From Nitrosomonadales bacterium (GTDB taxonomy: Bacteria; Pseudomonadota; Gammaproteobacteria; Burkholderiales; Gallionellaceae), in assembly GCA_016214695.1 (NCBI GenBank), contig JACRNY010000004.1:310001-374000 (forward strand): a stretch of 64,000 nucleotides of DNA, given 5' to 3'. Positions 1 through 64,000 of the stretch are shown piece after piece. A program made the translations under genes and the position numbers. The notes under the pieces were generated by a model. That model ran no database searches and was not told where the DNA came from. It saw nothing but the letters and a program-made list of their open reading frames with translations. The stretch's first letter is position 1. Every line of letters begins with the position of its first letter.

Positions 1-1007
1 ATCACACGGCGCGGGAAATACACCGAGTTGCCGCGATTGATCGCTTCCTTGTCCAGCGCATCGCCCGCTTTCACATAAGCGCTCACGTCGGCGATGGCGA
101 CCACGAGGCGGAAGCCTTGGCTGTTAGGCTCGCAATACACCGCATCGTCGAAATCGCGCGCGGTCTCGCCGTCTATGGTCACCAGCGGCAGCTTGGCCAC
201 GCTTTCGCGTCCGGCATAGTCGGCCGGTCTGACTTCCGGCGAGAAAGCCTTGGCTTGTTTCTCGGCGTCGTGCGGAAACTCGTTGGGCAAGTCGTGCTTG
301 CGCAGTGCGATCTCGATCTCCATGCCCGGATCGGCATAGTTGCCCAGCACTTCGACGATGCGGCCGATGGGCTGCGCATGCTTGGACGGCTGCTGCATGA
401 TCTCCAGCATCACCACCTGACCGGCCTTGGCTCCGCCTGAGGCTCCCGGTGCGACCAGGAAATCCTGGCTGATGCGGCGGTTCTCGGCCACCACGAACTG
501 GATGCCGTGTTCTTCGTACAGGCGCCCGACCACGCGTGTATTGGCATTTTCCAGCACTTCCACGATCTTGGCCTCGCGCCGACCGCGCCGGTCTTCGCCG
601 CCGACTCGTGCCATCACGGTATCGCCGTGCAGCACCTTGTGCATCTCCTTCTCGCTCAGGACGAGGTCGGGGCTGCCGTCGTCCGGGATCAGGAAACCGA
701 AGCCGTCCGGATGCCCCTGCACCTTACCCTTGACGAGGTCGAGCTTGTCCACCTGACAGATGGCGCCCTTGCGGTTGCGCATGATCTGGCCGTCACGCTC
801 CATGGCGCGCAGACGCCGGCTGAACAGCTCTTCTTCGTGGCCCTCGATATCAAGCAGGCCGCAAAGCTCGTCCTGCTCCACCGGCACCCCCCTTTCGGCC
901 AGCAACTGCAGGATGTACTCGCGGCTGGGCAAGGGATTTTCGTATTGCTCGCGCTCCCGTTCCAGGAAGGGGTCGAGTTCGCGGATATTTTTTTTCTTCT
1001 TCATCAT
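1..1007 (-). CDS. rnr: Ribonuclease R, 5' part (runs off the window)
   Basis: 3'-to-5' exoribonuclease of the RNB family that degrades structured RNA and acts in rRNA/mRNA turnover. The visible 335 residues read as a Lys-rich start, a winged-helix-like N-terminal domain, a cold-shock/OB domain (GKVQGHPDGFGFLIPDD) and the beginning of the RNB catalytic domain with TIDGETARDFDDAV, whose Asp residues bind the catalytic metal, then RGNSVYFPRRV at the window edge. The ATG at 1007 (a second ATG follows directly) is preceded by AGGA at a good distance. The C-terminal half lies outside the window. The gene is divergent from tRNA-Leu, whose -35 box reaches the rnr start codon. Family assignment is firm. 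Confidence 0.95.
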   Translation of the reverse strand, partial: MMKKKKNIRELDPFLEREREQYENPLPSREYILQLLAERGVPVEQDELCGLLDIEGHEEELFSRRLRAMERDGQIMRNRKGAICQVDKLDLVKGKVQGHPDGFGFLIPDDGSPDLVLSEKEMHKVLHGDTVMARVGGEDRRGRREAKIVEVLENANTRVVGRLYEEHGIQFVVAENRRISQDFLVAPGASGGAKAGQVVMLEIMQQPSKHAQPIGRIVEVLGNYADPGMEIEIALRKHDLPNEFPHDAEKQAKAFSPEVRPADYAGRESVAKLPLVTIDGETARDFDDAVYCEPNSQGFRLVVAIADVSAYVKAGDALDKEAINRGNSVYFPRRV

Positions 1008-1035
1008 TGACACAAATTCCTATAGCAATTAAAGT
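1007..1035 (+). promoter_or_regulatory. Sigma-70 promoter of tRNA-Leu(CAG)
   Basis: TTGACA at 1007-1012, 17-base spacer, TAAAGT at 1030-1035, followed by a GC-rich discriminator (GCGCACCC), the usual pattern of stable-RNA promoters under stringent control. The -35 box overlaps the first base of the divergent rnr start codon. Confidence 0.7.
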
Positions 1036-1053
1036 GCGCACCCTCGAAGCAAT

Positions 1054-1140
1054 GCCCAGATGGCGGAATTGGTAGACGCACTAGGTTCAGGTCCTAGCGG
1101 TGGCAACACTGTGGAGGTTCGAGTCCTCTTCTGGGCACCA
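1054..1140 (+). tRNA. tRNA-Leu(CAG)
   Basis: Complete 87-base class II tRNA with encoded CCA (1138-1140). The 7-bp acceptor stem GCCCAGA/TCTGGGC closes perfectly. The anticodon stem CTAGG/CCTAG holds the loop TTCAGGT (anticodon CAG). A long variable arm and GGTTCGAGTCC T-arm are present. A promoter lies just upstream and a terminator just downstream, so it is a single-gene transcription unit between rnr and purA. Confidence 0.98.
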
Positions 1141-1152
1141 ATATCAAACAAG

Positions 1153-1178
1153 ACGGTTCGCGCAAGCGAGCCGTTTTT
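1153..1178 (+). terminator. Rho-independent terminator of tRNA-Leu(CAG)
   Basis: Stem ACGGTTCGC/GCGAGCCGT (9 bp, one G-T pair) with loop GCAA, followed by TTTTT. Confidence 0.8.
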
Positions 1179-1201
1179 GTTTATATCTACGTTTTCCAAA
1201 T

Positions 1202-1230
1202 AAAAACACGCACCGCCTTGGCGATGCGTG
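1202..1230 (-). terminator. Rho-independent terminator after purA
   Basis: On the minus strand CACGCATCG and CGGTGCGTG pair around a short CCAAGG turn and are followed by TTTTTA. It ends the hfq-to-purA transcript and faces the tRNA-Leu terminator. Confidence 0.75.
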
Positions 1231-1256
1231 CTCGTTTCTACCGTTTGAATCACCGC

Positions 1257-2588
<1,332 letters not shown>

Positions 2589-2594
2589 TCAGTT

Positions 2595-3755
2595 TTAATT
2601 CTTCAGCGCGACCACGCCCCAGTTGCCGTCGCGCAGCACCAGTTCGCGGTCACAGTTCAGTTCTGTGTGATATTCGGCTTTGCCCAGCAGGTCGACCACC
2701 ACGACTTCGCCCTGCTCGCGCAATTTGGCGATGACGGCATCCAGCGCGGCATCCTGGCGGTGGGGAGCGTGGATCCCCTTGGCCTGGGCCTGCTTCGCCA
2801 GCAGACCGTGCAACTGGCGCAGATCCATGCTGAAGCCGGTGGCCGGTCGGGCGCGGCCGAAGGCCTTGCCGACATCGTCATAGCGCCCGCCCACGGCGAT
2901 GGCATCGTGGCTGCCCTCATGATAAGCCGCGAAGACCATGCCGCTGTGATAGTGATAGCCGCGCAGCTCGGCAAGGTCGATTCCTATGCTGCCGGCAGCT
3001 CCGCCAAGGTACTCGGCTGCTTTGGCCAGATCGTCCAGTGCCGACTTGAGCTCGGGGAAGTCCGGCAGGACTGCACGTGCCTGTGCGATCACTTCGACGC
3101 CACCATAAAGCCTGGGCAGGGCAAGTAAAGCTGCCCGCGTCTGTTCTGGAAGATCTGCGGCCAATGTTTGCAGGGATGGCACATCCTTGCGCTGGAGCGC
3201 GTTGAACAGTTCGCTTTCCAGTTCGCATGGAACGGCTGCACGCTGCATCAAGCTGCGGAACACGGCGACATGCCCAAAGTCGAGATGCACACCCTTTATC
3301 CCCAACAAGGCCAGAGCTTGCAGCATCAGGCGCTGCACCTCCAGATCACTCTCGACCCCGGCATGACCGTATAGCTCGGCGCCGATCTGCAGCGGCTCGC
3401 GGGTACGCATCAAACCTGCCGGCTGGGTATGCAGCACGCTACCCGCATAGCACAGGCGAGCAACGCCCTGGCGATTGAGGAGATGGGCGTCGATGCGAGC
3501 CACCTGCGGCGTGATGTCAGCGCGGACAGCCAGCGTGCGGCCGCTCAGCTGATCGACCAGTTTGAAGCTGCGCAGATCCATGTCTTCGCTGTCGTTGATG
3601 AGCAAAGACTCGGCATATTCCAGCAAGGGAGGTGACACCAGCTGATAACCCGAACGGCGCAGCAGTTCGAGTACATCACGGCGCATACCTTCGATGCGCC
3701 AAGCCTCGTCCGGCAGCATGTCTTGGATATATTCCGGTAACAACCAATTCATCAT
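2595..3755 (-). CDS. hisZ: ATP phosphoribosyltransferase regulatory subunit HisZ
   Basis: HisZ is a histidyl-tRNA-synthetase paralogue with no charging activity that forms the hetero-octameric ATP phosphoribosyltransferase with the short form of HisG, and is needed for histidine feedback. The 386 residues show the class II synthetase-like core (LPDEAWRIEGMRRDVLELL, LVDQLSGRTLAVRADITPQVARI, SGMVFAAYHEG, AVGGRYDDVGKAFG) but lack the HisRS C-terminal anticodon domain. The start ATG at 3755 overlaps the DUF2065 stop by four bases (ATGA), which supports translational coupling. The hflC-hisZ-purA order is common in betaproteobacteria. hisG is not in the window. Confidence 0.93.
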   Translation of the reverse strand: MMNWLLPEYIQDMLPDEAWRIEGMRRDVLELLRRSGYQLVSPPLLEYAESLLINDSEDMDLRSFKLVDQLSGRTLAVRADITPQVARIDAHLLNRQGVARLCYAGSVLHTQPAGLMRTREPLQIGAELYGHAGVESDLEVQRLMLQALALLGIKGVHLDFGHVAVFRSLMQRAAVPCELESELFNALQRKDVPSLQTLAADLPEQTRAALLALPRLYGGVEVIAQARAVLPDFPELKSALDDLAKAAEYLGGAAGSIGIDLAELRGYHYHSGMVFAAYHEGSHDAIAVGGRYDDVGKAFGRARPATGFSMDLRQLHGLLAKQAQAKGIHAPHRQDAALDAVIAKLREQGEVVVVDLLGKAEYHTELNCDRELVLRDGNWGVVALKN

Positions 3756-3937
3756 TTCATCCAGTAAATCAGCAACAACCCGCTCAGCATCAGCGTCAAT
3801 CCGATGAAGCGGGCCTGACCGTCTTGAAACTGTGACACTTTACGCAGGGTTTCGCGCCAGGAGGCGGGAAACAGGAACGGCATGATCCCTTCCAGCACCA
3901 ACATCAAACCCAGCGCCGCCAGCCAATAGTCGCCCAT
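3752..3937 (-). CDS. DUF2065 family small inner-membrane protein (YjeT-like)
   Basis: A 61-residue protein with two predicted membrane helices (about residues 5-23 and 43-59) separated by a basic loop (SWRETLRKVSQFQDGQARF). It resembles the DUF2065/YjeT family, whose members often lie directly downstream of hflC, as here (six-base gap). Its function is unknown; the location suggests association with the HflKC membrane complex, but that is inference. The stop codon overlaps the hisZ start. Confidence 0.85.
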   Translation of the reverse strand: MGDYWLAALGLMLVLEGIMPFLFPASWRETLRKVSQFQDGQARFIGLTLMLSGLLLIYWMK

Positions 3938-3943
3938 GCGAAC

Positions 3944-4822
3944 CTATTTGCCGTCCCTGCCGGAGCCCTTCAGATACTTGAAGAACGGCGAGCCGGCATC
4001 CAGTACCATGACATCGCTCTTGTTCTTGAAGCCCTGCTTGTAGACATCCAGACTGCGGTAGAAGGCATAGAACTCGGGATTGCGGCCGAACGCGCCAGCA
4101 TACAAGGCCGACGCCCTGGCATCGCCCTCACCCTTGATCTTTTGCGCATCGCGATAGGCTTGCGCCAGGATCACTTCACGCTGCCTGTCGGCGTCGGCAC
4201 GGATCTTCTCGCTCTCGGCATTACCGGTTGCACGCAACTCGTTGGCGACGCGCTTGCGCTCGGCATCCATACGGCGATAGACCGATTCGCTGATCTCCAC
4301 CGGGAAATCCACCCGTTTCAGGCGCACGTCCAGCACTTCCACGCCGATCTTGCGCGCGTCGACGTCGGTCTTCTCCTGCACCACGCGCATCAACTCGTCG
4401 CGCTTGCCGGAGACAACTTCATGGATAGTGAGCTTGCCGAACTCTTCGCGCATCGCGGAGTTCACCGTCTGCATCAGACGGGTCTGCGCGCGTGCCTCGT
4501 CACCACCCACGCTGATGTAATACTGCTTCACATCGACGATGCGCCATTTGACGAAGGAGTCCACCAGCATGTTCTTCTTTTCGGCCGTGATGATGCGTTC
4601 CGGTTCCGGTGCATCCAGGGTCAGGATGCGCGAATCGAAGAGTCGCACGTTCTGCACCAGCGGCAACTTGAACTTGAGGCCCGGCGTGCTTTCCACGCGC
4701 ATCACTTCGCTCAACTGGAACACGATGGCGGTCTGGCGCTGATCCACGACAAACAGACTCATGCTGGCCAGGATCAGGATGACGACGCCACCCACCAGGA
4801 AATTGGTCGAATTCAGCTTCAT
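3944..4822 (-). CDS. hflC: HflC, FtsH-modulating membrane protein
   Basis: SPFH/prohibitin-domain protein that with HflK forms a large periplasm-facing cage around FtsH and modulates its proteolysis. The 292 residues contain one N-terminal membrane anchor (FLVGGVVILILASMSLFVV), the SPFH core (TAIVFQLSEVMRVESTPGLKFKLPLVQNV; ITAEKKNMLVDSFVKWRI) and a long charged helix rich in Arg, Glu and Ala. Length fits the family. It starts directly after the hflK stop codon, so the two are probably made in equal amounts. Confidence 0.97.
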   Translation of the reverse strand: MKLNSTNFLVGGVVILILASMSLFVVDQRQTAIVFQLSEVMRVESTPGLKFKLPLVQNVRLFDSRILTLDAPEPERIITAEKKNMLVDSFVKWRIVDVKQYYISVGGDEARAQTRLMQTVNSAMREEFGKLTIHEVVSGKRDELMRVVQEKTDVDARKIGVEVLDVRLKRVDFPVEISESVYRRMDAERKRVANELRATGNAESEKIRADADRQREVILAQAYRDAQKIKGEGDARASALYAGAFGRNPEFYAFYRSLDVYKQGFKNKSDVMVLDAGSPFFKYLKGSGRDGK

Positions 4823-5995
4823 TTAGCGTGCCTCCCTTTCGCGACCGAACAGCGGCTCGCGCACGCGCGGCGCCACCTCGTTCGTCGGTGTCGATGTCAG
4901 TTGCTCCGTCGGTTTGGGCAACTCGGCGCCCGGGTTGGTGCTCTGGATCAGCTTGTCCAGGGGCAGGTAAAGCAGATTGCCGCCGCCGCTCTTCTGGTCG
5001 ACGATGACCTTGCTGGTGCTGGTGAGGATCTGCTGCTTCATGTCCTGATACATACGTTCGCGCGTCACTTGCGGCGCTTTTTCGTATTCGATCAGGATCT
5101 GCTTGAAGCGGCTCGCATCACCTTCGGCATTGGCAATCACGCTCTGTTTGTAACCGTCCGCTTCCTGCATCAGACGCGCTGCCGCACCTTTGGCGCGCGG
5201 CACGACATCGTTGGCATAGGCCTGACCTTCATTCTTCTGGCGTTCCCTGTCCTGTCCGGCCTTGACGGCATCGTCGAACGCCGCCTGCACCTGCTCGGGC
5301 GGTTGCGCGTTCTGCATGGTGACCTTGCTCACGATGATGCCCGATTTGTAGCGATCCAGAATCTCCTGGATCAGCTTGGTGGTGGCAGCGGCGACCTGCT
5401 CGCGACCCTCGTAAAGCACATAGTCCATCTTGCTGCGGCCGACCACTTCACGGATGGCCGTCTCGGCGGCCTGGCGCACGTTCTCATCCGCATTGCGATT
5501 GTTGAACAGGTATTCAGCCGGGTCCTTGAGGAAGTACTGCACCGCGAACTGGATGTCGACGATGTTCTCGTCATCGGTCAGCATCAGCGATTCTTTCAGC
5601 ATCTTGTTCTTCACGTTCTCGCGGTAACCGATCTCGGCGGTACGCACCTGGCTCAGGTTGACCACTTCCACCGTTTCGATCGGGTACGGCATGTGCCAGC
5701 GCGGGCCGGCTTCCGTGATCTCGACCTGCTTGCCGAAGCGCAGCACAACACCGCGCTGGCTGGCATCGACGATATAGAAACCGCTGGCGACCCAGACCAG
5801 GGCCACGATCAGCACGATCAGCCCCATGCCACTACCCATCCCGCCGGAAGAGTTGCTGCCGCCGCCTTTGGAAGATCCGCCTCCGGACCTCCCGAACAGC
5901 GATTCGATCTTGCGATTCAGATTGCGCATCACCTCTTCCAGGTCGGGAGGGCCGCCACTGTTTTTGTTACCCCATTGCGGGTCGTTCAATCCCAT
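4823..5995 (-). CDS. hflK: HflK, FtsH-modulating membrane protein
   Basis: Partner of HflC in the FtsH-associated SPFH complex. The 390 residues begin with a Gly/Ser-rich cytoplasmic segment (residues about 38-55, SGGGSSKGGGSNSSGG), then one membrane helix (LIVLIVALVWVASGFYIV), the SPFH domain (SQRGVVLRFGKQVEITEAGPRWH) and a helical C-terminal region ending in a low-complexity Pro/Thr tail. The Gly-rich N-terminus is typical of HflK and separates it from HflC. It lies 22 bases after hflX. Confidence 0.97.
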   Translation of the reverse strand: MGLNDPQWGNKNSGGPPDLEEVMRNLNRKIESLFGRSGGGSSKGGGSNSSGGMGSGMGLIVLIVALVWVASGFYIVDASQRGVVLRFGKQVEITEAGPRWHMPYPIETVEVVNLSQVRTAEIGYRENVKNKMLKESLMLTDDENIVDIQFAVQYFLKDPAEYLFNNRNADENVRQAAETAIREVVGRSKMDYVLYEGREQVAAATTKLIQEILDRYKSGIIVSKVTMQNAQPPEQVQAAFDDAVKAGQDRERQKNEGQAYANDVVPRAKGAAARLMQEADGYKQSVIANAEGDASRFKQILIEYEKAPQVTRERMYQDMKQQILTSTSKVIVDQKSGGGNLLYLPLDKLIQSTNPGAELPKPTEQLTSTPTNEVAPRVREPLFGREREAR

Positions 5996-6017
5996 AGTTG
6001 TCTGCCTTTAGGTCAAC

Positions 6018-7160
6018 TCAATTGTCATTCAGCGGATGCCATTCTTCCGCCTGCTTTTCCGCTACTGGCACATCGCGCACTTCGGCAAGTGCGGCCCGCA
6101 ATTCGGACAGTCCGGCGCCCGTTTTGGCGCTCAAATGGATGCTCACGATATTACCATATTCGTCCCGCTTCACGCCTGCTTCCAGCCCCTGCAGATCGAT
6201 CTTGTTATAGACCACGATCTGCGGGATGGCTTGCGCCCCGATCTCGGCCAGCACCTTGTTCACTTCGGCGACCTGATCGTGCCGTTCCGGGCTGTTCACA
6301 TCCACCACATGCAGCAACAGATCGGCCTGTGCGGTCTCTTCCAGTGTGCTGCGGAAGGCTGCCACCAGACCGTGCGGCAGATGGCGGATGAATCCTACCG
6401 TGTCGGAAAGCACCACCTGGCGCGCGCTGTCACCTTCCAGAAATATCTTGCGGGCCGTGGTGTCCAGCGTAGCGAACAACTGGTTGGCGACATAGACGTT
6501 GGCGTTGGTTAACCGGTTGAACAAAGTGGATTTGCCCGCATTGGTATAACCCACGATGGAGACCGACATCACGTCGGAACGATTGCGCGCCTTGCGCTGC
6601 AGTTCGCGGTGCTTTTTCAGCTGTTTCAGCCGTTCGTTGAGCAGATGGACGCGCCTATCCAGCTTGCGCCGGTCCAGTTCCAGCTGCGTCTCGCCGGGAC
6701 CGCGTGCGCCGACGGCGAACTTCTGCTGCCCCATGTCCATGTTCATACCGACCAGGCGTGTGGAAAGGTATTTGAGCTGCGCCAGTTCGACCTGGACCTT
6801 GCCTTCATGGCTTTGCGCCCGTAATGCGAAGATATCCAGGATCAGCATGGTGCGGTCGATCACCCGCGTCTGGATCTTGGCGGTGAGATTGCGCATCTGC
6901 GCGGGAGACAGGTCATGATTGAAGATGACCAACGGAGCTTCCAGTTCCTCAACCAGCGCGGCGATCTCGTCCACCTTGCCGCTGCCGGCGAAGGTCGAGG
7001 CATCCGGGCGTTGCCGCTTGCCCTCTACCAGCGCAAGGGTACGGACGCCGGCGCTTTCCGCCAGCAATCGCAACTCTTCCAGGCTTTCTGCGTAATCGGG
7101 TGCACCGAAATCGAGACTGACCAGTACCGCCGTGTTCGGGGCAGTCGTTGACTCAAGCAT
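6018..7160 (-). CDS. hflX: GTPase HflX
   Basis: Ribosome-associated GTPase that splits stalled 70S ribosomes under stress. The 380 residues show the HflX N-terminal domain (GSGKVDEIAALVEE, FNHDLSPAQMRNL, GKVQVELAQLKYLSTRLVG, GPGETQLELDRR) and the G domain with G1 VGYTNAGKSTLFNRL, G3 DTVGFIRHLP and G4 NKID. It lacks the long C-terminal extension of some homologues. The start ATG shares one base with the hfq stop (TAATG), the classic coupled hfq-hflX arrangement. Confidence 0.97.
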   Translation of the reverse strand: MLESTTAPNTAVLVSLDFGAPDYAESLEELRLLAESAGVRTLALVEGKRQRPDASTFAGSGKVDEIAALVEELEAPLVIFNHDLSPAQMRNLTAKIQTRVIDRTMLILDIFALRAQSHEGKVQVELAQLKYLSTRLVGMNMDMGQQKFAVGARGPGETQLELDRRKLDRRVHLLNERLKQLKKHRELQRKARNRSDVMSVSIVGYTNAGKSTLFNRLTNANVYVANQLFATLDTTARKIFLEGDSARQVVLSDTVGFIRHLPHGLVAAFRSTLEETAQADLLLHVVDVNSPERHDQVAEVNKVLAEIGAQAIPQIVVYNKIDLQGLEAGVKRDEYGNIVSIHLSAKTGAGLSELRAALAEVRDVPVAEKQAEEWHPLNDN

Positions 7161-7390
7161 TACTCTGCTTCGAACGGGATGGTGACTGCGCGTGCGGGTA
7201 CGATAGTGGAGATGGCATGCTTGTAGACCATCTGGGTGACGGTATTCTTCAGCAGCACCACATATTGATCGAACGATTCGACCTGGCCTTGCAACTTGAT
7301 GCCGTTGACCAGATAGATGGCGACCTGCACATGTTCCTTACGCAGCGCGTTCAGGAACGGGTCTTGTAATTGTTGCCCTTTTGTACTCAT
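7160..7390 (-). CDS. hfq: RNA chaperone Hfq
   Basis: Hexameric Sm-like protein that pairs small RNAs with mRNAs. The 76 residues contain the Sm1 motif ([19 protein letters not shown]) and Sm2 ([19 protein letters not shown]), including the distal KH pocket residues, and end in a short tail. The ATG at 7390 gives the usual N-terminus [14 protein letters not shown]; the upstream in-frame ATG at 7423 would add 11 residues not typical of the family. It heads the hfq-hflX-hflK-hflC-DUF2065-hisZ-purA operon. No clear promoter with both boxes was seen upstream. Confidence 0.97.
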
Positions 7391-7467
7391 GATGTCCGCT
7401 CTTACTGTTATCGGGGCGGACACTTTACTGGAAAATCAGGCATTGCGGAAGTGCACTGGCGAGAAGC

Positions 7468-7599
7468 TCAACCCTGCCGACTTGTCTTGCGCCTGCCAGC
7501 CCAAGCCGCTCCTTCCAGAATCACCGCTCCAGAGATCAGGACAAACAGGAAGGTCGTCAATATCAGGGTGACCACCAGGCCGAGAATAAGTGTTTTCAT
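7468..7599 (-). CDS. Small single-pass membrane protein, 43 residues, unknown function
   Basis: A short reading frame (ATG 7599, TGA 7468-7470) in the 394-base space between uvrB and hfq. It is preceded by GGGAGG six bases from the ATG, one of the best ribosome-binding sites in the window. The product has one long hydrophobic stretch (about residues 4-28: LILGLVVTLILTTFLF and following) and a basic tail (AGRRKTSRQG), so an N-out/C-in inner-membrane peptide is plausible. I do not recognise a family. I see nothing else in 7600-7784 or 7391-7467 apart from leader sequence. Existence is inferred from the ribosome-binding site and composition. Confidence 0.6.
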   Translation of the reverse strand: MKTLILGLVVTLILTTFLFVLISGAVILEGAAWAGRRKTSRQG

Positions 7600-7784
7600 T
7601 TCAACCTCCCATTAGTTGGGTGGGAATACACCAGTTGAGTACTATTTCGGCAAATTGGCGCAAGACTTGAGAATATCAGCGGTGTGATTCATAGAGATCG
7701 TTTCAACTTTCCCAACTCCAAACCCAGCTTGGATGCGATCACTGGAGAAGCAAGCCCTGCTGGAATCTGAATCCCATTAACGAT

Positions 7785-9809
7785 TCACAACGGAGAAAGG
7801 AACACGCTCTCGCGCAACTTCTTCAACTGGTCGCGCAGTTGTGCGGCTTTTTCGAACTCCAGGTTCTTGGCGGCCTGCAACATCTCTTTTTCCAGCTTGG
7901 CGATCTCCCTCGACACTTCCTTTTCGCTCATGGCCAGATATTTGGCCTGCGCCTGCGCGGCCTTCAGCGACTCGCGCTCGTCTCCCACATCGTAGGCGCT
8001 GTCGATGATGTCCTTGATGCGCTTGACCACCGACTGCGGCGTGATGCCGTGGGCTTCGTTGTAGGCGATCTGTTTGGCGCGGCGGCGATCGGTCTCATCG
8101 ATGGCCTTGCGCATCGAGTCGGTGATGCGGTCGGCATACAGAATGGCTGTGCCGTGCAGGTGGCGCGCGGCACGGCCTATGGTCTGGATCAGCGAGCGCT
8201 CGGAACGCAGGAAGCCTTCCTTGTCCGCATCCAGGATCGCCACCAGCGACACCTCGGGGATATCCAGCCCTTCGCGCAGCAGGTTGATGCCGACCAAGAC
8301 ATCGAACATGCCGAGGCGCAGGTCGCGGATGATCTCCACTCGCTCCACTGTCTCGATGTCCGAATGCAGGTAACGCACCTTGATGCCGTGTTCGGCGAAA
8401 TACTCGGTGAGGTCTTCCGCCATGCGCTTGGTCAGCGTGGTGACCAGCACGCGTTCTCCCACATTGGTGCGCAAAGTCACTTCGGACATCAGGTCGTCCA
8501 CCTGATTGGTGGCGGGGCGCACGTCGATGGTCGGGTCGATCAGGCCGGTCGGGCGCACCACCTGCTCCACCACCTGTCCGGTATGCTCGGCTTCGTAGGT
8601 GGATGGCGTGGCCGAGACGAAGATGGTCTGGCGCATGATCTTCTCGAACTCGTCGAAACGCAGCGGACGGTTGTCCAGCGCGGACGGCAGGCGAAAACCG
8701 TAGTTGACCAGATTCTCCTTGCGCGCGCGGTCGCCCTTGTACATGCCGCCGATCTGCGGAATGGTGACGTGGCTTTCGTCGATGATCATCAGCGCGTTGG
8801 GCGGCAGGTAGTCCATCAGCGTCGGTGGCGCCTCGCCGGGGCCGCGCCCGGACAGGTGCCGCGAATAGTTCTCGATGCCCTTGGTGAAACCGATCTCGGC
8901 CAGCATCTCCAGATCGTGGCGCGTGCGCTGCTCGATGCGCTGCGCCTCCACCAGCTTGTTCTCCTTGATGAAGAAAGCGATACGCTCGGCCAATTCAACC
9001 TTGATTGTTTCGATTGCGCTCAGCGTCGTTTCGCGCGGCGTCACGTAATGACTGGAGGGATAAACGGTGTAACGCGGCACGCGCGTCATGATGTGGCCGG
9101 TGAGCGGGTCGAACAGCGCCAGCGATTCCACCTCGTCGTCGAACAGCGTCACTCGCAGCGCGTTCTCGCTGCTTTCCGCAGGGAAAATATCGATCACGTC
9201 GCCGCGCACACGGAAGTGGCCGCGATTGAAATCGATGTCGTTGCGCTCGTATTGCATCGCCACCAGGCGCTGGATCACATCGCGCTGCGCCATCTTCTCG
9301 TGCTCTCGCAGGTGCAGGATCATGCCGTGGTAATCCACCGGGTCGCCGATACCGTAGATGGCCGAGACGGTGGCGACGATCACGCAATCTTGCCGTTCCA
9401 GCATCGACTTGGTGGCCGACAGCCGCATCTGCTCGATCTGCTCGTTGATGCTGGAATCCTTCTCGATATACACATCGCGCGACGGTACATAGGCCTCGGG
9501 CTGGTAGTAGTCGTAATAGGAAACGAAGTACTCGACTGCGTTCTCGGGAAAGAACTCGCGCATCTCGGAATACAGCTGCGCCGCCAGCGTCTTGTTCGGC
9601 GCCATCACGATGGCAGGCCGCCCGGTGCGCGCAATAACGTTCGCCATGGTGAAAGTCTTGCCGGAGCCGGTCACACCCAGCAAGGTTTGATACGCGAGAC
9701 CATCCTCGATCCCTTCTACCAGCTGCGCGATGGCCGTGGGCTGGTCGCCGCTCGGCTCGAACGGCAGGTGCAGCAGGTAAGGGCTATCGGGGAAGGAGAT
9801 GGTTTTCAT
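7785..9809 (-). CDS. uvrB: UvrABC system protein B
   Basis: Damage-verifying helicase-like subunit of nucleotide excision repair. It is loaded by UvrA, opens the DNA and recruits UvrC. The 674 residues contain Walker A GVTGSGKT, the beta-hairpin region [12 protein letters not shown], the Walker B DESHV, motif V/VI ([19 protein letters not shown]) and a C-terminal UVR domain ([20 protein letters not shown]) that binds UvrC. The start at 9809 ([14 protein letters not shown]) gives the normal family length; a more upstream ATG at 9854 would add 15 atypical residues. It is a single-gene unit; no convincing LexA box was found upstream. Confidence 0.97.
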
Positions 9810-9914
9810 GGTCAGCTGGGTATTGTACGGGGAATGCCGGGAATACCAAACCATGCGGGCAGATTGCGACTGACAGAAGCAGTGCAGCCGGTGTTACGCA
9901 GTCAAGTTATTGGT

Positions 9915-10709
9915 TCAAATTGATCTCCTCCGCACCAACGGATCCTGCCGGTAGAAGCTTGCCAGAAGTCCATACACCGCCGGGCACCCCAGTTGCAGCA
10001 GTTCTGGAGCCTCGAAGAAATATTCGGAGAGAACAGCAAAGAACTCGGCCGGGCTTTCGGTGGCATACGGATCTATCACCGTGTCTTCACCACCATCCAC
10101 GCGACGGCAGAGGTCGTCGTAGGCGGACTGGAACTCGCGTGCCCAGTCTGCCGGAACCATGCCGGAATGCAGCGGCGGTCGGCCGTTCGCGTCGCCGTTC
10201 ATCATGTCCAGCTTGTGGGCGAATTCGTGGATGACGACGTTGAAACCCTCGCCCTGCCCGGAGTGTTCCACGTCTTCCCACGACAACACCATAGGACCGC
10301 CCTGCATCGCCTCGCCGCTGCGCACATCGCGCACATGGTGGACGATGCCGGCTTCGTCCATGTGCTCGCCGTCATGGATGAACTCGCCCGGATAGACCAC
10401 GATCTCGCGCCAGCCTTCATACCAGTCGTAACCGATGTTCAGCACTGGCAGCACCGCAAAGGCGGCGATGGCCGTGGCCATGCCGTCGTCCACCTCGATC
10501 CCGCCCGCGCCTGAGAACGCCTTGTCGGCCAGCAACTGCGTCGCCAGTTCGCGCAACCGCACCTGTTCTGCGGCAAGCAGTCCGTCGAACAGCGGCAGCC
10601 CCATGACCGCCTGCCAGGTAGTCTCGTCCAGCGCATGGCTGCCCTTGCCGCCGCCGAACAGGCTGGCCAGCAGTGTCAGGGAAATATGCTTCACATCACG
10701 CCCGCGCAT
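9915..10709 (-). CDS. mtfA: MtfA-type zinc peptidase (M90)
   Basis: Cytoplasmic zinc-dependent peptidase of the MtfA/DgsA anti-repressor family; in enterobacteria MtfA binds the Mlc repressor and so influences glucose PTS expression. The 264 residues contain the gluzincin HEFAHKLD motif (His161, Glu162, His165) and a downstream Glu in ESPAEFFAVLSEYFF that would be the third zinc ligand. Other family marks are IGYDWYEGWREIVVYPGEF and VLSWEDV. The ATG follows AAGGGA at a workable distance. Its downstream neighbour uvrB is probably unrelated; the ROK kinase lies 45 bases upstream on the same strand. Whether an Mlc-like partner exists here cannot be seen. Confidence 0.92.
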   Translation of the reverse strand: MRGRDVKHISLTLLASLFGGGKGSHALDETTWQAVMGLPLFDGLLAAEQVRLRELATQLLADKAFSGAGGIEVDDGMATAIAAFAVLPVLNIGYDWYEGWREIVVYPGEFIHDGEHMDEAGIVHHVRDVRSGEAMQGGPMVLSWEDVEHSGQGEGFNVVIHEFAHKLDMMNGDANGRPPLHSGMVPADWAREFQSAYDDLCRRVDGGEDTVIDPYATESPAEFFAVLSEYFFEAPELLQLGCPAVYGLLASFYRQDPLVRRRSI

Positions 10710-10754
10710 TTGTCGCGTCCCTTTTCAATTCGTTCGCCATGGTGAGATGCAGGC

Positions 10755-11711
10755 CTATAACCATGCCGCACCGCGCACACCGCTGGAATCGCCATACCTG
10801 TTCTTCACCAGCTTGGTATCCACCCGGTCCGAAAACACCCACTCGCCCCACAGCGCAGGCACGTTGCGGTATAGCCGCTCAATGTTGGACATGCCGCCAC
10901 CCAGCACGATGACGTCCGGGTCGAGGATGTTGATGACGTGCGCGAGGGAGCGCGCGAGTCGGTTCTCGTAGGCCTGCATGGTGCGTTCGCAGGCGGCATC
11001 GCCCTGCTCCGCGCGCGCCACGATCTCTTCGGCAGTCAAGATCACAGCAGAAGTCGTCCATGCTTCGACAGGCCTGTCCTGAGCTTTGTCGAAGGGCTCA
11101 GCACGAATGGATCTATTTATTTCGATCTGGTGCTGTTTCGCCATACCCGGCCCGGAGAGAAAGGTTTCGATGCAGCCCTGCTTACCGCAATAGCATTTCG
11201 GTCCGGGCAGTTCATGCGCTTGCGGCCAGGGCAACGGATTATGACCCCACTCGCCGGCGATGCCGTTGGGGCCGGTGAGCACATGGCCGTTGACGACGAT
11301 GCCCGCCCCGACACCGGTACCGAGGATGACGCCGAACACCACAGAGGAGCCCACCGCCGCGCCGTCCGTCGCTTCGGAGAGCGCGAAGCAGTTGGCGTCG
11401 TTGCTGATCTGCACCTTGCGCTGCAGCAGGGATTCGAGGTCTTGCAGGATAGACTGGCCGTTGAGTACGACGGAGTTGGAATTCTTGAGGCGACCGGTCG
11501 CGCGCGAGAGCGCGCCTGGAGTGCCGATGCCGAGCGAACCTTGCTGGCCGAGTTCCGCTTCTGCGTCGCGCACAAGCTGGGCGATGGTTTGCAGGGTCTC
11601 GTAGTAGTCGCCTTGCGGCGTCGGTGTACGGCGGCGCAGCAACTCCTTGCCGCTGTCATCGAGCGCGATGATCTCTATCTTGCTGCCGCCGAGGTCAATG
11701 CCGAGTCTCAT
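10755..11711 (-). CDS. ROK-family sugar kinase (fructokinase/Mak-like) with in-frame repeat insertion
   Basis: ATP-dependent hexose kinase of the ROK family. The 318 residues show the phosphate-binding start GIDLGGSKIE, the catalytic Asp in SNDANCFAL (Asp105), GTGVGAGIVVNG, GEWGHNPLPWP and the ROK zinc-binding motif CYCGKQGC (Cys173, 175, 180). Family resemblance is closest to Mak/fructokinase, but substrate cannot be fixed. Between the zinc motif and LTAEEIVARA lies an extra stretch of about 25 residues (about 195-220) encoded by a palindromic repeat at 11058-11110, yet the frame stays open to a normal C-terminus (ILDPDVIVLGGGMS). Activity with the insertion is unknown. Confidence 0.9.
   Translation of the reverse strand: MRLGIDLGGSKIEIIALDDSGKELLRRRTPTPQGDYYETLQTIAQLVRDAEAELGQQGSLGIGTPGALSRATGRLKNSNSVVLNGQSILQDLESLLQRKVQISNDANCFALSEATDGAAVGSSVVFGVILGTGVGAGIVVNGHVLTGPNGIAGEWGHNPLPWPQAHELPGPKCYCGKQGCIETFLSGPGMAKQHQIEINRSIRAEPFDKAQDRPVEAWTTSAVILTAEEIVARAEQGDAACERTMQAYENRLARSLAHVINILDPDVIVLGGGMSNIERLYRNVPALWGEWVFSDRVDTKLVKNRYGDSSGVRGAAWL
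11058..11110. repeat. Palindrome-rich dispersed-type repeat inside the ROK gene
   Basis: A 53-base segment with nested inverted repeats: CTTCGACA/TGTCGAAG, GAGC/GCTC, and complementary ends CCAT/ATGG. It reads in frame as AEPFDKAQDRPVEAW in the kinase, a peptide that looks foreign to the ROK fold. The layout is that of short intergenic repeats seen in many proteobacterial genomes; I saw no second copy in this window. Confidence 0.7.
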
Positions 11712-11752
11712 GATTTCCGTCTTTCTGTGCCGAGCTTCTGCGGCGAATCATC

Positions 11753-13027
11753 TCAGCCCGGATTGTCCACCGAGAACATGCTCCATGGATAGGTGATAAA
11801 CAACTGGCTTTGCACCCCTTCCCTGCCATGCGCCAGATCGAAGCGGATGATGACGCCGGACAGGATCATGCGCGCGCCGATGCCGTAGCTCTCGCGCCCG
11901 TTCTTGAACAGCTGGCCGAATTCGTCCGCCACCATGCCGCGTTCCCAGAACGCGGCGAGCTGGATGCCGGTACGCACGCCCTTGGCCAGGTAGATGTTGA
12001 AGGGGGTGCGTTCGTCGGTGAGGTTCCAGCGGTATTCGACGCCATAGAACAGCGACTGCCCGGCGTAGTAGCGCCAGTTGTCGTAGGAACGCAGGCGCTG
12101 CGTACCGCCCAGCGGCGAGGCGGTGCCGTAGATGTTGTTGGCCAGTTTGCCCGCCAGCAGTTTGTCTTCGGTGGCCTGGCAGGCATCGCGGTCGGGGCCG
12201 ACGGGGTACTGGGTGCAGTTGAGGCCGTAGCGCTGTTGCAGCAGGACGGTGTCGGTGAGCCCTTGGCGGGTGACGTGGGTGCGCGAGTAGAACAGGTTGA
12301 AGGCCAGCGTATCCCAGCGGCGCATCGGCGCATAACCGCTGAGGTTGTAATCGTTGACGTAATACTCGCTCTCGTCGGCGTTATGGCTGTTGGGCAGGCG
12401 GCTGGCGAATTCGAAGCGCACGCCGTGGCGCGGATCGAGCCGATCGTCGGTCAGGTCGAGCGAGCCGCCGAAGGAGTAGTAGTTGCCCGTCTTCCAGCTG
12501 GTATCCACGCCTGCGAAAGCCTGGTTGTTCTTGTCCAGCACTTCGATCAGGCGGTTGCGCCCCCTCAAGGCGCGCACGAACAGTTCATAACGGCGCTCGT
12601 CAAAAGTGAGCGTCATCTGCCCGATAAAGTAGCTGCCCTCCACCTTGGGACGTATCAACTCGTCCGGGGAGGAATCGATGCCGCGGTTGTAGGAGGTGGA
12701 GGCGACCTTGTAGTCGTTGTAGCCGACATCGACGATCAGGCGCTGCGGCAGCACGTGGTAATCGAGCAAGGCTGCGCCGGTGGCCTTGATATCACCGCGC
12801 ACATAGTAACCAGTGAAGTCGGTGTCGCTGTCGCCCATGTTGGACACACTGGCACCGATCCCGGCGGCGGTGCCCATGCCGGGGATCTCGCCCGCGATGG
12901 GATAGAGGTAATAGGCGAAGTCCTTGCCGAACTGGTCCTTGCGCCGCTCGACCGGCTCGGCATGACTGGCGCTGCCAAGCAGCGTCAGCAGCAAACAGCC
13001 GAGGAACAACCTGACTTCGATATCCAT
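11753..13027 (-). CDS. Omp85/surface-antigen-type outer-membrane beta-barrel protein
   Basis: A 424-residue secreted protein with a signal peptide (about residues 1-23, LFLGCLLLTLLGSASHA) followed by alternating amphipathic strands with aromatic girdles, ending in YPWSMFSVDNPG. The C-terminal half (FGGSLDLTDDRLDPRHGVRFE; YYAGQSLFYGVEYRWNLTDE; GVRTGIQLAAFWERG) resembles the bacterial surface antigen (D15/Omp85) barrel. No POTRA domains are present, so it is not BamA or TamA itself. Two Cys in an extracellular-looking loop (LNCTQYPVGPDRDAC) could form a disulfide. It is divergent from the PhnD-GGDEF gene and has a strong promoter. Function (transport or lipid/protein insertion) is unknown. Confidence 0.75.
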   Translation of the reverse strand: MDIEVRLFLGCLLLTLLGSASHAEPVERRKDQFGKDFAYYLYPIAGEIPGMGTAAGIGASVSNMGDSDTDFTGYYVRGDIKATGAALLDYHVLPQRLIVDVGYNDYKVASTSYNRGIDSSPDELIRPKVEGSYFIGQMTLTFDERRYELFVRALRGRNRLIEVLDKNNQAFAGVDTSWKTGNYYSFGGSLDLTDDRLDPRHGVRFEFASRLPNSHNADESEYYVNDYNLSGYAPMRRWDTLAFNLFYSRTHVTRQGLTDTVLLQQRYGLNCTQYPVGPDRDACQATEDKLLAGKLANNIYGTASPLGGTQRLRSYDNWRYYAGQSLFYGVEYRWNLTDERTPFNIYLAKGVRTGIQLAAFWERGMVADEFGQLFKNGRESYGIGARMILSGVIIRFDLAHGREGVQSQLFITYPWSMFSVDNPG

Positions 13028-13070
13028 GCGGAACCATGACCTTTCGATGACCTATCCAGCATCCGCAAGG

Positions 13071-13099
13071 ATTCTAGTCCGCCATCCAGGCGATTACAA
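13071..13099 (-). promoter_or_regulatory. Sigma-70 promoter of the outer-membrane protein gene
   Basis: On the minus strand TTGTAA (13099-13094), 17-base spacer, TAGAAT (13076-13071), about 45 bases before the start codon at 13027. Confidence 0.7.
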
Positions 13100-13117
13100 T
13101 TTGGAGTGATATCGCAA

Positions 13118-13146
13118 TTGCCAAACCATTTCACATGGCTGATACT
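13118..13146 (+). promoter_or_regulatory. Probable promoter of the PhnD-PAS-GGDEF gene
   Basis: TTGCCA at 13118-13123, 17-base spacer, GATACT at 13141-13146. The -35 boxes of this and the divergent promoter are only about 18 bases apart, so one regulator could control both. The -10 matches the consensus in four of six positions. Confidence 0.5.
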
Positions 13147-13246
13147 GTTTTGCAGTACACCTCCCGAAGTAGAAAAAATGCCTTTCACCTTGATTCGCAG
13201 TTCGAATGCTCCAGATATCCCCGCTCTTCGATAGGAAAGTGCCTGC

Positions 13247-15187
13247 ATGAACATGATCGTTCGAAGATCGCTGATCTTGCTCTGCACTGCGGGGATGCTG
13301 TGGAGCTCGGCTGCGGCCGCGCAGACGATCCGGATCGGTGTACTCGCCTTCCGCCCGAAAGCCGAGACATTGAAGCAATGGCAGCCGCTCTGCACTGTGT
13401 TGCAGCGCACCATCAAGTCCCACAGCTGTGTGGTGAAGGCCTATAACTACCCCGAACTTGAGCGGGCGGTCCTCGACAAGCAGGTGGATTTCGTCCTCAC
13501 CAACCCCGCACACTTCGTGCTACTGAGCAGACGCCTTGGGCTTTCAGCACCATTGGCCACCCTCATCGTCGAAGACAACGGTGTTCCCTTGTCTTCGTTC
13601 GGCGGCGTGATCTTTGCCCGGGCTGATCGGGACGATCTGCAGCAGCTGACCGACCTTAAGGGAAAGAGAGTGGTGACGCCGGATGCCGGCTCTTTTGGCG
13701 GCTACCAGATGCAGGCCTATGAGTTGGCGCGTGCAGGCGTGCACCTTCCGCAAGATGTCTCGCTGCAGGTAGTCGGCATGCCGCATGACAACGCGGTCAA
13801 GGCCGTGCTGGACGGAAATGCCGATGCCGGATTCGTGCGCAGCGGCTTGCTGGAAAGCCTGGTGCGTGAAGGCAAACTCCAGTTGCGCCAGATCAAGATC
13901 CTGAACCAGCAATACATACCGAAATTCCCGCTGCTGCTCTCCACGCGACTCTACCCGGAATGGCCATTCGCCGCGCTGCCGCACGCGGACGAGAACATCG
14001 CACGGCGCCTCGCGTCGGTCCTGTTCGTGCTGGAAGAGAATCCGGCGGTCACGCGTACCATGAACATCCACGGTTTCGCCACTCCCAGTGACTACACACC
14101 CATCGAGGAATTGCAGCGCGAGTTGCGACTCCCTCCCTTTGAGGACACTCCCGAGTTCACCGTCAAGGACATATGGAAGCGCTATAACTGGCAGTCCATC
14201 CTGGTGGTGGCCGCTTCGACAGTGATCCTGTTGCTGGCATTCAGCCTTTGGCTAACGAACCGCAACCTGCGTATCAACGGTCTCAAGCTGGAGAGAGAAA
14301 CGCGTTTGCGCCACGGCTTGCTGGATGCCCTGGGTGAAGGGGTCTTTGGAGTGGACTACCGCGGCCTCTGTGTCTTCATCAACCCGGCTGCCCTGCGTAT
14401 GCTGGGATACTCCGAGCGTGAGATGATCGGTGTCAACCAGCACGAGCTGTTCCACTACCAGCGCAGTGATGGCAGCCCCTACTCGGAACAGGAGTGCCCC
14501 ATCTTCCAGTCTCTGATCGACGGAAAGACTCGCAGCGGAGAAGAATGGTTCTTGCACAAGGATGGCTCCGGATTCCCGATCTCCTATACCGTCTCTCCGA
14601 ACGTGATGGATGTCGGGCGCGAAGGCGTGGTGGTGGTGTTCCGTGATATCACGGAGCAGAAGAAGCAGGATCAGCAGATCCGCCATCTCGCCCAGCACGA
14701 TCAATTGACCGACTTGCCGAACAGGGCATTGCTGACAGACAGGTTGCAGCAAGCCCTGGCCTGTGCGAAGCGCGACGATCAGCGAGTGGCTCTGATGTTC
14801 ATCGACCTCGATCGTTTCAAGCCGATCAACGACACGCTGGGACACGTGGTCGGGGACTGGCTGTTGAAGGAAGTGGCGTTACGGATGCGCGAATGCGTGC
14901 GCGACTCAGACACGGTGGCGAGGGTCGGCGGCGATGAGTTCGTCGTATTGCTGCGCGCGGTGGAAAACCTGGAGGTTGCCCTGATGGTGGCCGAGAAGAT
15001 CAGACTTTCCCTCGAACAGCCGTTCGAACTGGCTCAGCAGAGCCTGCATATCTCCTGCAGCATAGGCATGGCCCTTTACCCGGAGCATGGCAAAAACGAA
15101 AACGAGCTGATGAATTACGCCGACATCGCCATGTACCGCGCCAAACAGGCAGGGCGCAACAAGATAGCAGTATTCCAGCCGGAATAA
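13247..15187 (+). CDS. Membrane diguanylate cyclase with PhnD-like periplasmic sensor, PAS and GGDEF domains
   Basis: Predicted c-di-GMP synthase. The 646 residues read in order: signal peptide/anchor (1-26), a periplasmic PhnD-like binding-protein domain (about 27-290; IRIGVLAFRPKAE, DFVLTNPAHFVLL, GGYQMQAYELAR), one membrane helix (about 317-336), a PAS domain (about 354-470; GVFGVDYRGLCVFINPAALRM, VFRDITEQKKQ), and a GGDEF domain with GGDEF at 561-565 and an intact inhibitory RxxD site (RDSD, 552-555). The catalytic motif is intact, so activity is likely. The PhnD fold suggests sensing of a small oxyanion or organophosphonate-like ligand, which is inference. No ABC permease or ATPase is adjacent. 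AGGAAAG precedes the ATG. Confidence 0.9.
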   Translation: MNMIVRRSLILLCTAGMLWSSAAAAQTIRIGVLAFRPKAETLKQWQPLCTVLQRTIKSHSCVVKAYNYPELERAVLDKQVDFVLTNPAHFVLLSRRLGLSAPLATLIVEDNGVPLSSFGGVIFARADRDDLQQLTDLKGKRVVTPDAGSFGGYQMQAYELARAGVHLPQDVSLQVVGMPHDNAVKAVLDGNADAGFVRSGLLESLVREGKLQLRQIKILNQQYIPKFPLLLSTRLYPEWPFAALPHADENIARRLASVLFVLEENPAVTRTMNIHGFATPSDYTPIEELQRELRLPPFEDTPEFTVKDIWKRYNWQSILVVAASTVILLLAFSLWLTNRNLRINGLKLERETRLRHGLLDALGEGVFGVDYRGLCVFINPAALRMLGYSEREMIGVNQHELFHYQRSDGSPYSEQECPIFQSLIDGKTRSGEEWFLHKDGSGFPISYTVSPNVMDVGREGVVVVFRDITEQKKQDQQIRHLAQHDQLTDLPNRALLTDRLQQALACAKRDDQRVALMFIDLDRFKPINDTLGHVVGDWLLKEVALRMRECVRDSDTVARVGGDEFVVLLRAVENLEVALMVAEKIRLSLEQPFELAQQSLHISCSIGMALYPEHGKNENELMNYADIAMYRAKQAGRNKIAVFQPE

Positions 15188-15304
15188 GGCAACCGGCTTT
15201 CCTTTCTCGCTCCAGTCAGCTGCGCCCCTCTTCGCCATGCCTTGGCCGCAGGAGCTGTATGACAAGGGCCATAACCGCAACTGCGGCTGTTGCCTTGCCA
15301 CGCT

Positions 15305-15328
15305 GGTCATTCCAGCCCCCGGAATGAC
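15305..15328. repeat. Intergenic hairpin, 8-bp stem
   Basis: GTCATTCC and GGAATGAC pair around a short GC-rich loop, between the cyclase stop and the aminotransferase promoter. There is no T-run, so it is a weak terminator candidate at best; it resembles short palindromic intergenic units. Confidence 0.45.
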
Positions 15329-15359
15329 TGTGGTTTATCCACTCTTTCCCGGCTGCGGG

Positions 15360-15365
15360 TATAAT
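15360..15365 (+). promoter_or_regulatory. -10 box upstream of the aminotransferase gene
   Basis: A perfect TATAAT 32 bases before the GTG start. No good -35 hexamer is seen at 16-18 bases, so it may need an activator. Confidence 0.5.
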
Positions 15366-15397
15366 TCGCAGCAACGTTCAATCCCCAAGGAAATACC

Positions 15398-16591
15398 GTG
15401 TCACTCTCCTCCCGCGTACAAGCCATCAAGCCCTCTCCCACCCTCGCTGTCGCCGCCCGCGCAGCCAAGCTGAAAGCCGAAGGCAAGGACATCATCGGGC
15501 TGGGAACGGGCGAACCCGATTTCGATACACCGCAGCACATCAAGGACGCCGCCATCGCGGCGATCAACAAGGGCTTCACCAAGTACACCGCTGTCGGCGG
15601 CACGCCTACGCTGAAGCAGGCCATCATCGCCAAATTCAAGCGCGACAACGGTCTCGACTACACTGCCAAGCAGATCCTGGTCTCCTGCGGCGGCAAGCAA
15701 AGCTTTTTCAACCTGGTGCTGGCGACCATCAATCCCGGCGACGAAGTCGTGATCACGGCGCCGTACTGGGTCTCGTACCCGGACATCGTGCTCATCGCCG
15801 AAGGCACGCCGGTCATCGTGCAGGCCGACATCGCGCAAGGGTTCAAGCTGACGCCCGGACAACTGGAAGCGGCCATCACACCGAAGACGCGCATGATCGT
15901 CCTCAACAGCCCGAGCAACCCTTCCGGTGCGGTATACACGCTGGAAGACCTGAAGGCGCTCGGCGAAGTGCTGCGCAAGCACCCGAACATCCTCATCGCC
16001 ACCGACGACATGTACGAACACATCGCGCTGACCGACGAGAAGTTCTGCAACATCCTGAACGCCTGTCCCGACCTGTATCCCCGCACCATGGTGCTGAACG
16101 GCGTATCCAAGGCTTATGCGATGACCGGCTGGCGTATCGGCTATGCCGCCGGCCCCGAGAACATCATCACCGCGATGGAGAACGTGCAATCGCAGAGCAC
16201 TTCCAATCCGACCTCCATCTCTCAGGTGGCAGCCGAAGCCGCACTCAATGGCGACCAGAACTGCCTGGCGCCGATGATCAAGGCCTTCCGCGAGCGCCAT
16301 GCCTTCGTGGTGGATGCATTCAACAGGATGCCGGGCGTGAAATGCATCAAGGCGGGTGGAGCCTTCTACGCCTTCCCCGATGCGCGCGAGGCCATCGCCC
16401 GTCTGCACCAGCAGGGCAAGATCAAGGAGACCACCGATATCGCACTATCGGAATATCTGCTGGCGGAAGCCGGTGTGGCAGTGGTGCCCGGTTCGGCTTT
16501 CGGCAGCGAAGGTTACTTCCGCGTCTCCTTCGCCACTTCAATGAGCAATCTGGAACAGGCCCTGGCACGTATCGCAAAAGCGCTTTCCTGA
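15398..16591 (+). CDS. Class I pyridoxal-phosphate aminotransferase (aspartate aminotransferase type)
   Basis: Transfers the amino group of aspartate (or a related amino acid) to 2-oxoglutarate, linking amino-acid and TCA metabolism. The 397 residues contain TGEPDFDTP, the NPSG motif (NSPSNPSGAVY), the PLP-lysine motif SKAYAMTGWRIGY (Lys238) and the C-terminal RVSFATS with the substrate-binding Arg. It resembles the bacterial AspC/AatA branch that uses AMTGWR. The GTG start at 15398 follows AAGGAA at the right distance; no ATG gives a better N-terminus. Monocistronic, with a terminator 30 bases downstream. Confidence 0.93.
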   Translation: MSLSSRVQAIKPSPTLAVAARAAKLKAEGKDIIGLGTGEPDFDTPQHIKDAAIAAINKGFTKYTAVGGTPTLKQAIIAKFKRDNGLDYTAKQILVSCGGKQSFFNLVLATINPGDEVVITAPYWVSYPDIVLIAEGTPVIVQADIAQGFKLTPGQLEAAITPKTRMIVLNSPSNPSGAVYTLEDLKALGEVLRKHPNILIATDDMYEHIALTDEKFCNILNACPDLYPRTMVLNGVSKAYAMTGWRIGYAAGPENIITAMENVQSQSTSNPTSISQVAAEAALNGDQNCLAPMIKAFRERHAFVVDAFNRMPGVKCIKAGGAFYAFPDAREAIARLHQQGKIKETTDIALSEYLLAEAGVAVVPGSAFGSEGYFRVSFATSMSNLEQALARIAKALS

Positions 16592-16617
16592 GTTAGCGCC
16601 AGAACCGTACCTGCAAA

Positions 16618-16658
16618 TAAAAAACCGGACAGATCATTGACTGATCTGTCCGGTTTTT
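16618..16658. terminator. Bidirectional terminator between aminotransferase and AsmA-rod genes
   Basis: A 12-bp perfect stem (CCGGACAGATCA/TGATCTGTCCGG, 16625-16653) with loop TTGAC-like bases, flanked by an A-run on the left and TTTTT on the right. It can serve both convergent genes. Confidence 0.9.
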
Positions 16659-16674
16659 ACATTTTGAATGTGAT

Positions 16675-19600
16675 TTAACGCCCGGCCCGCAGTTTCGGCT
16701 CGGCCAGGGTCCCGTACAAGGTCAGGGGATTGTTCCCGGCTCGCATCTTGATCTCGGCATTGAAATTGCCGGACAACTGGTTCGTCGGCGATACATCGAA
16801 CGAACCGCTCGCATTCAGCATCCCGGAGACGATCTTCAGCTGGCGGAAATGGCGCTCTCCGTTCTCCAGCTGCACGGTACCGATCATATCGTCGAAACGC
16901 GTGCGTCCGCCGACCAGATTCTCGCGACTCAACAGACGCGCGGTCTCCACCATATCGATGGCATTGACCCCACCACTCTTCACGGTGAACGAGCCGTCCA
17001 GACGCGGCGATTCACCGATCTGCGAGAGCTTGTCTCCGCTCAGGGAGAAGGTGCCCTCACCGAACATCTCCCCCTCGACACCGTATTTCGGGAACATCTT
17101 GTTCAGTTCGAACGTCTTCGCTTCAAGACGGCCTTGCAACTGCCAGCCCCTGCGCCAATTCAGTTTGGCACTACCCAGCAGGATCCCGTTGTAGATATGT
17201 GCATCCATCTCGGTGAAATTCACTTCACCCTCGCTCAGCACTCCTGTGGCACTGAGATCGCTGAAGACGATCTCCGGCAACCATGGCAAGCTTGTTTCCT
17301 TCAACTGCAGCCCGAGTTTCCAGCGCCCCTGATCGGGTTTCAGGTCGATACTGTATTTATCATCCTCGCTGTGCATGGCGATCCGGCTGAATCCCCCTTG
17401 GGCATCGAACTCGGCGATACCACTCAGATCAGGCACGCTGATCTCGGCAGTATCGATCTTGACGCGCTGCAAGGTCAGATGGCGAACGGGGAACTGACTG
17501 TCCCCGCCTATCAATTTCAGGCTTGGCCCCAAGCCTTCAATCTTGTTCCCCTTGATGCCGATACCGCTCAGTTCAGCCTCGCTGATGACTTTTGTCTCTG
17601 ATAATAACGAAAGCGGATCGAAGCTCAACACGACACTGGCGATCTTCACTTCCTGCTCGATGCCAACCGAAACATTCTGCAACTGCAGCCGCGGGGGAAT
17701 CGATGCCGCACTCATGCTGCCGATGCGCACAGGCTGTTTCAACTGAACAGACAGCCGCTGCTCCAGCGGAGCGATATATGCCTGCAGCGGGTAGACGTAA
17801 GGCAATACCACCGCAACAAATAGCGCAATCACGAGCAGTCCGAAGGCGATCTTGCCTAACGGCAAAGGCGCGCGATGGGTCCTGGGGGCCGACTTGTTGG
17901 CCGCCTTGGCCTGGGATAGTGCGGCTTGCTGTGCAGCCTGCTCTGCCTCGATCTTGGCCTGTGTCTGTGCCCGCTGTTCCGCTTCGGCCCAAGCCTTGGC
18001 CTGCTCCTCGGCCAAGGCCTGCTCTTCCGCCTTTCTGCGCGCCTCGTCTTCGGCCTTCTGCCGCGCTGCATCGGCCTCGGCTTTGAGTCGTGCCATTTCT
18101 GCAGCCGCATTTTGCTTCGATTTCGCTTCAGCCTCGGCTTTTGCTTCAGCGGCGGCACGCTGTGCTGCCTCCTGCTGTGCTTTCAACTCTGCGTCCGCTT
18201 TGCGATTTACGGCCTCAACCTGTGGAGCGGCCTGCTCCTCGGCGGGCTCTGCTCCGCCAAGGAAGTTGTCCAGATCGATCTGGAATCCCTGGGCTGCCGC
18301 TTTTGTTGGAGCCGGCTTGCCCTTGACGGCGGCTGCCGCAGCCTCCTGCGCTGCAATTGCTGCGCTTCTGGCCGCCTCATCCACTGTACGTTTCGCAGCC
18401 GCTTCGGCTTCCTGCTTTGCGAACGCTTCTTCCCTTTCCCTGGCTTCGATTTCCTGCTTCGCCAGCGCCTTCGCTCTGGCCCTGGACTCTTCTTCCTGCC
18501 TGGCCAAGGCTTCCGCTCTTTCTTTGGCCTCAGTCTCCTGCCTCGCCAAAGCCTCCGCCCTTGCCCTTTCTTCCGCCTCCGCGTGCGCCTTGGCTGCGGC
18601 TTCCTGTTCCGCTTTCAGGCGTGCTGCCTCGGCTTCCTGCTCTGCTTTCAGGCGTGCCGCTTCGGCTTCCTGCTCGGCCTTCAAACGCGCCGCTTCCTGG
18701 CGTGCTTTTTCCTCTGCTTCGCGTTTGGCGATGGCTTCAGCCAGGGCTTTTGCCTCCGCTTCCGCACGAGCCTTGGCTGCCTCCAGTTCAGCCTTGATAC
18801 GGGCAGCCTCCTGCTCGGCCTTGATACGGGCGGCTTCGGCTTCTGCCTTGGCTTTCTCTGCTGCTTCCAGTTCCGCCTTTACCCGTGCGGCTTCCTGCTC
18901 CGCCTTCAATCTGGCGGCTTCAGCTTCCTGCTTGGCTTTTTCCTCCGCAATCTGTTTGGCCCGGGCAGCGGCCTCGATCTCGGCGCGGACTCGCGCCTCA
19001 GCCTCGGCTTTGGATCTTGCCGCGGCCTCCAGCGCCGCCTTCGCACGAGCAGCCTCCTGCTCTGCCCGCATCCGCGCTGCAGCTTCCAGTTTTGCCTTGG
19101 CCTCCGCCTGCTCGCGATTTGCAGCTTCCTGCTTGGCTTTCGATTCAGCCTCTGCCCTGGCCCGCGCAGCGATATCGGCTTCCAGTCTGGCTTTGGCCTC
19201 AGCCTTGGCTGCGGCTTCCGCGCTGGCTCTGGCTTTGGCCGCATCAATCCCGGCTTCCAGTTCTGCCCGGGCGCGTTCCGCCGCTGCCGCTTTGGCTTTC
19301 GCTTTGTCTTCCTTGTTCGCCTCGTTTTCTACCGCGGCACTTCCACTGGATTGCGCCATCGCAATCTCAAGCTCGGCTTTGGCAAGCTCGGCTTCAGCAG
19401 CACGCTGCTTGGCCGACATATCTGTCGTCTTTGGTTTGGAGGAAGAAATGAGATCCGTGAAATCCAGCTCATCAGTGACCGCGGAGGCAACCGGTTTGGG
19501 AACGAACATCTTCGGTGCTGTGATCTTGGGGGCAACGATCTTCGGTTCTGCCGCCTTGTCTCTGTCGCGGATATATTCGCCAGCAACCAGTTCGCCAAGT

Positions 19601-19764
19601 ACTTCATACAGATCATCACGCAAGCTGGGAGGGGCCCGCCTGGACATTTCGTCCACCGTCGACTTGTTGTCGATGAGGGACATCGCGCGCCGCAGGTCTC
19701 CCGACAAGGAGGATGCCTCACGCTCACCTTTTGCAGTTTTTATAAAGACTGTTTTCTTGTCCAT
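16675..19764 (-). CDS. Giant rod protein: N-terminal helical domain, Ala/Glu/Lys rod, one membrane helix, AsmA-like periplasmic domain
   Basis: A 1029-residue protein of unknown role. Residues 1-75 form a compact charged domain (SSLSGDLRRAMSLIDNKSTV, LRDDLYEVLGELVAGEYI) that looks winged-helix-like. Residues about 85-625 are a low-complexity rod built of Ala, Glu, Lys and Arg heptad-like units (KAEAEARVRAEIEAAARAK style), interrupted by a short Pro/Phe segment (GFQIDLDNFLGG). One membrane helix follows (about 633-655, GKIAFGLLVIALFVAVVLPYV). The last 370 residues resemble AsmA/DUF748-type repeats (LSVQLKQPVRIGSMSAASIP, LSGNFNAEIKMRAGNNPLTL). Topology would put the rod in the cytoplasm and the AsmA part in the periplasm. 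The start at 19764 has AGGA unusually close to the ATG. A hairpin GCGGCATGTGCCGC lies at 19804-19817 upstream. Confidence 0.8.
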   Translation of the reverse strand: MDKKTVFIKTAKGEREASSLSGDLRRAMSLIDNKSTVDEMSRRAPPSLRDDLYEVLGELVAGEYIRDRDKAAEPKIVAPKITAPKMFVPKPVASAVTDELDFTDLISSSKPKTTDMSAKQRAAEAELAKAELEIAMAQSSGSAAVENEANKEDKAKAKAAAAERARAELEAGIDAAKARASAEAAAKAEAKARLEADIAARARAEAESKAKQEAANREQAEAKAKLEAAARMRAEQEAARAKAALEAAARSKAEAEARVRAEIEAAARAKQIAEEKAKQEAEAARLKAEQEAARVKAELEAAEKAKAEAEAARIKAEQEAARIKAELEAAKARAEAEAKALAEAIAKREAEEKARQEAARLKAEQEAEAARLKAEQEAEAARLKAEQEAAAKAHAEAEERARAEALARQETEAKERAEALARQEEESRARAKALAKQEIEAREREEAFAKQEAEAAAKRTVDEAARSAAIAAQEAAAAAVKGKPAPTKAAAQGFQIDLDNFLGGAEPAEEQAAPQVEAVNRKADAELKAQQEAAQRAAAEAKAEAEAKSKQNAAAEMARLKAEADAARQKAEDEARRKAEEQALAEEQAKAWAEAEQRAQTQAKIEAEQAAQQAALSQAKAANKSAPRTHRAPLPLGKIAFGLLVIALFVAVVLPYVYPLQAYIAPLEQRLSVQLKQPVRIGSMSAASIPPRLQLQNVSVGIEQEVKIASVVLSFDPLSLLSETKVISEAELSGIGIKGNKIEGLGPSLKLIGGDSQFPVRHLTLQRVKIDTAEISVPDLSGIAEFDAQGGFSRIAMHSEDDKYSIDLKPDQGRWKLGLQLKETSLPWLPEIVFSDLSATGVLSEGEVNFTEMDAHIYNGILLGSAKLNWRRGWQLQGRLEAKTFELNKMFPKYGVEGEMFGEGTFSLSGDKLSQIGESPRLDGSFTVKSGGVNAIDMVETARLLSRENLVGGRTRFDDMIGTVQLENGERHFRQLKIVSGMLNASGSFDVSPTNQLSGNFNAEIKMRAGNNPLTLYGTLAEPKLRAGR

Positions 19765-19859
19765 GATCCTAATTTGTATGTTGCCTACCAAGCATCCGTG
19801 AAAGCGGCATGTGCCGCAATAAAAAAGTCCGAATTCTGCTTTCTGGCGCGTTTCTCGTA

Positions 19860-19888
19860 TTGACCAAAACGCTGACAATCATTAGTAT
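19860..19888 (+). promoter_or_regulatory. Sigma-70 promoter of tRNA-Asn
   Basis: TTGACC at 19860-19865, 17-base spacer, TAGTAT at 19883-19888, then a GC-rich discriminator GCGCCC. Confidence 0.75.
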
Positions 19889-19903
19889 AGCGCCCTCATC
19901 AAT

Positions 19904-19979
19904 TCCCTGATAGCTCAGTCGGTAGAGCGACGGACTGTTAATCCGCAGGTCCCTGGTTCGAGTCCAGGTCGGGGAGCCA
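19904..19979 (+). tRNA. tRNA-Asn(GTT)
   Basis: Complete 76-base tRNA with encoded CCA. Acceptor TCCCTGA pairs with TCGGGGA (one G-T), D-arm AGCTCAGTCGGTAGAGC, anticodon loop CTGTTAA (GTT), T-arm GGTTCGAGTCC. Own promoter upstream and strong terminator downstream. Confidence 0.98.
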
Positions 19980-19985
19980 AAAAAT

Positions 19986-20016
19986 AAGGGCTGGCACATC
20001 ATGTGCCAGCCCTTTT
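19986..20016. terminator. Bidirectional terminator between tRNA-Asn and ccmI
   Basis: A long stem (GGGCTGGCAC/GTGCCAGCCC plus flanking A-T pairs) followed by TTTTC on the plus strand and preceded by an A-rich run, so it can stop both tRNA-Asn and the ccm operon. Confidence 0.9.
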
Positions 20017-20037
20017 CATTTCCAACTCCATTCAACC

Positions 20038-21279
20038 TCAGCGGACTTGCTGATCGATATCGACCTTGATGCCGCGACTACCCAGGGCGAGCGGTTTGCT
20101 CATCCCCTGCAGATCACCGGGTTCCGGCATGGCATTGCCGGACTTGGAGACACGCGCAACCACAACCACCCGGTCGAAATTGGACATGCGCATCTCCGGC
20201 GACATCGCCATGCTGTCATCCAGCGAAAACTGGAGCGGCAGGTCTCTGACCTGTTTGCGCACGATCGCGAGCGGCATCTTGGGACCCTGTGCAGCTCGCG
20301 CCAGCACGAACACCGTGTCGTTCGGGGCGACCTGACTTCTCAGTGAATCGCTTAAAGTCACCGTGCCGCTGATACGCTCCTTGCCGGTCGCTGCCTTGGC
20401 TGGTGCGTCATTGATCTGCTCCAGTGCGGCCTTGCCGCCTTTGCTCTGCGCCAGCAGTTGACGGGCCTGATGGACTCCATCCTTGATCATCTGCGCATCC
20501 GGGTTGTCCGCCGGCACCAGCTTGAGCAGTTTCTCCCAGTGACGGACAGCCGCGGCGTAATCGCCGCGCTCCATCGCCGCGGTACCGGAAAGCGCCAGCG
20601 TCTTGAGGTTGTTCGGATCCAGTTTCAGCGCTTTTTCCAGCAGCTTGGTCGGCGCCCCCATCAGCGTACTATGGGTCATCGCCAATGCATCCGCATAATC
20701 AGCCCATATCCAGGCCTCATCCGGCACGATCTTGGTCAGGCTGTCATAGGTCCTGGCAGCATCGGAGAATCGACCGAGTTCGGAATAGGTGCGCGCCAGC
20801 ATCAGCAGCGCCTCCGGATCGGCCGGACTCTGCGCCACCCTTTCTTCCAGGGATTTCAGGGACTCGGCGGCATTCGTCTGGCCCGGCATGGCGCCATGGG
20901 CTGGCAGCGGCGAGAAGGCTTGCAGGTTGCCCAACTGCAGGTACAGCCCCACCGAGGCCAGCGGGATCAGCAGCGCCAGCGCAATGGCCAATGTCTTGTA
21001 GGGATTGCGCTTTACCGGAACATCCTGCTGCTCGTCCGGATGCACCTCCTCCAGCAGTCGCGCCTGCAATTCGCGCTTGCCCTGTTCATGCAGCTCCGGC
21101 GTGAGCAGGCCGTTGCGCAGGTCAGTGTCCATCTCGGCGATCTGGTCGCGATAGATCTCCAGATTGGCGGCGTCGCGCACTACCGCGTTGTTTCTCGCGA
21201 TACCGCGCCACAGCGGCACCCCCACGAACAGCACAGCAACGATCAGCAGCAGCGCAGAAATAATCCAGAAGGTAGTCAT
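20038..21279 (-). CDS. ccmI: Cytochrome c maturation protein CcmI (CycH)
   Basis: Membrane-anchored TPR protein that presents apocytochrome c to the CcmF/H haem ligase. The 413 residues have an N-terminal membrane helix (FWIISALLLIVAVLFVGVPL), a cytoplasmic Arg/Glu loop (YRDQIAEMDTDLRNGLL), a second helix (LAIALALLIPLASVGLYL), TPR repeats in the periplasm (PADPEALLMLARTYSELGRF; DPNNLKTLALSGTAAMERGD) and a beta-rich C-terminal domain. This corresponds to the CcmI1/CcmI2 layout. It starts four bases after the ccmH stop and is the last gene of the ccm operon. Confidence 0.93.
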   Translation of the reverse strand: MTTFWIISALLLIVAVLFVGVPLWRGIARNNAVVRDAANLEIYRDQIAEMDTDLRNGLLTPELHEQGKRELQARLLEEVHPDEQQDVPVKRNPYKTLAIALALLIPLASVGLYLQLGNLQAFSPLPAHGAMPGQTNAAESLKSLEERVAQSPADPEALLMLARTYSELGRFSDAARTYDSLTKIVPDEAWIWADYADALAMTHSTLMGAPTKLLEKALKLDPNNLKTLALSGTAAMERGDYAAAVRHWEKLLKLVPADNPDAQMIKDGVHQARQLLAQSKGGKAALEQINDAPAKAATGKERISGTVTLSDSLRSQVAPNDTVFVLARAAQGPKMPLAIVRKQVRDLPLQFSLDDSMAMSPEMRMSNFDRVVVVARVSKSGNAMPEPGDLQGMSKPLALGSRGIKVDIDQQVR

Positions 21280-21283
21280 CTAT

Positions 21284-21742
21284 CTATTCTTGGTCGTTAA
21301 GTAAGGCAGCGGCACGTTTCTGTGCTTCTTCGCTGAGTTGAGTTTCGGGCACGATCTGGCGGCGTTTGCGCACCTGGTAGAGCAGCATGCCCACGCCGAT
21401 CAACAGCAGTGCGAACGGGCCGAACCACAGCAGCACGGTATAACTTTTCATCGGCGGGTCATACAGCACGAAGTCGCCATAGCGCGAAACGAGGTAGTCG
21501 ATGATCTCCTGATCGCTCTTCCCCAGGTTCATCTGCTCGCGCACCTCGCGGCGCAGATCTTCCGCCAGTTCCGCATGCGAACTGGCCAGCGATTCGTTCT
21601 GGCACACCAGGCAGCGCAACTTCTCGGCCAGCACGATCATGCGCTTTTCCAGCACCGGATCGGCCGCCATGTCCTGTGCTTCGCCCGCATGCGCGAACAC
21701 AGGCAGCAAAGCCAACATCAGGATAGCGAGGTACCTCATCAT
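21284..21742 (-). CDS. ccmH: Cytochrome c maturation protein CcmH
   Basis: Periplasm-facing thiol oxidoreductase that reduces the apocytochrome CXXCH disulfide or delivers the substrate to CcmF. The 152 residues have a signal peptide (MMRYLAILMLALLPVFAHAG), the conserved LRCLVCQNESLASSHAELA motif with the LRCXXC pair, DLRREVREQ, and one C-terminal membrane helix (LLWFGPFALLLIGVGMLLY). It is the short CcmH form (no TPR part), matching a separate CcmI. The start at 21742 overlaps the ccmG stop by four bases (ATGA). Confidence 0.96.
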   Translation of the reverse strand: MMRYLAILMLALLPVFAHAGEAQDMAADPVLEKRMIVLAEKLRCLVCQNESLASSHAELAEDLRREVREQMNLGKSDQEIIDYLVSRYGDFVLYDPPMKSYTVLLWFGPFALLLIGVGMLLYQVRKRRQIVPETQLSEEAQKRAAALLNDQE

Positions 21743-22266
21743 TCTTTCTCCAGTTTGGCGACCAGCGGCAGGATGGTGTCGCTCAGGCTCTGCATGGTGA
21801 CCGGACCGATCTGCTTGTAGCGGATGATGCCCTGCTTGTCGATCACATAGGTCTCGGGTACGCCGTACACGCCGTAGTCGATACCGATGCGCCCTTCGGT
21901 GTCGGATACGCTCAGAACATAGGGATCGCCGCCGCGCTGCAGCCACATCTCGGCATCCGCGCGCTTGTCCTTGTAGTTCAGGCCGTAGATGGGCACGGTC
22001 TTCTGCGCGGCCAGCTCGACCAGCAGCGGATGCTCGTCGCGGCAGGAGACACACCAGGAAGCCCACACGTTGAGCATCCACACCTTGCCCTTCATGTCAG
22101 CCGGAGAGAACTGCTTCTTCGGCTCATGCAATTGCGGCAGGGTGAATGCCGGCGCCGGTTTGTCGACCAGCGGCGAAGGGACTTCGCGCGGGTTCAGGCT
22201 CAGCCCCTTGAACAGGAAGGCGGCCAGCGCCAGAAATATGACCAGAGGCAATATGAATCGCATCAT
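21739..22266 (-). CDS. ccmG: Thiol:disulfide interchange protein CcmG/DsbE
   Basis: Membrane-anchored periplasmic thioredoxin that keeps the CcmH or apocytochrome thiols reduced. The 175 residues comprise an N-terminal anchor (FILPLVIFLALAAFLFKGL), LVDKPAPAFTLPQL, the active site WASWCVSCRDEHP (WCxxC), and the cis-Pro region GVYGVPETYVIDKQG, typical of DsbE. The start at 22266 overlaps the ccmF stop by four bases. Upstream in-frame starts lie within ccmF and would destroy the signal anchor. Confidence 0.96.
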   Translation of the reverse strand: MMRFILPLVIFLALAAFLFKGLSLNPREVPSPLVDKPAPAFTLPQLHEPKKQFSPADMKGKVWMLNVWASWCVSCRDEHPLLVELAAQKTVPIYGLNYKDKRADAEMWLQRGGDPYVLSVSDTEGRIGIDYGVYGVPETYVIDKQGIIRYKQIGPVTMQSLSDTILPLVAKLEKE

Positions 22267-24251
22267 GCTGTCTTCTCCTGCAGGGGTTGCGCAACGCCGC
22301 TGGCGGCGGGTTTGCTCTTGCGCGCGTGGATACGGTAGCGGCGATCGCTGATGGCGAGGATGCCGCCCAGCGACATGAGCAGGCAACCGGCCCAGATCCA
22401 GTCCACGAAAGGCTTGATGTAGATACGTACCGCCCAGGCTTCGGTGTCGGGGATGGGTTCACCCAGCGAGACATACAAGTCGCGGAACACGCCGGTCTCG
22501 ATGGCCGCTTCGGTCATCGGCATGCCGGAGGCGTTGTACTGACGCTTCTCGGGGAACAATTCGGTGGCCAGTTTGCCATCCTTCAACACGCTCACTCGTC
22601 CCTCGGCGGCGATGTAGTTCGGCCCCTGTTTCTCGCGCGCACCTTCGAAACGGAATACATAGCCGCCCGCTTCCAGCGTGTCGCCGACATCCATGCGCAC
22701 GTCGCGCTCGGTCTCGTAGCCCTTCACCATGGTCACGCCGATGATGAACACTGCCACACCGAGATGGGCGAACTGCATGCCGTAATAACTCAGCGAAGGT
22801 TGCTTGATTCTTTGCCACAGGCTGCCGGTACCGGCCAGGCGCTTACGCAGATCGAGTGCAGCGGTGAATATCAACCAGGCGGCAAGCCACATACCCATTG
22901 CGATCAACGGTGTCCACAGACCAAGTGTGAACGGCAACACCAAAGCCACGACCACGCTCGCCGCCAATGCCCAGCGTACCCGCTGCCAGATGTCGGGCAG
23001 ACTCGCCTGCTTCCAGCGGGCGATCGGTCCCAAACCCATCATCATCACCATCGGCACCATCAGCGGCACGAACACGGTATGGAAGTAAGGCGGGCCCACG
23101 GAGAGCTTGCCGAAGCCGAGTGCATCCATGAACAGCGGGTACAGCGTACCCAAGAACACCGAGGCGGAAGCGACCGACAACAGCACGTTGTTGGTCAGCA
23201 GCATGGATTCGCGCGAAACCAGATCGAACTTGCCCCCCAAACCGATCCTGGGGGCACGCCAAGCGAACAGCAACAGTGAAGCACCGATGACCACGACCAG
23301 GAAAGAGAGGATGAAGACCCCGCGTTTGGGATCGGTCGCGAACGCATGGACCGAGGTCAGCACGCCGGAACGCACGAGAAACGTGCCGAGCAGCGACAAG
23401 GAGAATGCGGCGATGGCGAGCAGCACTGTCCAGCTCTTGAATGCTCCGCGCTTTTCGGTCACCGCCAGCGAGTGCATCAATGCCGTACCGACCAGCCAGG
23501 GCATGAACGAGGCATTCTCGACCGGATCCCAGAACCACCAGCCGCCCCAACCCAGCTCGTAATACGCCCACCAGCTACCGAGCGCGATACCGATGGTCAT
23601 GAATACCCAGGCCACCGTCGTCCAGGGTCGCGACCAGCGCGCCCAGGTGGCATCCAGCTGGCCTCCCAGCAAGGCAGACAGGGCAAATGCGAATGCCACC
23701 GAGAATCCGACATACCCCATGTACAGCATCGGCGGGTGGATGACCAAACCCGGGTCCTGCAACAGCGGATTCAGATCGCGACCGTCCATTGCCGCCGGCA
23801 ACAATCGATCGAAGGGATTGGATGTGAACAGCATGAACAACAGGAAGCCGACCGAGACCAGCCCCATCACACCGATGACGCGCGCCACCATCTCTTCCGG
23901 CAAATGCTTGCTGAACATCGCCACCGCGACGGTCCACAGCGTCAGGATGAAAGCCCACAGCAGCAGCGAACCTTCATGGCCGCCCCACACCGCTGCGACA
24001 CGATATGCCGCAGGCAATTGCGAGTTCGAGTGCTGCGCCACATACAGCACCGAGAAGTCGTTGGCGAGGAAGGATGTCGTCAGACAACCGAACGCGATGG
24101 CGACGAACACGAACTGCCCTACTGCCAGCGGCCGGGCGATGCCCATCAACACTGAGCTGGAACGCGCGGCACCGACGATAGGCAGGATGCCCTGCAACAG
24201 CGCCAGCGATAGCGCGACGATCAATGCGAACTGCCCGATTTCTGGAATCAT
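22263..24251 (-). CDS. ccmF: Cytochrome c haem lyase subunit CcmF
   Basis: Polytopic haem ligase that attaches haem from holo-CcmE to apocytochrome c. The 662 residues contain many membrane helices and the haem-handling WWD motif (GWGGWWFWDPVENASFMPWL), with conserved His residues around it (WGGHEGSLLLW; HPPMLYMGY). Length fits CcmF (about 650). A C-terminal periplasmic domain (VRMDVGDTLEAGGYVFRFEG) precedes the last helix. It lies 17 bases after ccmE. Confidence 0.97.
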   Translation of the reverse strand: MIPEIGQFALIVALSLALLQGILPIVGAARSSSVLMGIARPLAVGQFVFVAIAFGCLTTSFLANDFSVLYVAQHSNSQLPAAYRVAAVWGGHEGSLLLWAFILTLWTVAVAMFSKHLPEEMVARVIGVMGLVSVGFLLFMLFTSNPFDRLLPAAMDGRDLNPLLQDPGLVIHPPMLYMGYVGFSVAFAFALSALLGGQLDATWARWSRPWTTVAWVFMTIGIALGSWWAYYELGWGGWWFWDPVENASFMPWLVGTALMHSLAVTEKRGAFKSWTVLLAIAAFSLSLLGTFLVRSGVLTSVHAFATDPKRGVFILSFLVVVIGASLLLFAWRAPRIGLGGKFDLVSRESMLLTNNVLLSVASASVFLGTLYPLFMDALGFGKLSVGPPYFHTVFVPLMVPMVMMMGLGPIARWKQASLPDIWQRVRWALAASVVVALVLPFTLGLWTPLIAMGMWLAAWLIFTAALDLRKRLAGTGSLWQRIKQPSLSYYGMQFAHLGVAVFIIGVTMVKGYETERDVRMDVGDTLEAGGYVFRFEGAREKQGPNYIAAEGRVSVLKDGKLATELFPEKRQYNASGMPMTEAAIETGVFRDLYVSLGEPIPDTEAWAVRIYIKPFVDWIWAGCLLMSLGGILAISDRRYRIHARKSKPAASGVAQPLQEKTA

Positions 24252-24268
24252 GCTTGGACCTTCAATAA

Positions 24269-24751
24269 TTATTTGGCGACAGGGTATTCAGCCGAGGCAC
24301 TGCCCGGCTGCATTGCATTGGCCTTGGCCGCTTCGGCTTTCTTCAGTGCATCGGCAGCCTCGGGCGGCATGTAGTTCTCGTCATGTTTGGCCAAAACCTC
24401 GTCGGCACGGAACACGTTTGCCTCATCCAGCTTGCCTTGGGCGACCACACCTTTACCTTCCTTGAACAGGTCGGGCAGGATGCCTTTGTAAACCACCGGC
24501 ATGACTTTATGGTTGTCGGTGATGTTGAAATTGACGGTCAAACCGTCCGTCTCGCGTTTGACACTGCCCGGCTCGACCAGACCGCCGATACGGAAATTGC
24601 GCCCCTGCGGCGCTTCCTTGTCGAACACCTGCGTCGGCGTGAAGTACAGGCTGACATTGTTCTTCAGCGCATACAGCACCAGTCCCACGGCTGCCGCGAC
24701 CAGCACCACACCGGCCACGATGAATCCCAGTCTTTTCTGTCTCGGCGTCAT
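24269..24751 (-). CDS. ccmE: Haem chaperone CcmE
   Basis: Periplasmic OB-fold haem chaperone that binds haem covalently through a His. The 160 residues have an N-terminal anchor (GFIVAGVVLVAAAVGLVLYAL), the OB core (FRIGGLVEPGSVKRETDGLTV; VVYKGILPDLFKEGKGVVAQG) and the haem-binding motif LAKHDENYMPPE with the His of HxxxY. The C-terminal tail is flexible and Ala-rich. The start overlaps the ccmD stop by four bases. Confidence 0.97.
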   Translation of the reverse strand: MTPRQKRLGFIVAGVVLVAAAVGLVLYALKNNVSLYFTPTQVFDKEAPQGRNFRIGGLVEPGSVKRETDGLTVNFNITDNHKVMPVVYKGILPDLFKEGKGVVAQGKLDEANVFRADEVLAKHDENYMPPEAADALKKAEAAKANAMQPGSASAEYPVAK

Positions 24752-24927
24752 GCGCGCTCTCCCCTGTCTTCATTGTCCATGCGCATCAGTTTCAATTCGC
24801 GCAGAATGTTCTTGCGGCGGTTGCGCACCAGCAGTGCCTCGATAGCAAAGACCGCCATGGCCACCCCATACGAACCCCACACATAGAACGCATAGCCATT
24901 CATGGCAAAGAACTCGCCCCAGTTCAT
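24748..24927 (-). CDS. ccmD: Haem exporter subunit CcmD
   Basis: Small membrane protein that helps release holo-CcmE from the CcmABC complex. The 59-residue product has an N-terminal segment (MNWGEFFAMNGYAFYVWGSY), one membrane helix (GVAMAVFAIEALL) and a basic cytoplasmic tail (RNRRKNILRELKLMRM), the standard CcmD pattern. Both ends overlap neighbours by four bases (ccmC stop, ccmE start), which fixes the start at 24927. Confidence 0.93.
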   Translation of the reverse strand: MNWGEFFAMNGYAFYVWGSYGVAMAVFAIEALLVRNRRKNILRELKLMRMDNEDRGERA

Positions 24928-25661
24928 GATTGCACCTCCTTGAGTTCATTCACCCACTGCGTGTTCCGCTCGCGTTCCAGGATGATGCTGCGCACGCGCG
25001 CCAGTGCGACCGCGATGACATACAACCAGCAGGCGACCAGCACGATGAACATGGCTTGCTGCATCGCCACATGCATGCTGGTGCCGGACATCTTGATGGT
25101 CGCGCCCTGATGCAGGGTGTTCCACCACTTCACCGAGAAATAGATGATGGGAACGTTGACCGAGCCGACGATGGCGAGCAAAGCGGCGGCCTTGTCTGCA
25201 CGGCGCGGATCCTCGATGGATGCCTGCAGGGCGATGAAGCCGAGATAGAGGAACAGCAGGATCAGTTCGGAAGTCAGACGCGCATCCCATACCCACCACG
25301 CGCCCCACATCGGCTTGCCCCACAAGGCTCCGGTCCACAGGGAGATGAATGCGAACAGCGCGCCGGTAGGAGCCAAAGCTTGCGCCATCATGGAAGAAAG
25401 TCGCGTATTGAAGATCAGACCCAGAGCCGCATAACCCGCCATGATCAGATAGATGAACATGGACAGGATGGAAGCGGGAACGTGAATGAAGATGATGCGA
25501 TAGGCCTCGCTTTGCACCGCATCGGTCGGTGCGACGAAGAAACCGATGTAGAGCCCGATAGCGAACAGGAGAACGGCAGGCCATGCGAAGAACGGGATCA
25601 GCTTGCCAGCCAGGCCGTAGAAAGTCGAAGGTGCCGAATATTTGAACCAGTTGATTGCCAA
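24924..25661 (-). CDS. ccmC: Haem exporter/handling protein CcmC
   Basis: Six-helix membrane protein that delivers haem to CcmE. The 245 residues carry the WWD motif (MWGAWWVWDARLTSELILL) and the two conserved His residues (IIFIHVPAS; GTSMHVAMQ). The likely start is TTG at 25661, with GGAG seven bases before it, five bases after the ccmB stop; it gives the family's normal length and N-terminus (AINWFKYSAPSTFYGLAGKL). An ATG at 25700 would overlap ccmB by 35 bases and add Arg-rich residues not typical for CcmC. Confidence 0.93.
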   Translation of the reverse strand: MAINWFKYSAPSTFYGLAGKLIPFFAWPAVLLFAIGLYIGFFVAPTDAVQSEAYRIIFIHVPASILSMFIYLIMAGYAALGLIFNTRLSSMMAQALAPTGALFAFISLWTGALWGKPMWGAWWVWDARLTSELILLFLYLGFIALQASIEDPRRADKAAALLAIVGSVNVPIIYFSVKWWNTLHQGATIKMSGTSMHVAMQQAMFIVLVACWLYVIAVALARVRSIILERERNTQWVNELKEVQS

Positions 25662-25665
25662 ATCA

Positions 25666-26349
25666 CTACTCCATTGAAATGCGCAGCGCCTGCGCCGCAA
25701 CGAACGGCGTGAACACCAACGCGAATAATGTGAATGCTCCCAATAACGCCAGGTTGGAGACAGCGCTCATGCCCCCATTCACTGCTTCCACCGCCCCCGC
25801 GCCGAAGATCAGCACCGGGATGCACAGAGGCAACACCAGCAACGACACCAGCACCCCGCCACCGCGCAAGCCCAGCGTCAGCGCCGCGCCGACGGCCCCG
25901 ATCATGCTCAACACGGGGGTGCCCAGCAGCAAGGCCAGCACCAGTATCCACAGTGCCTGCGCCGACATGTCGAACTGCAAGCCCAGCACCGGAGCGATCA
26001 GCGCCAGCGGCAGACCGGACAGCATCCAGTGTGCCAGTATCTTGCCCAGCACCAGCACCGACAGCGATTGCGGCGCGAGCATCATCTGCTCCAGTGTGCC
26101 ATCGGCGTGATCCGCAGAGAACATGCGCGGCAACGACAGCATCGATGCCAGCAAGGCTGCGACCCACACCACACCGGATGCCATCTTGCGCAACATCTCC
26201 GGCTCCGGCCCGACCCCGAGCGGGAACAGACTCACCACCATCACGAAGAAGATCAGTGTAGTCAGCACATCGGCACGGCGACGCATCGCCAGCAGCAGAT
26301 CGCGCCGCACCACCAATCCGAGTAAACCGAAGAGCGACAGTCTATTCAT
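25666..26349 (-). CDS. ccmB: Haem exporter permease CcmB
   Basis: Membrane subunit of the CcmAB(CD) ABC transporter, which uses ATP to release holo-CcmE. The 227 residues have six predicted membrane helices and the family features RRDLLLAMRRRADVLTTLIF, FSADHADGTLEQMML and LALLLGTPVLSMIGAVGAAL. Length matches CcmB (about 220). The start overlaps the ccmA stop by four bases. Confidence 0.96.
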   Translation of the reverse strand: MNRLSLFGLLGLVVRRDLLLAMRRRADVLTTLIFFVMVVSLFPLGVGPEPEMLRKMASGVVWVAALLASMLSLPRMFSADHADGTLEQMMLAPQSLSVLVLGKILAHWMLSGLPLALIAPVLGLQFDMSAQALWILVLALLLGTPVLSMIGAVGAALTLGLRGGGVLVSLLVLPLCIPVLIFGAGAVEAVNGGMSAVSNLALLGAFTLFALVFTPFVAAQALRISME

Positions 26350-26975
26350 GACAACATCAACTGCCGCGTTTGCACACCCGCCACTTGCAAGGGTTGGTGT
26401 GTCGTAAAAATCGTCATGCCGCCTTTCGACAGATGCTCGCCGATAAGTTCCTGCATCAGGCCTACTGCCCCCACATCGAGTGCGGTCAAAGGTTCATCCA
26501 GTATCCACAAGTGCGCATCGCCGACCAGCAACCGTGACAGTGCCACCCTGCGTCGCTGTCCTTGCGACAGCACCCGCACAGGCAGGTGCTCGCGTCTCTG
26601 TAATCCCATGCGCCGCAGGGCGGAGACAGCCTGCTGATCGCTCAGTGTGTATCCTGCCAAGCCGGCGCTCATCTGCAGATTCTCCAGCGCGCTCAACTCA
26701 TCCTTGATCGCATTGAGGTGTCCGAGGTAACACATCTCGGCGTGGAAATCGTCGTCCCACTCGCCGATGTCCTGACCGCTCCAATGCACTGATCCCTGCA
26801 CCGGCTGCACAAAACCGCACAAAGTGCGCAACAAAGTGGTCTTGCCACTGCCGTTCGCCCCCTGTACCTGCATCAATTCGCCCGGTGCCAGCGTGAAACT
26901 CAGCCCGCTGAACAGGCGATGGTCGCCCCGCTCACAGGCAAGATCTTTCACTTCCAGAAGAGGAGCTTGTTGCAT
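26346..26975 (-). CDS. ccmA: Haem exporter ATP-binding protein CcmA
   Basis: ATPase of the CcmAB transporter. The 209 residues contain Walker A QGANGSGKTTLLRTL, the ABC signature LSQGQRRRVALSRLL, Walker B LWILDEPLTALD and the switch His in TTHQPL. Start chosen at 26975 (MQQAPLLEVKDL), which gives normal length; the upstream in-frame ATG at 27050 lies beyond the probable promoter. First gene of the ccmABCDEFGHI operon, divergent from fabI. Confidence 0.96.
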   Translation of the reverse strand: MQQAPLLEVKDLACERGDHRLFSGLSFTLAPGELMQVQGANGSGKTTLLRTLCGFVQPVQGSVHWSGQDIGEWDDDFHAEMCYLGHLNAIKDELSALENLQMSAGLAGYTLSDQQAVSALRRMGLQRREHLPVRVLSQGQRRRVALSRLLVGDAHLWILDEPLTALDVGAVGLMQELIGEHLSKGGMTIFTTHQPLQVAGVQTRQLMLS

Positions 26976-27014
26976 GAAAAAACGTGTCGTACGCCGGAAA
27001 CAAAAGAGCGTCGG

Positions 27015-27020
27015 ATTATA
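27015..27020 (-). promoter_or_regulatory. -10 box of the ccm operon
   Basis: Perfect TATAAT on the minus strand, 40 bases before the ccmA ATG. The -35 region is poor and coincides with a near-palindrome at 27028-27043. Confidence 0.5.
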
Positions 27021-27027
27021 TACGATA

Positions 27028-27043
27028 GCACTGCATGCGGTGC
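27028..27043. promoter_or_regulatory. Near-palindrome between the ccmA and fabI promoters
   Basis: GCACTGCATGCGGTGC is a 16-base palindrome with one mismatched pair, placed midway between two divergent TATAAT boxes and over their poor -35 regions. A regulator-binding site is possible; unproven. Confidence 0.35.
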
Positions 27044-27059
27044 AGCCCATCTATTAGGT

Positions 27060-27065
27060 TATAAT
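27060..27065 (+). promoter_or_regulatory. -10 box of fabI
   Basis: Perfect TATAAT 45 bases before the fabI ATG; no strong -35 hexamer. Confidence 0.55.
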
Positions 27066-27110
27066 CCGCGCCGCATCAGTCGTTCGCAACCAATTTGAAC
27101 CGAGGAAAAC

Positions 27111-27896
27111 ATGGGATTTTTGGCAAATAAACGCATACTTGTCACTGGCATGATCAGCAACCGCTCGATCGCCTACGGTGTCGCACAGGCCATGCGCCGC
27201 GAAGGTGCAGAACTGGCATTCACCTATCAGGGCGAGCGCGTCAAGGATCGTGTGGTCGAAATGGCCAAGGAGTTTGGCAGCGACATGGTCTATCCATGCG
27301 ATGTGTCCAGCGATGCAGAGATCGAACAATTGTTCACCGAACTGGGCAAAAAATGGGGGAAGTTCGACGGTTTCGTCCATGCGATCGCTTTTGCCCCCCG
27401 AGAAGCTTTGGACGGCGAATTCCTTGACGGTTTCAGCCGCGAGGCTTTCCGTATCGCGCACGACATCAGTGCCTATAGCTTCCCGGCGATGGCCAAGGCG
27501 GCTTTGCCCTATCTGAATGAAAGATCCTCGATCCTGACCATGAGCTACCTCGGTGCGGTTCGCACCATGCCGCACTACAACGTGATGGGCATGGCCAAGG
27601 CCAGCCTGGAAGCCAGCGTGCGCTATCTGGCGATGGAGCTGGGACGCAAGGGTATGCGCGCCAACGGCATTTCTGCCGGTCCGATCAAGACACTCGCCGC
27701 CGCAGGCATCGGCGATTTCGGCAAACTGCTCTCTTACAACGCGAAGCACGCCCCGCTCAAGCGCAACGTGACCGTGGAAGAAGTCGGCAATGTCGCTGCC
27801 TTCCTGTGCAGCGACCTCGCCAGCGGCGTCACCGGGGAGATCACCTATGTTGATGGTGGATTCAACACAACCGCGCTGGGCACCACCGAAGCCTGA
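27111..27896 (+). CDS. fabI: Enoyl-[acyl-carrier-protein] reductase (NADH)
   Basis: Catalyses the last reduction of each fatty-acid elongation cycle (trans-2-enoyl-ACP to acyl-ACP). The 261 residues are an SDR-fold protein with the FabI-specific nucleotide region [33 protein letters not shown], the catalytic YNVMGMAK (Tyr-x6-Lys) and [21 protein letters not shown] precedes the ATG by a normal distance. Single gene with its own promoter and a strong terminator. Confidence 0.98.
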
Positions 27897-27911
27897 TCTT
27901 CCGCTTCATGC

Positions 27912-27948
27912 GAAAAAAAAACGCCGCTCGATGAGCGGCGTTTTTTTT
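27912..27948. terminator. Bidirectional terminator between fabI and ppiD
   Basis: Stem ACGCCGCTC/GAGCGGCGT with loop GAT, flanked by nine A on the left and eight T on the right. Serves both convergent genes. Confidence 0.95.
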
Positions 27949-27964
27949 GCTGCATCTTGCTCCG

Positions 27965-29854
27965 TTACTTCTTCTCCTCGGCAACGAATTCTTTCATGCT
28001 GATGTCGGCACGTTTTTTGGCATCCGCCAGATAGGCCAACAGCAACTCTTCTCCCGTAAGCTGGCGAATCTGTTGCGCATAGCCGACACGTTTCCCTTCG
28101 CTGATTGCGCCGGTTTCTTTCGCCGCCTCTATGCGCGCCAGCAGATAGCCCCCTCGCCCCGCCGGAACCCCGACATACGCCGGCAACTTGCCAAGATCGG
28201 CGCGGAATACCGCCTGCAGCAGTTCGGGCTCGATGCTTGAACGCAGATTGCGCGAGACGTTCTGTGCGGATTTCCAGTTTACCCCGGCTTTTTCTCCGCG
28301 CTGCAAGCGGGCGAGAATGTCTGCACCTTGCTGCACGGCCAACTCGGCGGCACGCTGTCGTTGCAACGCATGCCGGATAGGCTGCGCCACTTCAGCCAAA
28401 GGACGGGCGCTCGCCGGCTTGTATTCCACGACACGCGCCGAGAGCAACTCATTCGTGCCGATCTCGATGGCTGACGTATTGCGCTTGTTCTTCAATACGT
28501 CATCGGTGAACACAGCCTGCAGGACCTTGTCGGTCCAGATTCCGGTTTGGACCTGGCCTTTGCTCAACCACACTCCGCGCTGAACTTTGGCATTTACCAG
28601 ATCAGCGGCCGGCTTAAGCGTGTCGCTCTGCTCATAGACAGTGTTGCTGAATTTTTCTGCCAGTTCAGCGAACTTGTCGCCAGCTTGCTGCAATTTCAGC
28701 CGCTGCAGGATCGCGCCGCGCACTTCGCTCAAAGCTTGCACCTTCGGCGGCTTGATCGCCAAAAGCTTGATGATATGGTAGCCAAATTCGGATTGCACCA
28801 AGCCGCTTACCTCACCCACCTTGAGACTGAATACGCTATCCTCAAACGGCTTTACCATCGCGCCCCGGCCAAACATTCCCAAGTCCCCGCCGTTTACAGC
28901 CGAACCCGGATCCTGTGAATACTGTTTTGCCAACGCCGAGAATTTAGTCGAGGATTGTTGCGCTTGCTGCAATACCTCCTCAGCCCTGGCCTTCGCCGCC
29001 TGTTTCTCCGCATCCGAAGCCTGCTTCGGAACCAGGATCAGGATATGTGCAGCCTGGCGCTGTTCCTGGCTGCCGAATTCGGAAAGGTGCTCTTCGTAAT
29101 ATTGCTTGATATCCTTGTCCTCGACCGAGATCGTCGGCAACAGGGAATCCGCCGAAAACGTCACATACTCTACGTTGGCGCGCTCCGGCAATTGGAATTC
29201 ATTTGCATTTTTTTCGTAGTAAGCAGCAACGTCCGCGTCAGTTATCTGTATCTGCTTCAGGTAAGACTCGGGGCTAAGACTTGCTACCGAGATGGTGCGC
29301 TGCTGCTCGTTCAAGCGGATCAGCATATCGGCTACTGTATTGGCGGCATATCCGTTCTGCGAGTAAGCATCGGACAATAGTCGGACAGCGATATCCTGGC
29401 GCAGGCGGGCCTCGAAGCCCAGACGATTCATCCCGCGCTCTTTCAAGGCTGCTTCATAACGCTCCGTGTCGAATTTTCCATCCGTCTGGAATGCGCCGAT
29501 GCCGGCAATGAGCTGCGCCAGCTGTTCATCACCAGGCATCAGACCCAGGCTGCGCGCTTCCCCACTCATGACGCGTTGGGTAACCAGACCTTGCAGTACT
29601 GTATGTTTGATTTCGGGCTGATCGAAGAATGCAGGATCAAAGTTCGCACCAGCCATCTCGCGTATACGTTGACGCTGCTGTTCCAGCGCGTCTTCGAATT
29701 CCTGCGGGCCGATCTGCTCACCGTTGACAGTTGCCAGGGGCTCCGGCCCGCCGGAATTTCGGTAGGAATCAACACCCCAGAACGCAAACGGCAGAATGAT
29801 GAGTGCCAGTACGATTTGTACTACACGTTTTTTTTCATGCACGAAATCGAACAT
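27965..29854 (-). CDS. ppiD: Periplasmic folding chaperone PpiD
   Basis: Inner-membrane-anchored SurA-like chaperone at the SecYEG exit. The 629 residues have an N-terminal membrane helix ([18 protein letters not shown]), a SurA_N-like helical chaperone region ([20 protein letters not shown]), one parvulin domain (about residues 260-365: [43 protein letters not shown]) and a long C-terminal domain. It is the last gene of the tig-clpP-clpX-lon-hupB-tRNA block, but a terminator after tRNA-Asp separates it from hupB. Family assignment is firm. Confidence 0.94.
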
Positions 29855-29899
29855 AACAACCTACCTGAAAGAATAGATGTCGCTCGGGACATCAACATG

Positions 29900-29923
29900 A
29901 AAAAAGGCGAACTTTCGTTCGCC
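29900..29923 (-). terminator. Rho-independent terminator after tRNA-Asp
   Basis: Minus-strand stem GGCGAAC/GTTCGCC with a GAAA tetraloop, followed by TTTTTT. Confidence 0.9.
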
Positions 29924-29929
29924 TCTGTT

Positions 29930-30006
29930 TGGCGGAGTGGACGGGACTCGAACCCGCGACCCCCGGCGTGACAGGCCGGTATTCTAACCAACTGAACTAC
30001 CACTCC
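29930..30006 (-). tRNA. tRNA-Asp(GTC)
   Basis: Complete 77-base tRNA with encoded CCA. Acceptor GGAGTGG/CCACTCC pairs perfectly, anticodon loop CTGTCAC (GTC), T-arm GGTTCGAGTCC. It lies 35 bases after tRNA-Val and is followed by a terminator, so the pair is probably transcribed together. Confidence 0.98.
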
Positions 30007-30041
30007 ATAAAACCTTTACTGCTTTGACTACTTGCAACTTC

Positions 30042-30117
30042 TGGTGGGTGCTGACGGGATCGAACCGCCGACAATCGCCTTGTAAGGGCGGTGCTCTACC
30101 AGCTGAGCTAAGCACCC
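30042..30117 (-). tRNA. tRNA-Val(TAC)
   Basis: Complete 76-base tRNA with encoded CCA. Acceptor GGGTGCT/AGCACCC, D-arm AGCTCAGCTGGTAGAGC, anticodon loop CTTACAA (TAC), T-arm GGTTCGATCCC. Its 5' end is only 12 bases after the hupB stop, so co-transcription from the hupB promoter is likely. Confidence 0.98.
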
Positions 30118-30129
30118 GTCGAAAGCATG

Positions 30130-30405
30130 CTAGTTTACAGCATCTTTCAGACCTTTGCCAGCACGAAATTTAGGAACCTTCGCTGCCTTGATTTTAATGG
30201 CTGCGCCAGTGCGCGGATTGCGACCGGTACGAGCTGCGCGCTTGCCAACATAGAACGAACCGAAACCAACCAGGCTCACCAACTCACCCTTTTTCAGGGA
30301 CTTCTTGATGGACTCGATGGTCGCATCAAGTGCACGGCCTGCAGCAGCCTTGGAAATATCAGCGGATTTTGCGATTGCTTCGATCAGATCGGATTTATTA
30401 CTCAC
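30130..30405 (-). CDS. hupB: Nucleoid protein HU (beta type)
   Basis: Small dimeric DNA-bending protein. The 91 residues show the HU fold: helical dimerisation part ([20 protein letters not shown]), then [20 protein letters not shown] and the DNA-binding arm [20 protein letters not shown] with the intercalating Pro. The start is GTG at 30405, preceded by AAGGGGA at the correct distance; no ATG exists nearby. Position directly downstream of lon is typical for hupB. Confidence 0.96.
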
Positions 30406-30457
30406 GCGATTCCCCTTTGTCTTGTCGGTTGAGAACACAGGAATATCCTGCAGCGGC

Positions 30458-30486
30458 TTTATATCAAGGGTTGTAGAGCGGGTCAA
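30458..30486 (-). promoter_or_regulatory. Strong sigma-70 promoter of hupB (and probably tRNA-Val/Asp)
   Basis: TTGACC (30486-30481), 17-base spacer, TATAAA (30463-30458), with the extended -10 TGA directly before it. Located about 50 bases before the GTG start. An AT-rich imperfect hairpin lies just upstream (about 30488-30514). Confidence 0.8.
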
Positions 30487-30532
30487 GCAAATGGAAAATG
30501 TTTTTCATTTGCCTGCTCGCTCGGAAGCCCCG

Positions 30533-32950
30533 TCAATGCTTGATTGCAGCTGATGTCCCCGTTTCTCCGATCACCGCCGTTGATGCTACAGCGGTTACTT
30601 CCGGCTCCGGCAAAGGTTCCGGCTTGCGTTCCAGCGCCATTTCCAGAACCTGCTCGATCCACTTGACCGGATGTATCTCCAGCTTGTTCTTCACGTTATC
30701 CGGGATCTCGACCAGGTCCTTGGTGTTCTCTTCCGGAATCAGCACCAGCTTGATGCCGCCACGTTGCGCCGCCAACAATTTCTCTTTCAGGCCGCCGATC
30801 GGCAACACTTCTCCGCGCAGCGTGATCTCGCCGGTCATCGCCACATCGGCGCGCACGGGGATGCCGGTCAAGGCGGAGACCATCGCTGTGCAGATGCCGA
30901 TGCCGGCGCTCGGCCCATCTTTCGGCGTCGCACCTTCCGGCAAGTGGATGTGCAGATCGCTTTTCTCATAGAAGTTTTCGGCGATCCCGAGCGTACGCGC
31001 ACGGCTGCGCACCACGCTCAATGCAGCCTGGATGGACTCCTGCATCACCTCGCCCAGCTTGCCGGTAGTGGTGGTCTTGCCCTTGCCTGGCAACACGGCG
31101 GTCTCGATGGTGAGCAACTCGCCGCCGACCTCGGTCCATGCGAGGCCGGTGACCTGGCCGACCTGATTGGTCTTCTCGGCGATACCGTAACTGTAGCGGC
31201 GCACGCCAAGGTACTTGTCGAGATTACGCGCGTTGATCGTGACCCTGTTGTCGCGCCCTTTCAGCAGCAGCGACTTCACCACCTTGCGGCATATCTTGGA
31301 AAGCTCGCGCTCCAGGCTGCGCACACCGGCTTCGCGCGTGTAGTAGCGCAGGATGTCGCGGATCGCGCTCTCGGAAACACTGATCTCTTCTTCCTTGAGG
31401 CCGTTGTTCTTGATCGCCTTGGGCAACAGATAACGCGTGGCGATATTGACCTTTTCATCCTCGGTGTAGCTCGACACGTGGATCACTTCCATGCGGTCCA
31501 GCAGCGGCGCAGGGATGTTCATGCTGTTCGAGGTGGCGACGAACATCACATCGGACAGGTCGTATTCGACCTCGACGTAGTGATCGACGAAGGTATGGTT
31601 CTGCTCGGGATCTAGCACTTCCAGCAGCGCGGAAGAAGGATCACCACGGAAGTCCATGCCCATCTTGTCCACTTCGTCCAGCAGGAACAGCGGATTCTTG
31701 ACCGCGACCTTGCTCATGTTCTGCAGGATCTTGCCCGGCATGGAACCGATGTAGGTGCGGCGATGACCGCGGATCTCGGACTCATCACGCACGCCGCCAA
31801 GCGACATGCGCACGAACTTGCGGTTGGTGGCGCGCGCGATGGATTGCCCCAGCGAAGTCTTGCCCACACCAGGAGGTCCGACCAGACACAGGATAGGTGC
31901 TTTCATCTTGCTGACGCGCTGCTGCACCGCGAGGTACTCGACGATGCGCTCCTTGACCTTGTCCAGACCGTAGTGATCCGCTTCCAGCACGTCTTCTGCA
32001 TGTTTCAGATCGGTGTCGATCTTGGTCTTTTTCTTCCACGGCAATCCGACCAGCACATCGATGTAGTTGCGCACCACGGTCGCTTCCGCGGACATCGGCG
32101 ACATCAGCTTGAGTTTTTTCAGTTCGGCCTCGGCCTTGGCTCGCGCATCCTTGGGCATATGTGCAGCCTTGATCTTTTTCTCGACCTCTTCTATGTCGGC
32201 ACCGTCTTCGCCTTCGCCCAGTTCTTTCTGGATGGCCTTGACCTGCTCGTTCAGGTAATACTCGCGCTGGCTCTTTTCCATCTGGCGCTTCACGCGTCCG
32301 CGGATGCGTTTCTCGACCTGCATGATGTCCAGCTCCGCTTCCAGCAGGCCCAACAGATGTTCGAGACGCTCACGCACATCGAATATCTCCAGCACTTCCT
32401 GTTTCTGTTCCAGCTTGAGCGGCAAGTGCGCAGCGATGGTGTCGGCCAGGCGGCCGGCATCGTCGATGCCCGCCAGCGAGGTCAGGATTTCGGGTGGGAT
32501 CTTCTTGTTGAGTTTGACGTATTGATCGAACTGGTTGATCAATGCACGGCGCATCGCTTCCGCCTCATGCCCGATCTCTTCGTCGATGGGCACAGGCTGG
32601 ATCTCGGCGTCCAGATGCGACTTGTCATCGAATATGCGCAACACCTTGGCGCGCTGGGTGCCTTCCACCAGCACCTTGACGGTGCCGTCCGGCAATTTCA
32701 GCATTTGCAGGATATTGGCGATGCTGCCGATGCGGTAGATATCCTCCGTGGCCGGCTCATCCTTGGCGGCAGACTTTTGGGCCACCAGCACGATGCTCTT
32801 GCCAGCTTCCATCGCAGCCTCCAGCGCCTTGATGGACTTTGCGCGCCCGACGAACAACGGAATGACCATGTGCGGGAACACCACCACATCGCGCAAGGGC
32901 AACAACGGGTAGAGGTCTGCTTCGGTAGCTATTGGTTCGTATTCGGCCAT
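30533..32950 (-). CDS. lon: ATP-dependent protease Lon
   Basis: Homo-hexameric AAA+ protease for damaged and regulatory proteins. The 805 residues comprise the LAN substrate-binding domain ([20 protein letters not shown]), a coiled region, the ATPase with Walker [11 protein letters not shown] and Walker [11 protein letters not shown], and the protease domain with the catalytic Ser in [10 protein letters not shown] and Lys in [10 protein letters not shown]. Length fits bacterial LonA. A sigma-32-like promoter lies directly upstream, in the gap after clpX, so lon can be heat-induced on its own. Confidence 0.98.
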
Positions 32951-32980
32951 GATGTGCTCTCTTGTTTAACTGTATGCATC

Positions 32981-33009
32981 AAATGGGGGCTGGCTCGAAG
33001 GAATTCAAG
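32981..33009 (-). promoter_or_regulatory. Heat-shock (sigma-32) type promoter of lon
   Basis: On the minus strand CTTGAAT (33009-33003), 14-base spacer, CCCCATTT (32988-32981). This matches the sigma-32 pattern CTTGAAA-N(11-16)-CCCCATnT except for one base. It lies about 30 bases before the lon ATG. Confidence 0.75.
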
Positions 33010-33028
33010 CCCTGCCCGCCGAGCTCCC

Positions 33029-34285
33029 CTATGCGGCCTTCGGGGTATCCGCGTACATCACGACGGGCTTGATCTCACCCGCGCTATTTTCGTCCAGCAC
33101 AACCTTGCTCACGTTCTCTGCCGACGGCAGGTCAAACATGGTATCCAGCAACGCATGTTCAAGTATGGAACGCAATCCGCGCGCACCGGCCTTGCGCGCC
33201 AGCGCTTTTTTCGCAATCACATTCAATACGCCTTCACGAAATTCCAGCTCCACGCCTTCCATCGCGAACAGTTTCTGATATTGCTTGGTCAATGCGTTCT
33301 TGGGCTCGGTCAGGATCTGGATCAGTGCAGCCTCATCCAGGCCTTCCAGCACCGCCACCACCGGCAGACGGCCGACGAACTCCGGAATCAGACCGAATTT
33401 GATCAGATCCTCAGGCTCGACCTCGCGCAAGACCTTGCCGACATCCTTGCCTTCATCACGTTTGGAAAGATTGGCCGAAAATCCGATGCCGGCCTTTTCG
33501 GAGCGGTTGCGGATCACTTTTTCCAGACCATCGAAGGCACCGCCGCAGATGAACAGGATATTGGTGGTATCCACTTGCAGGAATTCGGTGTTCGGATGCT
33601 TGCGCCCCCCCTGGGGAGGAATCGATGCCTTCGTACCCTCGATCAGTTTCAGCAGCGCTTGCTGCACGCCCTCGCCCGACACGTCGCGGGTGATGGACGG
33701 GTTGTCCGACTTGCGCGAGATCTTGTCGATCTCGTCGATATAAACGATGCCGCGCTGGGCGCGCTCCACATCGTAATCGCAAGCCTGCAACAGCTTCTGG
33801 ATGATGTTCTCGACATCCTCGCCGACGTAGCCTGCCTCGGTCAGCGTGGTGGCGTCGGCCATCACGAACGGCACGTTGAGGAGGCGCGCCAGTGTCTGCG
33901 CCAGCAGGGTCTTGCCGGAACCGGTCGGACCGACCAGCAGTATGTTGCTCTTGGCCAGCTCGACGCCGTCCTTTTCCGTGTTCTTCAGGCGTTTGTAGTG
34001 GTTGTACACCGCCACCGACAGTATCTTCTTGGCCTGGCGCTGGCCGATGACATACTCGTCCAAGCGCTCGCATATCTCATGCGGCGTCGGCAATTCGTTC
34101 TTGTCGGTCTTGTCTCCGCCGATGGCGCTTTGCGTCTCTTCGCGGATGATGTCGTTGCACAATGCGATGCATTCGTCACAGACGAACACCGACGGGCCCG
34201 CGATCAGCTTGCGCACCTCATGCTGGCTCTTCCCGCAAAATGAGCAGTACAGCAGCTTGTCACCCTTGTTCTTGTCCGTTGTCAT
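33029..34285 (-). CDS. clpX: Clp protease ATPase subunit ClpX
   Basis: AAA+ unfoldase that feeds ClpP. The 418 residues begin with the four-Cys zinc domain ([26 protein letters not shown]), then Walker [12 protein letters not shown], Walker [11 protein letters not shown], the pore loop region GYVGEDVEN, and the IGF loop ([10 protein letters not shown]) that docks on ClpP. It follows clpP by 42 bases with GGAGG before its ATG. Confidence 0.98.
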
Positions 34286-34327
34286 TTACACCTCCGCTCC
34301 GGAATTATCGGCAGCCTGCAAGATTAC

Positions 34328-34954
34328 TTAAACCCGCTTGTCCAGCACCTGGTCGATCAGGCCGTATTCCATCGCCTCCCTGGCAGAGAGGAAGTTGTCG
34401 CGTTCGCTGTCGCGTGCGATCTCCTCCACGGTGCGCCCGGTATGCTGCGCCATCAGGTTATACAGGCGTTCGCGCAGGCTCAGGATGTACTTGGCATGAA
34501 TCTCGATATCCGATGCCTGGCCGCGGAATCCGCCCAGCGGCTGGTGGATCATCACGGTGGAGTTGGGCAGGGCGAAACGCTTGCCCTTCTCGCCCGCCTG
34601 CAGCAGGAAAGCACCCATCGACGCAGCCATGCCGATGCACAGCGTGGAAACCTGCGGTTTGATGAACTGCATGGTGTCGTAGATCGCCATGCCTGCGGAG
34701 ATCGAACCGCCGGGTGAGTTGATATAGAAGTGGATGTCCTTGTCCGGATTCTCCGACTCCAGGAACAGCATCTGCGCCACGATCAGATTGGCGGTATGGT
34801 CGTTGACCTCGCCGACCAGGAACACCACGCGCTCCTTCAGCAGGCGCGAGTAGATGTCGAACGCGCGCTCGCCGCGTCCGCTGGTCTCGATCACCATCGG
34901 GATCATGCCGATGTCTTGTGGTTCCGTCATTTCCGAGGTGGCGCCAAAATGCAT
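34328..34954 (-). CDS. clpP: ATP-dependent Clp protease proteolytic subunit
   Basis: Serine protease forming the double-heptamer chamber. The 208 residues contain the catalytic triad: Ser112 in [13 protein letters not shown], His137 in [11 protein letters not shown] and Asp186 in [10 protein letters not shown]. The N-terminal propeptide precedes [20 protein letters not shown]. The ATG at 34954 begins two bases after the tig stop; GGGGAG within the end of tig serves as ribosome-binding site. Confidence 0.98.
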
Positions 34955-34956
34955 GT

Positions 34957-36261
34957 TCAGTTACTCCCCATCAGTTCAGTCAATGTGACAGCCTGGTCGC
35001 TCACTTTGGCTCCGGCCATCACCCATGCAACCACATTGTCTTCCAGCACCAGATTCTCGATCTCGCGCATGCGGCCGGGCTCGGAGTTGTACCAGCGCAC
35101 CACTTCTTGCGGATGCTCGTAGCTCTGCGCGTATTCCTGGATCAGTGCTTCCATCTGTTCCGGCTTGGCTTCCAATCCGTGTTGCTTCACCAACTCAGCA
35201 AGAATCAAGCCAAGCTTGACGCGTTTGCTTGCGCGCTCGACAAACATGTCCGCGGGCAATTGCATCCCCTTGGGCATCTTCATGCCACGGGCTTCCATGT
35301 CATGCACGGCCTGCTGCATCAGGCGCTCCGCCTCGCTTGCCAGCAGCGCCTGGGGCACTTCCAGTTGTGCGATCTTCAACAAAACGTCCATCGCGTTGTC
35401 TTTGTTGCGCACCTTGGCGCGACGCTGCGCTTCGCGTCCGACATTGTTGCGGATCTCGGCCCTGAACTTTTCCACATCCCCATCCTTCATGCCGAGCGAC
35501 TTGGCGAACTCGGCATTCACCTCAGGCAGATGGGCCTCTTCGACCGCATGCACTGTGATGGTGAAAGTGACTTGCTTGCCCGCCACATCCTTGCCGTGAT
35601 AATCGGCCGGAAAGGTCATGTCGAACGACTTGGTCTCGCCTGCCTTCATGCCGACGATGGCATTCTCGAAATCAGGCAGCATGCGTCCGGTGCCGATCAC
35701 CACCTTGAAATCCTTGGCCTCGCCTCCCTCGAACACCACGCCGTCCAGCTTGCCGGAGAAGTCGATACGCACCTGGTCGTCGTTCTTCGCGGCGCGGTCG
35801 GCCTTCTTGAACTCGGCGCGCTGTTTGCGCAGGGTATTGATGGTCTCGTCCACATCCGCCTCGCTCATGGCGAAGGTGACACGGGTAACGCTCTCGCCGG
35901 CGATGGGAGCGAATTTAACTTCAGGGTAGACCTCGAAGGTCGCGCTGAATTCGATCTCCGGCGCATTCAGGTCGGCGGTCTTCAATTCGAATTGCGGATA
36001 GCCGGCCACTTGCAGCTTGTTGGCGATGGCAGCCTCGGCAAAGGAGCGCTGCAGGCTCTCGCCCAGCACTTCCTGCTGCACGGACGGACCGTATTGCTGC
36101 TCCAGCACCTTGAACGGGACCTTGCCGGGACGGAAGCCGTGCACCTTGGCGGTACGGCCCAGACGCTTCAGACGCGCTTCCACTTCGCCGCGCAATTGTT
36201 GTTGGGGGATGGATGCGCTCAAACGGCGTTGCAATCCGCTCAGGGTCTCTACATTTGACAT
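34957..36261 (-). CDS. tig: Trigger factor
   Basis: Ribosome-bound chaperone and prolyl isomerase. The 434 residues show the ribosome-docking domain with the signature [17 protein letters not shown], the FKBP-like PPIase domain ([25 protein letters not shown]) and the helical C-terminal cradle. Length matches the family. It heads the tig-clpP-clpX set, with AAGGA upstream of the ATG at 36261. Confidence 0.98.
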
Positions 36262-36331
36262 ACTGGTACTTTCCTTAGAATTTAGGCAGGCTTGGAAAAC
36301 GAAAAACGCAGGCGGAATGATACATGAAACA

Positions 36332-36349
36332 GGGCGGGAAGGCCCGCCC
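36332..36349 (-). terminator. Weak terminator-like hairpin after glgP
   Basis: Minus-strand GGGCGGG/CCCGCCC with a four-base loop, followed only by TGTTTC. It ends or attenuates the glycogen operon before tig. Confidence 0.5.
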
Positions 36350-36351
36350 GC

Positions 36352-38856
36352 TCACTCCGCGTGGGCTGGAATCTGGGCTAACCGCCAGATTTCACGGTTG
36401 TAATCCTGGATGGTGCGGTCGCTGGAAAACTTGCCGCTGGTGGCGGTGTTGAGGATGCTCATGCGCGTCCACCCCTCCTGATCGCGGTAGGCGGAAGCCA
36501 CTTCCCGCTGGGCATCCACATAGCTGCGGAAATCCGCCACTGTCAGCCAGGGATCGTGCGGATTCAGGATGGATTGCACGATGGGGTCGAACAAGCCCGG
36601 TTCGAACAGGTTGAAATGCCCGCTTTCCAGCAGGTGTATCACGCGCCCCAGATCGGCATCCGCCGCCACGATGGCGGCCGGATCGTAATGCCCGCGTGCG
36701 GCCTCGACCTCCCCGGCGGTCAATCCGAACAGGAAGAAATTGTCCGCGCCGACCTCTTCGCGGATCTCGATGTTCGCGCCGTCCAGCGTGCCGATGGTGA
36801 TCGCTCCGTTCATCATGAACTTCATGTTGCCGGTGCCAGAGGCTTCCTTGCCGGCCGTGGATATCTGTTCGGAAAGATCGGCCGCCGGACAGATCACTTC
36901 CATCGCCGACACCCGGTAATCCGGCAAAAATGCCAGACGCAACAAGCCCTTGGTCGCCGGATCGTGATTGACCACCTCCGCCACCGCAGTCACCAGGCGG
37001 ATGATGCGTTTCGCCATGACATAGCCCGGCGCCGCCTTGCCGCCGATGAGCACGCAGCGCGGTGTCCACTCGGCGGTATCGCCGCGCTTGATGCGGTCGT
37101 ACAGATGGATGACGTGCAGAACGTTGAGCAACTGGCGCTTGTATTCGTGGATACGCTTGACCTGCACGTCGAACATCGCAGCCGGATCGAATTCCACCCC
37201 GCAATCGCGCTCGACCATCTCGGCAAGCCGCTGTTTGTTCGCCTGCTTCACCTTGCGCCATTCAGCGCGGAACTTCTTGTCCCCGGCATATTCCTGCAGC
37301 GTCTGCAGCCTGGACAGGTCGGCGCGCCAGGCTGTACCCAGATTCCTGTCGATCAGGCTGCTCAGCAAGGGATTGCTCGATGCCATCCAGCGCCGCGGCG
37401 TGACCCCGTTCGTCTTGTTGTTGAACTTCTCCGGCCACAATTCGAAGAAATCGCGGAACAGGTGCTGTTGCAGCAATTGCGAATGCAGTGCCGCCACCCC
37501 GTTCACCGAATGGCAAGCCACCACGGCCAGATATGCCATGCGTATCTGCGGCTCGCCGCCCTCTTCCACGATGGACATGCGCCGTTCCCGTTCGGTATCA
37601 CCGGGCCAGCGCAACGACACTTCCTCGATGAAGCGCGCGTTGATCTCCAGGATGATATCGCGCAGACGCGGCAACAGACGCCCGAACATATGCACCGGCC
37701 AACGCTCCAGAGCCTCCGGCAACAAGGTATGGTTGGTATAGGCCATGGTGCGCGAAGTGATGTCCCACGCCTCCTCCCAGCCCATGCCGTGCTCATCCAT
37801 CAGCAGACGCATCAGCTCCGGCACCGCGCAGGTCGGGTGCGTGTCATTCAGCTGGAAACAGTTCTTCGCGGCGAAGCCGGAGAAGTCCTCGCCGAATTTC
37901 GCAACCCAGCGCCGCAACACATCCTGCAGGCTGGCGGAGGCGAGAAAATACTGCTGGCGCAGACGCAGCTCCTTGCCGTTCTCGCTGGCGTCGTTCGGAT
38001 ACAGCACCATGGTGATGTGCTCTGCCGCATTCTTGGCGGCGACGGCTTCGGTATAGCTGCCGGCGTTGAATTCGTCGAGGTCGAACTCCTCGGTCGCCGC
38101 CGCTTTCCACAGGCGCAAAGTATTCACCGTGCCGTTGCGGTAGCCCGGGATGGGCATGTCGAATGGCACGGCCAGCACGTCCTGGGTATCGACCCAGCGC
38201 ACATGCATGCGGCCATCCGCGCTGCTCTGGAATTCGCTGCGCCCGCCGAACTTGATCCGCACCGTATATTCGGGGCGCTCGATCTCCCACGGATTGCCGT
38301 TGCGCAGCCAATGGTCCGGTTCTTCCAGTTGCCGCCCCTGCTCGATCTTCTGGCGGAACATGCCGTATTCATAACGGATGCCGTATCCGGTCACCGGCAG
38401 TTGCAGCGTCGCGCAGCTATCCAGGAAACAGGCCGCAAGGCGGCCGAGGCCGCCGTTGCCCAGCCCGGCATCGCTTTCCAGTTCGCGCACCTCTTCCAGT
38501 TCAAGACCGAGATTGCGCAGGGCCTCCGCGCCGGCCTCCTCGACATCCAGATTCAGCAAGGCATTGCCGAGCGCGCGCCCCATCAGGAATTCCAGCGAAA
38601 GGTAGTAGGCCTGTTTGCAATTCGACTCGTCATAGGCGCGCTGCGTACGGCGCCAACGCTCGACCAGGCGGTCGCGCATGACCAGGGCGCAGGAAGCATA
38701 GACATGGTGCGCCGACACGCTGGCCTTGTCCCAGCCGAGCGTGTGGTTGAAGTAACGGCAGAAATCCTCTTCCACGCCGATGGCATTCATGCCCAGCGGC
38801 GGGATCTTGAGCGTGTTGGGATGTCTGGGGATGAAGGGTTTGTTGGTGGTATTCAT
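36352..38856 (-). CDS. glgP: Glycogen/alpha-glucan phosphorylase
   Basis: Releases glucose-1-phosphate from glycogen ends using phosphate and PLP. The 834 residues match the GT35 phosphorylase family: NGGLGRLAACFLDSCATL, YGIRYEYGMFRQKI, NDTHPTCAVPELMRLL, GVTPRRWM, RIHEYKRQLLNVLH and the PLP-lysine motif EASGTGNMKFMMNGAITIGT. Length fits. GAGGAAG precedes the ATG. It is the last gene of the glycogen operon, seven bases after a GH57 gene, and gives the operon its breakdown arm. Confidence 0.97.
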   Translation of the reverse strand: MNTTNKPFIPRHPNTLKIPPLGMNAIGVEEDFCRYFNHTLGWDKASVSAHHVYASCALVMRDRLVERWRRTQRAYDESNCKQAYYLSLEFLMGRALGNALLNLDVEEAGAEALRNLGLELEEVRELESDAGLGNGGLGRLAACFLDSCATLQLPVTGYGIRYEYGMFRQKIEQGRQLEEPDHWLRNGNPWEIERPEYTVRIKFGGRSEFQSSADGRMHVRWVDTQDVLAVPFDMPIPGYRNGTVNTLRLWKAAATEEFDLDEFNAGSYTEAVAAKNAAEHITMVLYPNDASENGKELRLRQQYFLASASLQDVLRRWVAKFGEDFSGFAAKNCFQLNDTHPTCAVPELMRLLMDEHGMGWEEAWDITSRTMAYTNHTLLPEALERWPVHMFGRLLPRLRDIILEINARFIEEVSLRWPGDTERERRMSIVEEGGEPQIRMAYLAVVACHSVNGVAALHSQLLQQHLFRDFFELWPEKFNNKTNGVTPRRWMASSNPLLSSLIDRNLGTAWRADLSRLQTLQEYAGDKKFRAEWRKVKQANKQRLAEMVERDCGVEFDPAAMFDVQVKRIHEYKRQLLNVLHVIHLYDRIKRGDTAEWTPRCVLIGGKAAPGYVMAKRIIRLVTAVAEVVNHDPATKGLLRLAFLPDYRVSAMEVICPAADLSEQISTAGKEASGTGNMKFMMNGAITIGTLDGANIEIREEVGADNFFLFGLTAGEVEAARGHYDPAAIVAADADLGRVIHLLESGHFNLFEPGLFDPIVQSILNPHDPWLTVADFRSYVDAQREVASAYRDQEGWTRMSILNTATSGKFSSDRTIQDYNREIWRLAQIPAHAE

Positions 38857-38863
38857 TGCTTCC

Positions 38864-40873
38864 TCACGCGACCTCGAAACAGAACTCGAGGGTGGAATCC
38901 TGTGCGGTCAGCGCGCACTCGAAGGTCATCACCACGGCCTGCATGATCTTCTCGAAACCCGCCTCCGACTGCGACACACTGAAACAGGGTTGCGATGCCA
39001 GCGACACCGGGCGATTCACCGAAACTTTGAGCTTTCCGCCCAGCACCGCATCTTCCAGCACGATATGCTGCATCGCATCAAGCTGCAGCAACTGGCCGAA
39101 TCCGCCCATGATCTCCTCGCCCACACGGAAGCGGCCGGCGGGTCCGTCGCAACTGGGCATGGCGACATTGGCCGTCACGCGGAACATACCCGTGCTCACG
39201 CCATCGAAGCGATATGCGACATACAGGCGCGCATCGTCCAGCACGATGGACTTCACCACCTTGCCGGCACCCAGCGCGGCCTCATAGGCAGCACCTGCCT
39301 GCATGCCGGCGAACCTGGCGGGCACATAGCAGGGCACTGTCGCGCCATCCGCGGCCTCCCAGCGATCCAGGAACATCAGCTTCTGCCCTTCGTCGATCAC
39401 CATATCCTCGGGCGAGATGAGATGTTTGTGGATGACGCGCTCATGGGGGTTGGCGATACCCTCGCCCTGATGCTCCGCAGCGGGTTGTGCATGCACCTTG
39501 CGGTGGTAATGCTCGTGCGGCATGGAGAGCGTATCGGCAAAGTTGTGATTCAGGCGGTAGGCATCGAACTCGCAGATCGCCGCGCTGCCATCCTGTCGCA
39601 CCACGGCCTGCAGCACACCGTTCTGCAGGAACACCTCGTCGTCGCCGTCCAGATCCAGATCGACCACGTGTTTCGGCTGGCGCGGCGCAGCCTCGTCCAG
39701 CAGGGCCTCCAGCTTGACGATGGCGTTATAGATGGCGCGCCGCAGGTGCGGCAGGTACAGCCCGCCGAACAGGCCGTGCCAATAGGCATCGTTGGCCTGC
39801 GCCTCGTACAGCGCATCCAGCATCTGCTGTATCTGTTTCTTCTTCGGCAAGGCATGCATGCGCCGCGACAGTCCCAGCATGCGTTTGTGCATCCAGTTCG
39901 ATTCCGGATAGCGCATCAGGAAGTTCTTCCAGATGCCGCCGCGCAGGAACGACTTGCTCTGTTCGAACTGGCCGGACGATTTGGACGCCTGCACCAGATC
40001 GGCATAGTGATGCGCGGCCGGCACCGGCAACGTCCACTCGTTCATCTCGATATACGACGTGGTCGGCAGGTACACCACGCCGCGCGTCTTGGCGCGCGCA
40101 TGGTAGTCGCAGTAGCGTTCGGTCTTGATGATGTTCGAGGCCAGCACGCCCTCGATGAACTGGGTGAGCCAGCCGCGCTCGTACACCCAGTTGTAGGTCT
40201 CCGGCCAGATGCCGAATTTCTCGATGTCGTCGAAATAGATCGCGGCAGGCGCGCCGTCCTCTTTCGCCATGCTCTCCAGATAGGCCACCACCTCTTGCGC
40301 GGGCGAGAACGGCAGGCGATAGCGCAAGGCCTCGGAGATCGGGAACAGATCGAGCTGGCGACCGTTCTCCTCCGTCGTATAGAAACCATCAAGATCGCCG
40401 ACATGTTTTCCGGTGCACAGGAAATGGTAGTCGTCCACGGTGGAATAGCGGATGCCCGCATCTGCCAGCGATGGCACCACCGTCGCCTCCCATACCCGCT
40501 CGGTCAACCAGGCGCCCTGGGGACGCTGTCCCAATGTCTCCTCCAGCAGGTCCGACATGCGTTGCAGCTGACCCAGGCGATCGACTTCAGGGATCACAGC
40601 CAGCACCGGCTCGGTATATCCGGCGCCGACCAGCTCGGCCTGGCCGCGCTGCACCATCTCCTGCAGCAGCTTCATGTCGTCGGCATAGTTGGCAAGCATG
40701 TAATCGAGCAGCCAGCCGCTGATGTGGATGGCGAACTTGAATGCCGGATAGCGGTGCAGCACACGCAGGAACGGTCCATAGCAACGTACATGGGCATCAT
40801 CCAGCACGTGGGTGAAATTCCCTACCGGCTGGTGGGCATGGACACCGAGCAACAACGAGATCGACTTGGCCAT
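38864..40873 (-). CDS. GH57 glycoside hydrolase, 4-alpha-glucanotransferase type
   Basis: Acts on alpha-1,4-glucans, probably as a disproportionating enzyme or amylase. The 669 residues carry the GH57 motifs HAHQP (12-16), AELVGAGYTEP, WLTERVWE with the nucleophile Glu125, and IYFDDIEKFG with the acid/base Asp (215 or 216). The C-terminal half (GTVPCYVPARF; LEDAVLGGKLKVSVNRPVSL) matches the DUF1925/DUF1926 beta domains found in the Thermococcus-type glucanotransferases. It lies between the second GH57 gene and glgP. The substrate is inferred from the operon. Confidence 0.88.
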   Translation of the reverse strand: MAKSISLLLGVHAHQPVGNFTHVLDDAHVRCYGPFLRVLHRYPAFKFAIHISGWLLDYMLANYADDMKLLQEMVQRGQAELVGAGYTEPVLAVIPEVDRLGQLQRMSDLLEETLGQRPQGAWLTERVWEATVVPSLADAGIRYSTVDDYHFLCTGKHVGDLDGFYTTEENGRQLDLFPISEALRYRLPFSPAQEVVAYLESMAKEDGAPAAIYFDDIEKFGIWPETYNWVYERGWLTQFIEGVLASNIIKTERYCDYHARAKTRGVVYLPTTSYIEMNEWTLPVPAAHHYADLVQASKSSGQFEQSKSFLRGGIWKNFLMRYPESNWMHKRMLGLSRRMHALPKKKQIQQMLDALYEAQANDAYWHGLFGGLYLPHLRRAIYNAIVKLEALLDEAAPRQPKHVVDLDLDGDDEVFLQNGVLQAVVRQDGSAAICEFDAYRLNHNFADTLSMPHEHYHRKVHAQPAAEHQGEGIANPHERVIHKHLISPEDMVIDEGQKLMFLDRWEAADGATVPCYVPARFAGMQAGAAYEAALGAGKVVKSIVLDDARLYVAYRFDGVSTGMFRVTANVAMPSCDGPAGRFRVGEEIMGGFGQLLQLDAMQHIVLEDAVLGGKLKVSVNRPVSLASQPCFSVSQSEAGFEKIMQAVVMTFECALTAQDSTLEFCFEVA

Positions 40874-40895
40874 CTTCTTTCTACTCCATCATTAT

Positions 40896-42656
40896 TTACG
40901 AGCCATCCGAACGGCGCATGGCGCCGCCCACGGCGGGATCACCGGTACCGATGCTGATGACATGCTGCAGCTCCATAGGCGCAGGCAGCTTGAGCAGGCG
41001 ATACAGGTTGGAAAGGTTGCGACGGAACAGATGGTCGAACGAGGCGACGCTCATCGCAGAGTTGTAATCGCCGAACCACCAGAACCAGTCCGAGCCCTCG
41101 CAATCGGCGAGCTGTACGGTCGCCAGGCGCATCTCTTCGGCATTCAGACGCCCGCTCGCCATGACGATATCGTAACTGCGCTTGGCTTCACAAAGCAGAT
41201 CCCAGCCGCGATTCTTGTCCGGCGAACCTATCCAGGTGCTGAAAGTGCCATACACCCAGCTGCCTGCCACCATCTGCTGCAACCTGCTCGGAGTCACATG
41301 GAATTTGGGGTCGCCCAGATTCTGTACACACTCGTGGAACGTGGTGGTGCGGATATCGGGATGCTTTTCCAGCTTGCCGTACAACTCGGACAGGAAATAA
41401 TAGGCGTTGTAAGGATAGTATTCCCAAGCGTTCTCGCCATCCAGGATCACGGTGACCACGGGATCCTCGTGCCCGGGCGCATGGTGCAATATCTCTTCCA
41501 GGTGATGGACGAAATCTGCAGCGGCATCGTCGCCCTTCCACTTCGCGTACTCGAAGCCGATCTTGTCGGACAGGCGGTCGTCGCGGAAGAAACAATGGAT
41601 GGGCTTGCCGCCGGTCTCGACCAGATAAGGCTTGTACAGGTAGCCGGAGCTTCCCGGCAGGGGATTGTCGTTCATCTCGCGGCGCAGGCTGTTCGCCAGC
41701 ACCGCCTGTCCGGTCGCAGTCCATTCGCAGCCGTGCTCCGCCAGCAGCTTCAACGTACTGCGCGAGACTCCGCCTTCGGAGGGCCACATGCCGTGCGGCG
41801 CGGCGCCGAAGTTCAACTTGTGGCTCTCCACAGCGTTGGACAGATGGGCATGCACGCGCGACAGTCCGCCGGGATATTGCTGGGCCTGCGGCAACGGCGC
41901 GTTCGGCTCGCTCTCGCGCGCTGCCGAGAAATCCAGCATCAGCGGCATGATGGGATGGTTATATGGAGTGGACGATATCTCGATCTGCCCCTCTTCTGCC
42001 AACCTGCGATAACGCGGCAGGATCCCGGCGATGACTTCGCCGATCAGTTCGAACAACTCCCTGCGCTCGCCGTAGCTGAACTGGCTGCCCTTGGTCATCA
42101 GGCGCGCCACCAGTTCGCTGCCGCGCCGCACACTCTCGCCCATCCACACCAGGTGGTACCACACCAGCAGATCGGACAGGTACTGGCCGGACAGATAGGT
42201 CACATTCTCGCGGCCGTGTCCCTCCACCATCTTCTGCAGGTCGAACAGGTGCTGGTAGGCACGGTAGGGCTGCAGCATCTTGGTATGGTTGCTCTTGAAG
42301 CAACTGTCCAGGATATGCAGTCTCTCCGCATCGCCCAAACCGTCGAGATTCTCGGTCGCCAGCATCCTCAGCAAGGGATCGCGCAGCTCCCCGGACTCGA
42401 ATTGCTGCTGATAATCCTGCAGCTGCTCGATGAGGATAGGGACGAAGTTCACCACCGCCCTGGCTTGCGGGTGCTGCTCCAGATGGAACACCATATCGGT
42501 GTAATCCTTCATGGCATGCAGATAGGTCCACGGCAGCACATATTCACCGTGCAGGTATTCGCGGTAATCCGGCTGGTGCATGTGCCAGCACAGGATCAGA
42601 TGCAATTTCCTGCCGGCATCACTGCCCGACCTGTCTCGTATTGCGACGCTTCCCAA
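40896..42656 (-). CDS. GH57 glycoside hydrolase, alpha-amylase type
   Basis: Cytoplasmic alpha-glucan hydrolase candidate. The 586 residues contain HMHQP (25-29), SSTPYNHPIMPLML, WPSEGGVS with nucleophile Glu294, and LDGENAWEYY with Asp406, all GH57 motifs, in a different subgroup from the neighbouring GH57 gene (no DUF1926 tail). The probable start is TTG at 42656, preceded by AAGGAG five bases away. The gene is 20 bases after glgC. Exact specificity is not visible; amylase or debranching-like roles are possible. Confidence 0.87.
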   Translation of the reverse strand: MGSVAIRDRSGSDAGRKLHLILCWHMHQPDYREYLHGEYVLPWTYLHAMKDYTDMVFHLEQHPQARAVVNFVPILIEQLQDYQQQFESGELRDPLLRMLATENLDGLGDAERLHILDSCFKSNHTKMLQPYRAYQHLFDLQKMVEGHGRENVTYLSGQYLSDLLVWYHLVWMGESVRRGSELVARLMTKGSQFSYGERRELFELIGEVIAGILPRYRRLAEEGQIEISSTPYNHPIMPLMLDFSAARESEPNAPLPQAQQYPGGLSRVHAHLSNAVESHKLNFGAAPHGMWPSEGGVSRSTLKLLAEHGCEWTATGQAVLANSLRREMNDNPLPGSSGYLYKPYLVETGGKPIHCFFRDDRLSDKIGFEYAKWKGDDAAADFVHHLEEILHHAPGHEDPVVTVILDGENAWEYYPYNAYYFLSELYGKLEKHPDIRTTTFHECVQNLGDPKFHVTPSRLQQMVAGSWVYGTFSTWIGSPDKNRGWDLLCEAKRSYDIVMASGRLNAEEMRLATVQLADCEGSDWFWWFGDYNSAMSVASFDHLFRRNLSNLYRLLKLPAPMELQHVISIGTGDPAVGGAMRRSDGS

Positions 42657-42676
42657 AACTACTCCTTATACAGATC

Positions 42677-43960
42677 TCATCGAATATGATGGATGGACTG
42701 GCCCAGCATATCCGGCGTCACCAGCGTGATGCCGCCGGATGACACATGGAAACGGCGCGCATCCTCTTCGGGATCGAAGCCGATCTGCATCCCGTCCGGT
42801 ATCTCGCAATTGTTGTCCAGCACCACCCGGTTCAGCTTCACATCTTCGCCGATGCGCGCACCGGACAGGATCACCGAATCCGTGATCACGGTGCGGCACC
42901 CAACCCGGATGTCCGAGAACAGCAGGGAATGATGCACCCGAGCCCCGCTGATGATGCAGCCGCCGGAGACCATGGAATCGATCGCCACACCGCGCCTGTC
43001 CTCGTCGTTGAACACGAACTTGGCCGGCGGCAGCTGCTCCTGATAGGTCCAGATCGGCCAGCTCTTGTCGTACAGATCGAGATCGGGCACCACATTGACC
43101 ATCTCCATATTGGCCTGCCAGTAGGCATCGATGGTCCCCACGTCGCGCCAGTATGCCTTGCCCTCCTCGGCCATGCCCACGCAGCTCTTTTCGAAGCGGT
43201 GCGCATACACGCGGTAACGGTCGATCAGATACGGAATGATGTCGTGACCGAAGTCGTGCGTGGATTTCTTGGTATCGGCATCGCGGATCAGCTGCTCATA
43301 CAGGAAGCGGGCGTTGAACACATAGATGCCCATGCTGGCCAGGGCGCGTCCGGGCTTGCCCGGTATCTCCGCCGGATCGGCCGGCTTCTCCGCGAACTTG
43401 ATGATGCGATCCTTGTCGTCCACCGTCATCACGCCGAAAGCGGTCGCATCCTTCACCGGCACCTCGATGCAGCCCACGGTCATGTCGGCATCGCTGCTCA
43501 CATGGTGGGCCAGCATCTCGCCGTAGTCCATCTTGTAAATGTGGTCGCCGGCAAGGATGACGATGTACTCGGGATTGTAGCTGCGCAGGATGTCGATGTT
43601 CTGGAACACTGCATCCGCCGTACCGCGATACCACTCTTCCTGGATGCGTTGCTGCGCCGGCAGCAGGGCGACGAACTCGTTGAACTCGCCGCGCAGGAAG
43701 CCCCAGCCCTTCTGGATATGTTCGATCAGCGTGTGCGCCTTGTACTGGGTCACCACGCCGATGCGGCGGATGCCGGAGTTGATGCAATTCGACAACGGGA
43801 AATCGATGATGCGGAACTTGCCGCCGAACTGCACCGCCGGCTTCGCATTCCAATCGGTCAGGTTGTGCAGCCGGCTACCGCGACCGCCCGCCAGTACCAA
43901 TGCGACGGTGTTCTTGGTCAGTGCGCTGATGAAGCGCGGTGAACGCATGTCTTGTGCCAT
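42677..43960 (-). CDS. glgC: Glucose-1-phosphate adenylyltransferase
   Basis: Makes ADP-glucose from glucose-1-phosphate and ATP, the regulated step of bacterial glycogen synthesis. The 427 residues have the nucleotidyltransferase start LVLAGGRGSRLHNLTDWNAKPAV, FPLSNCINSGIRRIGVVTQYKAHTL (cut here), the substrate loop SMGIYVFNARFL, and a C-terminal left-handed beta-helix. Length fits GlgC. It follows glgA by 47 bases. A GGGGAG lies upstream of the ATG. Confidence 0.97.
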   Translation of the reverse strand: MAQDMRSPRFISALTKNTVALVLAGGRGSRLHNLTDWNAKPAVQFGGKFRIIDFPLSNCINSGIRRIGVVTQYKAHTLIEHIQKGWGFLRGEFNEFVALLPAQQRIQEEWYRGTADAVFQNIDILRSYNPEYIVILAGDHIYKMDYGEMLAHHVSSDADMTVGCIEVPVKDATAFGVMTVDDKDRIIKFAEKPADPAEIPGKPGRALASMGIYVFNARFLYEQLIRDADTKKSTHDFGHDIIPYLIDRYRVYAHRFEKSCVGMAEEGKAYWRDVGTIDAYWQANMEMVNVVPDLDLYDKSWPIWTYQEQLPPAKFVFNDEDRRGVAIDSMVSGGCIISGARVHHSLLFSDIRVGCRTVITDSVILSGARIGEDVKLNRVVLDNNCEIPDGMQIGFDPEEDARRFHVSSGGITLVTPDMLGQSIHHIR

Positions 43961-44007
43961 GATGCCATCTCCCCTTTTCTGTCATTCCCCGAGCACCGCA
44001 CGGGACG

Positions 44008-45438
44008 TCATTCGATCTTACGATAAAGATCGATATATCTCTGTGCGCTAACACGCCAACCGACATCGCGGCGCATACCGTTGAGCTGGATACGCTGGAA
44101 CTTCGGGAGGTCGCGGTAACAATCGATGGCTGCAGCCACGGTGCGGTAGAGTGCCGCAGGGGTCGGCTCGTCGAACACGAAGCCGGTCCCGTCGGGCAGA
44201 CTCGCATCGTCGACCGAGTCGGCCAGCCCACCCGTGCGGCGCACCACCGGCGGCGTGCCGTAACGCATGCCGTACATCTGGTTCAGGCCGCAAGGTTCGA
44301 AGCGCGACGGCATCAGGAAGATGTCGGCCCCCGCCATGATCTGGTGCGACAATCCTTCATCGAACTTCACCGTCACCGATACACGCCCCGGATAGCGCAA
44401 AGCCAATTGTCCGAAACGTCTCTCAAGGTCGTCCTCGCCGCTGCCCAGCAGCGCCAGTTGCGCACCGCCGTCCAGCAGTTTGGGCAGGCACTCGAGCAGC
44501 ATGTCCAGCCCCTTCTGGTAGGTAAGGCGGCTGACCACGCCAAGCAATGGCGCGCGCGCCTGCTCCTCCAGGCCCAGGCGCTGTTGCAGCGCGCGTTTGC
44601 CTGCGGCCTTGGGGGCAAGGTCGCTACTATCGAAATGCGCAGTCAGGTAGCGGTCGGTCGCGGGGTCCCACTCCTTGTCGTCGATGCCGTTCAAGATCCC
44701 GCTGACATCGCCGTTGCGCACGGTCAGCAGCCCCTGCATGCCGTAGCCCATCTCGGTCGTCTGGATCTCTTGCGCATAGGTCGGGCTCACCGTCACGATG
44801 CGGTCGGCGTAATGCAGGCCCGCTTTCAGGAACGAGAGGTAGCCGTGGAACTCGACGCCGTGCATGTCGAAACACGACTGCGGCAGATCGAGCGGCCCCA
44901 GCCAGTCGCGGTCGAAGTTGCCCTGGAAGGCCATGTTGTGGATGGTCATCACGCTCTTTGCATGCACCCCGCCGCCCAGATGCAGGTAGGCAGGAGCGAG
45001 TCCGCTCTGCCAGTCGTTGCAATGCAGGATGTCGGCACGCCAGGCCAGCGGCGAGGCAGCACTGCCCAGCATGGCCGCCACCTTCGACAGCATGCCGAAA
45101 CGCATGGCATTGTCCGGCCAGTCGCCGCCCAGCTCATATTGATAGGGGCCCGCCACACGGCAGAAGTATTGCGGTGCATCCAGCACATAGACCGGCACCT
45201 CGGTGTCCGGCATCTTCGCACTCAAGAGCTTCACTTCCGGCTGACCGGGAAACACGCTGAACGCGGCTACCGTACGTTTGTTCTCCAGCTTGTCCAGCAC
45301 CTGGGTATAGCCGGGAACCAGCAGGCGTACGTCCTCGCCCAGTGTTTGCAGTGCGGCAGGCAACGCTCCGCTGACATCGGCCAGTCCTCCGGTCTTGATC
45401 AGGGGGTGGACTTCGGAAGTGACGAACAGTATCTTCAT
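44008..45438 (-). CDS. glgA: Glycogen synthase (ADP-glucose type)
   Basis: GT5 glycosyltransferase that extends alpha-1,4-glucan from ADP-glucose. The 476 residues begin [20 protein letters not shown], with KTGGL for ADP-glucose binding, and include [34 protein letters not shown] and [20 protein letters not shown] with the family's catalytic Glu. The start at 45438 overlaps the pgi stop by four bases (ATGA); an upstream in-frame extension lies inside pgi and is not part of the protein. Confidence 0.97.
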
Positions 45439-47081
45439 TTGAGCGCGTTGTAATGATGGATCAGACCGTTGGTGGAAGAATCGTGCGCGGTGATCTCCTT
45501 GCCGCTGCGCAGTTCGGACTGGATATGCGAGGCCAGCTGCTTGCCCAGTTCCACCCCCCACTGGTCGTACGAATTGATGTTCCAGATGATGCCCTGCACG
45601 AATATCTTGTGCTCGTACAGCGCGATCAGCCGGCCCAGCGTGCGCGGCGTCAGTTGCTGGAACAAGATGGAATTGGTCGGCTTGTTGCCCTCGAATACCT
45701 TGTGCGGCAGCAATGCCGCGATGGCCTTGGCGTCCATGCCGGCGGCCTGCAACTCGGCACGCGCCTCGTCCGCGGTCTTGCCGCGCATCAGCGCCTCGCT
45801 CTGCGCGAAATAGTTCGACAGCAGGATGGCATGATGTTCGCCCAGCGGGTAATGCGTCTGTACCGAGGCGATGAAATCCGCCGGGATCATCTGCGTGCCC
45901 TGGTGGATGATCTGGAAATAGGCATGCTGGCCGTTGGTGCCGATACCGCCCCACAGGATGGGACCGGTCGAGTAGTCCACCGGCACACCGTCGCGATCGA
46001 CATACTTGCCGTTGCTCTCCATGTCGGCCTGCTGGAAATACGGCACGAAATGCTCCAGCGCCTGATCGTACGGCAGCAGCGCCTGCTTGGTGACATCGTG
46101 GAAATTGTTGTACCAGACCCCCAGCAGCGCCAGGATCACCGGCATGTTCTGTTCCGGCGGCGCGCTGCGGAAATGCCTATCCATGTCGTAACCGCCGCGC
46201 AACAGCTCCTCGAAGTTGTCCATGCCGACAGCCAGCGCGATCGGCAATCCGATCGCCGACCACAGCGAATAACGACCGCCCACCCAGTCCGAGAACTCGA
46301 ACATGTTGGCCGTGTCGATACCGAAGGCCTGCACCTCCGCGGCGTTGGTCGAGAGTGCGACGAAGTGCTTTGCGACATGCTTCGCATCACCCGCCCGCTG
46401 CAGAAACCAGGCGCGCGCCGAGCGCGCGTTCATCAGCGTCTCCTGGGTGGTGAAGGTCTTGGAGGCGACGATGAACAGCGTGGTCTCCGGATCGAGCACC
46501 TCCAGCTTCTCCAGCAGATCGGTGCTGTCGATGTTGGAGACGAAATGCGCCTTCACCTTGCCGCCATACGGGTGCAAGGCCTGGCACACCATCAGGGGGC
46601 CAAGGAAAGAACCGCCGATGCCGATGTTCACCACATCGCTGATCTGCTTGCCGGAATAGCCGCGCCATGCCCCGCTGCGCACCTCGTCCGAGAAACGGCG
46701 CATCTTCTCCAGTGTGCGGCGCACGCCCGGCAGCACATCCTGCCCGTCGACCATGATCGGGGCATGCGACGGATCCACAGCCGCGCGCAGCGCGGTGTGC
46801 AACACGGCGCGATGCTCGGTGCAGTTGATCTTGTCGCCGTTGAACATCCGCTCGCGCCAGCCGGCGACATCCGCCTGTCTGGCCAGAGCGAACAGCAGAT
46901 CCATCGTTTCCCGGGTGACGAGGTTCTTGGAATAATCGAGCAGCATATCGTCCATGCGCAGCGAGAAGCGCTGGAAACGTTCCACGTCCTCGTCGAACAG
47001 GCGGCGCATCGAAAGCGAGCGGTTCGCCGCATGATGGGCAAGCAAAGCTTGCCAGGCTTTTGATTGTGTCAATGCAGACAT
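45435..47081 (-). CDS. pgi: Glucose-6-phosphate isomerase
   Basis: Interconverts glucose-6-phosphate and fructose-6-phosphate. The 548 residues contain [19 protein letters not shown] signature 1 ([18 protein letters not shown]), [19 protein letters not shown] and the C-terminal [20 protein letters not shown] signature. Length matches the family. GGAG precedes the ATG. Its place between glgB and glgA couples glycogen synthesis to the hexose-phosphate pool, fitting fructose-6-phosphate supply from gluconeogenesis or carbon fixation. Confidence 0.98.
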
Positions 47082-47098
47082 ACTCTCTCCCTATCCCT

Positions 47099-49270
47099 TC
47101 AACGCATTTTCTGCAGCACGATCACCCCCAGCGGCGGCAACGTCAGTTGCAACGACTGCAGTTCCCCGTTCCAGCCGATGTCCATGGTGTCCATGCCGAG
47201 GCCGTTGCCCATGTTGGAGCCGCCGTAATAGTGCGAATCGCTGTTGAATATCTCGCGATAACAGCCTTTCTGGCGCACCCCGACACGATAACCATAGCGC
47301 GGTACCGGTGTGAAATTGAGCACCACCACGACACTGGAGCCATCGCGCGCGATGCGGCGGAAACTCAGCACCGACTGGTCGGCGTTGTTGCAATCCAGCC
47401 ACTCGAACCCTTCCGGCGAGAAATCCAGTTCGTGCAATTCCGGGATCTCCGCATACAGATGGTTGAGGTCGCGCAGCAGCGTCCGCACACCGTTGTGTTC
47501 GTTGCGCCCGAGCAGATACCAGTCCAGCTCGGTGCCGACCTTCCATTCGTGCCCCTGCGCGAATTCGTTGCCCATGAAATTGAGCTTCTTGCCCGGATAG
47601 GTCATCTGGTAGGCGAACAGCAGGCGCAGGTTGGCGAACTTCTGCCATGCGTCGCCCGGCATCTTGTCCAGCAATGAATGCTTGCCGTGTACCACCTCGT
47701 CGTGCGAGAACGGCAGTACGAAATTCTCGGTGTAGTTGTACAGCTGCCCGAAGGTCAGCATGCTGTGGTGATAGCGCCGGTGCACCGGGTCGTGCTCGAT
47801 GTACTTGAGCGTGTCGTTCATCCAGCCCATGTTCCATTTCATGGTGAAGCCCAGACCGCCGAGGTAGACCGGACGCGACACCATGGGCCAGGAGGTCGAT
47901 TCCTCGGCCAGCGTGAGCGTGCCGGGGAAGCGTTCATGGGTCATCATGTTCAGCTCGCGGAAGAAGTCCACGGCCTCGATGTTCTCGCGTCCGCCGAACT
48001 TGTTCGGCAGCCATTCGCCCGCCTTGCGCGAGTAATCCAGATACAGCATGGAGGCCACCGCATCCACACGCAGACCGTCGATGTGGAACTCGCTCAGCCA
48101 GTAATGCGCATTGGCCAGCAGGAAGTTGCGCACCTCGTTGCGGCCATAGTTGAAGATCAGCGTGCCCCAGTCCTGGTGCTCGCCGAGACGCGGATCCTCG
48201 TGTTCATACAGTGCCGTGCCGTCGAAACGCGCCAGCGCCCAGCTGTCCTTCGGGAAATGGGCCGGTACCCAATCAAGTATCACGCCGATGCCGACGATAT
48301 GGCAGGCATCGACGAAATAACGGAAATCGTCCGGAGTGCCGTAGCGGCTGGTGACGCCGTAGTATCCCGTCGTCTGATAACCCCAGGATTCATCCAGCGG
48401 GTGTTCGCTGATCGGCATCAGCTCGATATGGGTGAAACCCATCTCCTGCACATAGGGAACCAGGCTATCCGCCAGTTCGCGGAAGTTGTAGAAACGGCCG
48501 TCCCAGTGGCGCTTCCAGGAACCGGCATGCACCTCATATACGTTCAGCGGTTGATGCAACCAGTCCTTGCGCGCCCGCTGCTCCTGCCAGGCTGCATCGC
48601 GCCACTGATATCCATCCAGTTCAGCCACCCGCGACGCCGTGCCCGGCCGCATCTCGAAGCTCAGTCCATAGGGATCGGTCTTGACGAACACATCACCGCT
48701 GTTCCGGTTGCGTATCTCGAACTTGTAATATTCCCCAAGCCCGATATCCGGCACGAACAGTTCCCACACCCCGCTGCTGCCGAGCGCACGCATCGGATGC
48801 ACGCGACCGTCCCAGCCGTTGAAATCGCCCACCACACTGACGCGTTCCGCGTTCGGCGCCCATACCGCAAAACGCACACCCCATACGCCTTGAAGTTCCA
48901 TGTGATGCGCGCCGAGCATGCGGTAAGCCTGCTCCAGACGGCCTTGCGAGAACAGATGGAGATCGAAGTCACTGATGCTGCTGCCAAAGCTGTAGGCATC
49001 ATGCACTTCGACGACGTGACTGAAGAAATTCAGCTTGAGACGGCATGGTGCAGGCAGCGCCTGCTTGCCTTGCCAGGTATAGAAACCGTTGGATGGGTCG
49101 CGCTCCAGCGCCTGCCATGAGACACCGTCGTGGACCGAGATCTCGGTCGCATGGGGTTGAAAGACCCGCAGAACCCAACCGGATTTGTTCTGATGCAACC
49201 CCAGATATGAAAAGGGGTCGTGATGGCGCGCTTCTAGAATGGAGCGCTTGTTCTGTGTATCACTTGGCAT
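47099..49270 (-). CDS. glgB: 1,4-alpha-glucan branching enzyme
   Basis: GH13 enzyme that makes alpha-1,6 branches in glycogen. The 723 residues have the N-terminal carbohydrate-binding modules ([30 protein letters not shown]), the catalytic barrel with the nucleophile in [17 protein letters not shown], the acid/base Glu in [10 protein letters not shown] and [12 protein letters not shown], and a C-terminal beta domain. Start chosen at 49270 ([10 protein letters not shown]), which has AGGAG seven bases upstream; an upstream ATG lies between that site and the promoter. First gene of the glycogen operon. Confidence 0.96.
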
Positions 49271-49289
49271 ACTGGGGCTCCTGAACTGC

Positions 49290-49318
49290 AATATAGACCT
49301 TTAGCTCAGGGGCGGCAA
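49290..49318 (-). promoter_or_regulatory. Sigma-70 promoter of the glycogen operon
   Basis: TTGCCG (49318-49313), 17-base spacer, TATATT (49295-49290) on the minus strand. The expected transcript start leaves a leader of only about 13 bases containing the ribosome-binding site. Confidence 0.65.
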
Positions 49319-49392
49319 TTCAAAAACGAAAGATTAATGATTCCGTAACAAGAAATACACTTGCCGCCAGGAGGGGATGGGGTGTCAGATGC

Positions 49393-49477
49393 TGGTGCGG
49401 AAGACAGGACTCGAACCTGCACACCTTGCGGCGCTGGAACCTAAATCCAGTGCGTCTACCAATTCCGCCACTTCCGC
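49393..49477 (-). tRNA. tRNA-Leu(TAG)
   Basis: Complete 85-base class II tRNA with encoded CCA. Acceptor GCGGAAG pairs with the 3' strand, anticodon stem CTGGA/TCCAG with loop TTTAGGT (TAG), a long variable arm and GGTTCGAGTCC T-arm. Second tRNA-Leu isoacceptor of the window. Confidence 0.97.
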
Positions 49478-49490
49478 GTGAGGGGCGCGC

Positions 49491-49519
49491 ATTATAACCG
49501 CACGGCCCTTAACTGCCAG
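49491..49519 (-). promoter_or_regulatory. Promoter of tRNA-Leu(TAG)
   Basis: CTGGCA (49519-49514), 17-base spacer, TATAAT (49496-49491) and a GC-rich discriminator GCGCGCC on the minus strand. The -35 lies within the last codons of acuI. Confidence 0.65.
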
Positions 49520-50504
49520 CGATTTGCACCACGGCCCGGCCGCGCGATTCGCCCTTGATCAACGCCGGAAACACTCCGGGCAAATCGGCGAACGGCACTT
49601 TGTGTGTCAGCTGCGCCAGCTTGATGGGCTTCAGTTCCTGCGCCAGCCGCAGCCACAGCTTCTTGCGCAAGGGCATCGCCGTCGCCGCCGAATCGACGCC
49701 CAGCAATTTGACGCCGCGCAGGATGAAGGGAAACACCGAGGTATGCAGCTCGGCCCCGCCCGCATTGCCGAAGCTGGCGATGGCACCGTCCAGTTGCATG
49801 GTGCGCGTGAGCCAGGCCAGCGTATCGCCGCCCACGGCATCGAGCGCCCCCGCCCACATCGCCTTCTCCATCGGACGCGTGCTCTTCAGGTCGATACTGC
49901 CGCGCAGCAGCACCTCCTTCGCACCCAGCGACTTCAGATATTCCTGCTCGCTTTCCTTCCCGGTCAGCGCCACCACGTGGTAGCCGAGCTGCGACAACAT
50001 CTGTATCGCCAGACTGCCCACCCCGCCGGTCGCGCCGGTGACGATCACCTTGCCCTTTTCTGGAGAAAGTTCGTTCTGCTCCAGCCGGTGGATCGCCAGC
50101 GCGGCGGTGAAACCCGCCGTACCCAGGCACATCGCCTCATACAGCGACAGGTTCAGCGGCAGCGGCACCACCCAGTCCGCCGGCACGCGTACATACTCGG
50201 CATAGCCGCCGTCATGCGCCACCCCCATGTCGTAGCCGGTGACCAGCACCGCATCGCCGGCCTTGAAACGCGCATCCGATGAACTCTTCACCACGCCGGC
50301 GACATCGATGCCGCCGACACAGGGGAAACGGCGTATCACCTTGCCCGCCCCGGTCGCCGCCAGCGCATCCTTGTAATTCACGCCGGAATAATGCGTCTGG
50401 ATGACAACCTCGCCCTGGTCGAGGTCATCGAGCGAAAGTTCAGTGAAACGGCCTTGTGAGCGGCCGTTGTCGTCGAAGATGCGGTAAGCGCGGAATGTCG
50501 TCAT
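49509..50504 (-). CDS. acuI: AcuI/YhdH-type acrylyl-CoA reductase (MDR oxidoreductase)
   Basis: NADPH-dependent medium-chain reductase; characterised AcuI/YhdH proteins reduce acryloyl-CoA to propionyl-CoA. The 331 residues begin MTTFRAYRIFDDNGR and show the GroES-like part (THYSGVNYKDALAATGAGKV, GIDVAGVVKSS), the Rossmann motif TGATGGVGSLAIQML and the YhdH-type C-terminus. The start at 50504 is four bases after the sucB stop, so it is probably the last gene of the TCA operon, in the place where lpd (E3) often sits. Its physiological substrate here is unknown. Confidence 0.88.
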   Translation of the reverse strand: MTTFRAYRIFDDNGRSQGRFTELSLDDLDQGEVVIQTHYSGVNYKDALAATGAGKVIRRFPCVGGIDVAGVVKSSSDARFKAGDAVLVTGYDMGVAHDGGYAEYVRVPADWVVPLPLNLSLYEAMCLGTAGFTAALAIHRLEQNELSPEKGKVIVTGATGGVGSLAIQMLSQLGYHVVALTGKESEQEYLKSLGAKEVLLRGSIDLKSTRPMEKAMWAGALDAVGGDTLAWLTRTMQLDGAIASFGNAGGAELHTSVFPFILRGVKLLGVDSAATAMPLRKKLWLRLAQELKPIKLAQLTHKVPFADLPGVFPALIKGESRGRAVVQIAGS

Positions 50505-50508
50505 ATAT

Positions 50509-51657
50509 TCACAGGTCGAGAAGAACGAGGCCCGGCATCTCCAGGAACTCCTTGATGGCCACGAGGAACTGCACCGCTTCGCGGCCGTCGATGATGCGAT
50601 GGTCGTAGGACAGCGCAAGGTAATTCATCGGACGGATGACGACCTGGCCGTTCTCCGCCACCGGGCGGTCCTTGGTGGCGTGGATGCCAAGGATGGCACT
50701 CTGCGGCGGGTTGATGATGGGCGTGGAGAGCATGGAGCCGAATACGCCGCCGTTGGTGATCGAGAAGGTGCCGCCGGTGAGTTCCTCCATGCCGAGCTTG
50801 CCATCCTTGGCACGTGCGGCGTAATCGGCGATGCGGCGCTCGATGTCGGCGAAGGACATCTTGTCGGCATCGCGCAGGATGGGCACGACCAGGCCGCGTT
50901 CGCTACCGATGGCGACACCGATGTCGAAGTAGCCGTGATAGATCACGTCGGTGCCGTCCACCGAGGCGTTGACCACCGGGAATTTGCGCAGCGCGTGCAC
51001 GGCGGCCTTGACGAAGAACGAGGAGAAGCCCAGCTTCACACCGTGCTTCTTCTCGAACGCATCCTTGTAGCGGGCGCGCAACTCCATCACCGGCTGCATG
51101 TTCACTTCGTTGAAAGTGGTGAGGATGGCGGCGTTGGCCTGCGATTGCAGCAGGCGTTCGGCGATGCGCTGGCGGATGCGCGTCATCGGCACGCGCTGCT
51201 CGGGACGTTCGCCGGCCGGAGCGGCCACGGCAGCCGGGCCTGCCGCCGCAGGTTGCTGCACCGCGCTCAGCACATCTTCCTTGGTCACCAGGCCATGCTT
51301 GCCGCTGCCTTTCAACTGGCTCGCGTCGACATCGTGCTCATGCGCCAGTTTGCGCGCCGAGGGTGTCGCTGCTGCAGCGGCGACTGCCGCCTTCGCCTTG
51401 GGCGCTGCCGCCGCGGCTGCTTCGGTATCGATCTGCGCGATGACTTCGCCGCTGCCGACCCTGGCGCCGTCGGCCTTGATGATCTTGCTGAGTACGCCGC
51501 TCTTGATCGCGGGCAGCTCCAGCACCACCTTGTCGGTCTCGATGTCGATGAGGTTCTCGCCTTCGCTCACCGCCTCGCCGACCTTCTTGTTCCAGGTCAG
51601 CAGCGTCGCTTCGGAGACGGACTCGGAGAGTTGCGGGACTTTGACTTCAATCAGCAT
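50509..51657 (-). CDS. sucB: 2-oxoglutarate dehydrogenase E2 (dihydrolipoyl succinyltransferase)
   Basis: Transfers the succinyl group from lipoate to CoA. The 382 residues contain one lipoyl domain with the lipoyl-lysine in [11 protein letters not shown], an Ala-rich linker, the E1/E3-binding domain ([20 protein letters not shown]) and the catalytic domain ending in [16 protein letters not shown] with the His/Asp pair. Its start overlaps the sucA stop by 11 bases. The neighbouring gene set identifies it as the 2-oxoglutarate rather than the pyruvate form. Confidence 0.97.
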
Positions 51658-54520
51658 GATGTTTCACTCCTGGTTTGTTCTTCACATCGAGGTCGGGACG
51701 GAAGGCTGCGTCGATCACCGCCTTCTGCTGTTCGTTGTGCACGGCAAGATAACCCGCCGCCGGTGAGGCCGACGAGGGGCGCAGCGCGTAGTCGAGACGC
51801 ATGCCCTTGCGCATCTGGCGCAGCAGGTAATGCTGGATGCGGTGCCACGCGCCCTGGTTGCCCGGCTCTTCCTGGCACCACACCACTTCGATCGCCTTGG
51901 GATAGGCGGCGATCTGCGCGGCGAAGTCCTCGTGCGGGAAAGGATAGAGCTGCTCCAGGCGGATGATGACCATGTCGGCGATGCCGCGTTCGCGCCGCGC
52001 CTTGAGCAGATCGTAGTACACCTTGCCGCTGCAGGCGATGATGCGGCGCACCTTGTTCGCCGGAATGTCGTCGATCTCGGGGATCACCGGCTGGAAGCGG
52101 CCCTGTGCCAGATCGTCCAGCGGCGAGGCGGCATCCTTGCTGCGCAGCAGGCTCTTGGGCGTGAATACGATGAGCGGCTTGCGCGTCGGTCGCAACATCT
52201 GGCGGCGCAGCAGGTGGAATATCTGCGCGGAATTGGACGGGATGCACACCTGGATGTTGTAGTCGGCACACAGTTGCAGGTAGCGCTCGATACGGCCCGA
52301 CGAGTGTTCCGGCCCCTGCCCTTCGTAACCGTGCGGCAACAGCATGGTGAGGCCGCACATCCTGCCCCACTTGGCCTCGCCCGAAGCGATGAACTGGTCG
52401 ATGACCACCTGCGCGCCGTTGGCGAAATCGCCGAACTGCGCCTCCCAGATGGTCAGCGTGTCCGGCTCGGCGGTGGCGTAGCCGTATTCAAAACCGAGCA
52501 CCGCCTCCTCGGACAGGATGGAATTGATGACCACAAAATCGGCCTGCTCCGGCGCCAGATTCTGCAAGGGGATCTGGTAGCCCTTGTCCCACTGCGTGCG
52601 GTTCTGGTCGTGCAGCACGGCATGGCGGTGGAAGAAGGTGCCGCGCTCGCAGTCCTCGCCCGACAGCCGCACCGGGTAGCCCTCGGTCAGCAGCGTGGCG
52701 TAGGCCAGGTTCTCGGCCATGCCCCAGTCCAGCGGCAGCTCGCCTTTGCCCATCGCGACACGGTCGGCGATGATCTTCTCGACGCGGGAATGCAGCTTGA
52801 TGTTGCCCTGGATATCGGTCAGCCGCTGCGCCAGTTGCTGCAGTCTGGCGCGCGGAACAGCGGTCTCCACCGCGGCGTTCCAGTGCACCTCGCCCTTGTA
52901 GCGGGTCCAGTTGACGCCGAATTCATGCTTGACGCCGCTCAACGCCGACTGCAACGGATCGCGTCCCTCATCCATGGCACGGCGGTAATCCGCCACCATC
53001 GTCTCGGCTTCGTTCGCCGCCAGCACACCCTGCTCCAGCAGACGTTTTGCATACAGCGCACGTGTGCCCGGATGCTGGTTGATGTAGCGGTACATGAACG
53101 GCTGCGTGACCAGCGGTTCGTCCTGCTCGTTGTGTCCCAGTTTGCGGAAGCACACCATGTCGACGACCACGTCCTTGCCGAACTGCATGCGGAAATCCAG
53201 TGCCAGTTCGGTGATCAGCAGCACCGCCTCGGGATCGTCCGCGTTCACGTGGAAGATGGGGGCATCGACCATCTTCGCCACATCGGTGCAATACAGCGAA
53301 GAGCGCGTGTCGCGCGCATCCGAGGTGGTGAAGCCGATCTGGTTGTTGATGACGACATGCACGGTGCCGCCGGTGCGGTAACCGCGCGTCTGCGACAGGT
53401 TGAAGGTCTCCTGGTTGACGCCCTGCCCGGCGAAAGCCGCATCGCCGTGCAACAGCACCGGCAGCACCTGCTTGCCCAGGTGATCTTCGCGGCGGTGCTG
53501 GCGCGCGCGCACCGAGCCTTCCACCACCGGATTGACGATCTCCAGATGCGAGGGGTTGAAGGCCAGCGTGACATGCATGGGACCGCCCGGCGTGCCGATG
53601 TCGGATGAGAAGCCCTGGTGGTATTTCACGTCGCCGGAGGTGAGATGTTCGTGGTGGATACCCTCGAACTCGGCGAACAGCTTCTGCGGCATCTTGCCCA
53701 GTGTGTTCACCAGCACATTCAGACGACCGCGGTGGGCCATGCCGATGACGGTCTCTTTCACGCCCTGCTCGCCGGCGCGCTGCAGCAGGTGGTGCAACAG
53801 GGGGATCAGCGTCTCGCCGCCTTCCAGCGAAAAACGCTTCTGTCCGACATATTTGGTATGCAGATAACGCTCCAGCCCTTCCGCCGCGGTCAGGCGTTCG
53901 AGGATGCGTTTCCTGGTCTTGGCCGGATAGTTCGCTTCGCCGCGCTCCCCTTCCAGCCTTCCCTGTATCCAGCGTTTCTGCGCGATGTCGCTGATGTACA
54001 TGTACTCCGCGCCGACGCTGCCGCAGTAGATGCGGCGCAGGCGCTGCAATATCTCGCGCAGCGTCATGCGCGCACCGCCCACCAGCGAACCGGTGTTGAA
54101 GGTGGTGTCCATGTCGGCTTCGCCGAGGTTGTAATAGGCCGGATTCAACTCCGCGATCTGCGGCTTGGTGTGACGGGCGAGCGGATCGAGATCGGCGACA
54201 CGCACGCCGAGGAAGCGGTGCGCATTGATGAGCTGCAGCACCGAGGCCTGCTTGCGCGCCTCTTCGGTCTGCAGCGCGCAGGAGGGTGCCGCTGTATCCG
54301 CAGCCGGCAATGCGGCAAAACTGCGCTGGATGAGCGAATGGCGCACATCCGGCAGCTTGCCCCCGGCGATCAGACTTTCGAAATACTCGCGCCATTCGGC
54401 CGGCACGCTGGCCGGGTCACCGAGGAAATCCTCGTACAGGCCTTCGATGAACACGTTGTTGCCACCGAACAGCGCAGAGCTGTCCTGCATCATCCTGAGA
54501 AAGTTCACCGGCTCATTCAT
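51647..54520 (-). CDS. sucA: 2-oxoglutarate dehydrogenase E1
   Basis: Thiamine-diphosphate-dependent decarboxylase of 2-oxoglutarate. The 957 residues include the E2-binding N-terminus ([20 protein letters not shown]), [54 protein letters not shown] and the transketolase-like C-terminal part ([20 protein letters not shown]). The start at 54520 is chosen because GGGGG lies five bases upstream; an ATG at 54532 would place that site inside the gene. It is 48 bases after gltA. Confidence 0.97.
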
Positions 54521-54568
54521 TGCTACCCCCATAAACGCATCGGGCGGCGGATCGCCGTGTCATGTGGC

Positions 54569-55861
54569 TTACTTGCCGCGTTTGCCCATCGGCACGAAAT
54601 CGCGCTTGGTCGCGCCGCGATAGAGCTGGCGCGGGCGCCCGATCTTGTGCTCGGCATCGGCGATCATCTCGTTCCACTGCGACACCCAGCCGATGGTGCG
54701 GGCCAGCGCGAAGATCACCGTGAACATGGTGGTGGGGATGCCGATGGCGCGCAGCACGATGCCGGAATAGAAGTCCACGTTCGGATACAGCTTGCGCTCG
54801 ATGAAGTACGGATCGCTCAGGGCGGTCTTCTCCAGCTCCATGGCCAGTTCGAACAGCTTGTTGTTCTCCAGCTTGAGTTCTTTCAGCACCTCGTAGCAGG
54901 TCTCGCGCATCACCTTGGCACGCGGATCCATGTTCTTGTACACGCGGTGGCCGAAACCCATCAGACGGTATTTCTTGTCCTTCACGCCCTGCACGTATTC
55001 CTTCACGCGCGACACGTCGCCGATCTCTTCCAGCATCTTCAGCGCCGCCTCGTTGGCTCCGCCGTGCGCCGGACCCCACAGCGCCGCGATACCCGATGCC
55101 ACACAGGCGAACGGGTTGGCGCCGCTCGATCCGGCCAGACGCACGGTCGAGGTGGAAGCGTTCTGCTCGTGGTCGGCATGCAGGATGAAGATACGCTCCA
55201 GCGCGCGCACCAGCACCGGATTCGGCACATAGTCCTCGGTGGGCGTGCCGAACATCATGTAAAGGAAGTTCTCCACATAGCCGAACTTGTTCTTCGGATA
55301 CATGAACGGTTCGCCGACGTTGTATTTGTAGGCCATCGCGGCCAGCGTCGGCACCTTGGCCAGCAAACGGTGCGCCGAGATCTCGCGGTGGTGCGGATTA
55401 TTGATGTCGAGCGAATCGTGATAGAAAGCCGACAATGCACCGACCACACCGACCATGACTGCCATCGGGTGCGCATCGCGGCGGAAGCCGTTGAAAAAGC
55501 GCGCCAGCTGGTCGTGCACCATGGTGTGCTTGGTGATCAGGGCGCTGAATTCATCCTTCTGCGCCGCAGTCGGCAGCTCGCCGTTCAGCAACAGGTAGCA
55601 CACCTCCAGAAAATCGGACTTCTCCGCCAACTGCTCGATGGGATAGCCGCGGTAATACAGCAGCCCGGCATCGCCGTCTATGAAGGTGATCGCCGAGGTG
55701 CAGCTGGCGGTCGCGAAGAACGCCGGGTCGTAGGTGAACACGCCGAGCTTGTTGAGGGTACGCATATCCACCACATCCGGCCCAAGTGTGCCGGACAGGA
55801 TGGGCAGCTCGATGCTGCGGCCGTCATCCAGGGTCAATGTCGCGATGCGCTGTTTTTCCAT
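54569..55861 (-). CDS. gltA: Citrate synthase (type II)
   Basis: Condenses acetyl-CoA and oxaloacetate. The 430 residues match the hexameric Gram-negative form: [55 protein letters not shown] and [17 protein letters not shown], carrying the catalytic His residues, with the catalytic Asp near VDFYSG. AAGGA precedes the ATG at 55861, which lies 17 bases after the SdhE-encoding frame. Upstream in-frame codons belong to that frame's other reading and are not part of the protein. Confidence 0.98.
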
Positions 55862-55878
55862 TTTTATTCCTTCTTCTC

Positions 55879-56478
55879 TCAGGCTGCCTTCAGCCACTCC
55901 AACACCGTACGCAACCCTTCCTGCGTCGGCGCCTCCCGGCCCGTAATCATATCCCACAGCACCGTGTCCGGCATATCCAGCAATGCATCAAAAGCCACCA
56001 GTTGCGCCTCATCGAGGCTCGCATAGCGTTGTTCGACGAAGCGCCCGAGCACGATATCCAGCTCCAGCAGGCCGCGGCGGCAACGCCAACGCACACGTTC
56101 CAGAGACTTTTCCCCTCTCCCCTCGCGGGAGAGGGGCGGGGGAGAGGGGGAGATTTCTTGAAGTATTCTTTCCAAAACTGTTTCCGCCTCTCCAAGTACT
56201 TCATTGTTCCAGAAGCGCAATATCCGAAATCCCTGCCCTTCCAGCCATGCATCCCGCACTTTGTCGGCTTCGCTTTCCAGGTGCTGTCCACCATCCACTT
56301 CGATCACCAGTCTTTTTTCGAATGAGACGAAATCGACGATGTAATCTCCAAGGGGTTGCTGGCGCTTGAACTTCATGCCGCACAAACGATGCCCTCGCAG
56401 GTGATACCAGAGCAACGACTCAGCGTCAGTCATGTTGCGGCGAAGCTGCTTCGCAAAGGCATTTCGGGATGAGCTCAT
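55879..56478 (-). CDS. Chimeric gene: DUF559 endonuclease-like domain fused in frame to SdhE
   Basis: One open frame of 199 residues. The first part (to about residue 110) is a DUF559 protein: [69 protein letters not shown], a PD-(D/E)xK-like nuclease fold. A repeat-encoded linker [16 protein letters not shown] follows. The last 70 residues are SdhE (SDH assembly factor 2), with the RGxxE flavinylation motif in [11 protein letters not shown] and [17 protein letters not shown]. SdhE is normally a separate gene of 80-90 codons in this operon position. The ATG at 56478 follows directly on a repeat that supplies the GGAG ribosome-binding site; an ATG at 56505 is also in frame. Internal CTG or GTG (56094) starts might still give free SdhE. 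Confidence 0.85.
56113..56150 (+). repeat. Palindromic GGGAGAGGG repeat, downstream copy
   Basis: CCCTCTCCCC and GGGAGAGGGG arms around TCGC, followed by a third GGGGGAGAGGGGG block. Inverted relative to the copy at 56479-56515. It is translated as the linker between the DUF559 and SdhE parts. Confidence 0.85.
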
Positions 56479-56515
56479 CCCCCTCTCCCTAGCCCTCTCC
56501 CACAAGGGGAGAGGG
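56479..56515 (-). repeat. Palindromic GGGAGAGGG repeat, upstream copy
   Basis: On the minus strand CCCTCTCCCC and GGGAGAGGG around TTGT, then CTA and GGGAGAGGGGG directly before the ATG at 56478. It begins 8 bases after the sdhB stop and provides the ribosome-binding site of the chimeric gene. Confidence 0.85.
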
Positions 56516-56523
56516 AATTAAAA

Positions 56524-57219
56524 TCATACCGTGCGCTTCACCATCATATCCTTGATCTTGCCGATGGCTTCCGTCGGGTTCAGCTCCTTCGGACACACAT
56601 CCACACAGTTCATGATGGTATGGCAGCGGAACAGGCGGTACGGGTCTTCCAGATTGTCCAGTCGCGCCGCCGTATCCTGGTCGCGCGTGTCGGCGATGAA
56701 GCGGTAGGCCTGCAACAGACCGGACGGGCCGACGAACTTGTCCGGGTTCCACCAGAACGACGGGCAGGCCGTGGTGCAGCAGGCGCACAGGATGCATTCG
56801 TACAGGCCGTCCAGCTCGGCACGGTCCTGCGGCGACTGCAGGCGCTCGGTCTCGGGGGGCGGGTCGTTGTTGACCAGATAGGGCTTGATCGAGTGGTACT
56901 GCTTGAAGAACTGGGTCATGTCCACGATCAGGTCGCGGATGACCGGCAGCCCCGGCAAGGGACGTATCTCGATGGGTTGCTTGAGCGAGGACAGCGCCGT
57001 GATGCAGGCCAGCCCGTTGCGGCCGTTGATGTTCATCGCGTCCGAGCCGCACACGCCCTCGCGGCAGGACTTGCGAAAACCGAGGCTGTCGTCCTGCTGC
57101 CGCAGCAGCATCAGCGCATCCAGCAACATGGCGTCGCCCGCCTGCAGGTCGAGGTCGTAGTCCTGCATGTAGGGCTTGGTGTCCACATCGGGGTTGTAGC
57201 GGTAGATCCGGAACTTCAT
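56524..57219 (-). CDS. sdhB: Succinate dehydrogenase iron-sulfur subunit
   Basis: Carries the [2Fe-2S], [4Fe-4S] and [3Fe-4S] clusters from SdhA to the membrane quinone site. The 231 residues show SCREGVCGSDAMNINGRNGL with the ferredoxin Cys set, CILCACCTTACPSFWW and CHTIMNCVDVCPKELNP. Length matches SdhB. The ATG shares a base with the stop of the preceding GGDEF gene (TGATG), so SdhB translation is coupled to that cyclase rather than directly to SdhA. Confidence 0.98.
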   Translation of the reverse strand: MKFRIYRYNPDVDTKPYMQDYDLDLQAGDAMLLDALMLLRQQDDSLGFRKSCREGVCGSDAMNINGRNGLACITALSSLKQPIEIRPLPGLPVIRDLIVDMTQFFKQYHSIKPYLVNNDPPPETERLQSPQDRAELDGLYECILCACCTTACPSFWWNPDKFVGPSGLLQAYRFIADTRDQDTAARLDNLEDPYRLFRCHTIMNCVDVCPKELNPTEAIGKIKDMMVKRTV

Positions 57220-58424
57220 CAGGCAGCCTCTTCTTTCCTCAATATGCAGCGGCGCAGGTGCGTCTGCTCCTTGCAGAAGCAGTTCGACAGGCTCCGCTTC
57301 GCCTCGTACATCGCGGTATCCGCATTGCGCAACAGTGTCTCCATATCCTCGCCATCGCGCGGATAGACCGCCACGCCGATACTGGTCGAGATGGTCACTT
57401 CGCCACCTTCATGCAAGCGGAACGGGCGCCCGATCTCGGCGTCGATCTTGCCGACGATCCCGCATACATCCTCCTTGTCCGCGATATCCTCCGCAAGCAC
57501 CACGAACTCATCCCCACCCAGCCTCGCCACCCGGTCGCTGGCGCGCATCGCGCTCTGAAGTCGCTGGGCGACCTGCTTCAGCACCATATCCCCGGCCTTG
57601 TGGCCAAGCTGGTCGTTCACCGGTTTGAATTCGTTCAAGTCCAGGAACAACAGCGCCATGCCCTTCTTGTGTCGCACGCATCGATGCAAGGCCTGAGAGA
57701 TATGCTCCAGGATCAGGCGGCGGTTTGGCAGCCCGGTCAACGCGTCATGCGTGGCGATATGATGCATGTGCATTTCGGCTTCATGCCTGAGTTTCATCGC
57801 CTTCAGCAGACGGAAATGCAGATAGAGCAGGATCGAGACAGCCACCACAGCCGCGATGGTGATGTTGCGCCCCAGTTCGTGCATGATCGATTCGCGCTGG
57901 GCCCGCAACTCGCCGCGGCGGGCGGTCTGCTGCGCCGCCATCCTCTCCAGTACCGCATGCAGGGCATCCATCTCGCGTTTTCCAACACCACTCTGCAGTC
58001 GTGCGCGCGCACGCTCGAAGCCCTGCTGGCGCGACGCCACATTGACGCGCGAGACAGCGAGCTTCGCTTCCACATGCGGCAATAGTTCAGCCAGATCGCC
58101 CTGCCCGGAAGGAAGACTGGCGAACAGCCGCACCAGTTCGTCCCGCCTTGCCGACACTGCGGCACTGTCCTGAGTGTGCGATTCGAGATAGACCTTGTCG
58201 CCGGTGATGATGTATCCGCGCTCCGCCGACTCCATGACCTGAAACGCCTCCCGAACCGCCTGTATCTTTTCCACTATCGTGTTCGACGCGACTATCTGCT
58301 CGGTATTGCTCGAGAGCCGCACCACACCCATGGCATTCATCCACACGATGATCGCGGTCACCGCCAGGGCCAACAGCAGGCTGGCCAGTGCATTCCTCTC
58401 TATGGTCAGCTCGGTCCTGTCCAT
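57219..58424 (-). CDS. CHASE3-GGDEF diguanylate cyclase inside the sdh operon
   Basis: Predicted membrane c-di-GMP synthase of 401 residues. Order: membrane helix (about 11-30), a periplasmic CHASE3-like four-helix domain (about 35-185; ESAERGYIITGDKVYLES), second membrane helix (about 187-205), and GGDEF domain with HDALTGLPNRR, GGDEF (303-307) and an intact RxxD inhibitory site (RASD, 294-297). The C-terminus is a short Cys-rich tail (CFCKEQTHLRRC). AGGA lies six bases before the ATG, which is eight bases after the sdhA stop; its stop overlaps the sdhB start. Catalytic residues are intact. I know of no conserved gene in this position. Confidence 0.92.
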   Translation of the reverse strand: MDRTELTIERNALASLLLALAVTAIIVWMNAMGVVRLSSNTEQIVASNTIVEKIQAVREAFQVMESAERGYIITGDKVYLESHTQDSAAVSARRDELVRLFASLPSGQGDLAELLPHVEAKLAVSRVNVASRQQGFERARARLQSGVGKREMDALHAVLERMAAQQTARRGELRAQRESIMHELGRNITIAAVVAVSILLYLHFRLLKAMKLRHEAEMHMHHIATHDALTGLPNRRLILEHISQALHRCVRHKKGMALLFLDLNEFKPVNDQLGHKAGDMVLKQVAQRLQSAMRASDRVARLGGDEFVVLAEDIADKEDVCGIVGKIDAEIGRPFRLHEGGEVTISTSIGVAVYPRDGEDMETLLRNADTAMYEAKRSLSNCFCKEQTHLRRCILRKEEAA

Positions 58425-58432
58425 CACAGTTC

Positions 58433-60196
58433 CTAGTACACCCGTGCCTTGAGCGGGAACGATTCCACCGTCAGCGGTTTCAGCCGCACTGGTTTGTAAT
58501 CGAGCCTGCTGCCTTCGCTGAAATACAGCGAATGCTTGAGCCAGTTCTTGTCGTCGCGCTCGGGGAAGTCCTCGCGCGCATGCGCGCCGCGGCTCTCCTT
58601 GCGTGCTTCGGCGGCGACCATGGTCGCCTGCGCCACCTCGATGAGGTTGTCCAGTTCCAGCGCCTCGACGCGCGCGGTGTTGAACACCTTGCTCTTGTCC
58701 TTGATCTCCGTGTGCTTCACGCGTTCGGCCACTTCGCGGATCTTGCTCACGCCCTGCGCCAGCAGGTCGGGGAAACGGAATACACCGCAATGTTGCTGCA
58801 TGGTCTTGCGCATCGCGTCGCCCACTTCGGCCACGCTCTCGCCGTCCTTCTGGTTCTCCAGCCGCGCCAAGCGTGCCAGCGGACGCTCCGCCGCATCGGC
58901 AGGCAGGGGCTTCGGATTCGGGTTGGCTTTCAGGTCTTCGATGATCTGGCGTGCCGCGGCGCGACCGAACACGATGAGGTCAAGCAGCGAGTTGCAACCC
59001 AGGCGGTTGGCACCGTGCACCGACACGCAGGCACACTCGCCCACCGCGTAGAAACCCTGCACCACATCTTCCGGTGCGGTGCGGTGCGGTGCAACGACCT
59101 GACCGTGATAGTTGGTGGGGATACCGCCCATCATATAGTGCGCGGTAGGCACGACAGGGATGGGCGCTTTGGACGGATCGACATGGGCGAACTTGATGGC
59201 GATGTCGCGGATACCTGGCAGGCGATGGCGGATCACCTCGTCGCCGAGGTGGTCGAGCTTGAGCAGCACATGATCGCCGTGCGGGCCGCAGCCGCGCCCT
59301 TCCTTGATCTCGGTCGCCATGGCGCGCGACACCACGTCGCGGCTGGCCAGATCCTTGGCGGTCGGCGCATAGCGCGGCATGAAACGCTCGCCGTCCTTGT
59401 TCACCAGATAGCCGCCTTCGCCGCGCACACCTTCGGTGATCAGCACGCCAGCGCCGTGCACACCGGTCGGGTGGAACTGGAAGAACTCCATGTCTTCGAG
59501 CGGGATGCCCGCGCGCGCAGCCATGCCGAGGCCATCGCCGGTGTTGATGTAGGCATTGGTGCTGGCCGAGAAGATGCGCCCCGCGCCGCCGGTGGCGAAC
59601 AGCGTGGCGCGGGCTTGCAGGATCATCACTTCGGAAGTCTCGATCTCCATCGCCACCACACCCAGCACATCGCCGTCCTCGTCGCGAATCAGATCGAGCG
59701 CTTTCCACTCGATGAAGAAGTTGGTGTTGGCTTTGACGTTCTGCTGGTACAGGGTATGCAACAGCGCATGACCGGTGCGGTCGGCTGCAGCACAGGCGCG
59801 CGGCACCGGGTTCTTGCCGTAGTCCTGCATATGCCCGCCGAAAGGGCGCTGGTAGATCTTGCCGCTGTCGAGCCGGTCGAACGGCATGCCGAAGTGCTCC
59901 AGCTCATACACTACTTCCGGCGCGGCGCGGCACATGTATTCGATGGCATCCTGGTCGCCCAGATAGTCCGAACCCTTCACGGTGTCGTACATATGCCAGT
60001 GCCAGTTGTCCTCGTTGACGTTACCCAGCGAAGCGGCGATACCGCCCTGCGCCGCCACGGTATGCGAACGGGTCGGGAACACCTTCGAAAGCACGGCGAC
60101 CTTGAGTCCCGCCTGCGACAGGGTCAGCGCCGCGCGCATGCCCGCACCGCCCGCACCCACCACCACCACATCGAATGTTCTTTTCGTTATAGCCAT
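58433..60196 (-). CDS. sdhA: Succinate dehydrogenase flavoprotein subunit
   Basis: Oxidises succinate to fumarate with covalently bound FAD. The 587 residues contain the Rossmann start [15 protein letters not shown], the FAD-linking His in [48 protein letters not shown] and the catalytic region [20 protein letters not shown]. It needs SdhE for flavinylation, which in this operon is fused to a DUF559 domain. The ATG shares a base with the sdhD stop (TGATG). Confidence 0.98.
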
Positions 60197-60543
60197 CAGA
60201 GACCCCAAAGGATTTGCACCGACCAGATCGTATAAAGGATCAAGGCCAATATGACCAACACATGGATCAACAGGCGGATGCCCGCCGGCTTCACGTAATC
60301 CATCACGATGTCGCGCACGCCGATCCAGGCGTGATAGAACAGGCTCAGCAAGAACAGCATCGAGAACGTGCGCATCACGTTGCCGGAGAACAGGTAGATC
60401 CAGTTCTCGTAACCGAAGCCGGGTTGCAGCAACAGGTAGACCGCGAGCACCAGCACATAGACTGCCATCACCACCGCGGTGACGCGCTGTGCCAGCCAAT
60501 CGCGCAGACCGTAGTGCGCTCCCGTGACGACGCGGTTCACCAT
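60196..60543 (-). CDS. sdhD: Succinate dehydrogenase membrane anchor SdhD
   Basis: Membrane subunit that with SdhC binds haem b and ubiquinone. The 115 residues have three helices ([57 protein letters not shown]) and the conserved [16 protein letters not shown] with the haem-ligand-type His and the quinone-site Asp-Tyr. The start at 60543 overlaps the sdhC stop by seven bases. Confidence 0.95.
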
Positions 60544-60911
60544 AGCTTCGCTCCCAGCAGCACGGTCAAGGTCAGGCTGACCGCCAGCACCCATTTGCTG
60601 CTGGCGCGCGCCGCGGCGAGATTCGGCAGCAGGTGCAGATCGATGGCCAGATAGCGCAGGCCGGCACAGAAGTGATGCAGGAACGCCCACAGCAATCCCG
60701 ACAGCAGCAGTTTAAAAAACGGATTGGCGAGGATGTCCGTCAGGTTGGTGTAAGTCTCGATCGAGCGCAGGCTCTGGTCGAGCAGGAAAAGCAGCAGGGG
60801 GAGCGCAAGGAACAACAAGGCACCGCTGACGCGGTGCAGGATGGAGACATAGCCGGCAAGAGGCAGTTTGATCAGATGCAGCGCAAGATGCTTAGGTCGT
60901 GTTTTATTCAT
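60537..60911 (-). CDS. sdhC: Succinate dehydrogenase cytochrome b556 subunit SdhC
   Basis: Membrane subunit for haem b and quinone binding. The 124 residues carry the family start [33 protein letters not shown] with the quinone-site Ser and Arg, and [15 protein letters not shown] with the haem-ligand His. Three membrane helices. First gene of the sdhCDA-GGDEF-sdhB operon, divergent from mdh. GAGG lies 12 bases before the ATG, a weak site. Confidence 0.96.
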
Positions 60912-61024
60912 TTTATATTTCTTACCTCAAGCACATTCATGTGAGCCCAATCCTACACCGAGCCGTGGCGGGAGAAAAGCAAAAGGACTATGATCAAGAC
61001 CAGAATCGCGCGGTGCGGAACAAT

Positions 61025-61055
61025 TTAATAATCGCATTCGAGAAATTAATAATCG
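61025..61055. promoter_or_regulatory. Direct repeat in the mdh-sdhC intergenic region
   Basis: TTAATAATCG occurs at 61025-61034 and 61046-61055, exactly 21 bases (two helical turns) apart within the 206-base divergent region. It could be a tandem regulator site controlling both TCA units. No clear sigma-70 promoter with both boxes was found for either gene. Confidence 0.35.
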
Positions 61056-61117
61056 GCTTCAGCAAATAGCCTGTTCCCATCGTTCATAATCCGGTCACCA
61101 ACCCGAGGGAGGACAAC

Positions 61118-62110
61118 ATGAAAGCCCCTATCCGTGTCGCGATCACCGGTGCCGCCGGACAGATCGGTTACAGCCTGTTGTTCCGCATCGCCAATGGCGA
61201 CATGCTGGGACGTGAACAACCCATCATCCTGCAATTGCTCGACATCACTCCGGCGCAGCAAGTCCTGCGCGGCGTGGCGATGGAACTGGAAGACTGCGCC
61301 TTCCCCAACCTGCAGCAGGTCATCACCACCGACGATCCGCGCGTCGCCTTCCGCGATGCCGAGGTGGTGCTGTTGGTCGGCGCGCGCCCGCGCAGCAAGG
61401 GCATGGAGCGCAAGGACCTGCTCGAAGCCAACGGCGCCATCTTCTCCGAGCAGGGGCGCATCCTCAACGAGGTCGCCGCGCGCCACGTGAAGGTGCTGGT
61501 GGTCGGCAACCCTGCCAACACCAACGCGCTCATCGCCATGAAGAACGCCCCCGACCTCGACCCGCGCAACTTCAGCGCCATGATGCGGCTCGACCACAAC
61601 CGCGCCATCACCCAGATCGCGCTGAAACTGTTCCAGCCCATCCAGGACATCAAGAAGATGGTGATCTGGGGCAACCACTCCGGCACACAGTATCCCGACC
61701 TGTCGCATGCCGAGATCCGCGGCCGCAAGGTGCTGGACGTGCTGCGCCAGAACGGCTGGGAAGACTGGGTGGAGACCAGCTTCATCCCCACCGTGCAGAA
61801 GCGCGGCGCCGCAGTGATCGAGGCGCGCGGCCTGTCCAGTGCCGCCAGCGCGGCCAACGCGGCCATCGGCCATGTGCATGACTGGCTGCTGCATTCGCAC
61901 CACAACGACTGGGTGACCATGAGCGTGCCGTCCGACGGCAGCTACGGCATCCCCGAGGGCGTCATCTACGGCTTCCCGGTCACCTGCCGCAACGGCCATT
62001 ACACCATCGTGAAGGACCTGCCGATCAGCGAACTGGGACGCAAGCACATGCTGGACAGCCACAAGGAACTGCTCGACGAACGCGAGCATGTGAAGCATCT
62101 GCTGAAGTAA
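61118..62110 (+). CDS. mdh: Malate dehydrogenase
   Basis: NAD-dependent interconversion of malate and oxaloacetate. The 330 residues show [39 protein letters not shown] with the substrate Arg residues, [24 protein letters not shown] and the catalytic His in [12 protein letters not shown]. This is the LDH-like type 2 MDH of beta- and gammaproteobacteria. GGAGG lies five bases before the ATG. Divergent from the sdh operon. Confidence 0.98.
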
Positions 62111-62134
62111 GCACCGAGATTCAAAGTGAGCAGA

Positions 62135-62172
62135 AATGAAAATGGCCTGCGAATTCGCAGGCCATTTTCATT
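62135..62172. terminator. Bidirectional terminator between mdh and the small periplasmic gene
   Basis: A 38-base perfect palindrome centred on GAATTC, with a GGCCTGCG/CGCAGGCC core and A/T-rich flanks ending in TTTTCATT. It serves both convergent genes. Confidence 0.9.
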
Positions 62173-62189
62173 CATGCTACCCAGGCAGA

Positions 62190-62579
62190 TCAGCGTCTTC
62201 CGCCGCCCCCCATGCCCCCGCCCATCCCGCCACCCATACCTCCTGCCGGCAGATTCTCGGGAATGCTCTTGCCTTCTTCCTTGGCGCGTTCTTTCATCTC
62301 TTCGTGATGCTCCTCGCGAACTTTCTCGCGTTCTTCCTTGGTCTTGGCTTTACGCATCTTGATGCGTTGCTGCTGGCGCTCTTCGGGCGTCATCAATTCC
62401 CTGCCGGTGGTCAGCCGCTCCTGGTCACGCGTCCTGGTCTGATCCTGCGTCTTGGTCTGATCCTTGGTTTGCAACTGCTTCTGGTCGCGATCCCTGATCT
62501 GATCCTTGTCATCAGCCAGCGTAACGCCGGACCACGCAGCCGCAAGAGACAATCCCAACAACATGGCTTTCTTGTTCAT
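62190..62579 (-). CDS. Small exported, highly charged protein with Gly/Met tail, unknown function
   Basis: A 129-residue protein with a signal peptide (about 1-22, MNKKAMLLGLSLAAAWSGVT), a Gln/Asp/Arg/Thr-rich repeat region (KDQIRDRDQKQLQTKDQTKT), a helical segment (TPEERQQQRIKMRKAKTKEE; EREKVREEHHEEMKERAKEE) with a His pair, and a GGMGGGMGGGMGGGGRR tail. GGAGG lies before the ATG at 62579. Composition resembles small periplasmic stress or metal-related proteins, but I do not recognise a family. Single gene with its own probable promoter. Confidence 0.75.
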   Translation of the reverse strand: MNKKAMLLGLSLAAAWSGVTLADDKDQIRDRDQKQLQTKDQTKTQDQTRTRDQERLTTGRELMTPEERQQQRIKMRKAKTKEEREKVREEHHEEMKERAKEEGKSIPENLPAGGMGGGMGGGMGGGGRR

Positions 62580-62668
62580 GGTGCCCTCCAAACGATTAGG
62601 GGATGAGCCTGGTACCTGAATTGATCTGGATCCGCCCTCGCCCCATCCCGACGCGAGTGCATGTTTGG

Positions 62669-62698
62669 ATACTACACCAGCGATTCCGGCCGTTTCAG
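62669..62698 (-). promoter_or_regulatory. Probable promoter of the small periplasmic protein gene
   Basis: CTGAAA (62698-62693), 18-base spacer, TAGTAT (62674-62669) on the minus strand, leaving a leader of about 85 bases. Confidence 0.45.
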
Positions 62699-62736
62699 TG
62701 ATTCTGGTCACAGACTTCGAAAATGCAACATCTTCA

Positions 62737-62742
62737 TATAAT
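62737..62742 (+). promoter_or_regulatory. -10 box upstream of amrB
   Basis: Perfect TATAAT about 66 bases before the ATG; no clear -35. Confidence 0.45.
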
Positions 62743-62783
62743 CCAAACAATGAGTTGATAATCCTCCGGCAAGCACCATATTG

Positions 62784-62797
62784 GTTATATATATAAC
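62784..62797. promoter_or_regulatory. AT palindrome directly before the amrB ribosome-binding site
   Basis: GTTATATATATAAC is a perfect 14-base palindrome abutting AGGAGG (62798-62803), which is five bases before the ATG. It may form a small leader hairpin or an operator. Confidence 0.4.
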
Positions 62798-62808
62798 AGG
62801 AGGTTGAT

Positions 62809-63615
62809 ATGACCGTCGTCCGCTCACCAGCCGTTGCCGGGATGTTCTATCCGGCCGACCCGCAGCAGCTTGCCCATGATGTGGCCGGTTTCCTTGCGGC
62901 GGCACAGGTATGCCAGCTTGAGCCCAAGGCACTGATCGCACCGCATGCCGGCTACATCTATTCGGGCGCGATCGCCGGAAGCGCTTATGCCACGCTGAAG
63001 AATATCGCTCCGCGCATCCGGCGCGTGATCCTGCTCGGCCCTACCCATCGCGTGGCGGTACGCGGTCTGGCCATGCCGGATGCCGATGCATTCGAAACTC
63101 CCTTGGGAAAGGTCATGCTCGACCATGCCGCAATGCGTTCCATCGCCCATCTGCCCCAAGTCGTCGTCAGTGACGCGGCTCATGCGCAAGAACACTCACT
63201 GGAAGTGCAGCTGCCTTTCCTGCAGAGCATGCTGGCCGACTTCACCCTGTTGCCGCTGGCGGTGGGCATGGCAACGGCGGACGAGGTCGCGGAAGTCCTG
63301 GAAGCGGTTTGGGGTGGCGCAGAGACTTTGATCGTCATCAGTTCCGACCTGTCGCATTACCTGCCCTATGCCGCCGCCCGGCTCATCGACGGCAAGACTG
63401 CAGAGGATATCGTCGAAATGCGCCAGCCCATTGATCACGAACAGGCCTGCGGCTGCACGCCGATCAGCGGCCTGCTCGTCGCGGCAGGCAGACATCATCT
63501 CAAGCCACAGCTGCTGGATCTGCGAAACTCGGGCGACACAGCGGGGTCTCACGATCAGGTAGTAGGGTATGCGGCATTCGCCTTCACCGAGGAGGGAGAT
63601 CATGTTCGACACTGA
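62809..63615 (+). CDS. amrB: AmmeMemoRadiSam system protein B (MEMO1 family)
   Basis: MEMO-like protein with the fold of class III extradiol dioxygenases. The 268 residues contain SPAVAGMFYPADPQQL, IAPHAGYIYSG (His46), LLGPTHRVAVRG (His80), HSLEVQLPFLQ, VISSDLSHYLPY and a late Cys motif (QACGCTPISG) that would complete a His/His/Cys metal site as in human MEMO1. The following gene encodes the AMMECR1 partner with a 14-base overlap. The radical SAM partner is not visible and may lie beyond the window. Biochemical role is not settled, to my knowledge. Confidence 0.93.
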   Translation: MTVVRSPAVAGMFYPADPQQLAHDVAGFLAAAQVCQLEPKALIAPHAGYIYSGAIAGSAYATLKNIAPRIRRVILLGPTHRVAVRGLAMPDADAFETPLGKVMLDHAAMRSIAHLPQVVVSDAAHAQEHSLEVQLPFLQSMLADFTLLPLAVGMATADEVAEVLEAVWGGAETLIVISSDLSHYLPYAAARLIDGKTAEDIVEMRQPIDHEQACGCTPISGLLVAAGRHHLKPQLLDLRNSGDTAGSHDQVVGYAAFAFTEEGDHVRH

Positions 63616-64000
63616 CAAAGGAAACACGCTGTTGCATCTCGCGCGTGCAGCGATCGGCAGGGAGCTGGGTTTCATTTCGCACGAATTGCCGCGCAGCGAC
63701 TGGCTGGAAGAGCCGGGTGCGACTTTCGTCACGCTGACGCTGGATACGCAATTGCGCGGCTGCATCGGCAGCCTGGAAGCACACCGTCCGCTCATTGACG
63801 ACGTGCGCGCCAATGCGGTCGCGTCGGCATTCCGCGATCCGCGTTTCGATCCGCTCAGCAAAAGCGAGTTCGGCAAGGTGTTCATCGATGTTTCGCTGCT
63901 CAGCCAGCCGGAGCCGATGCGTTTCAAGAGCGAACAGGACGCACTGGAGCAGCTGAATCCGGGGCAGGATGGCGTGATACTGGCATATGGACGCCATCGC
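63602..64000 (+). CDS. amrA: AmmeMemoRadiSam system protein A (AMMECR1 domain), 5' part
   Basis: Visible 133 residues begin MFDTDKGNTLLHLARAAIGR and contain the AMMECR1 core LRGCIGSLEAHRPLIDDV, NAVASAFRDPRFDPLS and FIDVSLLSQPE. GAGGAGGGAG precedes the ATG at 63602, inside the end of amrB, so the two are coupled. The rest lies outside the window. The conserved Arg-Gly-Cys-Ile-Gly motif is intact. Confidence 0.92.
   Translation, partial: MFDTDKGNTLLHLARAAIGRELGFISHELPRSDWLEEPGATFVTLTLDTQLRGCIGSLEAHRPLIDDVRANAVASAFRDPRFDPLSKSEFGKVFIDVSLLSQPEPMRFKSEQDALEQLNPGQDGVILAYGRHR

Follow-up and report, generated by a model that had tools for sequence, protein, structure and literature searches.

How does a nuclease gene come to form the N-terminal half of a respiratory assembly factor, and is the product of such a gene one protein or two? 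The question is raised by a stretch of 64,000 nucleotides from a Nitrosomonadales bacterium of the family Gallionellaceae (hereafter the window), in which a single reading frame between sdhB and gltA joins a DUF559 nuclease-like domain to SdhE. A sequence-only reading of the window had described this frame as a selfish-looking gene that has become fused to SdhE inside the TCA operon. Here we examine the frame, its borders and its counterparts elsewhere. G000 denotes the genome of the window itself, and other G and L labels denote genomes and loci of relatives.

Architecture of the fusion

The fusion frame lies on the reverse strand at 55879-56478 (199 aa, with its ATG at 56478 and its stop at 55879); counted from the first TTG, it spans 55879-56505 (208 aa). 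It is preceded by sdhB (56524-57219, reverse strand), the stop codon of which ends at 56524, and its downstream neighbor is the citrate synthase gene gltA (54569-55861, reverse strand). Pfam models recognize two domains in the 208-aa frame: a DUF559 nuclease domain (PF04480; 56152-56466, reverse strand; 1e-41, 141.6 bits against a gathering score of 20.6) bearing VDF...IEVDGGQH, which a Pfam-model search places at G000:C3:366152-366466 in genome numbering, and an SdhE domain (PF03937; 55888-56100, reverse strand; 8.5e-23, 80.5 bits against a gathering score of 27). The RGxxE motif of SdhE can be read directly in the translation as CRRGLLELD (RRGLLE). Both the intact single frame of DUF559, linker and whole SdhE and the presence of RGxxE were therefore as the sequence-only reading had stated. 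The SdhE part did not reach the equivalog cut-off of the NCBIfam model PRK10878 (35.8 bits against 120), a model that probably describes the enterobacterial SdhE.

The fusion is the sole SdhE match in the G000 genome (99.97% complete), which contains three more DUF559 matches. The client of SdhE, SdhA, is encoded nearby (58433-60499, reverse strand; frame as given from the first TTG) and retains a motif that we take to be the context of the FAD-linked histidine. Given this retention, a need for SdhE is plausible.

An AlphaFold model of the fusion (mean pLDDT 88.1) comprises two folded domains and a linker with values near 70. The closest solved fold of the DUF559 part is 3hrl (Z 16.1, rmsd 1.0 over 91 residues, 46% identity), which, together with Vsr (1cw0; Z 8.9, rmsd 2.3 over 94 residues), places it in the Vsr/PD-(D/E)XK-like fold; the homing endonuclease I-Bth0305I (3r3p) is also similar (Z 10.7, rmsd 2.4 over 90 residues). 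The SdhE part has the SdhE fold, as judged from 1x6j (Z 10.8, rmsd 1.8 over 79 residues) and 6c12 (also Z 10.8). Z values of this size are unremarkable for a helix bundle, but the sequence match points the same way. A common fold demonstrates no function.

Recurrence in relatives and empty sites

Fusions of the same architecture were found in at least five of the 100 family genomes searched (G000, G020, G102, G062 and G090), falling in four genus groups, with sdhB before and gltA behind wherever the contig reaches. The match in G090 came in two pieces and proved on reading to be one frame. An order-wide sample of 300 genomes, nine listed members of which belong to the family, returned the fusion in one genome, G000 itself, at a threshold of 1e-46, which is strict and would miss a split match like that of G090.

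Comparison of the sdhB-gltA interval in close relatives, which the sequence-only reading had proposed as a check, revealed a stand-alone sdhE in G013 and G027, the sdhB genes of which are 90.3% and 94.5% identical in DNA to that of G000. In both, the ATG of sdhE overlaps the sdhB stop (GTATGA), and overlapping starts occur in other relatives as well. Filled and empty sites in close relatives, a pattern typical of mobile elements, were observed at sdhE and also at hrpA (see below). We found no clear target-site duplication at sdhE, and by eye a possible one (GCGCC/GCCCC) at hrpA.

Four loci with unfused SdhE and no DUF559 (L012, L016, L019 and L027) would have additional N-terminal codons if an upstream ATG were used, and the N-terminal end of SdhE thus looks tolerant. 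The possible extensions in L016 and L019 are long and apparently consist of GGATTC-type repeats.

Border repeats and the linker

The DUF559 gene is bordered by two repeats of the BoxC type, a repeat type also called PIT or TM, the intrastrand-triplex motif (PMC4666352). The 5' copy (56480-56517, reverse strand) consists of the hairpin CCCTCTCCCCTTGTGGGAGAGGG and a third, G-rich stretch, GGGAGAGGGGG, which stands right before the DUF559 ATG and looks like its Shine-Dalgarno sequence. The 3' copy (56112-56150, reverse strand) has the inverted orientation and is translated as the linker. Each border thus consists of a hairpin and an extra C- or G-rich stretch, the two being mutually inverted, and their DNA folding z-scores are -2.1 and -4.7. 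The sequence CCCTCTCCC has seven copies in the window, where 0.39 would be expected by chance, and six of them lie at the two borders of the DUF559 gene, which bears out the earlier proposal of a repeat-derived linker. The C-rich hairpin with a third G-rich stretch that characterizes BoxC/TM repeats is accordingly found at the fusion borders, whereas their intergenic position, as in E. coli, is not, the 3' copy lying within the fusion frame. In its account of the fusion, the sequence-only reading was right about the frame, the motifs and the linker; it missed the inverted BoxC-type borders and the many other hosts.

An Rfam search of the fusion locus at E up to 1 returned merely a sub-threshold plant-virus promoter hairpin on the repeat. 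In L148 and L150, a further palindrome is nested within the BoxC repeat of the fusion locus; in G090, this nested palindrome makes the linker longer without breaking the frame.

Reading on from the nuclease across the 3' hairpin met no stop codon in 31 of 49 cases when the nuclease frame was followed, and in 62 of 104 readings when either of the other two was. We therefore rejected the idea of a repeat built to be open in one frame: all frames are similarly open, the repeat being simply poor in stop codons. Since the 3' repeat is stop-poor in every frame, an open junction is by itself weak evidence.

Association of DUF559 genes with hairpins

The borders are not peculiar to the fusion. Of 60 DUF559 loci from named genome contigs, 59 had a C-rich hairpin no more than about 300 bases away on one side or both, and 45 had one on both sides (loci with less than 300 bases of flank were left out), compared to 21 of 1018 control windows from the same 60 loci. 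The hairpin pattern had a variable loop, as a fixed loop of 4 bases missed the window's own copies. Similar proportions were obtained for the family set, with hairpins on at least one side of 65 of 67 DUF559 loci and on both sides of 46. Because one of the six search patterns (MWERARER) derives from the translated 5' repeat, the 60 loci were possibly picked for having the repeat, and two checks bear on this bias. The nuclease motif ILRFWNNE is present in 59 of the 60 loci, and 58 of these 59 have a hairpin on at least one side. When the Pfam model was the only query, 94 genomes of the class yielded 21 strong matches besides those in G000, and loci were available for 19 of the 21; with two left out (one at a contig end, one with its core not located), hairpins were found on at least one side of all 17 remaining loci and on both sides of 16, against 6 of 77 controls, in slightly wider windows.

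Across the 100 family genomes, which are related to each other, hairpin number followed DUF559 number (Spearman 0.71, and 0.58 after subtracting two hairpins per DUF559 copy), where DUF559 copies are approximated as the listed matches to the fusion query minus one for SdhE. The 33 genomes with no counted DUF559 had a median of one hairpin, and a backward control pattern matched once in each of three genomes, on each strand. There are exceptions, such as G121 with 28 hairpins and no DUF559 counted, and G062 with 153 hairpins and one DUF559.

The association extends to E. coli K-12, where the DUF559 gene ycjD (L145:3203-3761) ends, by eye, in an apparent half BoxC, and a complete BoxC follows some 170 bases later. 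Also behind ycjD in L145 is a decayed second copy of its 3' end, and the locus varies among E. coli genomes: the ycjD query was covered to at least 80% at one place in 3333 of 5426 genomes, and IS1 interrupts ycjD in one strain. We set aside the idea of a clean empty site in E. coli, as the one partial strain examined (R11) has a different gene there; E. coli therefore shows the association with BoxC only.

DUF559 cassettes in other host proteins

DUF559 copies in one frame with a host protein made up 11 of 60 unique copies in the genome-contig set and 25 of 76 in a second genome set, the latter fraction being no rate, since the 76 include copies fetched for their long frames. Hosts were named by Pfam at 19 loci, and the remaining host labels were assigned by eye from likeness to those. 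Ten Pfam-named loci represent HrpA, MeaB, PriA, IleRS, HsdS, PrmC, RimM, RuvC, MmeI and an N6/N4 methylase; further ones represent MetG (three genomes), TrpC, an HsdM-like N6-methylase, a second MmeI-like enzyme, an Eco57I-type methylase and HrpA again, while L099 has a weak HsdM-like match below the family cut-off. Host domains stand on both sides of the nuclease in TrpC, PrmC, PriA, HrpA, MetG and IleRS. A further candidate, DinD in L060, was suggested by eye, had no Pfam support and was left uncounted.

HrpA with an in-frame DUF559 cassette was seen in ten family genomes including G000 (L003, L122, L123, L125, L128, L131, L141 and L181-L183; L003 and L181 by Pfam, the rest by likeness). HrpA is interrupted in G000 and G020 and unbroken in G013, G027, G004, G005 and G017. 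The hrpA gene of G030 (L202/L206) has a different, REP-like palindrome in frame where others have DUF559. In G115 (L184), the IGPS domain of TrpC is split by DUF559 into two Pfam stretches of one frame; TrpC is unbroken across this site in all matching family genomes (56 of 60), G115 being outside that sample. Within the IleRS of a Rickettsiales genome (L059:3077-7525), a DUF559 domain is followed at some distance by a GNAT acetyltransferase domain.

Copies from the same host cluster in the DUF559 tree, with SH-aLRT values of 93 for HrpA, 90 for MetG, 99 for MmeI, 98 for HsdM and 99 for PriA. Strong DUF559 matches also occur in long frames of 713 aa (L267, in G478) and 762 aa (L253, in G439). 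G101 gave 12 matches to the fusion query, and some of its DUF559 copies are nearly identical, suggesting recent multiplication.

Conservation and age of the sdhE cassette

The linkers of the G000, G020 and G102 fusions are equal in length. That of G090 is longer by 20 codons, and G062 is short of 11 codons, spread over three places in its nuclease part and linker. SdhE of G062 and of G090 has gaps of single codons too. Despite these changes in linker length, the frame is open in all five fusions.

Substitution patterns indicate that both domains are under purifying selection. For DUF559, dN/dS (YN00) was 0.085, 0.142 and 0.141 among G000, G020 and G102, and 0.15-0.28 between these three and G090. 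For SdhE, the NG86 estimates of dN/dS for G000 were 0.02 against G013 and 0.14 against G027, both inside the span of unfused pairs, and those for G020 were 0.05-0.12 against its unfused kin G012, G005 and G023. The YN00 values for SdhE were 0.25-0.28 for the G000-G020 pair and 0.04-0.28 between fused and unfused genes, compared to 0.09-0.43 among unfused pairs (of the 36 pairs in all, 6 gave no estimate), and SdhE of G000 and G020 is thus not relaxed relative to unfused relatives. The computable YN00 pairs with G062 or G090, taken by themselves, gave 0.28-0.73, a point against the favored account given below.

Third positions of the G000, G020 and G102 cassettes are only 49-56% identical, and the cassette is therefore old. 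An old cassette with empty sister species implies spread between lineages or repeated precise loss; cassettes of this age, missing from close relatives, are at odds with one simple recent insertion. In the DUF559 tree, one change suffices for the five sdhE-fused copies (SH-aLRT 84-93 at the relevant forks, from few columns), and copies from Formivibrio and Pseudomonas may fall inside the group. KS residues at the junction in four of the five fusions, as seen by eye, hint at a single origin of the sdhE fusions. Judged from these sequences, vertical descent with many losses and horizontal spread appear to fit alike.

One protein or separate SdhE?

We put the chance at about three in four that a cassette settled at the start of sdhE and that the frame is translated as one chain in which SdhE still functions, with the nuclease as a passenger. 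Under this account, the cassette would be a DUF559 gene of the Vsr/homing-endonuclease fold between two inverted BoxC-type hairpins, inserted where the sdhE of relatives begins, directly behind the sdhB stop. It would have replaced the sdhE start codon, leaving the nuclease frame open through the 3' repeat into SdhE. Ribosomes would bind at the G-rich end of the 5' repeat and start at the cassette ATG, yielding a two-domain protein. Its C-terminal SdhE helix bundle, on a flexible linker encoded by the repeat, would still promote covalent attachment of FAD to SdhA, and the nuclease would be carried along and kept intact. The earlier proposal of a selfish-looking gene joined in frame to an intact SdhE is upheld to this extent: the joint is recurrent in relatives and absent from close ones, and both parts are conserved.

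Three other explanations deserve consideration. That an error of sequencing or assembly joined two genes, which the sequence-only reading had named as a possible refutation, is hardly credible: although two of the fusions (L035 and L036) come from metagenome assemblies, the same architecture stands in the same place in five genomes, including two assemblies of different projects, with different linkers and always in frame, and this recurrence in practice refutes a lone artefact. More serious, if still unlikely, is the possibility that mainly a separate short SdhE is made, from a candidate CTG (56101-56103, reverse strand) or GTG (56092-56094, reverse strand) for which ribosomes would bind at the G-rich end of the 3' repeat; the open frame would then be incidental. 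The CTG of G000 lies 8 nt after GAGGGG, as does a TTG in G020, and an ATG stands at SdhE position 4 of G090, such that a separate SdhE could be made in some of the genomes; an open junction, as the other-frame readings indicate, can also arise by chance. Against this, G102 has, by eye, just one ATG, GTG or TTG near the junction, a position-4 TTG that stands about 18 nt away from the G-rich stretch. G062 has lost the 3' repeat, and the 14 codons that precede its conserved block include, by eye, none of the three. The frame is nevertheless kept in both, and it has survived changes of length across the five genomes. With no comparable internal start in G102 and G062, a fusion protein is the simplest account for all five.

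Far less probable than an internal start is a domesticated enzyme whose nuclease and SdhE halves cooperate, for example by tying DNA cleavage to the flavin or respiratory state. The conservation of both halves in several genomes would agree with such a role; however, similar nuclease cassettes sit in many unrelated hosts, unfused relatives manage without the nuclease, and a tolerated passenger explains the data. Of the options left by the sequence-only reading (a working fusion, an internal start or altered flavinylation), the first is thus favored, as the frame is kept and two of the five fusions have no plausible internal start. Translation as one protein with a working SdhE is most likely, and separate SdhE is a possible second product in some fusions.

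A mobile unit?

Insertion of a DUF559/BoxC cassette, of which bacterial genes contain many, best explains how the fusion arose. The idea that these cassettes are moved by their nuclease is a hypothesis to which the fold, the association with hairpins and the empty sites lend support. We tentatively propose, at slightly less than even odds, that DUF559 and its flanking BoxC repeats form one mobile unit moved by the nuclease via homing or transposition, with lone BoxC repeats as non-autonomous remains; since the repeat has few stop codons in any frame, the unit could settle inside essential proteins and add a lasting nuclease domain. SdhE would then be one of at least 12 hosts, and DUF559 would be the missing mobility gene for BoxC repeats.

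We also considered other kinds of element. An intein- or intron-borne homing endonuclease found no support, with no intein domain (Pfam) and no intron (Rfam) around the nuclease gene. A defence system was set aside as well, the sole hit from PADLOC being a weak and partial one to DpdF (0.0032). One study reports that a Caulobacter methylase mutant depends on the DUF559 protein VsrA for its SOS response (PMC12907096), and another that transposase and DUF559 segments were recombination hotspots in experimental evolution (PMC12308824). Within the open-licence PMC literature, queries combining DUF559 with SdhE, palindromic or homing endonuclease, and boxC with ycjD, found no paper on a DUF559-SdhE fusion or a DUF559/BoxC cassette, and none was evident by title among papers on DUF559 generally.

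The fusion is of interest because a nuclease gene has here become one with the gene for an assembly factor of respiratory complex II while both domains have stayed conserved. More generally, it brings together DUF559 nucleases and BoxC/TM repeats, two common families, the first of obscure role and the second of obscure origin. It also suggests a testable route by which housekeeping proteins, among them HrpA, MetG, TrpC and IleRS, could acquire entire domains from selfish DNA.

Comparison with known systems

The repeats share with BoxC/PIT/TM the hairpin, the third G-rich stretch and the sequence type described in PMC4666352. In E. coli K-12, according to that study, the copies are always intergenic and no mobility genes were found nearby, whereas here a nuclease gene lies between the repeats, of which the 3' copy is translated. 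Rickettsia palindromic elements, in-frame palindromic insertions, likewise place repeats in frame inside unrelated host genes; compared by description only, they differ in being about 150 bp long with a conserved peptide, and the available text mentions no nuclease (PMC10969869).

With SdhE/Sdh5/YgfY proteins (PF03937), the fusion has in common the Pfam match, RGxxE, the helix-bundle fold, the site beside sdhB and its status as the only copy found; it differs in that the SdhE part has no ATG of its own and is preceded by 124 additional residues that include the nuclease domain. The nuclease part resembles DUF559/YcjD-type Vsr-like nucleases (PF04480; 3hrl) in its Pfam match and DGGQH core, and other DUF559 loci in having hairpins on both sides, but its C-terminus continues into a housekeeping protein. 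It shares with I-Bth0305I the Vsr-like fold, and cleavage and homing are here predicted at most. In REP/RAYT systems, a nuclease gene is flanked by inverted palindromes that also occur alone, and RAYTs are HUH/Y1 enzymes. The cassette described here has the same layout, a nuclease gene between inverted palindromes that are also found alone, but is built around DUF559 instead of an HUH/Y1 nuclease.
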